From: Arbacia lixula
Taxonomy: Eukaryota > Echinodermata > Echinoidea > Arbacioida > Arbaciidae
Length of the DNA: 64,000 nt
Direction: 5' to 3'
Assembly (NCBI GenBank): GCA_963669155.1
Contig: OZ022595.1
Coordinates: 19,185,252-19,249,251, forward strand
The notes beneath the pieces were generated by a model. It saw only the letters and a list, made by a program, of their open reading frames with translations, did no database searches and was not told the origin of the DNA. The position numbers were made by a program, and so were the translations under genes. Within the stretch, counting starts at the first letter, position 1. The number at the start of each line of letters is the position of its first letter. Positions 1 through 64,000 of this stretch are shown one piece after another.

Positions 1-28
1 GAGGCAGATATAAAGACGGAGAAGAGGA

Positions 29-40
29 GAGAGTGAGAGC

Positions 41-89
<49 letters not shown>

Positions 90-90
90 A

Positions 91-123
<33 letters not shown>

Positions 124-137
124 TGAGAGAGAGAGAA

Positions 138-185
<48 letters not shown>

Positions 186-236
186 GGGGGGGGGGGGGGG
201 GGGGGAGAACGAGAGGGAGAGAGAGAGAGATTCGGA
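29..236. repeat. (GA)n microsatellite with a 23-G tract
   Basis: This is an almost unbroken GA/AG dinucleotide run with interspersed G tracts, including 23 consecutive G at 183-205. Short open frames here are repeat translations only (poly Arg-Glu). It separates the receptor exon at 698-881 from the left edge, so the later exons of that gene must lie beyond it. Confidence 0.97.
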
Positions 237-697
237 TGATCAAACAACAGCAGCGTTTAAACACACACCAGAAACAGAATTCGCCAAAAGCTCCTTTTTA
301 CAGATCTTCCAAATGACTTCAGTGACTTTTGAAAAGTGACGTTTTCCCCCTGTAATGTCGGCTCACTCGTGCATGACGAAACGAATCAATGCCATTTTCA
401 CACAAAAGTTAGTCAATAATTAGTGTAGAAACAATCCTGCCTAGTTATTCTGCTCAAGACTGTTTTTTTTTTAATTCGGGGATAGGCCTACCTGCTTCTT
501 TTTTTTTTTTTTTCGTTTTTATAGAACCTAAAAGGTGTCTCTTCATGTTGGCGTCGGTTACACACACGGCTTCTGTTTTTTTTATGTTTCACTTGTTCTT
601 GAAACCGTTTCTCCGCTGGTCAAATTATTGCTCGTGCATTGCTTGTGTTAAAATGTGACACTGATGGCAGAGAAAGGGTTAAATAATCTAATTGTAC

Positions 698-881
698 CCG
701 TAAGAGGGGCGGAGGCCACGAAGAGTGACAGCGTCCATGATACGGCCATCATAATCAGGATGCGCCGCCGAGTTGTCGGGAACCTAGCGGCCCAGACCAC
801 TGCCAAGTACCGGTCAACAGCGATAAAGAGCACCGTGGAGAAATTGCCGAACGTGAAGAAAGACGCGAAGAACCCGTTGGC
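698..881 (-). CDS. Class A GPCR, second recognisable coding exon (TM3 to TM4)
   Basis: This exon encodes transmembrane segment 3, the second intracellular loop and segment 4 of a rhodopsin-family receptor. The DRY motif (AVDRYLAV) ends TM3 and the conserved TM4 tryptophan sits in MMAVSWTLSL. The acceptor is a pyrimidine-rich tract ending CAATAG before base 881. It joins the upstream exon (2143-2424) in phase 0, so the TM3 cysteine is followed by ANGFFASFF, with normal spacing to DRY. The donor is less certain: GTACAA at 697-696 fits and leaves phase 1, but the frame stays open to a TAA at about 648. TM5-7 are not in the window, so ligand class and G-protein coupling cannot be read. In situ this is one exon of an apparently intact gene rather than a pseudogene: I see no stop or frameshift. 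Confidence 0.85.
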
Positions 882-2056
882 CTATTGTTGGAAGGAAGAG
901 GAGGGAAAGGAGGGAGATAGGGGGATGAGGAGGAAAATGTGGAAGGAAAGATAAGGAATGGGCGGGAGATGGAGGGAAGAGAAGAAATGGAATGAGATGA
1001 GGGGATGGAGAAGAAAAGGAGGAGTAGAAAAGGGGGAGAATGAGGTATCAACATTTCCTCAATAAAAATATACCCTTTACATTCACACTGTGCATTGGTT
1101 GACTTTTTCTCCTGATTCCCCTTCTTCCTACCTCTGGTAATGTACTAGCTTCCCTCAGCCAATCTGATGTTACAAGGCTCATCCTGATGCACACTTCTTT
1201 GTTCCTTTCTTATTGGTAAAATTAAGTACACTGAACATTCAATTGCTGCTGTGAATTGATAAGGGGGGATTCCATTGAAAAATAATTTACTCTCAGTAAA
1301 AGCAGGGATGTGTTAGGAAGGAGAAGCAACTCGAGCATAATATTATATTCATATCTGTATGGATACTAAAGCGTGCTAATGAATTTCCAAAGCATTCCAC
1401 AATCACTACAATGCTTTGATGTTCCATGCGCAGTCAAATTAGAAAGAAATATCTTTAATTCCCTGTTTTGTCTCTCGAAGCTGTGTTTATTATCACATTT
1501 TCTTTTTGCAATTTTCAAGAAAGTTAAGGGCAACACCACTAAAGATCCTGACCTCGGTTTTCTTCTAAATAATTGTTGAATGATGCACTAACAAAGATAT
1601 AAGATAATATTCTTACTTACACAATTAACAAATTTCTTCACTTTCCGGATTTTTCCGGAAATGTGGGATTCAATCATTATCAAAATTATATTTTAAACTG
1701 TGTATTTTCATAAACAGAGTTTGCGTGCAGCTGAGATATTTTACAAGAAAAAAACTATTTTTTTTTTGTTCGCTGATATCTCTTTTCCTCACAAAAGTAG
1801 TGATGCAATCCAACAGAACTGGACAAGCGAAATAAGACTCTACATTTCTTTTGTTCTCTCTGAGAAACCGTTTCTACGCAATCCTGTTCGTTATTGTTAA
1901 AATACCTGAGACCACATAATTTTTCGGCGGTGCCACGCATGGGTTCAAAGAAAGAAAGTTGCTTCTTATCCTTCCATAACACATCCCTGTGGTAAAAGTG
2001 AAGCCTTCCACAGAAGGAACGATTCTACAATCGTGAGGGCCCTTCACCTGGAAATG

Positions 2057-2064
2057 TGACGTCA
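2057..2064. promoter_or_regulatory. Full CRE palindrome
   Basis: A perfect TGACGTCA octamer lies inside the receptor gene's first intron, 79 bp from its donor. CREB/ATF-type factors bind this sequence. Location within an intron and lack of other context leave its function open. Confidence 0.35.
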
Positions 2065-2142
2065 CCCTCGTGTACAAATCCAGTCGCAGAGTCGCACGAC
2101 CGATCGGATCGTGTGATATGTTGTGGCCTTAAGTATTCTTAC

Positions 2143-2424
2143 CTTGCAGATGAAGGGGTTGGATTCGAGGACGAGTCCGCCGTCGAAGATGGAGATGAGG
2201 GAGAAGGGCATGCTGAGGCAGGTGATGCCGACGTCCATCACGGTAAGGTTCACGACGAGGAGGTTATGCGGGTTCCTCCTCAACTTCCGATCCGTCACGA
2301 TGGTCGTGAAGGCGAGGACGTTGGCTGAAAATGCGACGGCCATGATGACGAAGAGCGTGAAAACCTCCACGACTTCCTCGGAGCTGTCATGAGCAACGCC
2401 GGTAAAATGTGTCGAGTTGTTCAT
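2143..2424 (-). CDS. Class A GPCR, first coding exon (N-terminus, TM1, TM2, ECL1)
   Basis: The exon encodes 94 residues starting MNNSTHFTG, an extracellular N-terminus with an N-x-S/T glycosylation site. TM1 has ANVLAF in place of the usual GN. A basic loop (DRKLRRNPHN) follows, then TM2 with NLTVMD, whose Asp is the conserved sodium-site residue. The exon ends NPFICK, the Cys being the one that normally disulfide-bonds to extracellular loop 2. The donor GTAAGA at 2142-2137 is strong and leaves phase 0, matching the acceptor of the exon at 698-881; the intron is 1261 bp. The frame is open further upstream to a Met at 2532, but the glycosylated MNNST start is preferred. Sub-family is undetermined; amine, melatonin and opsin-like receptors all share these features. 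Confidence 0.85.
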
Positions 2425-2539
2425 ATTGATGGGGAAACAAAATGTGCGGTATAGCAAACTTCCTCGAGTTTGAGATCTGAAGTCGGTGCCGGAGGATTGA
2501 ATGTAACTACCATAACAGGACACGCGCCTCACTTATGGA

Positions 2540-3324
2540 ATCACTCAAAGTCACGTGAGATAGCAACATTTGACGATTTCAAGAAGAATGCTTCCATACA
2601 TGTTTTTGCTGTTCTTAATCCACGAATGGCCATGGGCACGATATTGGGGAGCATATACGAAATGTAACGTAGTGCAGAAAACTCCTTTTCCTAAATGGGT
2701 CAAGCGAATTGATTCAACATTTCCAAACCCTAACGTGTGAAAAACCCACAACAAGTCTTTATCAGAATTTTAAGATTGACACTTTCATTATTTTTGTCAC
2801 CGATGCTTCGCACTGACAGATTGCGCAGTAAACACTCAACTGACGTTATTAATCAGAAATGTATTGATTATATGTGCCTTCATCATTTCACCTTGAACCA
2901 GAAAAAGGGATTCAAGTAATTAGATCCCCTCAAGGTAAATTTCCGTCAGAAAAAAATCAAAAGAATGGAAACCCCTAAATAATCATACAACGAGTATATC
3001 GAACTTTACATCCTTGCCAACTGACCGTATAGAAAGTGTTAAATTACATTGAGTACGTAGAAGCGCGCTACTTGATCTAGCAATATTACGTTTAAGAGAA
3101 TGCAGGTAGTGCATGTCCATAGTTCTGTCGCTCGTAGACGGTAGTTCCGTAGTTCTGTAGTGGTGAGCGAATAAGTATTGGACGAGGTTTCTTTAGTGGA
3201 GATGAATGGCAATTCAAGAAAATAAGACAAAAAAAATGATGAAAAAAGCGTAATAGAGAATAAAGAAAAACAACAAGCGTGAAAAGAGTAAGGAGAGAGA
3301 AGGGACGGAGATGGAGACTAAGGT

Positions 3325-3385
<61 letters not shown>

Positions 3386-4130
3386 AGGGGCGGGCAGAGG
3401 GAGAGAGAAAGAGAGAATGAAAATCTTAGCGATAAAGAGAGAGGAGAGAGAGAGAGAGAGAGAGATATTACAGTGCTTGACGTGCATCCTTCATACTTCA
3501 CATTTCTTTTTGGTTTCATCCTATTCATATTACACGTTCAAGGACAGCCATTAATTCAAAGCCGGAACTAAAATAGCCGGTACTTCAAAATAAAGTAATT
3601 TAAGACACACGAACGCCCATAATTATATTACGGAACAGTCACCATGGTCACGACGATAGTTGTTCCGTGGATCCATGATTATTCCTAGAATGTGTGTGTG
3701 TTCGTGTATGTGTGTGTATGAGTGTGTGTGTGTGTGTTTGTGTGTGTTTGTGTGTGTGTGTGGGGGGGGGGGGGTGCATGCATCCATGACTATCTTACAA
3801 AGCACATCCTGCTACATATATCGTTAACCTTCTCTATCTACACATGATCATATCAAATTATGAAAAACAGGTCCGTAATCACATATCCCAATTCTCTGTA
3901 TTTTCTCCCTCATATTATTATGCCTTATTCATTGTCCACAAAGATATTCAAGAAAAATTGTTTTTACAAAGATAAAACATGAATCATCGCAAAAGAATGG
4001 AACGTTCGTAATCTGTTAACGCCACGTTACAATCAAATTCCAAATGATGAAAATTACGCTACATTTCGTAAAAACGTGATCATTTTGGAGAAAAAGGTGA
4101 GTTTTAAAAGCTAACGACACGTATTGCCCG
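2540..4130. other. Intergenic, no gene seen
   Basis: This AT-rich DNA lies between the receptor gene and the 593-residue gene. It contains a (GA)n run at about 3325-3470 and a (GT)n run ending in a 13-G tract at about 3693-3774. Open frames are short and either repeat translations or without domain features. The receptor's promoter or 5' UTR exon probably lies in the left part but I cannot place it. Confidence 0.6.
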
Positions 4131-4178
4131 CACCTTGGTTTTAGTATACTGTGCGCATACTGTTGTATTACGCGCAAA

Positions 4179-4198
4179 GCATTATGACGTCATAATGC
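4179..4198. promoter_or_regulatory. 20-bp perfect palindrome containing a CRE
   Basis: The 20 bases at 4179-4198 equal their own reverse complement and centre on TGACGTCA (4185-4192). The site sits about 210 bp upstream of the first-exon ATG at 4408. Two CACGTG E-boxes follow at 4247-4252 and 4270-4275, spaced 23 bp, within a near-duplicate ACACGTGTATG-like motif. Together they suggest a proximal promoter for bZIP and bHLH-zip factors. The alternative is that it lies in the 5' UTR. Confidence 0.5.
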
Positions 4199-4407
4199 AA
4201 CTGCTATCGGATCTTAGCAACAAAACATTGGAAGGTGCAGAGCGTACACGTGTATGTAGCGCATACGTACACGTGTGTATGGTGATTTCTTACTTAGCTT
4301 TGGTTGAGTTAAGACGTCTTCTCTTGGTATCTCTGATATCGACGAAACTATCCAGTTTCCTTTCGCAATTAGTCGGAATTTATTCGCTGACTTTCAAAGA
4401 ACTGAAG

Positions 4408-4419
4408 ATGAGCAATTTG
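4408..4419 (+). CDS. Probable first coding exon (MSNL) of the 593-residue protein
   Basis: ATG AGC AAT TTG is followed at once by a consensus donor GTAAGT (4420-4425). It leaves phase 0, matching the phase-0 start of the large exon at 5120. The Kozak context has A at -3. The same frame is open upstream to an ATG at 4195, so a longer N-terminus of 71 extra residues is possible, but that stretch shows no protein-like composition and is more likely 5' UTR. The alternative is that this whole exon is untranslated and translation begins at the ATG at 5183. Confidence 0.55.
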
Positions 4420-5119
4420 GTAAGTAATACAGATAATCACAACATAAATAAATTAGGTTATTTAGCAAAAGGAGAGTAAAAGAAGAAGTTATATGAAAGC
4501 AAATTAGTTTACATGGTATTGTAGTCGTGCTCAGTAAGGCATATTAATAATTAGCATTACATTTGAAATCATTTTATTCTCGCGTGCATGAAACAAGAAA
4601 ATAATTACAATATGTATTTTATCAACGATGAGAAACCAAAAACAATATGTGCAAATACAGGGTAGCCCTTTTGCAGGCAAAAAAAAAATGTAACGAAAAA
4701 AAAAACACGGGAAAGATAAAAATACTGTACAAAAGCTTTTCTCTTTTTTTAAATAATAAAACTAGATGCTTACTTTAAGCGAAATTATAGCTATCAAAAG
4801 ATTTCAAGAAGGAGCTTCATGACTAGTGCAAGTGGGTTATCATGTCTTTAAAGGTAAAATATGAAATTTGAATTATAAGTGTTAGCATGGCTGGTGGGTG
4901 ATGCTTTCTGAATACTTAATTTACTTCACAGTAAATGGTTCTATGTTTAGTGTTCACAAAAAAATATATATATTGTTTAGTCAAGCGTGTTGAACGCTTT
5001 GTGGGATTCATATGGCTTACTAGTAAACAAATGTACAAGTGATACACAAAGAGTTGATATTTGTTTCACGTATTAGTACATTTACACATTGATTTGATTT
5101 TATTTATTTGTATTTTCAG

Positions 5120-6889
5120 CTACATCTCAGCTCAAACTCTGGGAGAGCTATAGATAAAGGGACCACTTTCCACGGCGGTGACATGGACCGAACCGTCATA
5201 TGTGGACTCTTTCCTTGGAAGATCCCCCGGTTTCGTCTTGGCAGATTCTTCCACTCTCTCCAAGGAAGACTTCATGGTCAAAAGCGGACTCTCGTGACCG
5301 CCCTCAACGTTCAGCAGTCGCCAGTGCTGGATCAGGGAGGAGACCAGAAGCAGACTGCAGCTGGCAGCCGCCGCTGGTCCCTATTCCGCAAGCCCAACAG
5401 GGTGCAGCCGATTGAGAGGGTCGCATTCGGTGGAAGCAGCGAATCCTCTAGTGGGCACCTCCGTTCGGACAAATCGCGTTGCCACAAGACGAGGAGTGTG
5501 GCTGGCGCATCTTTGGATGTGAGCGCTCAGGGCAGCTTCTGTCTTCCAGGAGCCGTAGGGCAAACTGAAGTAGTCCCCCTTCAAGATCGATCATACGGAA
5601 GCAAGAACCAGTCTTCAGGAGATTCTACGACAAAGTCTCCTTACTTTCACCGACCAAAGTATCTCTGTGAGTCGAGCAGTGATTACAAGGTACACCAGCA
5701 TTTCGCCAAGGTTGTTGGCCCGAGTGAGTTCGCCGTCGACCAGGTGACGTCAGTAAAACCTGGTGAAACAGGACATGTGAGTGAGTTTAGAGGAAGTACT
5801 AAGACAGTACAAACGCAGGAGTACGAGGACAATGATGGCCCAAAACCCTTCTACTCTGAGCAGGGTCACATTGGTTCTGATCTCTTCTTCGGCAACGAGC
5901 GCAATGGTAAAATTAAAACTCTGCAGAATGAGAGCCGTGATGTGACAATACTTGGCCCAGAGAAGACGGAATCAGTTCCAAGGTTCGGACTTGATAAGAA
6001 CCAGAATGCTGAAGTCCCATATGATGTTCCGCCGAGCCAAATTGAACTTGCAGAGAACAAAGACTTGCAGGATCTTCCATCCAGCAGCCACAATGAACTT
6101 GCCTCAGAGACCGAGGTCTCGCAGGATCTTCCATCCAGCAGCCACACTGAACTTGTCGCAGAGACCGAAGTCTCGCAGGATCTTTCATCCAGCAGCCACA
6201 CTGAACTTGCAGAGGCCGAGGTCTCGCAGGATCTTCCCTCCAGCAGCCACGCTGAATTTGAGGAGAATTTTAACGACAAGTCTCGAGCTGAGGATGATGA
6301 TAGTCAAACAGAAGACACTGTCTACAACGATGTTGCAGTGGAGAATGATCCCGAACTGCAGAAAGATCTGGCCTTCTACGAGAATAATAATGAGGAAGGC
6401 GACGATGATCTCGACATCGACAGGATCTTGAGGAAGTGCCCACCGACAGAAGTCCTGCAGAACCTGCGAGACATGGTCCAGCTGTCCAAGAACATGACCA
6501 ACCAGCTGGAGAGGTCGCTGCGCAAAGCGGCACGGATCTCCTGCGGCCCGTTCCCCCGGATGCCGGGACTGTCCAAGGATGAGGTCATCGACAAGAAGTG
6601 CTGCAAGCTCGTTGATGAGACAGAGGAATTCGTGGGCACCATCAACAAGAATTTCATGACGTTCTACCAAGTCGTGAACGAGATGGACAAGGTGTCTGCA
6701 GAACAGGACAGTTTCGTCTCCTCCATCCTTGTGAAGACGGGACCACGTGACTGGAGGTACAAGCACGCCGCCATCATCAAGGAGATGGAGAAGCTATGGA
6801 CCAGGGTCTACCCGAAGGTCATCACCCGGATGGTGACCGACAGGGTCCCGGTAGCCATTCACGAACTCAATGAGGAGTCGGATGATTAA
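5120..6889 (+). CDS. Unrecognised 593-residue protein with internal tandem repeat, main exon
   Basis: The acceptor is a T-rich tract ending TTTTCAG at 5119; the exon then stays open for 589 codons to TAA at 6889. I do not recognise the family. From Met26 (ATG at 5183) the N-terminus MDRTVICGLFPWKIPRFRLG is rich in Arg and hydrophobics and, after Asp2, free of acidic residues for over 30 residues, which resembles a mitochondrial presequence. A Ser/Gly/Gln-rich low-complexity middle follows. Four tandem units with core SQDLPSSSHTEL lie at about residues 319-385. An acidic stretch (about 390-435, NNNEEGDDDLDIDR) leads into a roughly 150-residue C-terminal region that looks helical and compact, with basic and hydrophobic periodicity and Cys-Cys in DKKCCKL, ending ELNEESDD. 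Codon use in the last 500 nt is GC-rich relative to the surroundings, which supports real coding. Location and function are inference only. Confidence 0.85.
   Translation, partial: LHLSSNSGRAIDKGTTFHGGDMDRTVICGLFPWKIPRFRLGRFFHSLQGRLHGQKRTLVTALNVQQSPVLDQGGDQKQTAAGSRRWSLFRKPNRVQPIERVAFGGSSESSSGHLRSDKSRCHKTRSVAGASLDVSAQGSFCLPGAVGQTEVVPLQDRSYGSKNQSSGDSTTKSPYFHRPKYLCESSSDYKVHQHFAKVVGPSEFAVDQVTSVKPGETGHVSEFRGSTKTVQTQEYEDNDGPKPFYSEQGHIGSDLFFGNERNGKIKTLQNESRDVTILGPEKTESVPRFGLDKNQNAEVPYDVPPSQIELAENKDLQDLPSSSHNELASETEVSQDLPSSSHTELVAETEVSQDLSSSSHTELAEAEVSQDLPSSSHAEFEENFNDKSRAEDDDSQTEDTVYNDVAVENDPELQKDLAFYENNNEEGDDDLDIDRILRKCPPTEVLQNLRDMVQLSKNMTNQLERSLRKAARISCGPFPRMPGLSKDEVIDKKCCKLVDETEEFVGTINKNFMTFYQVVNEMDKVSAEQDSFVSSILVKTGPRDWRYKHAAIIKEMEKLWTRVYPKVITRMVTDRVPVAIHELNEESDD
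6063..6258 (+). repeat. Tandem coding repeat, units of 51-54 bp
   Basis: Four direct copies of a unit of 17-18 codons, with core QDLPSSSHTEL, separated by acidic ETEV/EAEV linkers. Units are in frame and differ by a few substitutions and one codon deletion. This is typical of a fast-evolving disordered linker that expands by unequal exchange. Confidence 0.9.
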
Positions 6890-7134
6890 AGCTGGCTACA
6901 GCTTGAGTGACGCTGGTCAGCCTGCTGTGTGACATATTCTGCTATCGGCCATGACTGATCAGGAGGGACATGGGGGTCAATCTGAGTAGTCGGTCAGATA
7001 AAGTGAGTCGAAGAACAGCGGGCCAGCCTAAAGTGTGCGTTGTTCACTATATCCGGGAATAGTGGAACGAAATAATATTGTGCTTCAAACATCAAGGCTG
7101 ACGAAAGCAGATTATAATACTAAGTAAACTAGCT

Positions 7135-7158
7135 AATAAAGCACGTCATCAAAATAAA
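7135..7158 (+). terminator. Polyadenylation signals for the 593-residue gene
   Basis: Two AATAAA hexamers at 7135-7140 and 7153-7158 lie about 250 bp after the stop codon at 6889. A GT-rich stretch (7252 onward) follows, which would serve as downstream element. Confidence 0.6.
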
Positions 7159-7250
7159 AGGTAACCAAGAATGAAGTTCAACGAAAACTAGTCAAGCGTG
7201 TGAATATTTGTAATGTGTTCTTAGATGTTCTAGGATCCCGTTAGAGTTGC

Positions 7251-7251
<1 letters not shown>

Positions 7252-7298
<47 letters not shown>

Positions 7299-7430
7299 TG
7301 TGTATGTGTGTGTGTGTGAGTGTTTGTGGGTTGTCTGTGTACGTGTGTCTGTTTGTGTGTGTGTGTCTGTGTGTGTGTGTGTCTGTGTGTGCATGCGTTT
7401 GTATGTGTGTGGGTTTTTTTGTGTGTGTGT
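7252..7430. repeat. (GT)n microsatellite
   Basis: A long interrupted GT/TG run. Overlapping open frames on both strands (Cys-Val or Thr-His repeats) are artefacts of the repeat. A second (GT)n ending in a long G tract lies at about 7693-7726. Confidence 0.97.
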
Positions 7431-7729
7431 ATAGGGCACATGCTTGTTTTGTTGCATACGCATACTGTGTGTGTGTGGCATTTATTCTGTACTGTACATG
7501 AAGTGCGAATCCGGGTCATTCTTTAATACTCTTTTAAGATAGATTTCACTATGACCATGACAAATAAGGATCGGATCCTTCAAAGCAAGGATAGATATCA
7601 GCAGAATTCCCTTTTCTGGAATACTTTAATATTTACATTGTGAATTATTTTCGGAGAAAAATGATTTGTCTTCCCCTTCTCCGCATTGTACGGTGTGTGT
7701 GTGTGTGTGTGGGGGGGGGGGGGGGTGAA

Positions 7730-9030
7730 ACCCATTTTGAGGGAGAGAGAGAGATGTGGAGTGGACAAAGGCAATGTACCAAGCAAGCAAGAAATAAATA
7801 TCACAAATGATATATTTGACATTGGATATAGAATGATTATTATGTAATACCTATAAGATCATTATATTGAAGGATTCATTTTCTTTTGACCTAATCTTAA
7901 TCGCAAACTCAAACAAGGTTTAGATATGTTTCAAAGATTGTTTTCATGTGAACAAATATCCTCCCTCCCTTAAAAAGAAATGAGCCCCGTTGAAGCAGTT
8001 TTAGCAAAATGTTTCTCAGACTATCATTAAAATGACACGATGAGACAAATGTATAAATTGTATTTCAGTATTTCAATTCAAAGGTGTGGTCTTTCTCACC
8101 GTTATAGTGTAAGACAAGAGGTGGCGCTGTTTAATGGAGTAAAATTGAGAGATTGAGTAGTTTCCAGTGGTTAGATAACGGTGACTTCAAAGACTTCTCA
8201 CTTTTTTCGGTCAGTATGAAGACAAGAATGCGGCTATCATAACAATAAGACGACCTTCGTTGCGTACTGTTTAGGAATTCCGTTAAAAAGGTTTCTATGG
8301 AAATACAAACTTAACTGTGAAGTACCAAAACAAAAATGAAAATTAAGTAGGATATGATCTGAAAGAAATATTTCAAATACATCCGAATAACTAACCACCA
8401 AGAAGATATCGGAATAAATTATAGATCAAGTGAAATAAACTAATTATGTGCACCTCAAAATGTGTGATAATGCACACAGCATGATGGGATAAAAATGAAA
8501 TGAAATCAAGAAAATGTACTAGTAAATGATTTACAATTGTCTTGTTTCCCTTAATGGTAATAAAGTCCTTATGAAGACAAATTAAAATTCTGAATTTGTC
8601 TGCAAAAGTCGGCATATAAAATCTAAATTATCCTAACGGTATATATTTAGACTACCCGACAAAATCTCCAAAGGGAATTTAAAGGTCAGTCTAAGCTCTA
8701 CCATTTATTGCGAGGTATTTTCCAGTTCCTGTTTTCTAAAAAGAAGTCTTTGAAGAGGATCTTCTCGTATATCGCGGTATTTACACAATCGTATAGTTAA
8801 GGTCTGCAAAGGAGGTAGATCACAATAAATATCTATCATGATTTAATTGAACAACTCCAACACTTAAACATTTTTAAATGTCTCAAAATATGTTTTAAGT
8901 TTGGATAAAAGTTCGGACAGCAAGGACGGGGGCGTACGCAAATATGTGTAGAGAAGGAAAACGGTCGATGTTTATTAATGAATAGTTATATTTGTACCTG
9001 TCACAAAAACTCGTTTTAAATTGCGTCAGA
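7730..9030. other. Intergenic, no gene seen
   Basis: AT-rich unique-looking sequence with no long open frame, no recognisable exon and no strong repeat structure that I could find by eye. Confidence 0.5.
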
Positions 9031-9039
9031 GAGCTCGAT

Positions 9040-10020
9040 AGCCCTGTGCTTGCAAAGAAAATTGCGTCCTATCGCAAGGAGAAGTAACACGGTCGCACCG
9101 CTAAACGTGCATAGCACGAGATTTCTGCTAGTCCCACGTTTGAAACCCGGTAACCCTCATGTCGCCTGCGCCTTTTCGGCACCGCTCCCGTGCGATAGCT
9201 ATTTGATAAATAAACAATCGCCGGCAGTCCCGCCCCTTTCATTGAACGGGTCATGTAATACGGGGTGTCATGTGGATTGACGGCCGGGCTGTGACAGCAA
9301 GCCGTGTTGGGGTCAGGACGTCTTGGCCAATCAGCACCCGAGATGGGTGAGCGTCACGGTCCGTTCCGCCAATCAGTGACGGGGATAGGTATGCGCTGAC
9401 AGAAGTCGGCATCCGCCTTTGTGTGAAGGGTGTGCAGGAGAGCCCTGATTGACGTTTCACGCGTTCGTAAACATGAGAGAGACGAGCCGACACAGGAGTA
9501 CACAACAGCGATAGCGAGAGGGTACACAATATAGCCTAGTCTCATTTCTAGACCCTGAATCATACACCGTTCCTCACTCGTGTGCTTGAATCACTACTAC
9601 AAGTAAGCCTGGACACAAAGCCAACGGAACATTAAATTGTACTTTACATTAACAGAAAAGAGTAGAGTAGGGTAGTTAGTTTGTGTGTCCAGCCGAAGTT
9701 AAGAAGTAAACATCGCCTCACTGTCTAGGACGAAGACTAGCGCAGCTCAGCACATGAGCACACACAGACACACACGTACACACACAGGGCTCCCCTCCAT
9801 ACGACCGCTACAGATAAAAACGACCCGACAAGAGATCTAAGGCGTAGCGCGGCCGCACCGCCAAGCACTATAATTGTTGCTGCCCGATAATCCGAGCGGG
9901 ATTCACGCGAGATCTTAGCCCACTTTTCAGGGGCGGCAATTACCCGCCATCATTGTTGATGGGTGCAAGAAAAGAATGTGCGGAGAATGTGGCATTGTTA
10001 CCGTCTATGTACATCAGGGT
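9040..10020. promoter_or_regulatory. Candidate CpG-rich promoter or enhancer
   Basis: Base composition shifts to higher GC with frequent CpG compared with both flanks. Two CCAAT boxes, each continuing as CCAATCAG, lie at 9327 and 9369. GC boxes are CCCGCCCC at 9229-9236 and GGGGCGG at 9930-9936. A possible donor GTAAGC at 9603 could end a non-coding first exon. No matching coding exon was identified on either strand, so direction and target are unknown. It could also be a distal enhancer. Confidence 0.4.
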
Positions 10021-11641
10021 ATCGAAATAACAGCTGCTTTTAAGCAGTAATTGGGCTGCAGCATTAGTATTCGGGTGATACTAAGGAGCTAAACGCTATT
10101 GATTTTTCTTCAAGAAAACGAATCACGAAACTAATGCTGTTGTAATGAGAGCCATTTTCGTCCGCGCCGTGGAATGAATGATGTTGAACATAACCTTTGC
10201 ATACGTGTACAATGACTTGCATGAAGCCCTAATCTCCTGGGGTAGGACGAGTGATGGTAGTTCCCGTCCTATCCGCATACCAATAATTACCGAAGCCACT
10301 CTTTTGTCTTCGAAAGAACGTCGTAACATGTTTAATATTTGTCATCTTAACGTGGTAACTCGCCACTGCGAACTGTGTGCGTATGTTAGCAACACAATCT
10401 TACGGTTTTATTGCTTATCAAATGACACACCTTTGTGAGTTAGTTGCTGTTGAATTTCCCATAAAAAATATGAATGAACTGTTTTTAATCATGATAATTT
10501 CCCCCTTTTATCAGTCAACCGACAATGATTCTCTTGGAGGTTGCCGTTTAACCAGTTGAAGGCAAGATTAGTTGAAGCTCCATGAGTTTTTTTGTGTGTA
10601 GTAATGGTGCAAAAAATCTACATGGCACATAGAGTTAAAACGGGGTAGCACTTTCGCAGGTCAAACAAATGACATTTACTAAAAAAAAAAAAAAAACACG
10701 GAATTTGTAAGAAAATACTGTTAAAGAACTTCCCTCACAATATTTTCGAGAAAGAAACTGACCTTCAGCGGAATTATATTGATCTTTATAATATTTCAGG
10801 TATATATTTGATGGATCGTAATCATAATAGCTTTTGAGGTACACTTAAGTGTTTCTGTCCTTTTATGACAGGGTAAGGAGGTATAGTACGATAAAAGGGC
10901 ACGATTAACATTTCTTTTCTTATTTCATTTGTTTTTATTTCTGTCGATTAAACGAAATCATGAATGTTTTATTTCAAGCCATGTTTTACGAAACGAAGTT
11001 ATTACCTACTATGTTATTCTAGGGACTCTGCGCTTCAAACATTTATGTTTATGCTTTGTTCCTACTATGTATTCTATTTTGATGTAATACGCTGTTCTTG
11101 TCAATGTGATTGTTTATTATGCATGGTGAAAATAAATAAACAAACAAACAAATAATGATCGTAATCAAAATCAAGTGACATCCTTTCGGCAGCCACCGTA
11201 GGAGGTACATCCATGTATTAACAATGTTGTTAACATATGTTGCAACATATTTAGCAGTAACAATGTTATTAATGACATTTTGTATATATCATGGTCGTTC
11301 CATATCAATGTATTTTAATGGAAATAAAACAAAACTTTTATACTTACTTTGTCGACAACACGATTCTTTTGCATTTCGTGTTGACGCAAAGTCTATAAAC
11401 GTGTATATCAACAGTAAAACTAATCGATCTTTGAGTTTGAATGACAAAAAAAAAGATATCATAATCATGCATAAAAAATATAGACTCGGTAAAATCAGAG
11501 AACATTATGTAAACGAAGAGGGCAGACATTGCGACCGTTGGTAAAGTTTAATATGAAATCCTGAAAATAATACTCGAGGTCCTCGGAGATTTCCAATACA
11601 TTGCTGACGGCATTCGTGTACGTAGAGAGAGAGAGGGAGAG

Positions 11642-11697
<56 letters not shown>

Positions 11698-11961
11698 AGA
11701 AGAAGAAGAAGAAGAAGAAGAAGAAGAAGAAGGCTGAGAAGGAGAGAGGGAGATGGAGGGGGCGTATGTATTTACGTGTGTGATATAGAAAGAGGGGTGA
11801 TTGCGTGTACATTAAAATGATAAAGGGTTAGAAAGGCAAGAGAGAGGGGCAGAGAGAGAGAGAAAGAGAAGAAGAGGTAAGACGGTGAAGAGATGGGGCA
11901 GTGAATGTGGACAGGTGAGAGAGATAGAGAGATAGGCTGGTAACGGGGAGAGACAGGGAGC

Positions 11962-11992
<31 letters not shown>

Positions 11993-13519
11993 GGGGGGGG
12001 GGGGGGGGTGAGCGGCACCGTGCAATCTACAAAGCGGCATATCCTTTGATATCTCGACAACAGATATGTAATATTGACAGGGTTGCGATGGGAAAGAGCT
12101 TAAAATAACCGCCCGGCCTATAGTTTCTGTAATGTTATTATTTAATAAATAAACATCACTCGTGCAGAAAAAAAAATGTATATCGTTCAAACAGAACGCG
12201 GTCGCGATATGAAACGCCTTTGAACTGAACAAACCTGTCCACCCAAATGATAAAACAAGAAGACAAAAGGACGCAACAATAGATCTGCAATAACTACCAA
12301 AGTCGGTCCTTACATAACATAGAACAGATGCTCATTTTAAAACCATCATAGTTTGTTTTATTATTCAATAAAACAAAATTCAATTCAAAATCAATGAAGG
12401 CTTTTAGGAATCAAAGTAGATAATATAATTACTATTCGAATTCTGCAAAGAAACTTTTTTCAACAGCCTTTTTTTTTTGCTTTGTCGCAAGATAGAACCA
12501 CAAAAGATATTAGAATTTTATCCCATATTTCGGCTAGATTCTAATCAGCCGTAGTGTCTCTTTTTGTAGTTTTGTGATATCATATTCGGCGGCGAAGCAC
12601 AAAGAAAATATTTTTTGAATAATCCTTCTGCCGCAGCAGCTCTCAACGGCAAAATAATAAAAAAGAGGATTTATTAAAGAATCGAAATCATTCATTCCAT
12701 TGTATTATCCTTTCAGATGTGCCGCATTTTGCTTGACCGTTCACATCATTGTCGCCAAAGCTGCGATTTGGCAGCCCAAACGGGCGATTTTCACCACCTG
12801 CATCCACAAAAGGAAACGAAACACAGGCCGCCACGCAAGTACATAAAAAAATACACGCACACCCGTTTTTTAAGAGATTGTCATATTCTCAATTCATACA
12901 CTTACAACATAACAATTGAAAATTAGTATAAGTGAATATAATATAAAAAATAACACGAACATACATACAATCAAGTATGATTACTATCTTCAAATTGACT
13001 TTGGGTAAATTTGGCGCTGTAAGATAAACTTTATTATGATGGTGTTATTAAGAACAACAACATAAGCTTTTTACAACAATATGAATACTTAACAGCATTA
13101 CAACAAGACCATAAATTAAAGATCTTATATATAGGCGTTGCTAATAAGGACACCCCCCCCCCCCCACACACACACACACACAATTGCTACTCGAATCTGG
13201 CCCTTATAGTAAACATATTTGGCAAGATACAATTTTCAACATCTATGTTAACTAGAACGAACAGAAAAAGTCAATTATTTATACTTTGTTATAATGAATG
13301 TGTTTATGTACATGTTTATGATATGACTATGCTACTTGCTGAAGACAATATGTTGACTGATGATATGCCGAATTAAATGAAATGATAATGAAAATGAAAT
13401 CGTTTGTAGAGCTCAAGGATGTGTAAGAACATAATTATAAGAGGAAGGGGGACGCACGTATTGTTAAATGTCATCAATCAATGTCCTTGCAATACTTCAT
13501 CAGATTGCCACTTATAGGG
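10021..13519. other. Intergenic, microsatellites only
   Basis: No convincing gene. The interval contains (GA)n passing into (GAA)n at about 11624-11735, another (GA)n ending in a 19-G tract at about 11836-12009, and a C tract joined to (CA)n at 13152-13182. A stretch ending in AAATAAATAAACAAACAAACAAA near 11130-11153 resembles a retroposon 3' tail. Confidence 0.5.
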
Positions 13520-13735
13520 CCATTCTCATTGGACTTAAAAAATCGCGAAGTTAGAAAAATCGCGAGTTCGGATGAAAGTTACCTAGAAACCGTACCAACA
13601 GCCGTCCAAAACTTCGCATGAAACTTCGCAACTCAGAGCGCGATTTTTCTAACTTCGCGAGTTTTTGGTGAAATGAGAACACGAGTGTCAAACTTTGCGA
13701 TTTTTAACTTCGCGATTTTTTTGTAATGAGAATGG
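13520..13735. mobile_element. MITE-like inverted-repeat element
   Basis: The termini CCATTCTCATT (13520-13530) and its exact complement (13725-13735) bound 216 bp. Homology between the ends continues imperfectly for about 40 bp (AAAATCGCGAAGTTA). Inside, a 21-bp segment at 13544-13564 is repeated as a perfect inverted copy at 13639-13659. There is no coding capacity and I could not define a target-site duplication, so the superfamily is unknown. Confidence 0.75.
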
Positions 13736-14089
13736 TTCTTATTTCTTTGGACAAATCAGGATCAAAACATGTTATGTGTATCAGATAGTGAATTCAGAAC
13801 ATAATGTCAGTCACAATGAACTAGACATAACAATCCACCACACCTTGGCCTGGTAGATGAATCGTGAAATATTGACACTAAAAAGCAAATTAATAGTCTT
13901 TCTCTCAGTAGATATTTTAACGTGTATTCTCTTCAGTTATTGTAAGGTTGCTGAAATAACTCCTAGCAAATGGTTTAAAAAAAAAGTGAATAATTAATGA
14001 AGGTCATGCCTGCCTGGCTGAGATCCTGTGGATTTGCTGGTATGGTGGAAAATACCAGGGTGTTGTTGATAAAAACAGAATCATGAAAA

Positions 14090-14600
14090 GAAACAAATTA
14101 ATGAAGTTTTGACAAAAAGCCGTCAAATAAATATGAAGTTTCAAAATCTCAATTTTGTTACGTCACTTGCGTCCTACTCTGCTATAAGTGGTGTACTATG
14201 TTTTGTGTGAAACATTCTTTTTCTTTTCTCAAAAGGATACCATTTGACCTGTGTTCATTCGATATATCATTAGACACGTAATGGGCAATTCCATACTTTT
14301 GGTTAAAGTCATGTAACGTGAGTAACCAAAGCTTCTTTATTTTATATTCTGTTATAGTGTTGCAGAAATTATGTAACTAATAATTTAGGAAGCAAACAGT
14401 TCACCTTTCCATGACACGCAATAATATCCTTAGCACAGAAACCTCTTTTTCAATTAAATAAAGAAGCTTTAGTTACTCACATTACATGACTTTAACCAAA
14501 ACTGTGGAATTGCCCTAATATTTACTCCCATTCCTCTATGGGAAAATATGTTCATTTATCAAAAGGCAGAAAAAGGGGCAATTTATGGAATCATACAGCA
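14090..14600. repeat. Dispersed repeat copy, interrupted by a MITE
   Basis: Sequence on both sides of the element at 14283-14515 matches, with divergence, the region around 41745-41990. Left shared words include TTTGACAAA, ACGTCACTTG, CTGCTATAAGT and CATTCGATATAT. Right shared words include TTATC-AAAG-CAGAAAA. The repeat copy at 42 kb shows an imperfect palindrome around TGACGTCAC, so the family may itself be a MITE. Confidence 0.6.
14283..14515. mobile_element. Inverted-repeat MITE with TAAT target duplication
   Basis: The ends GGGCAATTCCA and TGGAATTGCCC are exact complements, and terminal homology extends about 60 bp, through TTGGTTAAAGTCATGTAA and on to AGCTTCTTTATT. TAAT flanks both sides (14279-14282 and 14516-14519). 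The related repeat at 41.9 kb has a single TAAT at 41912-41915 and no insertion, an empty-site paralogue. There are no open frames, so movement must depend on a transposase supplied elsewhere. Confidence 0.85.
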
Positions 14601-15140
14601 CGCAACACATGGGACTCTTTCCATCAGACAGTTTAGCTTAGATGGACATCGATGCAAAGAAACTATACAAACTAACCAGAATAAATTTAAGTACGTAAAC
14701 ATTTCTGAGTCACCAGAGAAAATTCAGTACACGTGGCTTGACGCAATATAATACAAGAATTTATCAACATTCTGTGATCAAATACGCGTGCACTAAAAAT
14801 CACCAGAGAAAAAAGGGAAAAATATAAACGATTGAAAGGAAATCGCAGATAATAATACACAAAAATATGTGTCTAATGTAGGAAGAAATGCATCTGCTCA
14901 CATTGTTATTCCTCCTAAAAATTGAAAATAAAGGGGGATATTAAAGGGACTCGATAGCGAAGAGGTATAGTGAATGCCACTAAGGCGCTGCTGACGCACC
15001 TCCGGCCGAGATGGGTGCAACCCCGCTAACCCAGACTGCTGACCGGTCGAATTGAGGAATAAACCTGGCGTAAAGCTGGCGTCTGCATACTCATATGCCC
15101 GTACGAATATGAGAATCATATGGCCTAAAATAATGACATT
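14520..15140. other. Intergenic, no gene seen
   Basis: The left part is the continuation of the dispersed repeat. The rest is unique-looking AT-rich DNA with a short GC-richer patch near 14980-15070. No exon features. Confidence 0.45.
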
Positions 15141-16085
15141 CTTATCATAAATCGTGCAATACGTGTTGCGGCCTTCAAGGCCAATGCGTTTGTCTGTTTT
15201 CAGATACTTATGATGCTGTTAAATAACCTTTTCAACCAAAAAATAATGCTAGAAAACCGTTGATAGTAAAAATGCATTACAGAAACCCCAACGTTTTTGC
15301 CGAGTTTTGAAGAAAGTGTTGTTGTTGTGTTGACAGTGATTTAAGGTGCGTTTCCAATCGAATAGTCTATTTATGGTTCATATTCACATTGGTCGCTTAA
15401 CTTAGACCACGTACTAAACGTAAATTTACTCTATGAGGCACAAGATAACTCATATCATGCTGTCATAATGTCGTTGATATTTATCACAGAATTACAACAG
15501 TGAAATGTTGAAATTATTGTGGACCAACTCAATACATTATTTCAGTGATTCCGAAGACAAAAGCAATTACAGTCAAACCTTTCTTAGTGGCCACCTGTCT
15601 ATAGCAGCCAACCTGTCTATAGTGGCCACTAAAAAAATTCCCCCGGAGAGAGATCATGTGTTAAAGAACCTGCCTATAGCAGCCACCTGTCTATAAAGGC
15701 CACAATTCTGGTTTCCCTTGGGTGGCCACTATAGACAGGTTTCACTGTATATTGAATCAATAGCAATGTTTCATGTTGTAGTTTTTAGGCGTCCTATGAA
15801 GTTAATCCATGTTAGGTACGCGGTCTAAGATAAACCACCGTTTTGAATATGGGCCCTATTCGATTGGAAACGCACCTTACATCACCACAAGAACAAACAA
15901 TACTTTCTTCAAAGCACGGCAACAACTTTGGGGTTTCTGCGATGCATTTTTACGATTAACGGTTTTCTATAGCATTATTTGGTCAAAAACGTGAATTTAA
16001 CAGCATATCGTCAGTATCTCAAAACATGCAAACGCAACGGTCTTGTAGCCCACAACGCGTATCGCGTGTCTTATAAATAATCATG
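15141..16085. mobile_element. Foldback element with about 300-bp inverted arms
   Basis: The arm at 15141-15440 is matched, in reverse complement and with perhaps 75-85% identity by eye, by 15790-16085. The best-matched blocks are AAGGTGCGTTTCCAATCGAA near the inner third, CAGAAACCCCAA, GAAAACCGTT and ATGCTGTTAAAT. The loop of about 350 bp holds a second, TA-flanked element. No open frame is present. This resembles a Foldback-type non-autonomous DNA transposon; an inverted duplication by another mechanism is the alternative. Confidence 0.7.
15570..15747. mobile_element. Tc1/mariner-like MITE nested in the foldback loop
   Basis: A 178-bp element flanked by TA on both sides (15568-15569 and 15748-15749). 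The ends begin CAGTCAAACCT and, on the other strand, CAGTGAAACCTGTCTATAGT. CAGT termini with TA duplication are the hallmark of Tc1/mariner. Internally the motif CCTGTCTATAG recurs four times in both orientations. It has no transposase. A related word (TCTATAGACAGGTTTG) occurs near 61523. Confidence 0.8.
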
Positions 16086-18470
16086 AGTATGTAATTTGGT
16101 CTACATGTTTATCATATTCATAGGAATGTCCTAGTTTCAGGAATTACATTTTTTTTGACGGATGGGAGTGGTCGATAATTCAAATTCAAAATTATGATAA
16201 CCTTATGACATATAATGATCGTTATGTTTAAAGGGACAGGGTAGTCATGGAGGTGGTGGCAATATTTACGGGTCATAATCAAAGCACAACAGTCCTGCCG
16301 CCATCACCATGGTCACCGACAGGGGGTAGATAGCGGGGGGGTGGGTGGGGGGTGGATGGCGTGTACGCCCATCCCCCCCCCCCCCACACACACACACACA
16401 CACACACACAAAACACACAAAAAAAACACTTCAACGTTGACAATAAAGAAATTAATGAAATTGATATGGATATCATAAGTCACATTATTGATGATAACAA
16501 ATAAAATATGATACATGTAACAATAATCCATTTTCTTTTTAATCCTTTCAAGCTTTTTAACCCTTCGAAAAGTCTGAAGTCATATTTCTTCTTTCTTTAA
16601 GTGCTTTTTTTTTAAAAGATAGATCAAATATGAGAACTGTGTGCGTTTTGTATTCACTTTACTGAATCCCAAACTGCACAACAAACTGTACAAGAATGTT
16701 CGTTTATGTACAATTGCATCAGTAACATCGCACCCAAGCTTCTCCAACAGGTTTAACCAAAATGGTTAAATTCATAAATAAAGCACTTGGAGTATCGACA
16801 CAGATTCTGATTCCCAAAAAAGCAAAATATAATATTCTAGCGATAAACGACACACAAGACCAAGACATTGAAATGAGTTGCCTAAGCAAGTATATCTAGG
16901 TGTTATAGGCGCGAATTATAGCTGCGCCTAATCTATCAAGCCTCTGCGGCTTTTAGAGGCGTCCCCTTTCCCCAATGGTAACCATTCATACTCAACTTGT
17001 TTATACATTTCCGACATTACTTGATTATTCATCATTATCTTAAAAATGTATTTTCATGTTTGTTTAATATTTTACTATGTGTGTAAAAATGTTTCTTTCA
17101 TGTTGATGGTAATAAATAAAGTTCAATCAGTTCTGTCAATTTAAAGTAAACATTGCAACATCATCTCGTAGTTTCTTATTTGAATGAAAGAAACACATTT
17201 TCACTGTTATACGAGTTATACCAACACTCTATTAATGTCTACACGACATTTGCTGAGAAACAAAAAAGTGTGCAAATCCTTGATTTGAAGGAGTCACTTC
17301 GACAGCGCTCTTCAACATGATGTTGTTATTGGTGGTTCATGTCAGTTCAAGTGTACAAATAGTTGAAATTACACAGGACCCGTCGACATTTCAAGGCGGA
17401 ATCTAAGGACACTATCATTCTTTGAAAAGTTTGTTTTGAGACCATGATTTACAAGAGAAGTACTCAAACAACATGTTATTTCATGTTTCGTTCTATTTGA
17501 AGAATTTTACAAAAAAAGAACACCCGGAATTCAGATCAAAGCAAAGATTTTTTTAATGAACTTGTTCTCAATTCAGATTGAGCTCACTTAACAGTCGTGC
17601 CGCTTCATTCCTCGCTGTGAAAAATGTGTGTTCTGTTCAGTGTGTGACCATTTTCAAGGAGGGTGTTGTATGTATGTTATTGTTTTTTTTTTCTTCTTGT
17701 TCTCCTCAATTGCAATAACCAATATTTTGTCAATTACTTGGGTACATGAATGCACATGAATGATAACTTCGTAATGTTTGTAACATTTTTATAGTTTGAT
17801 ATCACCGTGTATAATGTGTATTGATTGTAAAACATATGCAATTTACTCACGTGTTGCCAGCCATGTTTTGACTTTTAATAAACCATTTGAATTTAATCTG
17901 ATTAATTTGTTTTGAAGCGATATTGACCCTTTCATTACAATGGGTATAGAGGTGTATAGTGAGCCAATGAAGTTTCCACGGTCTGGTTATAGACATGATA
18001 GAAGGGTACGTGAATGCAATTTCCTATTACTTAAGTACATTATCATACTCCGAAGAAATTATTATGTAACAAGTGATTTTCTATTATGTAATAATGATAA
18101 CATTGAAACTTAATGTTGTAGTTTTTTTTTCTTCCATGGAATCAATCCCTTTTAGAAGGAACATGAAATGTGTTGAGCCCCCTTTTTAAAGCAGATAGAA
18201 CAAAATCAATTTTGCGGGGATATGCTTTCTTTAAAAATATTTTCCGTTTCTTTCTACACAAAAAGCTACTAAATTCAATATATAAACCATTTACGTACCA
18301 GACAAGGCGGTGCTCCACCTATCTACGAGAGTTGTGTGCTTATGTGGGTATAAATATTCACCAATGGTAGATATGAAAAAAAAGAAGTTGCTGTAAAGAA
18401 ATCAAATTTTGATGGGAAATGGATGGAAGCCTTTTTGACAACAATCTCCTCATTTGGTGGAACTTTATAC
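16086..18470. other. Intergenic, no gene seen
   Basis: This holds a C tract joined to (CA)n at about 16372-16410. Long AT-rich stretches have no coding signature. Sequence at 16990-17130 ending GGTAATAAATAAAGTTC and at 17650-17900 ending in AATAAACCATTTG looks like 3' UTR or retroposon tails, but I found no associated coding exon. Confidence 0.45.
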
Positions 18471-18479
18471 CGAGGGTCT

Positions 18480-18960
18480 GGAAACTGCTAAAAGGGAAGC
18501 GCCATATTCGTGATTTCAACTAACAAACATCGTGTCCGAACACGACATCAAATGGGCCGTAAATTGACGCGTATAGCTCTTAGTACTTCTCTTAGCTAAG
18601 TCATGTACGCTGCTTGATGATTATTAATGCTGACCGAAGACGCATTCTTATACAATAGTCTATTACGAGAAGGAGTGAACCCAAACTGTATTACAGGGCA
18701 TAGTTATTATCGCGGCACAAAAGTCGAGAGCCACAAAAGAAGAGAGCCTTTGGAGATATACAGCGTAGCTGCATCCATGCGCCGCGGATAATTCTTGCCC
18801 TTAGTCAGCGGTATAGATCAAAGAGGGATGAGCCAACTCCGGGATTATTCGGCTAATTAGATTCCCAGTGAGCTGCGCAGACAGCTAATCATGTCGGCGA
18901 AATAAGACCTATTTGGCCCATTGATTGATAAAGGCCCGTAATAAAAAAAAAAAAAAAGGA
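18480..18960. promoter_or_regulatory. Candidate cis-regulatory element with TCF/LEF site
   Basis: A unique, GC-richer block in AT-rich surroundings, free of microsatellites and of coding features. It contains a perfect AGATCAAAG TCF/LEF motif at 18815-18823 and homeodomain-type words (GGCTAATTAGATT, GCTAATCATG). About 45 bp of it (near 18870-18920) recurs at 20870-20912. It lies about 9.7 kb upstream of the Sp5 start codon; any link is inference. Confidence 0.35.
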
Positions 18961-20090
18961 TGGGCGAAACTTCTCAGATGGCTCTCCTTCACGCTTTAAT
19001 AAAAACAGCCCGCGAACAATTCTTTAGAAGAAACTAGGCGCAAAGAGTTGAAAGTGATAGTATTAGATGGCGTATAGAAAAAGAATGAAAGCGGGGGAGA
19101 AAAGGATTGGAAAACTAATAGCTCGGTTAATAGGCTAGGTGCATCGATAACGACATAAAGAATAGGGCTGGTGCAGAGGCGTGGTCTATTGTTGTCAACA
19201 AGAAATAGGGGAGAGCCGTGATTAATGCCACTTACGTGTAAATACAAAGTAAGGGTTCTCTTTGAGAATACCGCAGGTAAAAATAATGTGCGGCGAGATT
19301 CTACCCAATTCTTTCCTTAGAATAACGCAATCTTGTGAATAAGCAATGATAGCAGCAGTGTGGTGGGCCTAAGAGTGCTTGAAACAGCTACCGTTCCTCA
19401 TTTTTCTTTTCTCTTAAAATGTGTTAAGCTTTCCCCCCAACACCTTATCTATTACGATAAAGATCAGCGATGATAATAGTTGTATTAAGATGGTAAATGA
19501 GAAGAGATACAAGAAGAAGACGGCAAAGAAGAAGGTGGAGGAGAAAACGAAAAAAAAAATGAATAAGATTAGTGTTTAATGAGTCGATACGAAGGTAAGA
19601 TTCGTAAGATAAGATTCACACTCAAATGTATCCATTTGGGAGGAGAGATGGAATGGTACTTATGGTCACAAAGAAATATCAACACGGGTTTAAAAGCCAC
19701 AACAGTGACCTAGAGTTCTAATGCAAAGAATAACAAGAAAGAAAACACTAATACATGCGATGGATGGTATACAGTTAGTCATAATTCAGCACAAGTATTT
19801 TTTCACGAATAATTAATTGAATGGCCTTGCAGTGAACGGAACGAGGTAAAACGCTGTCTTCGGTGCGTTGTGTGTCTTGTGCCAAAGGGCGACGATGGCA
19901 TGCAAGCCTTGATATGCTCGCGTGAAAACAAATATAAAACGAGGAATTGAAAAATTGTGGACGAAACGTGGCGAAATCGTGAAAGCAAATTGACTCATTG
20001 ACACCAATACATTTCATCGCCTTTCTTCTCCCTCCTATTCTTTCTCATTCTTTCCCCATCTACCCGCCCACACCCCCATGATCATCTACA
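18961..20090. other. Intergenic, no gene seen
   Basis: Mixed-composition DNA without exon features. Overlapping minus-strand frames at 19775-20017 have no domain character and no splice support. Confidence 0.45.
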
Positions 20091-20096
20091 GCCCTT

Positions 20097-20581
20097 TTCT
20101 CACTGACAACAATTTCGCTTAGCCCCGGCAATTGCGGTGCTAAGCCCCCCCCCCCCCCCCCCTTTAGCCCCACCAATTTCCCGGGGTTAAGCTTAGCCCC
20201 GCTTCTGTTCTCACTGTGTTTTTGGAACGTGGGATAGATCCAGCGATAGTCCGGGACTATCTAGCACCGCAATTTGGCAGGGTTAACACCGCAATCGCGG
20301 TGCTAAGAAAGCCAGTGAGAACATTAAAAAAAATAGTCCGGGGTTAAGGAAGACGACGAAAACAGATTACTTCGCGCGCCTTCTCGAGCCCCGTGCACGA
20401 ATATTCATTACCTCGAAAGTCCGGGGTTAACGAAAACAAGTGAGAACAGGAGTGATTTTTTCCCGGTTTCGTAGATAGTACGGGACAAAAATTTCCAGTG
20501 AAAACAAGGGGCTAAGGATAGTCCGGGGTTAGGGGTAATGCGGGACTAACGATAGTACGGGGTTGAGAAATCTAAGTGAGA
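20097..20581. mobile_element. Composite inverted-repeat element with nested TTCTCACT ends
   Basis: The left end TTCTCACT (20097-20104) is matched by AGTGAGAA at the right end (about 20574-20581). The same terminal octamer recurs inside in both orientations, near 20204 (TTCTCACT), 20309 and 20440 (AGTGAGAAC) and as AGTGAAAAC near 20501. Each terminus is followed by TTAGCCCCG/CGGGGTTA-type words. The pattern suggests elements inserted into elements, or an internally duplicated MITE. A 20-base C tract (about 20143-20162) interrupts it. No coding capacity. Confidence 0.6.
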
Positions 20582-20655
20582 AAAAAGCTAATTTGTTCAT
20601 CGGAAAGTACCCCGCCACCCACGCACTCTCGCGTTCTTTCTCTTGGCCTGGCTTC

Positions 20656-21099
20656 CTCTCTCTCTCTCTCTCTCTCTCTCTCCCGCTTGCTGTTAGTCTG
20701 TCTGCGTACTTTGTAAACATCACACCCTCTTTCTATAAACGCCCCCTTCTCTTTCCGAAAAGCCCCCCCCCCCCCCCGCACACACACACACACACACATA
20801 CACACACACGCACACATACTATGTCTATATCTTACTTTTTTTTCTATATACTACCACTCACTTTCTGTCTGAGCTGGGGAGACGGCTAATCATGTAGACG
20901 AAATAAGACCTCTTTTAATGATAAATTGCTGTTATAAAATTAATAACCCTAACCCCATCCCCACAATATGCAACATAATACATGCACATAGACTGCCACT
21001 CACTTTCTTTGAATACCCCCCCCCCCCCCGCCCTCCACATTACATTATCTATTTTATCCATTTCTATAAACTACCCCCTCTCTCTCCCTTTCTCTCTCT

Positions 21100-21138
<39 letters not shown>

Positions 21139-21200
21139 ACTCACACACACACACACACACGCACACACACATAAACACACATACGCACATACACTTTCAT
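20656..21200. repeat. Microsatellite cluster: (TC)n, poly-C and (CA)n
   Basis: (TC)n at about 20656-20682, a C tract running into (CA)n at about 20763-20816, a C tract at about 21016-21029, then (TC)n and long (CA)n at about 21080-21185. Pro/Thr/His-rich open frames across this block are repeat translations. Confidence 0.95.
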
Positions 21201-21342
21201 GCACACATACACAAGCGCAAATTCGTATCCTCCCTTTCCCTCCTACGCACACACAAATTTCGCATTATTTCTTCACCGCCCTCTCTACACCTTTGCGATC
21301 AAGAAAACTATCAATACTTCATCCATGCAGTGGCGCCACACC

Positions 21343-21672
21343 TATTGTGTTTGTGAAACAAGTATTTATCTATGTATACTATAAATCAGATGTTCCTAGC
21401 TGTTCACATCAACTCCCATTCCTCCCATTCGATCAATCTATCATTTTCATCCACTCATATCTCCATGAACCTTCCATGACCACTATCTCAGCTATTGACC
21501 CCCATTTCCCAGTTTGCCCTGATACATGTCTCCATCCCCAGACATGTTTACATAACATAACCACCATCGGTACTGTGTATAATGTATAGTGTTGTGATGT
21601 GAATAAAGGCAGTTGCCACTCAGACACCAACCAAGCAAGTCCAACAGTTTCCTCCTTCTCAATACATAAAAA
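21343..21672 (+). repeat. 5' LTR
   Basis: A 330-bp LTR beginning TATTGTGTTTG and ending ACATAAAAA. It contains an AATAAA signal (GTGAATAAAGGC, about 21600-21610). The ends are not the usual TG...CA, but the start is fixed by the polypurine tract next to the other copy. Confidence 0.92.
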
Positions 21673-22090
21673 TGGCGACGAGGATGGGATCGATCTGAAC
21701 TTGCAGCATGTAGAGCCTTCAGTGCTCGGCGGGCCCGTGCTGGGCTGCGCCATGAAGGAGAAGGAGGAGGAGAAGGGAAGAGGACCGGATTGGACACTGA
21801 CGACGAATACGACTTAGCAACAAAAGAGACTGTAATAAAGAAACAGCAAATCGATCGAGGATGACAACGACATGGCGACTTGAGCCACAACGACAATTTC
21901 CAGCCCACTGCCTGCGGCTACATTCATAAGGACCTAACGTACACGACAGGGAGACTGTGCCTTCGACGACGAGTATGACAATGAGTGTGACGATGACTCC
22001 CTTGATGATGACGTACGGCCACATACGCCCGTACCACGACTCTGGAAGAGAAGACTGATACACAAGCTTCGTGCGATGACGACTGATGAC

Positions 22091-22228
22091 GATGACAATT
22101 CTGGCAGAGGAGTTCCAACTACACGAGCTGTAAACTAGATCTCTGACGACGCCGACGACGATGACGATTCTGGCAGAGGAGTTCCAACTACACGAGCTGT
22201 AAACTAGAACTCTGACGACGCCGACGAC
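22091..22228. repeat. Two tandem 69-bp units inside the LTR element
   Basis: 22091-22159 and 22160-22228 are direct repeats with only a few differences. The units contain TGGCAGAGGAGTTCCAACTA and end in GACGACGCCGACGAC. The surrounding 700 bp is full of GACGA and GATGAC words, unlike the AT-rich right half of the interior. Confidence 0.9.
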
Positions 22229-23385
22229 GATTCCAGCCCTGAGCTGCGGCTGATGAGCTGAGGACCTGAAGCTATGCGACTAGCTGGGTGCCTCCAGCGA
22301 TGATGTCCGGCAACCTGCGACAAGATGTCCTGCGTAGTAAGCCCGCGACAACCATGACAACGAGAACCGAAATGACCGATGACAACACGTGACAGCGATG
22401 ACTTCACGACGAAAGCGAGAACTGAGATGACTATGATGACAACGGGAACCGAGACACGAAAGCGATGACTCCACTACGATTGACGACAGCGCGAGGACAA
22501 CGAACATGATGACGAAGACCGCGATGATAGCGATGACCGAACAACAGACTGACACTCGATCCTGATAATTAATGTATGATATTCTGCCGTGACAGCACGC
22601 TCAACGCGCAATCACGAGAACACTCGCCCCATGCATAATTACTTTAAATGGACAAGAAATTGAAAGAACTTGAACATTAATGAATCCACCTTGCAACTGT
22701 AAAAGTTAGAACTCTATATGCATATTGGACTTCAACCAGAACTTGATTGGACACAATCTCAAAGGACAATCCTGATTTCTGAATTGTATCATGTTGTGTT
22801 TTGACCCTGTGATTTCACAGCGTATCGAATGTCCACGTTTGCATTGTTGTATGTCAGCCATGAATGTTCTATCTAATTCAAGGGGGAGATACTCTGAAGA
22901 TAAACTTTCAGAATTTCGCAACCGATGTTTATATGCTGATCCAATGATGCCTTTGAGGATTGCATAATCTTGAACTGTCTGTATACGATGTATTAAACTA
23001 ATGTTCTTCTGTGAAGACTTGTTTCAATGTTAAGCGTAGTTTTATCATACCAAGAAGAAATTAGTTGGAACGATCCAAGGTTAGTTTGTATTTAAAAGAA
23101 TGTTAAGTTTCACTTGTTTTCTCTTATAACAAAAGGAGAGGAATATCAAAAGTATTATGGGACGATACGAAACTGATAGCCAAGTTTTGCTTATCTGAAA
23201 CACTCAGGGTATTGAGAGTGTTGTACTCAAGTTAATGTTGTACTCAAGTTAGATATGACAGGTTACTCCAGTTTAATTGTACCTTCAATATATTCGCGTT
23301 GGTTGGTTGAGATACTTATATAAACCACTTATTTGCAGTTTTTGATGTTAACCGAGCACTCAAAGATACGAGTACTTATTTCCAA

Positions 23386-23386
23386 G

Positions 23387-23423
<37 letters not shown>

Positions 23424-23424
23424 G
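23386..23424. repeat. (TTGA)n microsatellite in the LTR element
   Basis: About nine uninterrupted TTGA units lie in the interior of the retrotransposon, 420 bp before the 3' LTR. Confidence 0.9.
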
Positions 23425-23843
23425 ATGATTTCAATAAATATGCACATATGTTTGTACAGATGTAAGCTCGAAGTTTGCTTTATAGGTTTTGATTGAAAGT
23501 CTGTTACTTGTTACAGGTTCAATACAAGTTCAATAAAAAAGATATGTTTCAGTATGTAAACTGTATTTTCAATACAATTGTGCTGATCAAATGAGTTTGT
23601 CAGGATACCCCGTAGGTTTAGCTGGTATAGATATAAGCATTGTATATTTCCTAGTGAGTATGTTTATGATTAGTATGTATTTGTTTATCATGTACAGATA
23701 CAGTAATTTGGAATCTCACCAGTATAATCAATCAATATGTGCGTTGTACAGTTTAACATTTCGACATCATTCAAGTTGACTCAAGTTGAGGCATATTATT
23801 TTGGTATGGTATAGATGATCATTTTTTGTAAGAAAGGGAGGGA

Positions 23844-24173
23844 TATTGTGTTTGTGAAACAAGTATTTATCTATGTATACTATAAATCAGATGTTCCTAG
23901 CTGTTCACATCAACTCCCATTCCTCCCATTCGATCAATCTATCATTTTCATCCACTCATATCTCCATGAACCTTCCATGACCACTATCTCAGCTATTGAC
24001 CCCCATTTCCCAGTTTGCCCTGATACATGTCTCCATCCCCAGACATGTTTACATAACATAACCACCATCGGTACTGTGTATAATGTATAGTGTTGTGATG
24101 TGAATAAAGGCAGTTGCCACTCAGACACCAACCAAGCAAGTCCAACAGTTTCCTCCTTCTCAATACATAAAAA
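23844..24173 (+). repeat. 3' LTR
   Basis: It appears identical to the 5' LTR over 330 bp, preceded directly by the polypurine tract AAGAAAGGGAGGGA (23830-23843) and followed by the target duplication CACC. Zero visible divergence implies insertion in the recent past or gene conversion. Confidence 0.92.
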
Positions 24174-24177
24174 CACC

Positions 24178-26090
24178 ATTTCGCCAAAACCTGATGAGAA
24201 TGGCAGGGAATGCAGCCGAAACGAAAAATTCTTCGGAGGTGACAAAACGGGGATTTTGAACGCAGAGAGGCGGAAGAGAAAAAATAAGAAAAGGCGAAGA
24301 ATCAATATCTGCATGATACTGGCTCAGTTTTCATCAGCCTAGTACTTACACAAGAGCGTGATTAGTTCCAACCCGAAGCTGTAATATCATGTCTTATCTT
24401 CTCTGTTGTGATGACCGGAAGAAGACTGTATTATGCTATGATAGAAGTGATATCTCCCGAAGCCCAGAGAGCATCCCCCCCAAAACACATTCATGATCAA
24501 TGAGTATGAGTATTATAATGATACAATATTATACTTTCTTTTTACTATGGTGTGAAGAACACTTCATCTCACAGTGTACATGGGAATCGGAAAACGTGAG
24601 GTTTTACATGTGACGTAAAGGTTTGATGTCGTGAGAAATGACACAAGAAACATAAAAATAAAATTCAATATCTCATAGCGACTCAACAACAAAATTATGA
24701 TAGGCGAAAGAATGAATTATCTCTAGAAGTAATCCCCAAACAAAAACATCAATAAAAAAGGGAGTAATCACATGGAAATTGATTGCTTGTAATGCAGAAG
24801 TGTTATGCTAGTTCTTGATTTTTCCTTCGTCCTGTGTTATAAACGTACAGGTATCATGTGCTTGAGGATTGTAAAAAAATACAGAAGGGGTATTACGTGA
24901 AAATATTGATAACATCAATGAGAATGTAGTGCCAATGGGTATCCCCGGTACTGAAACAGTGATTAGTGCGCTAATATTAGAGCGCATTCATAAGATGAAA
25001 ATGAAATAGACGCGAGATCGTTTCTCATCTCTGAGGTGGTGAAGACACGCCTATACTTTCCCAGCCGTGAAGCATTTGTAGCTACCTCCTCGCCATAGAG
25101 AGCCAGGATATTGCTCACTTTCGGATTACAGAACATTGATAGAAAAAAAACCCAGCATCACAAGAACCGTCCTGTGCTTAGAATCGATTATACTCATTTC
25201 GAAGGAAAGAAAAGAAAAAGGAGAGAAAAGGAACGCCGATTTTGATTTTTTTTAACGAGAAAATAAAGAAGCTCGAAATGTAGGACATCTGTCGAGAGGT
25301 GACTAAAAACGAGAAACAAAGATTTCCGAAGAAGTTGGAAAAGCAACTTCACAACGTGTTGATCAATCATACATTGAGGCAGACCCATTTCTTTTGTTGC
25401 AATCATAATAGGAATGCGAACAGGTGATTCATAGATTAATCCATCATATCAAAAAACGACTTTACAACGCCGAATCTCAGCTGATACTGTCTTTGCTCTT
25501 GTGAAATGTTGATCATTAATAAATAATATGCAAAGAAAATACCGTGTTACCTAAAAGACTCAAATAATACACATCTGACAACCATTAATTTTGATACTCA
25601 GCTTAAACAGAAAACCCTCATTGAAGAGAAATATTAAGAGGCCTATATTAATAATAATGGTTATTATTTCCTTCTTTTCTGTCCCCTGATTGCAAATCAT
25701 CATCTAAAGATATGTCCCTTTTAAGGAAAATGGGGTTGGTTAATTTAATAATGGAATATATTTCTTACTTCGAAAACTAAAAATAGTTCATCTAATCAAT
25801 TTGCCAAAAGGTGTTATTCTTTTCGGTTAATTAAGCTTTACATCATATTTGGATCATTGAGTCGTGCTTCATTTTGGATCATTGAGCTTTTGGAAAGCAG
25901 ACTCTTTTTCTAATACTGTTTTCGATTCGTACATCCTCAAAAATTAATTTTCATGTATTAAAGGTGAACCTCCAAATCAACGAATGTTATAGGAAAGACG
26001 CATCAAATAGTCGAAATAATTAACGACCCCTATCAATTTTTTTTTTATTTAACCGGTGTATGAATAAATAGGTCTTTTGAATTCGAGTGT
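24178..26090. other. Intergenic, no gene seen
   Basis: AT-rich DNA with no exon-like open frame and no obvious transposon ends. A small palindromic word, GCGCTAATATTAGAGCGC, lies near 24968-24985. Confidence 0.45.
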
Positions 26091-26094
26091 GTTA

Positions 26095-26515
26095 ATACTA
26101 ACTGTATTGTATTAATGTACGGGAGTAAAATGTTGGACAGAAACATCGGTTTTGAGGAAGAGTTTTTACGAAAAATGATGAGGATTGCCTGGACTGATAG
26201 AGTAACGCTTTCAAGAGAGCCAAGGACAAAAATAAAATGCTAATATGTGAGCTTAGAATTAGAGAGTGAAGATTGTGGGGGAATGTATTTCGTAAAAGTG
26301 GATTTAAAGAGTTGGCTTTGATGATGAAGATAGATGGGAAATATAAGCAAGGGAAGAAGGAGGATTACTTGGATAAGCAGCCTGACTGATTGCTCATCAG
26401 ATCAAGGAGCCGTTTTTTTTTACACGTGGAGCTAATACTAAGAGATCAGGACTGAGTGTTGTGGCATTCCATGATCGCCTTCGTCGTTAGAAGATATGGT
26501 ACGTAGATAGATAGA
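26095..26515 (+). mobile_element. Truncated LINE 3' end (reverse-transcriptase C-terminus remnant)
   Basis: One frame reads EEEFLRKMMRIAWTDRVT, which matches the conserved tail of many LINE polymerases (the RRMLRI.WTD..T region), preceded by a degenerate MYGSKMLD. Frameshifts and stops make it non-functional. The following 180 bp match a second copy at 59.6 kb and end in AGATAGATAGAT, a typical LINE 3' microsatellite tail. Confidence 0.65.
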
Positions 26516-26649
26516 TTGGTAGATATAGACAGACTTCAGTATTACCTGTATCCCCTTCAAACATACTCAATGTGGGCGTAGTTTTCATCTTGGCCAAACA
26601 ATTTCTCAGCAAAACGAAATAAACGGAGCCAGTGCTATACTCACTGGTG

Positions 26650-26912
26650 ATTCGACCCCCCCCCCTTTCAGCTGCACTTTAGAAGTAGCCCCCCCCCCCC
26701 CACCCCTTCTTTCCACAAACTGCCATTTTACCCATCATGTGCAAATGAAAGAAAAGTTAGGAAAGACCACAATTGAAGAGAAGCATTAGGTAATGTCTTG
26801 ATTAAAAACCGGGTGTCATGTTTCTTCTGATTGTCATTTAGCACGTGATGAGCGTTATGGTGATGAACTATTGTGGGTTTTAATACAGTAGTTATCTACC
26901 TCTGTGTGCGTG

Positions 26913-26960
<48 letters not shown>

Positions 26961-27030
26961 TGTGTCTGTGTGTGTGTATGTGTGAATGTTGATGTGGAAG
27001 GGAGTGGGGGAAGGGGGGGGGGGGAGTTAT
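26650..27030. repeat. Poly-C tracts and (GT)n with G tract
   Basis: C tracts near 26656 and 26690-26700, a (GT)n run at about 26910-26985, and a G tract near 27014-27025. No gene. Confidence 0.9.
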
Positions 27031-27199
27031 CTGGTGATACTGGGTAAAAGTTGAGCGCATGGTTTTGGTGTATAACCATTGCACATCCTAGGCATGGGGT
27101 CTGAGTTGGTTCTAATCCGAGATCAAAAGAATATTCCCCGACAAATAAATAATTGCACTATGTATCGGTGTATCTTTTCATCTTCCTACGAGCCGGCCT

Positions 27200-28537
27200 A
27201 GTGCGCAGTCACCCTCAGATTAAAGGCGGCATATTATGGAAAAAGCCTATAACCAAACAGCGCGCGCCTCCTCTGTTTGACTCTAAATCTGCTTTCTTTC
27301 TTTCTCTTTTGCCCAGTTCGTGGCATTCACCGCGTGCAGTCAAAGGCATGCGGTGTTCCTCTCTACACTTTGTGAATATTTGTTTTGCTTTATTTGGTCT
27401 GTCCCGACCTATTCTTTCCCTCACATCTCCCCCCTCCCTTATATTTTGTGATATTGCGACAGACACGTCTCGGGAAAATCTCTCCGCAGATAAAGTCGGG
27501 GTAAGGGCGAGTGGTGGTGATCGTGAGGCTGTACCCAGGTTGGGTGAGGAGAAATGAGGGGAGGGGGTATGTATGCAGTCCGCTGCGGCGGGATAGTCGG
27601 GTATTTAAAGCCGCTGATACGGCCGTGTTTCACGCCACCTCGCGGTAGATTTATCGCCACCCGAACCCAATATTCGGCTACCCTTTCATCTGGGTCACTG
27701 TTTCGCTGAATTATACCAGACCGTCCAAGGAATGACTGCCTTATAAAAGGGGAGTTTCGACAATCACCCGCCCCTCGTTTCGATGCATATCATTAGCGCC
27801 GAATACGCACCCATTCTCGGCCCTTTTAGCCAATCAGCGGGCGCACTTGGCGGTCCGGCGGTGTCTTTGATCTCCGAAATCCAATTATTTGTTTATACAA
27901 AAGTGGCAGTGGACTATTACTTCATTAAGTTGCCCGCCCCATTGTACCGCCTATCCCGGCCCCTCTTATAATGAACGCTATTTTTCGAGTCAACAAACCC
28001 ACTTGCGGGTCTTTTGTGGTGAACTAATGGACGGGGCCGCCTTTCAAATACACCGCACCGGCCTCTGATTGGGCGGCGGCATCTCTCAAAGGGCCTCCCC
28101 GTCCGATCATTGGGTGTCGGCGAGATAAAAGAGCAGACGTAATGCGGCTTTCCTGCTCCGACTGCTCGCACACAAACATCGTACAAATAACACAGACTAG
28201 TATGTTCAGATACCACCAATACCTCCCACACGAGGCAGATTTTTTTTCTCTCCCATCTTACAAATCCATTCCTCCTCCTCCCCTCTCTCTCTCTTTCCCC
28301 TTCTCTCTCTCCTCCACTGGCGGCCTACACACTCAGCCCAGAGAAGTCATTGTCAGCGTCACAATTCTCAATTGTAACTCAGTCATGTACATGGGTTTCA
28401 CCGAGCTTTCGTACTTTGGGGATTCCTGTGCGCGTCGAACCTATGATCGTATGGGAGTATAAACTACACCACCACACGTGGACTAAACATCAGTTGTCAT
28501 ACCGTGGACCTTCCTCTCTTGATTTTAAACGCAAACC
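27200..28537 (+). promoter_or_regulatory. Sp5 promoter and 5' flank, CpG-rich
   Basis: GC and CpG rise clearly above the AT-rich surroundings. Core-promoter words include TATAAAAGG at 27742-27750, TATTTAAAG near 27601 and AGATAAAAGAG near 28123. CCAAT occurs at 27830-27834 and, inverted next to GGGCGG, near 28066-28074. A perfect TCF/LEF motif (AGATCAAAG on the minus strand) lies at 27865-27873. Sp5 is a known direct Wnt/beta-catenin target in other animals, so the TCF site is expected. Which TATA-like word sets the transcription start cannot be decided from sequence; several short upstream ATGs precede the coding start. Confidence 0.6.
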
Positions 28538-28573
28538 ATGCCGCAAGTTGATTCACATTCCAGATTTTTACAG
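28538..28573 (+). CDS. Sp5: Sp5, first coding exon (12 residues)
   Basis: The ATG at 28538 begins MPQVDSHSRFLQ, followed directly by a donor GTACGT at 28574. The exon leaves phase 0, matching the phase-0 second exon at 32304. Vertebrate SP5 has the same arrangement: a tiny first coding exon ending in ...FLQ, then the Sp box in exon 2. This agreement of phase, position and the FLQ ending is why this start was chosen over other upstream ATGs. It is too short to be found by open-frame scanning. Confidence 0.85.
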
Positions 28574-31500
28574 GTACGTTACATCGCGCGCCTGTGTCGG
28601 TTTCACCTATTGAATAATCATAATTAGAGGCTTCATTGTCGGTCACTCATTGCCAAATAGTTGATGGTTTCTTTCCAAATGTCTTTTTATTTTTCATGTA
28701 CCTAACATTAACAATTTTAAATGATTCATGTTTCATGTTCATGATGTGAGATAATTATGTGATAACTACAATGTATATTGAATGTTGCTTTCCTACAGTC
28801 TACATGGTCTATCTCTGTTTGTATCTGTTTTGTTGATGTTATTCTTTATCTGATATATTACATTGTACTTTGTATTGAATACAATATACCAGCACTAGTC
28901 CATACATGATAAACTCCATCAAAACTGTTTTCCATTGAACTGTAAGCATACCTTCAACCCCCTTTCCACCCCCTCCCCATCTCTCTCCCCTCTTTGTTAT
29001 GTGGCGACTCTGCTGAACTACTTGTAATGTTATCTTCTCTACATATCATAAGATGTACAACATAGTCACTGTCATGTCATCTTGACCTGGAGTACCCATT
29101 CAATCTATGTACTACCGTATTGCTTCACTGTGTTCCACGTTTCTGCTATGTAATCCATTATGATCGCGAGTTTGTTGTGTTAATTATAAGCAATGTTCAA
29201 ACACATTTAAACTGAACTTAGATCCGATATGCCAGACAATATCATACATAAAATATATGTTAGACATTTGAACGCTGTACCTTGATCGATCCTCTTTAAT
29301 CCGAAGCACAGACAACGAACCATAAAACATTCCGGAGCATATTCTGCTCACTCCATCAAAATAATTCCCCACGACGTCGATGCTTTGTTAGAGCATGGTT
29401 AGAGCGTCAGCTTTATTTAATGTGATATATTACATTTGTTAACATTAATGATTAGGGCGTCACCGTTGTCGGTTCACAAATCAATAATGAATTCATGCGG
29501 ATGATTTGGATTATTGAACGCTTTTTTGTCAACAGTAATGAGACATGTAAATAATGTACCCCGACCGTATACGCTGGGTAGGGGAATGTAATTAGAGTGT
29601 GTGGTAACGTTGTTCATATGCCAGACTAAAATATTTTCTATGTGAGTGAGTTATGTGCATTACTTGTGAGTACATTCACAAATGGAGTTAAAAGAGTTTA
29701 TCACTGTCCATGGCAGTCTAGGTAGAGTGACCATTATATCTATTTGGGATGAATTAAAAAAAGGCCAACATGTTCTACATTTCCTGGACTGGCAGGCAAT
29801 GTAGTTCCATAGAGTATCAGATATTGCAAGACCTCGGAGAAAATATAGTTGTGAGAAAAGACAAATTATAGAGTCGAATGGTCAATATTGTGCCGGGTGT
29901 CACAAAGAGAAATGTAAATTGTTGTTTTGTTCATAAATTATTGCACCTAGCCATAATATAGGACTAATGAGCTAATCCAGTAATTGATGTAAGTTCGTTT
30001 CAAACATATATTGATATCCATCAATGTCATTATCGGTTATTCAGCGCAAAATTCCATATTTCTGTAATTATATTAATGTAATGATCAGGGGAGTTGAGGT
30101 TCCCGTAGATGTTGTTAAACATTGTGGAGTAATTGATAATATCACATATTTTATCAACCTTTTGCAACAATATCTCTGAAAACAGCTATTAATACACACC
30201 TATGATCAGCATTTCTTGAAGAAAATGAAGTGACAGACCATTTAAACTTGTTATTTGGTCTCTTTAGTCTCTTGGCTTCACGACTATACTGCTACAAAAT
30301 CATATGTATTTAGTTAAACATAGTAAAATCGTGATATTTCAATGGGCTAGTTGTCTCTCTATGAACTAGAATGTTATTTATGTATCTTAATGAATAACTG
30401 CACGTTGTGTTATAGAAACAAAATGTTACAAAAATAACATACTGTTACTGTTAGCAGAGATGCTAACTGTACGCTTTACTTGCGCATACATGTACATCAG
30501 ATGTAAAATGCATAAAAGATCCTAATGCACCAAACCAAAATTGAGGTAATTTTTAAGTTATGTAAATCCTGCAAATTAGAGCAAAACTGTGTTCATAACG
30601 ATGAGAACGTTGATGATTTTGTATCTTGAAAAGATTCAAATGCAACATATTTGCAAAGACATTGGCACTCAATTAATATTAGGATATTGCTAATTTGATT
30701 GAAAGCAAGCAAGTCGCGAGTTTTGTCAACGAACTCTTGAAATGCTCCTCAAATGTTTGTCCTCGAAACCTCCATGTGTCCATGCTTCACGTCCACGCGT
30801 TTCCTAAAGTTGACTTGTCTATGACCTGTCATCTTAAAGAATCGTAGAATACTGAATGGAAATGCATGGATCTGTTTTCAAGTATTGTCCATAACTGTCT
30901 TACCTTCCCCAGTCGGTATCATGATTAAAGCATACGACTGGATAGGCAAACCTTCATCATTAAGAACAAGAATTTCTTTCAACCAACAGGACAACTTTAT
31001 TTACGATTGATTTGATTTATAGCCATATTTCATTTTATTGATGAAAAAAACATCTGGGCCGAATTGCATAAAGTTTTGGATTGTGTAAACTATAATAGAC
31101 AAAATGAAAGCGCAAGTGGGACAACTGGTGATGAAGTATTCTTCATCACATGTCTAATCATTATATTGTGACTGTATACATTAATCATGCACAAGAACAA
31201 ATCATACGTCACATACGAGCATGATGGACAAGTCGTGGTTTATATTGTCCACTTGTCCACGGCGGATTTCTGGTAGTACCGGCCTAATGTATACCATTTG
31301 AAATAATCTTAAAATCAATTCTCAGATCTGCCAGTATTAGTTCCTGTCTTTCTCTGCTCATATAAAAACGTGGATGTGGAAGAGATTCATGTAGAATACT
31401 TCTCCGACTTCCCATCTTTTGACTATTTGTATGTCCCATAAAATACCGTTCTATTTGACTTTTAGGTAGTAGTAGTAGTAGTAGTAGTGCCGATATCTAT

Positions 31501-32303
31501 CTATACTTTGTAATAAGCTGTAATAATGTTATACTTAAATAAATTGTAAATGTTTTTAATTATACTAATGTCTTTTCGTTCGCAAAGCTAATAGAGACGT
31601 CGTATTTGGTTTGATGAGAGAACTAATAATATATTCTTATAGAGAAAACTTGGGGATTAATATCTTGTAAAAAATTGCAAGATCAAATATTGAACTCACA
31701 CAATAATTTTTAATGCAATCATGTTTTCAAGTATTTTGAGGGTTATGTGTATATATACCATTTTTAAGTGGTTATCAAATATAATTTCATGTTAAGTAGT
31801 CTTCTAACATTTGAATAGAGTGGGCGCCTTTGTGAAACGTCTTATCAGTTTGTTCATGCCAAGGAATATGCAAATATTCACTCGAACATTGCAGCTTGAA
31901 AGAATTTACTTGATATTCTTGTTGTTGTTATGTTTGTGGAGAAAAGAAAATTCCGGACATTAACCTAACAATTCGGTAGCTGTCCTCCTGTTGGCTGTAG
32001 ATGTTTGTGTTGTGGTGCAAACATACAAAGTTGTGGTTTTATTATTGTTAATATTCCATTCAGTATTATTTACAGTATGAAAGGGACTCATATACGTGGT
32101 TGGATAGTGTGACTATGTATACTCTATATACCGGTTTGGCAAAGGGGAATTGACATGCCCCCGGCCACCCGCCCATTGTAGCTTCTTTGATAGTCTGAAT
32201 TCTGTATGTGTCATTGATGTAATTTGGGAAGGAGATTTCACATTTTTCAAAGAGCAGCAGTTTGTCTGGTTCTCAAATTTCTCTTTTTCATTCTTTATTA
32301 CAG
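28574..32303 (+). other. Sp5 intron, 3.73 kb
   Basis: The intron runs from donor GTACGT to an acceptor with a T-rich tract ending TTATTACAG. It is strongly AT-rich with a (TAG)n microsatellite at about 31464-31487. I see no nested gene. A TCF-type CTTTGATA lies about 115 bp before the acceptor (near 32186). Confidence 0.75.
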
Positions 32304-33563
32304 CTTCCAGAGACGAACGTAGGCAAACCAGGCCAGCCGAGCCCCCTCGCGATGTTAGCAGCAACCTGCAGAAAGATCGGCGGCCCAGCGTCGGCGAGCG
32401 ACTCAGTCAGCGACCGCCAAGCCGTCACGCGGGGACCGGACCACGGTGCGCTCGTGATAAAATCCCCCACTCCAATAGCAGCTACCGCCGCAGTGCTGCC
32501 CGGCGCTCCAGCGGGACGCCGATACGAGCTGCCGCCCACGCCTCCCGCGGAAGGAGCAGTGCCGACTCGCTGTGATTGTGGACATTTGTCGGCGGTTACG
32601 GGGCTGGTGCATCACAGTGTGTTACCGTCTCCGAAGCAGACTTGTTTGAAGCATTTGTGGTCGACAGCAGTGGCAGCAGCGGCACATCATCACACGCCGG
32701 ATATGGCGTCGTTATCCATGCCGTACCTCGGCCATCAGGGACACCTCCCCACCTACCACCACCCCACAGCGCACCACCACCCGTGTATCTCATTACCCGT
32801 ATCAGCGGGTTTCCCCCACCACGCGCTCCCTCATCCGTACTCACAGTGCAAAGCGCCCAGCCCGCCTATTACTCCGTCGTTCCACCACCATCACCACCAC
32901 CACCACGGCTTCAACCTCTCCGCTGCCGTGTCTCCCCCGAGCATCAACATCCCCAGCCCCGTCCGACTCTCTCCCCCTGCCGAGGACCAGCAGTGGTGGA
33001 GCCTTACGCAACATACTCCACCCCAGACTTTCCCGCACTCCCCACTCTCCTTGCCAGCTCATCCCGGCCAGGCATTCGGCCTCTACCCCCACCACATGGA
33101 CCCAGCCTCCCGGCCGGCCAACTCCCTCACAAAGCTCGCCGCCCGCCGCTGTAGGCGGTGTCGCTGTCCGAACTGTCTCAATCCCTCAAGCTCCGGCGAG
33201 CCAGCGAAAAAGCGCCAGCACATCTGCCACATCCCCGGCTGCGGGAAGGTCTACGGGAAGACCTCGCACCTCAAGGCCCATCTCCGCTGGCACACGGGCG
33301 AGCGGCCGTTCGTCTGTAACTGGCTTTTCTGCGGGAAATCCTTCACGCGGTCGGACGAATTGCAGCGGCATCTCCGCACGCACACGGGCGAAAAGCGGTT
33401 CGTGTGTGCTGAATGTGGCAAGCGTTTCATGCGAAGCGACCATCTCAGTAAACACTCCAAGACGCATCTGGTACGAAAAGAGGCGGCGTCCGTTTCCCCG
33501 CAGGAGGACTGCATGTCGGATAGTGACAGCGAGGACGAAATTGTTGATGTCACATCCGAATGA
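32304..33563 (+). CDS. Sp5: Sp5-type zinc-finger transcription factor, second coding exon
   Basis: This exon adds residues 13-431 of a nuclear DNA-binding factor that recognises GC/GT boxes and acts downstream of Wnt signalling in other animals. In order: the Sp box [10 protein letters not shown] (residues 25-34), a Sp5-like YELPPTPP motif (about 86-93), Pro/His-rich activation region with eight consecutive His (206-213), a Sp5-like WWSL (243-246), the Buttonhead box [11 protein letters not shown] (about 293-303), then three C2H2 fingers. Zinc ligands are Cys320/Cys325/His338/His342, Cys350/Cys355/His368/His372 and Cys380/Cys383/His396/His400. The acidic tail [12 protein letters not shown] ends at TGA (33563). 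WWSL and ELPPTPP favour Sp5 over Sp6-9. The frame is open upstream of the acceptor but lacks an ATG, so the join to exon 1 is needed. No defects seen. Confidence 0.95.
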
Positions 33564-34178
33564 TGAACCCAAAACCATCCAACTCACTCTTATTTCGGTC
33601 GTTGGTATATTCCATCACCAAACGCTCTTATCGCTAACATTCGCCATATTGCACTCCAAAAAAATATCAAAGTTTTCAATTTTTGAAGTTATTGGGAAGA
33701 ACTTATTATTGATGCAAAGCTTGCACATTCCGTCACGTCACCCAAATAAACGAATGTTTGATGAAATGGAAATGGTAAAATACTCACAAACACATGTGAT
33801 TCTTGTAATCAATTTGCAGATAGATTTATTAGGTATTATAATGACAATCTTACTTCTGGAAACAGATAATGTTCCGAAGTTTGAGAGGTTTCGTAACTTC
33901 TTTCCTGTAACATTCATGCCCAAACTTATGCTTGCATTTATTTGTGTTTACTAGAAAATATTGTCAAATGATAATCACACCTTTGAATGTCTTCACATCA
34001 CCAACAACAGTGATATTCATATGCCCCAAATCAAACGACATCCTATCAATTCAGTGAATAATGATATAAAAGAGGAATATCGCTCACATTAGTAATAATT
34101 TCCTTTTATGGCTATTGACCTCAACTTGGCCTATTGATGAAGATGATTTGTGTTCGGTCTAAATCGTTCTTCAATAAA
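33564..34178 (+). terminator. Sp5 3' UTR with two polyadenylation signals
   Basis: AATAAA occurs at 33745-33750 (about 180 bp after the stop) and again at 34173-34178. AT-rich sequence between the stop and the second signal has no other gene. Either or both could be used. Confidence 0.55.
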
Positions 34179-34299
34179 GCTTTTAAAAGGGTCTGAAAAC
34201 GATATTATATTCTGAAATCAGTAACAATCAAAACAGGGTATTGTGAAAGAAGATGCCGAGGGAAAACTTGTTCTAGTTTGTCAAAGGATGGTGGTTGTA

Positions 34300-34570
34300 T
34301 TGAGGAGTGCAAGAGTTATCTAAGCTCGTCCATCACATGTCAGTTTCTGTCTACGAGGTTTGAATGCGGGCACAGTTGACTTCTCTTGAATCAAGGCCTC
34401 TTGCGCTCGCCAATGAAAGACATGCGGTCTTCCTTTGGGCGAAAGCGAGCGCGTTCGCATAGACACGGTTCTGCCGCTACCGTTGGTCATTACGGCGATC
34501 ACATTGGGCCTGTTAACACTTCCAATCCATCTTGGTGTTTTGCTGTCTCTCTTACAAATCACAACGCTGA
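34300..34570. promoter_or_regulatory. GC-richer block downstream of Sp5
   Basis: About 270 bp with raised GC and CpG (for example GCGAAAGCGAGCGCGTTCGC) in AT-rich flanks, without coding features or repeats. It could be an enhancer or a degraded exon; there is no direct evidence of function. Confidence 0.2.
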
Positions 34571-34599
34571 CATCATAAACACGATTTCACTTTGCCGCG

Positions 34600-37500
34600 A
34601 CGACAAAAAAAAACACTCCTCTCAAACTACAGACATAATCGACAAAATACCCCGGTGAGAACACACTTTGAGTGGTTCATCTGTGTGCAAAATACCGCCA
34701 TTCTTTGTGCATAAGCTGAAGAAATCTGATTTATTTTTATCGATATTTGCTCGAAGCAACCATACATCGTGTACGATGTGTATGTACCTATGGCGACAAG
34801 AGTGACCTACTTGTGTAGGATTTGTACCGACTGGGGAATGTATGACATAACTCATATTATTGACACATTTTGGTTCATAAGACGATGAATTCATAATCAC
34901 TCAGCGCAGGATGCGGGGGGGGGGGGGGGGGGGGGGGTTCTACTATGGACACTTTCAGTTTAGGGATTGTGCACACGGTTATTTACTTTTCTTGAATTAT
35001 GGACCCAAAGTCCGTTTAAAACATAAAAAGGAACGTCACTCGATAAACACAGACTACGGCTCAGACTGCAAGAACATGCTTACAATATTACTTGGTCCGG
35101 AATCACATTTTATTAAACAAACAAGTAAGAACTATGTCAACCAAAATTGAGGTGTAACATTTTAACGACATGATGATATCTGTACCGGGTGTCCATAACA
35201 AATGAATTCGGTATACATTTTGTGACACACAATAATTAATTGAAGGGGTTGAAATATATTCATTCCTGTAACAATTCGCCAACCGGCCGAATATGGCATG
35301 TTTGGCGAAGTTTACCAATATTGTCGCCTACGCATTTTTCTGTTTGGAATTGTAAATTATAAAGTAGAAGAAAATGAAAACGCAGAATTTTATTTCATTT
35401 TATGTTCCAAAACGGGGAGAGTTTCCCCCTTCCTTTCATAAGATCCAAGCAAAATGATCATAATGTATCGAGTATGATGCAGTGGAAAAATGGAGGGAAT
35501 TATGTCACACCACACCAAAAGCACTTCACACGTATAAAACATTTGTGCCCGCTGCATGATGACATTGACAAAATGCAGAATAGATACACAAAACTAACTT
35601 AGGCATGAGCATCATCACAGTCTTTTAAAGAAATGCAATCCCCCCAGATTCTCTGACACGATGGTGTTCGAAAATTACAAAACGACCACGAGTCACTCAA
35701 AGTAACGTCATGACTTATGTGCGATGGTCAACAATTCTTGTGGCTGTGTGACTTCTTTATACAGTTATGCTGTCAAATTAATCGTGTTAGATAATTTTAC
35801 TATGACATGTTTGAAAACTAGGTCGTAAAATATGTCATGCCAGTACTTATCCCGTAATACTTTTGCCAAAATGTGTGTACTCGTATAATGTGATCAGTCC
35901 CATATGTAGCAGCTGTAAAAATTACACGATTATTGCCAAACTTATAAGACATCTTTGGTATTGTCAGTTATTACGTTGATATTATTATTGTTATAAATGA
36001 CATTATTTAAATCAAGATGGCACTTTAGGATGCAATTACTCCCGAAATGTGCATCATTCGTGGTTGAAGTTTGAATGTCGTTTTACGTAATGAGTTCCTT
36101 GTTCTTCTCATCATTCCAGTCAATGGATAAATGTAGATATTTTACTGGTTTGTTACGAACTCGCTCTCATTTCAAAACTATGTGCCACTTTCGCATGTTT
36201 CAAACCAATGATACACGTTAACCATAATTTTGTCCCATTTATTAGTGTTTATATTTTCTTTTCTACTGCAAGCAACAAAAATTAATCTGATTTTTCTCAA
36301 AGAAATTCGTTTCGACAGGCCCCTGTGTGACCGCATCGTTTTCCTTCCAATAGTCATTTTCACTGTTAGGGTAAAATCAAGTTCGCAAAAATTCATCAAA
36401 ATCAACATTTTTGTCTTGAATTTGGCATTTTCTACATCTGCTTCAGAAATTCAGTTCCTGCTCCAGACATTTTACTATTGATTTTTCAGAGAATGTGTTA
36501 ACATGTTCACGCATTCTTTTAGTGTGCAATCTACTATAACTTCCATTGACCACAATGTGTGGGTCGTTGTAGCATTCAATGGAAAGAATTATTTCATATT
36601 TGCCAAACTATTTCGTGGAAACGATGAGACATTGATATGTATATATTTGCTTAGATAAATCAAGTGCCAATGTTTGACACATTATTTTTGATTTCTATAA
36701 GAAGCCTTTTTGTAAAACCAGAGTGATCATTATTTTATTTAGTTGTTACTACAATGTAGTATGACGTGTAGTATGTGATGCACAAACGTGTACGCTAAAT
36801 AAGTAAGAAATGTGTTGCGTTACGTATATTTAAAGAAGAAGAATAAAAACATGAAATCAGTTGAAATTCTAGCCTGTTTTGTCCTACTTTTTTGTTTGCC
36901 TTCCTTTTCAGAATTGAGATTTGGTCTGTATCTCAAACATATCGGGGAAGAGTGGATTACATGTACTACTATTCCATATGTTCAACGCGCGTGTGTGTGT
37001 GTTTGTGTTTTTGTGTGTGTGTGTGTATGTGTTTGCGGGTGTGTGTGTATGTGTTTGCGTGTGTGTGTGTGTAATCATCAGTTTATAATTATTTCGAATA
37101 TATTCTGACCTGTGCCCTTGTGTACATGGAAAGTAGAGACCCAAATTGTTGGATTATGTATTTATTTCACAATAATCCTATGATGTCTATAATGAAGCGC
37201 GTATACACTTTCTTGATACAGTGAAAAGCGGTACACTGTCGCCTTGCAAATAGGGGGGGGGGGGGGGATAAGAAGGGAGTGGTAAACTAGGAAGACGAAG
37301 GGGCAAATTGACGACAAAGTAATTGATTAGAGAGGGTGAAATATTGAACACGTGGGAAGGAGTGACGTGGACCTGAAGGAGGAGTGAGTGTGGTACGGTG
37401 GAGGATGAGGTGGGTGAAGCTAGGAGCGAGACAGTGAGAGTGTAAAGGGAGTGTGTGTATGTATGTGTGTGTGTGTGTGTGTGAGGGATATGTGTGTGTG

Positions 37501-38200
37501 GGGGGGGGGGGGGAGGGTGGTCGAAAACCTGAAGTGCGATGTACAGTGTATGTAGTATTTAATCTTGCATATTTGCATAGGCTGACTTGTTCTCGTGATA
37601 GTCCTATTCTTCTTCGCTCGGGTAAGAAATAACTATCGATATCACAAGCCACGTGGGGGTGGTGGTGGGGGGGGGGGGGGGGGTCGAACAAAGAAAAGGA
37701 GAGATGTATGTATTCAGTCACAAATGAAATGCCATGTACAGTGTATGAAGTGTCAAATATCGTGAACGACAGAGGATACAATACACGGAAGTATTGTGTA
37801 TGTTCTAAAATATAAATACACGTACTCGCAAAATATCGACTCCCTTCAAAGCAGTGAGTTTCGGCTACATCAAATTCAATTTTCATTATTTCTACACGGT
37901 CAGTGTGAAATGTTAGGCCCATAGGGGGAAAAACGTGACTCCCCAAAAGTTACACTTTATCTAACGATGTTAACAGTGTGGCTTTGCCAATTTTGTTGAG
38001 AAAACTGAGAGCCATTTAGTTTTTACGAAATTGTACGTAACATTAGTGAAAGCTGATACTTTTTTATTTTTTCTATTGTGAATTTATTCACGTAAAATAA
38101 CAAGTAATTTTTGTTTATAAAGGTGGACTTTTTCTAACAAAATACAATTCTAATACAATTCTAATAAACCTTCATACATACGCAATTATAAAACAACCAA
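34600..38200. other. Intergenic, microsatellites only
   Basis: No gene seen. Contains a G tract of about 22 at 34915-34937, (GT)n at about 36992-37072, a G tract near 37250-37267, (GT)n running to a 13-G tract at about 37448-37513, and a G tract near 37661-37683. Pro/His-rich minus-strand frames across 37287-37946 are repeat-driven. Confidence 0.5.
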
Positions 38201-38223
38201 AATGTTAACCTTTACACACATAA

Positions 38224-38294
38224 AGACGTAAGGGGTAAAAACGTAAGGGGATACGTAAGGGATACGTAAGGGGATACGTAAGGGGATACCTCAT

Positions 38295-38347
<53 letters not shown>
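38224..38347. repeat. 12-bp minisatellite next to (CA)n
   Basis: About five copies of ATACGTAAGGGG-like units (some shortened or altered) at 38224-38289, followed directly by (CA)n at about 38293-38347. Confidence 0.85.
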
Positions 38348-38348
<1 letters not shown>

Positions 38349-39118
38349 ATAATACGCACTCATGTGGTCATAATAATGACAAACACCCATATTTCATCGG
38401 GTACATGGTGAGAGAAATGCAGATGGTCTATATACCTCAAGACTTCCTTCAGGTTTACAGGTATATTTGGAATATTTATAAACTACCCCCCCCCCCCCTC
38501 CCCTCTCACATACACACATATACACGTCATTTGAAAGATGATGAGCACGGAACTAAAAATGACGCTACAATTATTAAGTCCACAAAGAAGAAGAAATCTT
38601 CATTTTTTTTAAATATTGGGTCTAAATTTTGATGAATATGTTGAACATATCTAATGTACAGTTAACGACGCGTCGATGTAATAGCGACATAAGCCCACAC
38701 CCCACCCCCACAGAACACAGCTGCAAGTACACATTGGACTTGTGTGTTCTTCTGGCCGCCATTGCCATAAACATATATTCTGACTCAGGTCCTTTAGACG
38801 ATTATAACATAAATGGTTCTATTCTTTGTCAAAGCAGCATACCTATTGAATATATGAATGATTTCATGATTGGTTATACACTGAATGGTATTGTGCAGAT
38901 TATCCCAAAAGAGTTGCTCTTTCGCACATGTCGTACTGGAATGTGTTAGGTGATTGCATTTAAACCAAATATTATGAATATGTTTCTATTCTTGTTAAAA
39001 GCAATGAACGTTAAGAGAACCACAAAGCGAAATCGATAAAAATTGTATTTTGTCTTTATTGTTACTTTTCAGTTTATTTCTCCTTATGTATATTGTATAA
39101 TATGTTTTGATTCCTTAA

Positions 39119-39891
39119 CCCTATATAGCCCGGGCTATTTTGAAATCGCATAGCCCGGGGGGGGGGGGGGGGGCAAAAACAGCCCCCCCCCCTAAGATCT
39201 CGACCGTTGATCGCGCGATCGCGACGAAAATTGGCACGTACGTCACCGATGATGTAATCTCCACGATTCAATTGTAAATTGCACCCAAATTGTTCAAATT
39301 TATTTTAAATTAATTAATTATGCTAGTTATATGCATAAAATCATAATTTGGCTGTAATAGCCCCAAACTGCTAGATTTCAGTCCAAACACTCTTCTTAGG
39401 ATGATTATCAAATTAGGATTTAAAAGAATGGAGATATCAAATTTTTTCTTATGTATTTTATTGGGTTTTTTTTAATTCCTTATGTATTTCTTTGTTTTTT
39501 CGACTTTATGTTTTTCATTGTTTTTTCGATGGAAATCGTTGGCAACACTATTTCAGTCATAAATAACGTGAAATCTATTGATTTTCATCAGTAAAAATAA
39601 AAATAATGATACATTTATGAATTTTGGCTAGATACAGAATTTGCATTGGATTTGTACATGAAATCACGTTTTTGAGCAATATTGGGTCTGACGTGCACAT
39701 ACAAAATGTTATGTAACTTCGGAACCGCATACCCCCGCGTCGCAAATTTGGGCTTAAAAGTTGCGTGAGGCTTGGAGAAAAACAGTCATGAAATGTCGCG
39801 GCGCGATCTTTTCGCGTTACAAATTTATCGCGAAAAATGTCGAGGGGGGGGGGGCTGTTTTTGCCCCCCCCCCCCCCCGGGCTAGATAGGG
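39119..39891. mobile_element. Non-autonomous piggyBac-like element, 773 bp
   Basis: TTAA lies directly outside both ends (39115-39118 and 39892-39895), the exact target duplication of piggyBac. The ends are CCCTATATAGCCCGGG and, on the other strand, CCCTATCTAGCCCGGG; CCCT starts are typical of the superfamily. The terminal repeats continue through an unusual block: a G tract, CAAAAACAG, then a C tract, present at both ends in mirrored order. The interior is AT-rich with no transposase frame. Confidence 0.85.
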
Positions 39892-39899
39892 TTAATAAA

Positions 39900-41740
39900 A
39901 CATAAATAACAACAAAATGTAACTAAAAACCTAAACGCTAAAAGGAACATTGTTAAGTAAAATGCAAGATAAAATTCCATTCTATGGTTTCATTAATTCC
40001 TTCAGCAGCAATTGAGCTTTGAGATACCACACAACATGATCATACTTTATAAGATGTATTATTAAACGCGATATGTACACATATCAAGTGATCGTAAATT
40101 TGCTTTCAAATAACAAAGAATAAGAAACCTTAAACTCACTCTTGGTATATTTTTAAAGAAATGTTCATACTTATGATTACAAACTACATAAGTATTTATG
40201 TTTAACGTGTAATGCATATCCGCTACGAGCTTCTGCTTTGAGAATTCTTTGTCATGTCTCTTTTTCTATGTATTTTCAACATAAATATTGCTATTTTGCA
40301 CTTGATTATTATCGTTATTGTAAATATCATTGATTTCTTTCACCTCTTTTATTATATGAATAAAAATTGGTCTTGTTTGTTTGGAAAATATGATTATGAA
40401 GGACGGAAATAAATGGTTCCGTTGTAATTGATCATCAAACCAGCTAGATTGGAATCGCACTCGAGGTGAACTTTCATAAGGCATACCACAAGTTAGTCGT
40501 TGATATAATAAATGAAAAAGTTGAATCTTCTAGATGGGAATGCTAAGACGGTAATATTGATGATAATAGGACTAGAGGTCGAACTAAAATGGATTTATAA
40601 TTACAAGTCGACTCTAGTGAAAAATAATCACGATGGAACATTGCAATATCTTAATAAGCTCTCTCTGCGAGAACCATCAGACATAACCGCTAGGGGTTCA
40701 AGTATCCTCTTCTATCTCTAGCTTTCTTAGAGAGGGTGCCATCATTATCCAGCGGCGTGCTCCTGTGATCTTGCCAAGATCTTAAGAAGAGGTAGGACTT
40801 ATCATTAATCAACTATCATGATGATATGGAAATTGAATATATGTTATCATCACATCTTTTTCCCCTTCTTAAAGTTAATAATATTAATGATGTAAATTTT
40901 AGGAATGTGTCCGTATCCTTCTGAAATATCTGAAAATAAGCCGATATGATACACTTTGATATGGTTATACCGCATAAATGCGCTATATATGCCGTTTACA
41001 TATTTCAATGTGGTGTGTTGTTGTTTTTTTGCATTAACATTAACATACGAATAAATCGTTGAACTGTACATGCCACTGTCATCTTTGATATAATGTTTGC
41101 ACTCGTGATTTCACAACATTCCTATAACAATGGTAATTCTGGGTTCTCCAGAAAACGTCTTACTATGTTGATTTATGTAAGGAGTTGACACTGTAGCATA
41201 ATGCCCTTTTCATAATCATCACCACCACAACCTCCATGTTCACCATCATCATCGTTACTGTCGTCGTCGTCATCATTGCCTATCCATGACCACAGTCACG
41301 TCTTCGGCACGACATCAGTAAATATTTACATTCCCATAAAGATGACTGTGCATATAGATAAGTTTTCTCCTCCACTTTTTTGTTTACACGTACATTATGA
41401 TCAACTTAAATTTATTACGTAAATGTGAATAGCAGGCTGCAACCCCCTTCCCACCAACTGACCCCGCCCACCTCCCCCACCACAACCCCCTTCCCCATCG
41501 CCACGCCTCCCTTAGCTTCCTGTTCTATTTAGTATTGCGCAGAAAAATAGACGTGTTGTATGGCATGGAGCGCCGGAGCGGGAAACCGTAGGGATAAAGG
41601 CTACTTGGGAAGAAAAAAAAAAATATTTGACCCAGTGGGAATTGTTGGGCATACTTCAAATATACTCAAATGACCATTAAAATGAATGTCCACCCTTAAA
41701 TTGAATTGATTTTGATATATACAGAAACATGAAAGTAATA
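39900..41740. other. Intergenic, no gene seen
   Basis: Very AT-rich DNA. Short frames such as 40512-40721 show no domain features, splice signals or codon bias that I could recognise. No structured repeat noted. Confidence 0.45.
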
Positions 41741-41744
41741 ATAT

Positions 41745-42030
41745 TAATAAAGGTTTGACAAATATCCGTCAAAAGAGTTATGAAGTTTGAAATTCTGAAT
41801 TTATTGACGTCACTTGAGAGGTACCATGCTATAAGTCATGAACTTTTTTGATTTTAATGTTAATGAAAAATATGCCATCTTACCTGTGCATTCGATATAT
41901 AATTAGATAAATAATTCACACATACACCTTATATGAAAAAGTTTTATTCTTTTATCGAAAGACAGAAAATGGTCAAATGGGAGAGCAGAATGCGAGTGAC
42001 GTCACAAATTCAAATAAAAAAAAATAACGA
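41745..42030. repeat. Dispersed palindromic repeat, uninterrupted copy
   Basis: Matches 14090-14600 with divergence but lacks the 233-bp insertion found there. The left half (GAATTTATTGACGTCACTTG) and right half (GAGTGACGTCACAAATTC) are imperfect inverted copies, so the unit is probably a diverged MITE. Confidence 0.6.
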
Positions 42031-42039
42031 TTTTGGTCA

Positions 42040-43680
42040 CACCTTCACAAATAACCTTTTTTTTTTAGTTCAGGGAGGACTTTTCCTTAGTAATGTTAGA
42101 TGTGGAGGCTTGCCCAAGATGCCAACGAATGAAGAAAAACCTGTGATTGATAAAATTGATAAAAGCTAGAAAAAAGGGGAAAAAAAGCAGGGTATCTCGT
42201 CAAGATGATATTCATACAATGTAAAGATGAAGGATGCCCATTATGGTGGGGTGAGGTTCTGTGAGATTCCATTTGATGAATATTTTTAAAATTATCGCTT
42301 GAAAGTTATTGTGTGTAGTGATCTAATGCAAATTCAATGGTTCTAATTAATCAACAGGTTAAAATCTGATTAGATATATCTAAACGATGATTGCAGTAAT
42401 ATTAATTGATTACTTTTTACGGAGCCTGCACCCTCAAAATCAGGCATCACCCACTTCACTTTTGGTATCGTCACGAAAAACAAGATGCTTATGCCATGTA
42501 AGCCTATTGAAATGAAAATATTTTCAATGCAAAAGCAAATTTTCAATGAAAATAATCTAGATATAGATAATACATTGTATACACATCAAATATAGCATGT
42601 TCGATGTTATAACGATTACAATAGGCTTAATGCTACACTTTTTGGAGTCGCTTAAGAGCTTTTGTTGAGTACCTTCTTTAATGCCTATGTTGATCTGATG
42701 ATGATTGAGCATGAGGGCCAGCTGTCATTTCCTTTTCTGCTTAAATAATGGATTCGACTCCTCCTTATTTCCATCATCGCTCTCTGTTTCCAAACCTGGT
42801 TCCATAGCGACTCCTTCTCTCCGCCCCCTATCCTACCCTATCCATCTTCTCCATCTCACGCTAACTCTCTCACCACACGCCTCCCTATCTATCTTCCCCT
42901 CTCTCTCTCTCTCTTTCTCTCTCTCTATCTCTTTTTTTTTCTCTCTCTCTCTTTCTCTATCTTCCCCTCCCTCTCTCCCCATCATTTTCTCCCTCTTCTT
43001 CCTCTCTCACTTATCCTCTCTCAATATCCCCTTTTCTATATTTATATGTTTTAAAAGTACACTTATCCATCAATCTTTTTTTAAACATCATATAAACATA
43101 GGTTACCATTTTTTTGTATAGTTTACCTACTAGTATTCACTACACTTATCTTCCTTACCCCTTTCTTTCTCATCAATGAGTATCTTTCACCTCTCTCTCT
43201 CTCTCTCTCTGTTATCCTCGCTATCACAAAGGCGTACTATCATACCAACACTAGTACACACACATACACATACACACACACATGCACACACACATACACA
43301 CATACACACACATACACACACAAATACACACACACATATACACACACATACACACACACATGCACACAAACACACACACACACACACATTTTCTTTCTCT
43401 CTCTCTCTCTCTTATCGATTCTGTTTCTTATTTTATCGCCCTCATCGTTATCTCTGGCTCCCATCTCTCCCTCTTCCCTTTCTCCTGAATAACTCTCGTT
43501 TTCCCATGTCTCTACAGTCATTGCTAGTCACGCCCTCCCCCTCTCTTACCCCCCTCTTCCCTTCCTTACCTCCTTGCTGTCATCCATTAGTCTAGCTCCT
43601 CTCCTTCCTCGCCCCACCCCTTCCCCCTCCCCCTCCCCCTCCCCATCTCTCATTCTTCGCTTCATGAGAAAGGATGCACA
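42040..43680. repeat. Intergenic with (TC)n and (CA)n microsatellites
   Basis: (TC)n at about 42899-42960, (TC)n at 43190-43210, a long (CA)n/(CATA) run at about 43257-43388 followed by (TC)n, and a CCCCCT-type repeat near 43620-43645. Overlapping frames are repeat translations. No gene. Confidence 0.7.
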
Positions 43681-43689
43681 TTAGGCATA

Positions 43690-44470
43690 ACTATATCGTG
43701 TATATATCTCGACAAGAATCAATGGGGAAGAAGCACAGCGAGCGGGTCTGCTTAGGATCGCACTTGTTGAAATTACCGTAGCCTCGTTCCCGCGGCGGCC
43801 TCTTTCATGTTGGCTTCGCCGCTGCTTCGGCAAAGACAGGCCGCTCTATTACGCCTAAACGAGCCTGTTACTAGTAATGCCGCAGCATTTGAAGTATACA
43901 TGCAAACTATGCCGAATATAATATAAACATACTACTAAGAGGGAAAACGCCATCAAAGCGGATAAAGGAGGCACACTGATAAAAGCGCTCCATGACCACT
44001 TATACTATACTGGGCCAAGCATATATCTCTTCTTGTTTTATGTTTCCTCCCCCTCTTCATAAAGCAGTAAATTATTATGCTCAGTCGAGAGCGTTCTTTT
44101 CCCCTTTGATATTTCATTTTTCACACATTCAATGGCGGCTGTTCAGCGAGATTAAACATACTGCAAAGACCATAGTGTTTCTTTCTACTTTGAAGAAGTG
44201 CTTAAAATCGTTTGTCTCTGCGCGTATTGTCCTCCGAGTTTTTTGTCAAAGGGTGCCGCCGTTATCGGAACAAAAGCCGGCGCGCTGTCAAAGGCACCGC
44301 CGCTGCGCCGACGTAATATTTGACAGAAATAGGAAAGAATTAAAACCCTTTTGAATTCCGGCCCCTTATCAAGCCGAGGAGAGGAGGTTGGGCGGGCGGT
44401 ATCAGGAGCCCGCTGTGAATATTAATCTTATTTAGCCGACGGAATAAAGATGGATGATAAAAATGACACA
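43690..44470. promoter_or_regulatory. Candidate cis-regulatory block
   Basis: About 780 bp of GC-richer, microsatellite-free sequence stands out from repetitive flanks. TCF/LEF-like CAAAG words cluster here: CATCAAAGC near 43951, GTCAAAGGG near 44246 and GTCAAAGGC near 44287. No open frame has exon character. It lies about 10 kb downstream of Sp5. A conserved enhancer is a reasonable guess but unproven. Confidence 0.3.
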
Positions 44471-46530
44471 CTCCTCCACGTATCCCCTTCTCTCTCTCTT
44501 TTTTAATATCAAGATTATGTTGATGTTTTAGACAGATTTTGAGAGAAAGGGGGTGATGACCAGCCGTCCCTGTAACACGTAAACATGTTTATTCAGATGA
44601 ATGACTAGTGAAGACAGGTATCTGTCAGAATCAAAGACGTGGATTTTATTTGTTTGATGGTATGATATATCTATCATTCGGTTATAATCACGCGGACTAA
44701 ACAACACAAATACTGTGATATATCATTGATAGCATATCATTATCTATATGTTATGCTCCAAACTATGCTTTTTATTTCTTCATATCTCTTCCTTTCCATT
44801 TTAGTTCCTTGTATTTTTTCTTCTTATTTTTCTTCTTCTTCTCCTTCTTCTTCTTCTTCTTCTTCTTCTCCTTCTCCTTCTTCCTGCTGTTCGCCTTCTA
44901 TTCTTCCCGTTCCCCTATTCCTTATATTTCCCCAATTTGTCGTCGAAAGGGTTGGAGGAAGGTCATACCTAGGATGTTTAAAGATTGTCCGTCCCTTTTG
45001 CAAGCTTTAAATTTGAAATCGTCTATCACGATCGTAAATTGAAGAAAGTGTGATTCAAGACCATTTCAAAGAATATAGCATGTTGAAGCTTTCTGTATAT
45101 GTAAAAAAATTTCAGCCGTTAAATTTCAAACCGACTTTTTTCGTACCACGAAAAAAGTATTAGTCTTTGTTACAGTATCTATGTGGTTATTATGCGTGTG
45201 GGAAATCCTAATTTTATGAGTAACTACCAAACTTTGGAGATGATTCCTTCCATAGAACAATTTTTTTTTCATAATGTGTTTTATAATTTAATAAACAGAT
45301 TAATAAAAAAAGCAGATATTTCAAAACAAACTGCTAAGAGCCTGAGGTAAAGACTATTAATCAGACGTTATTTACGTGCGTTATTTGAATTTTACACTAC
45401 GTATCAGTTTCAAATTGTGAATATAGAGCTTGTTAACACTTCTGTATATGTTTTGCCAATGTTTCGATGGTTTTGTGTTGATCTGAAAAAGGGACTGGCT
45501 GTCTTTAAGCACATGGATATCCATCCCTTTGAACAAGGTTTGATACCGCCACTTAATATTCATGACTAGCAACTACTCTCAACAATATGATGCATACGCG
45601 ATTGCGTCACGTTCACCTGGATTTTTATGATAGGTCATACACATTCCTATACATGCATACATTTCAGCTTTCGCTGCTGAACTTTTAATTTTGTCACTAA
45701 GTGCTTGTTATGTAGTTAATAAGGACAAGCAAATATAAAATCTGATACTTTTTCAGATGAAAATACTAGCTTGGGCGCAGCTGGGCACGTTTTCCATGTT
45801 ACTTGTCCGAAAGGAAAATATCTGAAAGTAACGTTTCCTGCAATTTCTTAATGGAATATGATGCGGAACATTGTAAAATTGAGACTTTTGTGCTGCAACC
45901 TGATATCACGTTTAGAGCCTTCTTGCCATAATGTAACAATATTCCTCAATTGGACCGTTAGAAGATGCTTCGTAGGTATTACATGTCACAACTGCGCAAG
46001 CATATGGGGTGAGGATATTTCCTGCGCATCCGATTTTGTTTATACGCAAAATCCAGGCAAAAATCATCCAGAGAATCGGCGGATTCGAACATGGGAGATC
46101 AAAGAGAAAATCTTTGTAAAGCGTTCTTTTGTGACTAGAAGCAGAGTACAATGAATCTGCATAATTAAACGGATGCTGGCACTCCATGTGCTGAGACATC
46201 CTTGGTCATACCAACATTGGCCACGTCTTGCAATACCTCTAAACAAAATTTGTTTGCGCTATAATCATTAAAGAGGGATGGAGGTTTCCTTTTCCTTTAA
46301 GCATTCAAAATGCATGTACTTTTCCTCTTGAAAAAGAATCTTACTACTGTTAGAGGGAAGGGGCAAAGAATGTGGGAGACGTGATGCAACAAACGAATGA
46401 CATTCTAACACAAACATGGTTCGACCACGATCCAGGATACCACGAGGGAATCATTATCTCAAAATAATAAATTCAACGAAATCAAATAAAGCAGTTCTGC
46501 CGTGAATACGACCCGCAATCATTACAACAA
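44471..46530. other. Intergenic, no gene seen
   Basis: Contains a (CTT)n run at about 44818-44882 and one perfect AGATCAAAG word at 46096-46104. Frames at 45858-46199 have no recognisable domain or splice support. Confidence 0.45.
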
Positions 46531-46538
46531 ATACTACA

Positions 46539-46555
46539 GTGTACTACTGCTACTG

Positions 46556-46640
<85 letters not shown>

Positions 46641-46760
46641 CTTCTACTACTGCTACTACTTCTTTTTCTACTCCTACTACTACTATACTGCTATTACTAC
46701 TACTACTACTACTACTTCTTCGTCTTTTTCTACTCCTACTCCTCCTCCTCCTCCTACTAG

Positions 46761-46819
<59 letters not shown>

Positions 46820-46832
46820 CTACTACTACTGC
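46539..46832. repeat. (TAC)n trinucleotide microsatellite, about 290 bp
   Basis: Long CTA/TAC repeat with interruptions by TGC, TTC and CCT triplets. Leu-, Tyr-, Ser- and Thr-rich frames on both strands here are artefacts. Confidence 0.97.
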
Positions 46833-46839
46833 TTATGGG

Positions 46840-48611
46840 CGGGTCCCTAAACATAACAAAATACATGTATAGTGATAAACAACAATAAACAATAATAATA
46901 AACATTAAAAGAAAATCAATGTTATAAATGTAACCTGCATAATCACACACAACACGCAAACACACTCAATCACGCGACAAGACGAGAGGGGAATAGGAGA
47001 GGGAGAGAGAGAAAGACTAGGGGTAGAAAATGATGAGAAAAGGTACACTGCAAGCAATCTATTCAACATTAGATGACATGTTTTCAAATACAGATAGTTT
47101 GAGATGAAATTTAAACCGTGTGATGGTTGAACTAGATTTTATACTACTATCAAGAGAATATGTTGCAGTTGTAAATGGTCTTTGAATGGTGAGAATGTAC
47201 TTATAAATAGTATGTAGAAAATAGTAGCACTTTTGGTAACACCATGTGATTCCATTCTTTCAGGATAACTGTTTCATTTATATTTTATACGTTAGATTTC
47301 ATTTGAAACTTGGACTGTGTTGTTCTGACCTACTTGCATATTGATATTTTGCAATGAACGCAGTTTCCATTTTCAGGTCGCTTATCCTGAATAAAGATTG
47401 TGAGTATGTAAAAAACATAAAGTGGATGCAATTTAAGACAGATCAGGAGAACGAAAAGAAAGTTGAAGAAGAAGTCAGTGATCACAAGAAGTGGTAGAAG
47501 AAGAAGAATATTGGAAGACAATGTTGTAATCTAAGGAGATAAACGAGAAGAGAGGGAAAGATACATTTTTTTCTTGAAGAAACTTAAATAATGACATGGT
47601 AGCGTAAAAAGCAAATCAGATAGAATTCAAGGTAGTGCAAAGCAAAGATGAATAATAATCATCATTTACTGTAATATAACGAAGCTAGGGGGAAATGACA
47701 TAAATTGATTGTGTGTAGAATTGTATCATCAAACTAATCCAAAACACTGGATTCTCATTTTGTTTTCGCGTCAATATCAAATTAACTTTTATTCCAGTAT
47801 TTTCCACCTCTATTGACCTGCTTAAAGACTGTTATCAAAATGATATAACAAACAATGCGTTAGCTTTTTACCACAACATTTTGCAATGCCATTGTGATTC
47901 TATGTTTTCTTAGCATTATATCACCAATACTATCACTATTCTATTTAGACTGTTGGTGTTCTTGTATAATGTGGTGTTATTTTTAACTTTTCATTTATAT
48001 ACTCTTTCATATTCCAGCTGTTTACTGGCGTCACTTAGGTCCTTTTATGCAAGTGACCTATTATCTACATTTCCTGCTTCAATCATCTATATATCATTCC
48101 GACTGGTGTCGATTTCAAAAGAGTCAAATACGAACCAGCATTTACCCTATAGAGCCCAGCATCGAGGAGAAAGGGGGCGAACTGTCGTTTTCCGCTGGAC
48201 ATTCATGTGAGGCAAAGTGTGAATTAATCAGTTTTTCCTCTCAACTAAGCAGTTTTTATCTCACCCATCGAGAGATGCCGGCTAATTCTTAAAACGTTTC
48301 CCCTCGTCTTTCTCAGCACTCGCCTCCTATTTTGTGCTTCTCGCCCGTTTCAGAAATCATCTGCCTGTTCAGGGGCTTTCTTCTTGTTCATCTTGGTAAT
48401 GATTGGAGTCTCAGATCATATCAAACGAATATTTAAAGGGACAATCCAAACTCAGAGTATAGTATACTCTGAGTCTCTGTTATTGTCGTTGTTATGCATT
48501 GAAATGTATTTTTTTCTATCCGTCAGGGCCCTCAGGGACAGCAGTTTTATAACTGAAGAGGCCACCCTAAATTAATAAATAAATACCATAATCTTATATT
48601 ATATCAATGTT

Positions 48612-48662
<51 letters not shown>

Positions 48663-50270
48663 TATAGATACATAAATATATATTTTGATATATGTTTTAT
48701 ATACATATATCATTGTACAGAAATTATGCACACATCCATTATAACAACGTAGGCAATATTAAGTTTATCTATTTATTTTAGTTGAACAATAAAGCCAGCA
48801 TAGATGTTGAACATTCTATCTCAGAGCCAAATATTTTTACTACTAGAACCAGACTTGTGCTATTTTTTTGGTCCTTATCAACAACGCCCATACATGATTG
48901 TTTAAGTACATCTATTCTCAAATATCTATGATGATTTTTGTTTGATATTCTAAAGTAGTCGTACATGTCATAGTGTTGTATAGATACGTGTTTTTCTGGT
49001 TAATAAAACCATCATATATCATATCACATCATATAAATATGTTGTCAATGATACCAGTATACATTAAATACGAATGGAGCACAATTCTTCAAACAATCAG
49101 AAACGTATGAAGCTCGGCAATGTCAGGTACTCCTTAAGACGGTCTGAGTCATAACAATTGCCAAATATTTTTTATTGTCATGTCAAAGAATTCAATTAAT
49201 TTGATTTAAACTACCACTTGTGCCCACTTCATTATCGACCTTGACTTTGGGGGTAATTTTTCAAGCTGCGATATCACATGTAACATGCTTTATGTTCATA
49301 TTCTTCGTTAAAGTCTACTCAGATTTATAAATACATGATTTTCTCCTTTTCTTTCAGGCATGTAGATGAAACTTTTCTTAATGTTATTTTTGTTGTTGTT
49401 AATAACAAATTCAAATGCAAATTTGTATTGTACCCGTCGTATTTTCCCATAGTATTTATACACTAGCACGAAATCCAACACATACTTGCATTCAATGATT
49501 GTCATACAGAATAAATTGATCTATTATACAGTATGTAAATTATGTTTATTTTAATTATGTTTAATTAAAAATTATTTTACCTTCCAATGCTTTTTATGCT
49601 GCATTATGAACACATCCACAAGGACAACTTTATTTGAGAGAGAAGTGAGTGTAATTTTTTTGTTTTGTGTACAAAATCAGAACAACACTTCTTCATGTCG
49701 TTAGCAAAGTAACCGCTAATGTTGCCAATAACATGAATGCTATCATTATTTCATAACTTCTCTTTGTAGGTTGTCTGATTTTGATTTAAGTTTCCTGATA
49801 TTTATGCTTTTCGTCTTTAATGATACATAATGATAACAAAAGTCCATATTTATCCCGCGCTTAAAACTAGGTTTCTAAGCGCTATAAGCGTAACCGTTAA
49901 AGCACTGTTTATGCGATTTTGGCATAATTATCAGCTAATGTTGCGTTATAAACGAAATTCGAATACACTATTTTAGTTCAAATATGTTGTTGCTTTACCT
50001 CGGTCGCTTAAAATGTAGCTGACACGGTCTGCATTTCGTATTAACATAATGGTAAAAGCCTGAGTTTGTCATGAGAAATTTTCGTTGAGGGCAGAGTTAA
50101 ACCACAGACTCCAATGAATGAAGGATCCTTTTTCATTTGATATTGTATTAAATTTCGAATGAGCGCACTTAACGGGTGGGTAGTGATACATGTACGAGTG
50201 TTAAAAATAATTGATATAGGCCTTTTCAGCGTTATTACCGCACATCTATACACGACTTCCATCCACAACT
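46840..50270. other. Intergenic, no gene seen
   Basis: AT-rich, with (AT)n at about 48618-48662. I found no exon-like frame, element ends or RNA gene. Confidence 0.45.
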
Positions 50271-50279
50271 CCACCTCAC

Positions 50280-51171
50280 CTACCCCCCCCCCCCCCCGCC
50301 CTTTCACCTTCACACCTCCTCTCTCCCGTTCTCTCTCTTTCTTTCTCTCTCTCTCTCTCCCTCTGTCTCTGTCGCTCTCCCTCTCTCTAACTCTCAGCTC
50401 ATCCCCCCTCTCTCTCTGTCTTTCTCTCTCATTTGCTCAGTCGTGTTCTTTCTCTCTCTGCCTCTGTTTTTTACTTCATTTTCCATATTGTTGTTTATGA
50501 TATAGTTTGTTCAAGGACATGACAGGGAAATGTGCATTCCAAAAAACAAACAAACAATGATTCCACGTGATGTAACAACTATTTGAACGCACAAACTAAT
50601 ATGCTGTGTGGTGGAATCTGCTAAAAACAGTAGCAACCACGATGATTATCATATGCTGCCCAATTTTTTTTTGCTACTGTTTTATAATATCTTTATTATT
50701 CAAAATTGCACCTATTATGATAATGTTTTCCTCGTGTAATAATATAATAATTACTTTTGTTATTCTATATCTGTCACTTTTGTAAAGAAATACCTTTCAA
50801 TGAAAAAGACGAATCAACTTTAAAATGACCACTGCTGAAAATGGCCTTTAAATTCAGCTCCCCAACAGTGCAGCTTGCTTCAATTCTTCCAGCTGCATGT
50901 AATGTTCCCCGTTTGTAGGCGAAAAACGGCGTGTGTTAATAAGATCATTCGCTGTGCATTCTGTGTTCAATTATCGACATTTTCGCCCCTATACAGCTGA
51001 TAGGCATTTTTTTGATAGCAGATAATCAATATTTAGTCATAAGAGGCATGCCGACGAACCGTGTGGTCGGTCAGTTTGCTGGGCATCATGGTTTAGAAGC
51101 ACGTGGTGTTGCAGGGAAGCTAGAGTGACCAGGGGTGGGGAAGACATGGAAGAGAGAGAGACAGGGAGAGA

Positions 51172-51220
<49 letters not shown>

Positions 51221-51600
51221 GGGAGGCAGTGCTCAATATGATATCATATCAATTGCTCCCAATTGTGATAGAGATACACCGCCACTTACATTACCGCCAC
51301 ATTATACGCCAAACATAAACATATTTTGTCTCTTTAACCTCAACAGAGAGGCTTTATCATTCAATGAATTTCCCCATTAAATCAACAAGCATGTCAAATT
51401 AGATATTACAGCCACCCCACTTCTTTCCATGTTTTGCTTAATTTTCCTCACAATATCTCAATCAATTTTTTAACCTGATTGTAATCTTTTGTTTTGATAC
51501 ATTTACAGTTTAAATGAAATGTCAAATAGAATTTTAAATGATTATACAGAGTTCTGACATGTGTTCTATCATATTATTTTAAATTGTCTATAGAATTTCA
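50280..51600. other. Microsatellites around a possible conserved block
   Basis: A C tract near 50283-50297 and (TC)n at about 50330-50400 on the left; (GA)n at about 51151-51218 on the right. Between them, 50800-51070 is repeat-free with balanced composition and no coding frame, and could be regulatory. No gene. Confidence 0.35.
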
Positions 51601-51604
51601 ATAT

Positions 51605-52135
51605 CTTAAGCGAAATATATTATTAATTACATATTCAGCAAAGTTTATTACTAAATCAACTGAATGAAATGTTGACGTTTCACGATCATCACATGATCAT
51701 AACCAAGCATGGATACATATTTGAAAAAGCATAAATATATATCAAAATATATGGTTATGTTTAATCCTCTTCCATCATGTAAATGTCGTCTAAAAGGATT
51801 AAAAAGAACACATACGACCGCAGCGAAGGAGGTAGGGGAGAGAAGGGGGGAGGGGGTAGAATTATGGCACGTATTCTAACATATTCTTGTAGATTGTTGG
51901 TTTCAATATGTGACATATACAGCGAAATCTATCACTAAATTATCTAAGCATTGGTACTTATTGGAATAAGCAGGAATCATTGATATTAGAATAGATGGTT
52001 TATGATAATTTTTTCATCCACTTCCATGTCGTCTACAGGCTTTTTTTTTAATATTAAAAATATACCATTGTAGCGAAGGAGGTAGGCGGAGGACGGGGGG
52101 TGGGGGTGTCAGGGAGGAGACGGGGTTGTCATCAT
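51605..52135. repeat. Diverged tandem duplication, period about 250 bp
   Basis: Two copies share, in the same order, an AGCGAAAT-TAT-ACTAAAT region, TAAGCATGG/TAAGCATTGG, a CATGTCGTCTA-like word and AGCGAAGGAGGTAGG (near 51822 and 52072), followed by a G-rich stretch. Spacing between equivalent words is about 250 bp. Similarity is partial, so the event is old. Confidence 0.5.
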
Positions 52136-52139
52136 AATC

Positions 52140-53330
52140 ATTCATTTGTGACATTATAGGCAAGGATTCCAGACGGCTGTTCGATTATGCAAGCTAGAAG
52201 GAAGAATACCGTCATAATGGAATACTAAAAGAGAGTCGGGGGTGGAATTACGAGTCGGTCGTTGGCTGATGCTTTTCCAAACTCATCATATTTCGTTGGG
52301 AGCCGTGCAAAAGATGTCGAAGTCATTATTCAGAATTTCTGGAGACACTCTGCCATAGATGTATACATAATGTAAAGCCGGTATGACTTTTGCAAGCTCG
52401 CATGGAGAAGGCGCGAATGTAAGCAGGTCATCCATATCACTTGGGGCGGGTATTAAAGTAAAAGTCTTTTAAAATCAACGCCCCCTCCACCCTCTCCCCC
52501 TTCCGCCTCCTCCTCATCCCCCCCCCCCCCCCCTACCGCTAAACCTGCTCCCTGAATAGAGCAGTAGTGATCACGGATCGCAGAGCTTCGGTGGTCTTAA
52601 CATCATCTTCATCATTTCATTAAATTCCTTGGCATTGTACAAGTATTCATCTTATTTCGATTCAGAGCACCATGGCTGAACATGATTAAAGCATGCAATC
52701 AGCATGCAATGAGAACTCACGGTACGCATTGATATACACGAGAAGAATAAGAAATGTGTACGATAATGAAACTGATATAACAGCCACGACAGGAACTAAT
52801 TACGAATGCAACGGAGAGGGTAGAAACGAAGCACGAGTTTATATTTTTGGATTTTTTGAAGCAAACAAGTTGATGAATATAATAAGACGAGAGGGGAGGG
52901 GTAGGGGTGGATGATGTCTTCATTTATCAAGGGAATATTGCATAATTCTTAGTGCAATAATGATACGATTCGTATTCATTTTTGGGAATGTAATGTGTCG
53001 GAGAAGGGTAGCCGTCAAAGAACAGGGATGAAAGCATGATTTGGCGGATTAATGCCACTCCCACCACTAGCATGACAAGCATGACCGGCAAGTAACGGCA
53101 GGGGCAAGAGGAGGGAGCGGGGAGGGAGCGGGTAGGGAGGAGGTGGAGAAGGTGAGAGAAGGTGAGGATAACTGAAAAATAGAAAGAACGGGGATGGGTT
53201 AGAGGGAGACGGAGCCATTGGCAAACAGGAACAAATTAAAAAACATAAACAGGAAAGAGGTGGGGGTAGATAGCAAACATACATAAAGGGGTGATGGTGA
53301 AAGAGAGATAGAAAAGGGGGCAATTGGAAA
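52140..53330. other. Intergenic, no gene seen
   Basis: Balanced-composition DNA at 52140-52700 without exon features, a C tract near 52519-52533, then purine-rich DNA. No gene. Confidence 0.4.
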
Positions 53331-53335
53331 CACGA

Positions 53336-53369
53336 AAAAAGGAAGAGAGAGAGGGGGAAGAGTGAGGGG

Positions 53370-53451
<82 letters not shown>

Positions 53452-53457
53452 GAGAGA

Positions 53458-53496
<39 letters not shown>

Positions 53497-53656
53497 ATAC
53501 AATAATACAGGATGATAGATTAATCGAAACAGATATTCAGAGACAAGCAGACAAACAAAGACAGAGATATAAAACGAGAGACAAACAAACATATAGCGAA
53601 ATAAGATTAATGAAAAGACTGTTTGTAAAGGGAGGGAGGTGGGGGGGGGGGGGGGC
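53336..53656. repeat. (GA)n microsatellite and 17-G tract
   Basis: A long GA/GAA-interrupted run at about 53336-53495, followed after 140 bp by about 17 G at 53640-53656. Confidence 0.95.
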
Positions 53657-54156
53657 AAAATGGATTAACGTACGGAGGCGTCGGGATGAAAACAATAATA
53701 ACCGACTCATTTTAAAAGCGATATAGCGCGGTGCCTTATACTCGGAAAATAATGAATATCATGCGCTATGCGATTTGGAGGCAGACGTATGCCCTTGATT
53801 GCATATCTAATTTCTGCGTGTCGTGATTCAATGATTTCAAAGGATTGTACCGACGTGAGGACATAAAGGAGGAAATTCACACTCGCCCAAATGACTCTTG
53901 ATTCACCTTGTGTGAAGGATTAGTGACCCCTTCGTGGGTTTTTCTATACGCCTCACGCAGAGACGGGCCGCGGGAGCCAGTGTTTGATTCAGGGGGCGGC
54001 GCGGCGGGGTAAGGGATTTTCGACTAGGGGCGCGGGGAGGGGAAGGGCGGGGGCCGCGCCGCCGCGGGGACGGAGAAGGAGAAAAAACATTTTTGAGGTA
54101 CATGTCTTTGAACCCCCATCGCTACCGCCCGCACCATTCCCATCAGAGTCAACTAT

Positions 54157-54768
54157 ACACAGTGTTTGGCCAACTCGGTTTCAGGAAATAGTAAAATTGT
54201 GCATATTTGCTTGCCCAACAAAGCAACACGCGTGATGTCGCTACCTATCGTGTGCATAAATGCCGCTGAAAACCACTTCACTCGTACTCCCTCTACGACC
54301 ATATCCCGAAAGTTGCAGCATCCCAGCCCCCGTCCACTCCGAACAAGACAGTGTGTGACACCGATACACAGTCACGATGGCTTATTCTGTAATTTGAAAA
54401 TATGATCACTAGTACTGTGGCTTTTAGTATATATTCAGAGGAAGAATACACGTTTCTTTCTACGGTTGTCTCTACGTTCTACGCAGAACCATGCCTCTGT
54501 ACACAGAGTGTGACCAACTCGGTCTCAATAGTTAGCAACAGGGCGCGTGTTGCTTTGTTGGGCAATCAAATAACAAAGAAAATGCGCCATGTTCTTACCT
54601 ATTGAAACAGAATTGCAAAACTCTGTGATGGCTCTGGTTCTACATAGAGCCATTTATAAACAGAGTTTGGCCAAGTCGGTTTCATTCGGTTACAACATGG
54701 CACATATTCTTTTGTTATTCGCTTGCCCAAAAAGCGACCTATTGAAACCGATTCGGCCAAACTCTGTT
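54157..54768. repeat. Cluster of short palindromic units ending in ACAGAGTTTGGCC
   Basis: Unit 3 (54660-54768) begins ACAGAGTTTGGCCAAGTCGG and ends in the inverted equivalent. Unit 2 (54503-54626) has diverged versions of the same ends. A partial unit lies at 54157-54250. Units are separated by a small palindrome, GGCTCTGGTTCTACATAGAG. The arrangement suggests a MITE family inserting next to or into itself. No coding capacity. Confidence 0.6.
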
Positions 54769-54959
54769 CATAGATGGCTCTGGTTGTAAGTCCAGTCTAG
54801 CGCCCCCCTGAATCAAAATATAACAATATATTCGTTTCAAAAAGAGAAAGGAAGGGAAATAAACGGGATTCCCCAAATTCTTTCACCGTTTTCATCTTCC
54901 TTCATTTGATTTATCTCTTTAAATGTCTTACCTTCCTGACTTACATATATCATCTTCTC

Positions 54960-55440
54960 CCCCGTTCTTGCCTCTCCCACATCTTTACACATTACCTTTC
55001 CTTCATTAAAAATCCTCCATCTTGAGAAGTATTCCCCATTTTACTTTTCCTTCTTCCATTGCATTTCTCTTTTCCATTCCACGTGCTCTCTCACCCCCCT
55101 CTTTCTACGTTCAATTGTCGTTCCTTCTGTCTTTCTTTTTTTATCCTTCCCCTCTCACTTCTCGTTATGTTGGTCCCCTTCCGCTTCGCTTTCTCCCTCC
55201 CTCTCTTCCACCCTCTCCTCTTCTGCTCATTTGTCTTTATATCTTTGAAATTGTGTCGTCTTTCTTGCTTCTTTCCTTTCTCCCGATTTCCGCTACCTTC
55301 TTTCTTCACCCCTTCCTCTTTTTCCCTCGATTATCCTCATTTCGTTTTGAAGTTGCCTTCCCTCGCCTGTCTTTTCTCTCCCTCTCTCTCTCTGTCTCTC
55401 TCTCTCTCCCCCCCTCTCTCTCTCTCTCTCTCTCTTCCTC

Positions 55441-55477
<37 letters not shown>

Positions 55478-55600
55478 CCCCCTCTCTCTCTTTATTTCTT
55501 CCCTTCTCTCTCATTTACACACCCTCAACCGCTACCATGGTTACAACACTGGACTCGTGCATTTGCTGGACAGGATAAACTGACGACTCGATACACACAC
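54960..55600. repeat. Pyrimidine-rich region with (TC)n
   Basis: A 500-bp pyrimidine-biased stretch culminating in (TC)n at about 55376-55495. The long Ser/Leu/Pro-rich frames across it arise from the bias and do not look like real protein. Confidence 0.8.
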
Positions 55601-55609
55601 ACTAATTAA

Positions 55610-57280
55610 TTTGAAACTGATATTTTCATAATTGTTCTGTGTACACGTTTACACTGCGTAGCAATGGCGCACTCTACAATTTTACAATCAAAGCATCCAT
55701 GTTAAAACTATCTGACTATACTGGATTATCTTGTATCGTAACTATATTCCATGATAAATAGTACTCCATACCTAACTGCACTAGGCCCACTATATAGTAA
55801 TACATAATCATTAAATTAAATCATTTATTAAAATGAGTTTCGATCAGAACATTCTCTCTTGGCAAAATAGCACACTTCATGAGCTCAATATACACAATCA
55901 TTTTAGGAATTCATATTTTTCCAGTACATGTGTCATAGATTGCATATTTGACTCATATTTTTAAACGTGCTAATTATATCAAATTTAGAATTACATGTAC
56001 CTATGTATATCTATGATTAAATTAAACTTCACGCCACAGAGGGACGTAGTGTACAAGGAAAGAATTTAGATCATTTCAGAAGAATAACTAAATACACTCA
56101 AAATATCCTTATCACGTTTGTACACACGTTTATACTGCATGAGCTACCTGTCTTGTCTCTGAATATTTTAATTAAGATACTAAATTCATCGAAAACTAAT
56201 TTATTTTTAAAGTACGTCTTATACCAAATAAATATACATATATGTATTAAAATGATAATAATGCATAAGAGAACTTAAACAAAATGCATAATACACACGA
56301 CGGATAGCGTTGCATAAAAAGTACAGCTGGCTGAACATTGTTGGAAAAAAATGTAAAAAGTAACCAAAGTAAAAATATCAAATAAATCTCGTACACCTCC
56401 CGGCTCAGTAAAAACAACCACCACCACTCAATACATGTCACACTTTGAACATTTCTCTGTATTTCCCTGTTAGCTAGAAAGAAAAGTGTTAAACAACAAC
56501 ACTTTTTTGGTTAAAAACACACACAAAACAATCACACTAATAATACGTCTAAGAGAATAAGAACGTATCAAAATCACTGAGCAGAATAGCAAAAGTTTGA
56601 GAAAATCGGACGTATTATAAGGAGGATGCTGTGCATTGTTAAAAATCCTGATCGCTCCCACTGGATTATAATAAGAATATATAAAGCGCGAGAACTATAC
56701 TACTGTGCTGCAACACCTTATAAATGCTGTGGTGGCACACTTCATGAATAAGCGAGTTTTCAGTCTGGATTAAAAGTATTTTAATAATGACACTTTCCTC
56801 ATTTCTAGTTATAAGTCATTCCATAATCTAGGTGTTGCGCAAAGAAATGAACGGTCTCCGAACGTTACTTTGGTTTAATACGGTGGTACATGTTTCACAA
56901 CATATGCGTCGTGTGTGCTACGTATGGTACGACCGTGAGTTTCAGACTTACGATTCAACTAACTAGGAGCTTGACCACTCAAAGCTTTATAAACTACCAT
57001 TAATATTCGAAATATCAATTTAATTTACGTGTCATATTTTACATGTGATTCTGGTCATTAGGTTTTCCTCCATGGCAAACTCTATTGGTACACTACGAAT
57101 TGCCATTGCTCGTGTATCATGTGTAAACAGCGAATACTGGCAGCATCACTGAAAACAAAAATCATTATGGTTTTTCTTGGATTTACAAAGCAAGATTTCC
57201 GGGCTAGTGACAAAGATTTGTTTCACACAAATACATTCCTTAAGATATGTCCGATTTTTCTCAAGCTCATGCTATCTGAT
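55610..57280. other. Intergenic, no gene seen
   Basis: Very AT-rich. Sequence near 56800-57060 could be an old retroelement remnant but has no clear frame. No exon features. Confidence 0.35.
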
Positions 57281-57288
57281 TGGTCTTG

Positions 57289-57443
57289 GCCATGTTGCAT
57301 ATAGGTTTTTCGATTATTGTAACTTACCATAAATGGTAACTACCATGGTGACAGCCAATGAACTCTCATCATTGCACATGTTGCCATGGTAGTTACTTCT
57401 AAATGTAAGTTATAATAATTGAAAACCTATATGCAACATGGCT
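57289..57443. mobile_element. MITE with GGCCATGTTGCATATAGG ends
   Basis: The terminal 60 bp on the left are matched in inverted orientation on the right, meeting at CCATGG words around a 40-bp centre. Internal words (ACTTACCAT, GGTAACTACCATGG) are shared with the element at 61218-61375, so both belong to related families. Confidence 0.75.
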
Positions 57444-57449
57444 AATCCA

Positions 57450-58625
57450 ACACACTAAACCATATAAAATCAGATTGCTTATCAAATCAGGAATTTTTTC
57501 TTATGATATTGCCATGAGATATCTGATTTCACAAACTTCAAATATCAAACTTATGTCTTTGTTTTTTGTGCGTGAAGAATCAATTTTGGTTTAGTAGTAA
57601 CATGATAAGAATGTAAACTGGTAGCACGAGATTTTATCACTGAATCATTCGACGCAGTTTACTGCTCTAACCTTTTTGATATGTGAGTTAACTTTTGTCA
57701 GTTATTTGCATTGTACTGCATGCATATCGTACTGTACAGTATGCTGAGCCTAAACTACATGCCCGGTGGCGGCAAACTGGCATACCGCCACCTACAGTTT
57801 ACAGTTCTACAGGTGTTTCGTTTCTACTGGACGGCAGAATACAATAATGATTCTAAAACTGTTATTTGTTGTCGCTTCAAAATGTGAACTGAATTCCAAA
57901 CGACATTAAGCTAGAAGTTTAAACATTAATTCAACTAATGAATGTACTTCTCAAAGGTTTTACATGTAGTAAGATAGTTCAAATACGTGTTCCAGTAAAA
58001 TGAAAAATACCAAATGCATGCCCTTTGTCGAGTACATTGCCCAGAATGTACAAAATACAAAACATTTTGTGGATTTAACTGTTACGATTGCAACATGGCA
58101 ACGTCATATTGGTTTCGTCACATAAATTTTTACCTTTTACTATCTTCATCCTGGGTACGGAAAAGAATTTAGATAGCACACAAGACTGCCGGCCTAATTA
58201 TGTTGAATCAGGTTTAGGCCAATATATATATTTGTGTTTTACAATATCTGTGTTACTGGAGTCACTAAAGGTGAACTGCCTGCCTACATAAACCAAAACA
58301 GTGTGAAATACGATGCTGACTGTAATCCTTACCTACACCTGTCTGCTGATTCCCATTAAAATTGCCACTTATTTTCCATGTACTCAAATGGAAATATAGT
58401 GCATGCACTAAATATACAGCTATATTAGTAATAAAAATTGGATTTTTAATCCGATTTGTAATGCAAGAATAATTTTGTAAATAACTAAACCCACGCATTC
58501 TAAGACCATGTTACCTCCTTAACAAATTCCAGGTGAACATCAGTTAAAAAAAACATCCTATTCTTAGCGTAATCATACATAATCTTCCTTTGACAGCATC
58601 ATAGACAAACAAACAATACACACAT
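57450..58625. other. Intergenic, no gene seen
   Basis: AT-rich unique-looking DNA, with no exon-like frame or clear element ends. Confidence 0.4.
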
Positions 58626-58632
58626 GTAATGT

Positions 58633-59005
58633 TTAAAGGGCATATACTGTACTGGGAAGGTGAAAAAGCCTTCAAAATGTAATCGTTAGCAATCTTCTTG
58701 CCAATGGTCTTAAATTCATGTAGTGTCTATTTTAGAAGCTTGCTGAAAGTTATTTGCCCTCAAATGATCTACATTTGGAGTAATGAGTGATTAAATCACA
58801 AATCCTCAAAATGTTCGGGCCGAACATGTTGAGGATTTAATCATTAATCATTAATTACTCCATATGTGGATCATTTGAGGGCAAATAACTTACAGCAAGC
58901 TTCTAAAATAGACAATACATGAATTTAAGACCATTGGCAAGAAGATTGCTAACGATTACATTTTGAAGGCTTTTTCACCTTCCCAGTACAGTATATGCCC
59001 TTTAA
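58633..59005. mobile_element. 373-bp near-perfect palindrome, TTAA at both ends
   Basis: The two halves are inverted copies with few differences, meeting at GTTCGGGCCGAAC (centre at 58819). The ends are TTAAAGGGCATATACTGTAC and its complement. TTAA at both tips could be a piggyBac-type target duplication, but because TTAA is itself palindromic it could also be part of the arms. No coding capacity. It would form a long hairpin as single strand or RNA. Confidence 0.85.
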
Positions 59006-59599
59006 CTTCTTATTGAATTCAGAAACTGCATAATCATCTAAATAAAAGCATTATATGATACTTTACATTCAGCTTTGATTAACCATACACACAAATTGGG
59101 TATACACCTTTCAGGCTAGCCCATGCATAAATACAGAAGTTTAAAATATGCACATAAATATTTTTGTAATATATAGCTTTTGACTAAATAGATATTACAT
59201 TTTGATTAGACTTGACTGGCAAGTTGCATTGATAGATAACTACTATATAGTGATGCTTGAATATATATCTATAAAGACCACACTGGTCACTGGACCACAC
59301 AGTGTAAGGGTGTCTTATAGTTATGCATAACTAAAATAAATCAACTGCACTCAGTAAAAAAAATATGCCTCTGATATTCTAGGTTAACGTAATCCGGTTT
59401 GAATTTTTTACTAACACAATTGCTTTTGTAATACCCGTCCATCTTTGATGGAAAAGTATTGATGGTTACATTCCAAGTTTGATTTTTTTCCGACAATTAC
59501 TGTCACTCACTGATGACGTACTACTGGTTCTACGTCAAACCTACTAGTTCAAATTTCATCTGGTTGCATTTTTGTGTATGGCATTTAAGTACCGTAGGT

Positions 59600-59800
59600 T
59601 GGGCAAAGTTGTCTTTGACTAAAATGATAGATGGGACTAGAAGCAGGAACAGAAATAGGATTACTTGAATAAGCAGCCTGACTGTTTGGTGACTGGGGCA
59701 ATGGGCCGTTTACCATGACATGGAGCTGCAACAAATGGCTCAGAACAGAGTGTTGTGGCACTCTATGATCCCCTACATCTCATGATATGGCACTTAGATA
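59600..59800 (+). mobile_element. LINE 3' end fragment, second copy
   Basis: Aligns by eye with 26330-26515 (shared words include AATAAGCAGCCTGACTG and GAGTGTTGTGGCA) and ends in a similar AGATAGAT tail. Only the 3' end is present, as expected for 5'-truncated retroposition. Confidence 0.6.
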
Positions 59801-60780
59801 GATACATCTAAACTGGTTTCTATTATTCTTCATCAACAGTGCTTAAATCCTTAAAGATGTGAGCTATTCATTGTGTAAATGCCTCTATATTGCACAAGGA
59901 GCAACTCTCATTGCAACAATTACATACACATCAAACAATGACCATACACCACTGGTACATCTAGCGGAATGTCTTTGAGATGTCACACCGGGCAGTCCAC
60001 AGAAAAGTAACAACATATAGAAGTAAAAAAGAAACATAACCAATAGATAAATAGTTATTGCCATGTGGAATGCACTTAGGAATGTACATTTGTGTTTTCA
60101 AACTGAAATTTTAACGCCTCTATGACTCGCTAATCAATATTTTGGTGCTAAATGCACATCTATAAATATTTGAAGTTTCGTTAAAAGTGGGAATATTAAC
60201 AAACTGGGTTCTTTTCATCAGGCGACAAATCATATTTCTTGATCTAAACCTCACATTCACATATTTTGTACGATGGTATGAGACGGCTTTGTACATTGCA
60301 CCTTAAAAACAAACTTTCGACAATGCAGAAACTGTCCTTTTGTGATAAATATACGGCACACACAGAATATAACTGCATGGGGAATGGCGTAGATAATACG
60401 AGGTATATATATTAAATATATCAAAATATGATAAAAGTCTATTCATACTAACACTACACATCCAAAACAGTGCAACACCTTGCATTAATTAATTTGATCA
60501 TATCGACTTTTCAGAGCGACTTCAATGGCATGATATAAACAATTCATGTTTCGTATCAGAATAAAAATAGCATGTGAACGATTGATATCTTATTTTTGTT
60601 ACTATATAAAACTAATCTTGTGTAAGCATCTGGAGAGACGTGTCTGATATTCCTATTCTGGTATAGCCTGGCTGCTAGGTTGTTGGAGATATTAAATACA
60701 GACTCTACAATCACGTTGTGGATTACAAACAGGTCTGGCTATCAAAGACTAATTTCATTCCAGTTCATTTTTTGGACAGA
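59801..60780. other. Intergenic, no gene seen
   Basis: AT-rich DNA without exon features or obvious element ends. Confidence 0.4.
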
Positions 60781-60783
60781 CCA

Positions 60784-60923
60784 GGGCCCCGTAACATACA
60801 GGTTTGCGATCAAGTGCAGATTTGAAAGACAAATTCTGATTGATTACTCGTCAGTCTTTTGAACAAAAAGCGCATGCAACAATGATGTTGATTGGCCATC
60901 GCAACCCTTAATGTGACTGGGCC
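60784..60923. mobile_element. MITE with GGGCCCCGT ends
   Basis: The left end GGGCCCCGTAACAT and the right end (read on the minus strand GGCCCAGTCACATTAAGGG) are imperfect inverted repeats that continue into TTTGCGATCA versus GTTGCGATGG. Same general family style as 61218-61375. An open minus-strand frame over it (60844-61041) is therefore not trusted as a gene. Confidence 0.65.
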
Positions 60924-61217
60924 GAGGAGAAGAAAGAGACTCTTGTGAGTACTTGACTGGAATGTTTAAGTTCATAGCACTGTGACAGTCTGGAGTAAAA
61001 ATGTTGAACAGCCTGGAGCAAAGCGTAATCTTTGAGAACATCAGTGTGTTGTATAATAGCTGATGATGACGTCCAAAACACTGATGTGCTTTCCAGTTGT
61101 AAAGTCATAAGTGACATGCATACTGAAACCTGTCTGCAAAGACTAGTCTATGAATACCACCTCAAAAAGCAACTTGACCCTTCATGGGCCACTAGTGGAT
61201 CATTCCACCATCTAGTA

Positions 61218-61375
61218 GGCCCCGTTGCATAAAACTTACCATTAATGGTAACTCTGCCATCAATGGTAACTACCATGGGAACATCGCTCTACAGCCAATC
61301 AAATTCAAGGTTTCCATAGAAGTTGACATTGGAAGCAAAGTTACCATCAATGGTAAGTTTCATGCAACAGGGCCC
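61218..61375. mobile_element. TA-flanked MITE with GGCCC...GTTGCAT ends
   Basis: Ends GGCCCCGTTGCATAAAACTT and, on the other strand, GGGCCCTGTTGCATGAAACTT. The terminal homology runs about 40 bp through ACTTACCATTAATGGTAAC. TA occurs on both sides (61216-61217 and 61376-61377). ATGGTAAC repeats several times inside. No coding capacity. Confidence 0.8.
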
Positions 61376-61899
61376 TATACTCGGAAATCACATTGAGAAG
61401 TATTTTGTTTGGCATACAAGGGGATAATTTGCATCCCTTCTGGGACATTATGCATGTCCTTGCATCTTTCGATAAAGACCACCTGCCCCCAAGGACAGCT
61501 TCATCCATTCTAAGGGTGGTCTCTATAGACAGGTTTGCCGTAGTTACTAGCAGGGTAATAGCTGAAACGATTTCAGAAGACCCATTACATGAAATCATAA
61601 TATGTCAAAGATTCTCAAAATTGAACAATCAAATGTGTACTATTCAAAACACTCTACAAAAGCTGCAATTGTATTACTATGTGCAATGAATATAAGTTGT
61701 GAGTTTAATACATGATGCAATAGTAGCTTTGGTACTTGGTGGGTAGTAGGTGACAGTTTGATAGTAAGTGTGAAGGTCCGTCTCCGATCAGTGTGTGGCT
61801 TCTAAATGCTGGGAGGTAAGGTCTTCAGGATCTGTAGGAAGGATTTTTGGGGAAAGAAGTACAAGATGAACATAGTGGATCATGTCACACATGCAGTTA

Positions 61900-62356
61900 T
61901 GAATAATGATAATGAATCATAATTCAAACAATTTTGTATAGCGCATAACGCATAGGCATGATTTCATGTCTATATGCGCTGAACAGAACAGAATACACAA
62001 GGAATAGAAATAGTGCACTTGGTTCATATTTTCAAATCTGATTTCAAATTATTTCTGAACTTTTTGTATATTCTTAAGTTTCTGATGTAATCTGCCACTT
62101 TATTCCATAGAAAGATGGCTGCATGTGGAAATATTTTGTTATCATTTATGGGACATAGAATAGTGACTTCAAAGTAGAATGAATTGTTTTTCTGGTTTGT
62201 ACTCTCTAAACAATTCAGTGAGATATAATGGAGCAAAGTGATGGAAACAATCATAGTTCGTGAGAGATTTTGGAACTGAACACGGGACTGGTTGGAACTG
62301 GATAACAGGATCCTCAAAATAAAGAGAATTCTAACTAAACCCAACCTGCTAGACAC
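61900..62356 (-). mobile_element. LINE 3' fragment, minus strand
   Basis: A minus-strand frame ends with FPHAAIFLWNKVADYIRNL then FRNNLKSDLK, fitting the polymerase C-terminus pattern WN.LP..IR...FK..LK common in CR1/L2-type LINEs. It is followed by GCGCATATAGACATG and ATGCGCTATACAAA, resembling known 3' ends of such elements, and an AT-rich tail. The frame is short and 5'-truncated; non-functional. Confidence 0.55.
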
Positions 62357-62466
62357 TCATCGATATTTCCACTGGTAATTGCGCTGAATGTTGAGGGGTA
62401 GTAGTGATAATGATTATGCTCCGTAATAATGGCAGAATAAATTTGCAGTCATCATTAGAACTGGAT

Positions 62467-62472
62467 TTTATT
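62467..62472 (-). terminator. Possible distal polyadenylation signal of right-edge gene
   Basis: AATAAA on the minus strand, about 240 bp after the stop codon at 62712. Confidence 0.4.
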
Positions 62473-62711
62473 CAACTTAAAATATTTCATCATTTTGCTA
62501 TGATACTGCCCTGCCATTCCTAAATTGAACAAGAACAGCACTCCATTGATTCCCCTTACTTCGACCCCTCACCTTTAAATCAATACATTTTCTCAGAACT
62601 AAAACAATGTTATTTTATAAAATAAAATGCTGCAGAAACTCACACTTTAAAATCATAAAAAGCTGCATTTTCTAAACAGGCAAGCAAACAAATAGGCAGG
62701 CTGGTCCTCCG

Positions 62712-62956
62712 TTACGATAGAGACACGTCCGTAACGGAGAGATTCCCCCACGAGTAGACAACGACACCACCATCCATCTCTGTCAGATTGGCCCCATCTC
62801 TGGGGTCAGCCGGCGAGAGCGTCGGGGAGAGAGACGCGGCCAGACTCTCGTCCGAGGCGGAACTGTGCCTTCTCCTTTTTGGCCGTAGAGGGCTCCCTCC
62901 ACTCGGGATCTCAATCTGAACTAAGCCCAAGTTACTGAATGGACCGGGTCTTGCGG
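62712..62956 (-). CDS. Probable last coding exon of an unrecognised gene
   Basis: Minus-strand exon after an acceptor CCCTCGCTTGCAG (exon start 62956; an alternative acceptor TTAGTTCAG gives 62915). It encodes ARPGPFSNLGLVQIEIPSGG, then a basic PKRRRHSSASDESL cluster that looks like a nuclear localisation or phosphorylation site, a Ser/Pro stretch, and ends YSWGNLSVTDVSLS with TAA. GC-rich codon use contrasts with the AT-rich flanks and supports coding. Linking it to the exons at 63371-63540 and 63776-63920 is likely but the connecting donor is not clear. Protein family unknown. Confidence 0.6.
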
Positions 62957-63370
62957 CTGCAAGCGAGGGATGGGTGCATTTGCGAGAAACGTTTCAGCAA
63001 CGAAATTTTAAAAAGTACAGAATAAAGAAATAAACAGAAAATAATAATGCAAATTTAAATAAAATAAAATGAACTTAATGCAATGGTTCCAATTACATGC
63101 AAAAGAAAGAAAACAGCTCTTTATTCTAATAAATTATTACCCGGTATGCAATCTTTGAGGGGGTAGCACCATTTCTTGACAAAATAAATATTCTCTAATG
63201 CTGAAAAAATGTGCCTGTGATGTTTTTGTGAGTGCAAGCTGTGTATACAATCAGGTTCTAACAGGCAGAATGTGAATCGCAGAATTAAGATCAGTTGGAG
63301 TGATTCAGATAGAAAAGATAATTAAGTGTTGATGCTTCTCAAATGAGGATGAAGACGTCATTGTGGCATT

Positions 63371-63540
63371 TCAATCAATAACAGATTTTTGAATTGCCTG
63401 GATTTTGCCACAGCGAATGAGCTGTACAACAAGAGATTTCTCTGAGATCTGCACGTGCACCAACTCCGTGCACTCAGCAGGAGCAGGGCTATTTCCAGGC
63501 CTCAAAGATTTCAGATTAAACACAACGCAAGTGCGAGAAT
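63371..63540 (-). CDS. Coding exon of the right-edge gene, possible alternative last exon
   Basis: The acceptor ends AACAAGAG before 63540. The exon starts with the last two bases of a split Asp codon, exactly the phase left by the donor at 63776. It reads SRTCVVFNLKSLRPGNSPAP then AECTELVHVQISEKSLVVQL and stays open to a TGA at 63371. If no donor is used this is a terminal exon, with a minus-strand AATAAA at 63120-63125. If a weak donor within it is used, the transcript continues to the exon at 62956. I do not recognise the domain; the alternating hydrophobic pattern suggests beta strands. Confidence 0.6.
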
Positions 63541-63775
63541 CTCTTGTTGAGAAATATATTCCAAGCATCAGAAAATTGAAAATTAAGTTCCTCTGAACAT
63601 ATGTCCTTTTCAATCAGGAAACTAACAAAATTGCTACTTCTTTATACAAGCAGAGCATTTGTATGAGCGGTGCAAAATTTGCACACTTTGATGACTGCAA
63701 AGATCATTGAGATTTTAGTGTAAAATAGCACTATGTGGATAAGAAAAGGCTACTAGCAATATTGCTATTAATCAC

Positions 63776-63920
63776 CTGGATGGTTGAGCATGAAGGAAGC
63801 CGAGGAGATGGCTTCAAGCTTCCTGGGAGTACTAGGGATGTGATCCACGCTGTACATGGTGGAGAACAGACCATCTTGTGTAGGGTCCAGGCCAGCAATC
63901 TTGCTTTCTACAGCATCAAC
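63776..63920 (-). CDS. Coding exon of the right-edge gene
   Basis: A well-bounded internal exon of 145 nt: a pyrimidine-rich acceptor ending GGTTATAG before 63920, and a donor CCAG/GTGATT at 63776/63775. It encodes 48 residues starting VDAVESKIAGLDPTQDGLFS and ending SSASFMLNHP, then one base of a split codon. Every other minus frame is closed. More 5' exons must lie beyond the right edge. The protein is not one I recognise; composition is that of a folded cytosolic or nuclear protein, with no signal peptide or membrane segment here. Confidence 0.7.
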
Positions 63921-64000
63921 CTATAACCCACAAGGACAAAGTCAAGGTCAATGTGAATGACAATGTCAATGACAATCACTAGTGCTAAAGTAAATGGCAT

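Follow-up and report, generated by a model that had tools for sequence, protein, structure and literature searches.

The window, a 64,000-nucleotide stretch of Arbacia lixula contig OZ022595.1, contains an LTR retrotransposon of 2830 bp whose 2.17-kb interior lies between direct terminal repeats that are bordered by a target site duplication (Table 1). A tRNA primer site is found past the 5′ LTR and a polypurine tract ahead of the 3′ LTR, both of them as described in an initial annotation of the sequence.

Table 1. Features of the LTR retrotransposon and its borders, in window coordinates
Feature	Position	Strand	Evidence
Left target site duplication, ACACC, 5 bp	21338–21342	.	Comparison of flanking 5-mers
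5′ LTR, 329 bp, TATTGTG...CATAAAA	21343–21671	+	Exact repeat; boundaries of other copies
Spacer of one base between 5′ LTR and primer site	21672		
Primer binding site, 18 nt, complement of tRNA-Ser(GCT) 3′ end with CCA	21673–21690	+	
5′ non-coding module, GAC-rich	21691–22849	+	
69-bp unit in 2.1 tandem copies, within the 5′ module	22088–22231	+	
Conserved block, common to gag-fragment and autonomous elements	22850–23011	+	
Mosaic stretch of gag-fragment lineage origin	23153–23539	+	56/57 informative sites
TTGA microsatellite, within the mosaic stretch	23387–23423	+	
Polypurine tract, abutting the 3′ LTR	23830–23843	+	
3′ LTR, 329 bp, no difference from the 5′ LTR	23844–24172	+	
Right target site duplication, ACACC, 5 bp	24173–24177	.	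Comparison of flanking 5-mers

The longest exact repeat covers 330 of 330 bases (21343–21672 versus 23844–24173), which upholds the LTR identity reported earlier, whereas the lengths given with it, 330 bp for the LTRs and a four-base CACC duplication, required correction: the boundaries of other copies move the end by one base, to an LTR of 329 bp and a 5-bp duplication, ACACC. Because the duplication in the window starts with A, that base can be counted with the LTR, which then seems longer by one base at the expense of the duplication. Far from containing the many differences that would speak against recent movement, the LTR alignment contains none, in agreement with the very young insertion initially proposed. 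In every one of the 17 single elements with paired LTRs, the 5-mer to the left of the 5′ LTR equals the 5-mer to the right of the 3′ LTR, and none of 272 mismatched flank pairings used as a control agreed. All family copies compared begin with TATTGTG and most end with ACATAAAA, and this start and end are also present in the LTR of the autonomous relative described below; since these termini recur in the copies and in that relative, the ends that had been flagged as atypical are a family trait. The primer site pairs with the 3′ end of a tRNA-Ser(GCT) gene present in this genome, which in the ARAGORN prediction is one base longer than the assumed discriminator position, and with the CCA that is added to the tRNA gene product. 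The 18-mer occurs 95 times in the genome, and the same pattern read backwards occurs 0 times. For the LTR itself, there was no Rfam match at gathering score to 5S or another known RNA and no tRNA; its two weak sub-threshold RNA matches (E 3.6 and 4.6) are at chance level, and the presence of a tRNA, 5S or other known RNA in the LTR was rejected.

The absence of a gag or pol frame from the interior, a central claim of the initial annotation, was borne out. A Pfam search of 10 of the 37 listed frames found nothing above cut-off in the interior, no sense ORF longer than 107 aa is present in any of 16 non-coding interiors behind LTRs of the window's type (alpha), the window included, and tblastn with eight proteins of the gag-fragment elements described below gave no match at E 0.01 to these 16 interiors. 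A hidden gag-pol, or a complete one broken by frameshifts, was not found and was rejected on the Pfam scan of the 10 frames together with the tblastn negatives. In the element we found no gag-pol of its own with an integrase past RT-RNase H, the arrangement by which Ty3/gypsy elements (Metaviridae) are recognized, and its filing as dependent on a Ty3/gypsy gag-pol element is only probable. LARDs have a large non-coding interior of about 3.5 kb between their LTRs; the window interior is likewise non-coding, but at 2.17 kb it falls under the usual LARD size.

Searching the genome (607 Mb in 590 contigs) with the LTR, as had been advised, identified at least 40 matches at 93–100% identity, a lower bound on copy number given that the best 40 of 212 candidates were scored. 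Among 20 stretches fetched, 16 hold a single element with two LTRs and one holds a tandem array (L009), while three were set aside from the pair counts: two with one LTR (L026 and L028) and one with one LTR and an inverted partial match at 79% (L027). Together with the window, these provided 17 single elements and 19 LTR pairs, the two array pairs sharing the middle LTR. In this sample of top-scoring matches, which may favour young copies, 15 of the 19 pairs have no difference (14 of 17 among single elements), and the other four have 6 (one side of the array), 4, 1 and 2. The nearest LTR from another copy is 0.9–4.9% different; because the copies are this far apart despite their identical pairs, the insertions are young but derive from several diverged source lineages. 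Lengths range from 2.68 to 3.63 kb for the 17 paired single elements and are about 3.75 kb for the tandem units, none being of gag-pol size, and the 15 non-coding interiors other than the window's measure 2.02–2.31 kb. The L009 array has the order LTR-interior-LTR-interior-LTR with identical interiors, a third LTR differing at 6 of 329 positions, and GTCTG at both outer flanks. In four copies (L011, L017, L019 and L022), variants of the primer site read GTAAGT just past the primer-site core, a motif that we take to resemble a splice donor.

Using the first 400 bases of the 5′ module (21691–22090) as query and scoring the best 40 of 49 candidates, we located at least 17 places at 78–100% identity including the window (the 16 others at 78–97%) and 23 more at 74–75%, mostly over query positions 2–323 or 18–323. 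At least one further copy, L024, lies outside these best 40 of 49 matches. Three of the 23 weaker matches (L063–L065) all carry a second type of LTR (beta), which aligns with the alpha LTR of the window only at positions 1–80 and from about 194 onward; they have the same LTR start and primer-site core as alpha elements, and no sense frame longer than 120 codons was present in the three. Another element, L066 (81% in the 5′ module), has an alpha-like LTR at 92%. For elements chosen otherwise than by their LTR, the LTR pairs of L032 and L066 have 0 mismatches in 289 and 339 positions, respectively, that of L064 has 1 mismatch in 285, that of L063 has 1 mismatch and 2 gap positions in 300, and that of L065 has 3 mismatches and 3 gap positions in 301.

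Two of the alpha-LTR elements, L009 and L025, match the window over the final 1 kb of the interior (91% and 84%, respectively) and hold an intact frame in the 5′ interior, 483 and 482 aa from the first ATG. The N-terminus of this protein, here called the gag fragment, is 58% identical to the autonomous gag over 66 aa, the zinc-knuckle-matching part of the autonomous gag has no counterpart in it, and its tail is acidic, with aspartate and glutamate together making up 22–25%. Compared with Pfam and PDB, the gag fragment gave no match. A protein search of the genome found at least 71 pieces at E 0.001 or better among the best 88 of 135 candidates; six more intact frames lie behind beta LTRs (L032–L036 and L040), and other copies are broken, interrupted or adjoining N. 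Across the eight intact ORFs, mean dN divided by mean dS came to 0.32 for the N-terminus, 0.61 for the middle and 0.66 for the tail, with dN exceeding dS in 2, 8 and 1 of the 28 pairs, respectively; between L009 and L025, dN is greater than dS in both the N-terminus and the middle. For this set of ORFs, picked for intactness and compared in pairs that are not independent, the ratios suggest modest constraint on the gag fragment. One of the beta elements, L033, contains two primer sites in one element (L033:734–1459), with a shortened non-coding module followed by the gag-fragment module, and is probably a recombinant.

The look for full-length gag-pol relatives proposed in the initial annotation was successful, as two loci matching the gag fragment (C9 and C14; 57% over 90 aa) have an open frame of 1369 aa. 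Searched piecewise against Pfam, C9 matches RVT_1, RT_RNaseH, Integrase_H2C2 and rve in Ty3/gypsy order; in the gag piece, zf-CCHC and Retrotrans_gag scored under their cut-offs. The C9 LTR pair has 1 difference in 336, and the target duplication is GGAGG (5 bp). On its 5′ side, the part that was compared, C14 is 99.6% identical to C9 over 489 bases with different flanks, and it thus appears to be a second insertion of a C9-type element. The features by which passages of PMC11302176 judge autonomous and non-autonomous elements to be a pair are common to C9 and the window element: the LTR termini TATTGTGTTT...ACATAAAA, a near-identical polypurine tract, and a primer-site core in which 13 of 18 nt agree. 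A partner with the same LTR or primer site, expected to be active, had been predicted from the window alone; as to sequence, the prediction holds for the 13-nt primer-site core but not for the LTR, which aligns only at positions 1–211, at about 80%. Two giant frames, at C21 (2509 aa) and C16 (1905 aa), were rejected as partners, their stretches holding about 1500–1700 N. From these likenesses, the C9/C14 gag-pol element is the likely enzyme supplier of the non-coding family.

We compared the final 1000 interior bases and the 3′ LTR of the window copy with three non-coding copies (L016, L023 and L011) and with L009, a set picked after the nearest-neighbour table. Of 108 informative sites, the window copy carries the L009 state at 63 and the state of the non-coding copies at 45. 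Every one of the 25 sites between 22861 and 23094 is of the non-coding type, and the L009 type is found at 56 of 57 sites in the mosaic stretch (Table 1) and at 7 of 51 elsewhere. None of 300 permutations reached the observed statistic. In its 5′ module the window copy is nearest to non-coding copies (2.2% different), and in its LTR nearest to the 3′ LTR of L009 (0.9%). Such mosaics commonly arise by template switching between co-packaged RNAs, and the pattern here is suggestive of such an event in a particle shared by both lineages. Recombination in the wheat element Quinta is ascribed to template switching in a passage of PMC11302176.

We consider it very probable that the window element is a recent, protein-less LTR retrotransposon copied in trans by a Ty3/gypsy gag-pol element, with a gag-fragment sister as template partner. 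The RNA of the element would be made from the LTR promoter and would be packaged into the particles of a Ty3/gypsy-type gag-pol element resident in this genome; tRNA-Ser(GCT) would then prime reverse transcription, and the enzymes of the gag-pol element would reverse transcribe and integrate the copy, leaving the 5-bp target duplication. The template partner would have been the sister lineage, which has LTRs of the alpha type and encodes an acid-tailed N-terminal fragment of gag.

Gene conversion between chromosomal copies, in place of recent insertion and template switching, could also have made the mosaic and the LTR identity, as mosaic tracts can arise in this way and the L009 array combines two identical LTRs and interiors with a third LTR that has 6 differences. 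Identical pairs in 14 of 17 single elements, however, stand beside LTRs of other copies that are 0.9–4.9% off; conversion would have to act within and not between copies, and all 17 single elements have kept their target duplications intact, so that we regard this explanation as very improbable. Least probable among the alternatives is that the window element arose by simple internal deletion from an autonomous element that bore these LTRs. In favour of this, a 162-bp block past the autonomous gag-pol frame is common at 84%, and a full-length copy could be missed among LTR matches of which the best 40 of 212 were scored; but positions 21691–22849 match neither the fetched autonomous pieces nor the gag-fragment ORF, and no paired single element or tandem unit reaches gag-pol length. 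The paired elements do not include L026, L027 and L028, in which no same-family partner LTR lay within the fetched stretch.

Copying in trans leaves a choice of helper, and a different gag-pol family that carries all 18 nt of the primer site, in place of C9/C14, is an unlikely candidate but one to be taken more seriously than the two explanations above. Some of the 95 occurrences of the 18-mer lie just upstream of long frames with gag-like starts, for example at C10:5908481 (1398 aa) and C17:510003 (1331 aa), and the C9 primer site agrees at 13 nt only. Against this, among gag-pol-sized frames in the best 88 of 135 candidates only C9 and C14 reach 57% identity to the gag fragment, the rest being at 35–43%, and C9 and the window element have their LTR termini and LTR positions 1–211 in common.

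What is unusual in this system is the gag fragment with its acidic tail. This protein may bias packaging, or it may contribute subunits to the capsid, a role that has been put forward for semi-autonomous elements in wheat. A more specific reading, which we offer tentatively and with less than even confidence, is that it would be a working protein that enters autonomous capsids via its N-terminal domain, favouring packaging of non-coding and gag-fragment RNA or blocking that of full-length RNA, with the acidic tail replacing the RNA-binding part. If this is true, an animal would harbour a parasite-on-parasite system in which the non-coding elements form the third level.

Multi-level autonomy itself is known from wheat (passages of PMC11302176 and PMC9744471). 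Autonomous, semi-autonomous and non-autonomous members co-evolve in RLG_Wilma, RLG_WHAM and RLG_Sabrina, which resemble the elements studied here in having three autonomy levels and a semi-autonomous member with gag and without RT and integrase; these are plant elements with gag and proteinase, whereas here, in an animal, there is the gag N-terminus only, with an acidic tail (according to parts of PMC9744471). RLG_Cereba and RLG_Quinta, which were paired on the basis of their primer site, LTR termini and polypurine tract, likewise include a non-autonomous partner that encodes gag, as the sister lineage encodes its fragment, but Quinta is centromeric and has a clear gag plus DUF1, whereas the window element encodes nothing (excerpts of PMC11302176). 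TR-GAG elements are similar to the sister lineage in having LTRs and a gag-only ORF, yet theirs is a full gag of 562 aa, in contrast to the N-terminus only in the sister lineage and no ORF in the window element (sections of PMC8704663). Among non-autonomous LTR elements of animals, to which biv-TRIM (PMC6934838, in part), ant PbTRIM and tapeworm TRIM belong, TRIMs are shorter than 1000 bp, compared to 2830 bp for the window element (same part of PMC6934838). Helenus is also a non-autonomous animal LTR element, but with tRNA-like LTRs and 4-bp duplications in animals, whereas the window element has neither and a 5-bp duplication (passages of PMC10886601). Our literature search on animal cases and gag-only elements, which left most subscription journals and Repbase outside, found no three-level animal system, only TRIMs in bivalves, an ant and a tapeworm and the Helenus group.

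The helper of non-autonomous LTR elements is often not found, as for biv-TRIM and several others (part of PMC6934838). The genome analysed here contains a complete relative alongside the non-coding element and its gag-fragment sister; most dated copies are young, and the recombination scar in the window copy joins two levels of the system. Trans-packaging and template switching thereby become testable in an animal, and the elements point to an unusual gag derivative.

The 162-bp block at 22850–23011, which lies past the C9 gag-pol frame, is less close to the window in gag-fragment elements than in C9. Within it, about 950 bases ahead of the window's 3′ LTR, is a purine tract (22880–22889) that is a possible second polypurine tract; for conserved RNA structure in the block, 0 of 16 predicted pairs had changes on both sides, which gives no support from covariation, and such a structure was rejected. 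Elsewhere in the window, we noted an open frame of 598 codons containing a tandem repeat of about 54 bp (5093–6886), and a minus-strand open frame (2065–2532) that presumably resembles part of a GPCR. Overlapping long open frames of 446 and 434 codons occupy 32223–33951, with a translation that we take to resemble an Sp/KLF-type transcription factor, and a near-perfect palindrome lies at 58633–59005, its 186-nt arms being 94% complementary with 1 nt between them.
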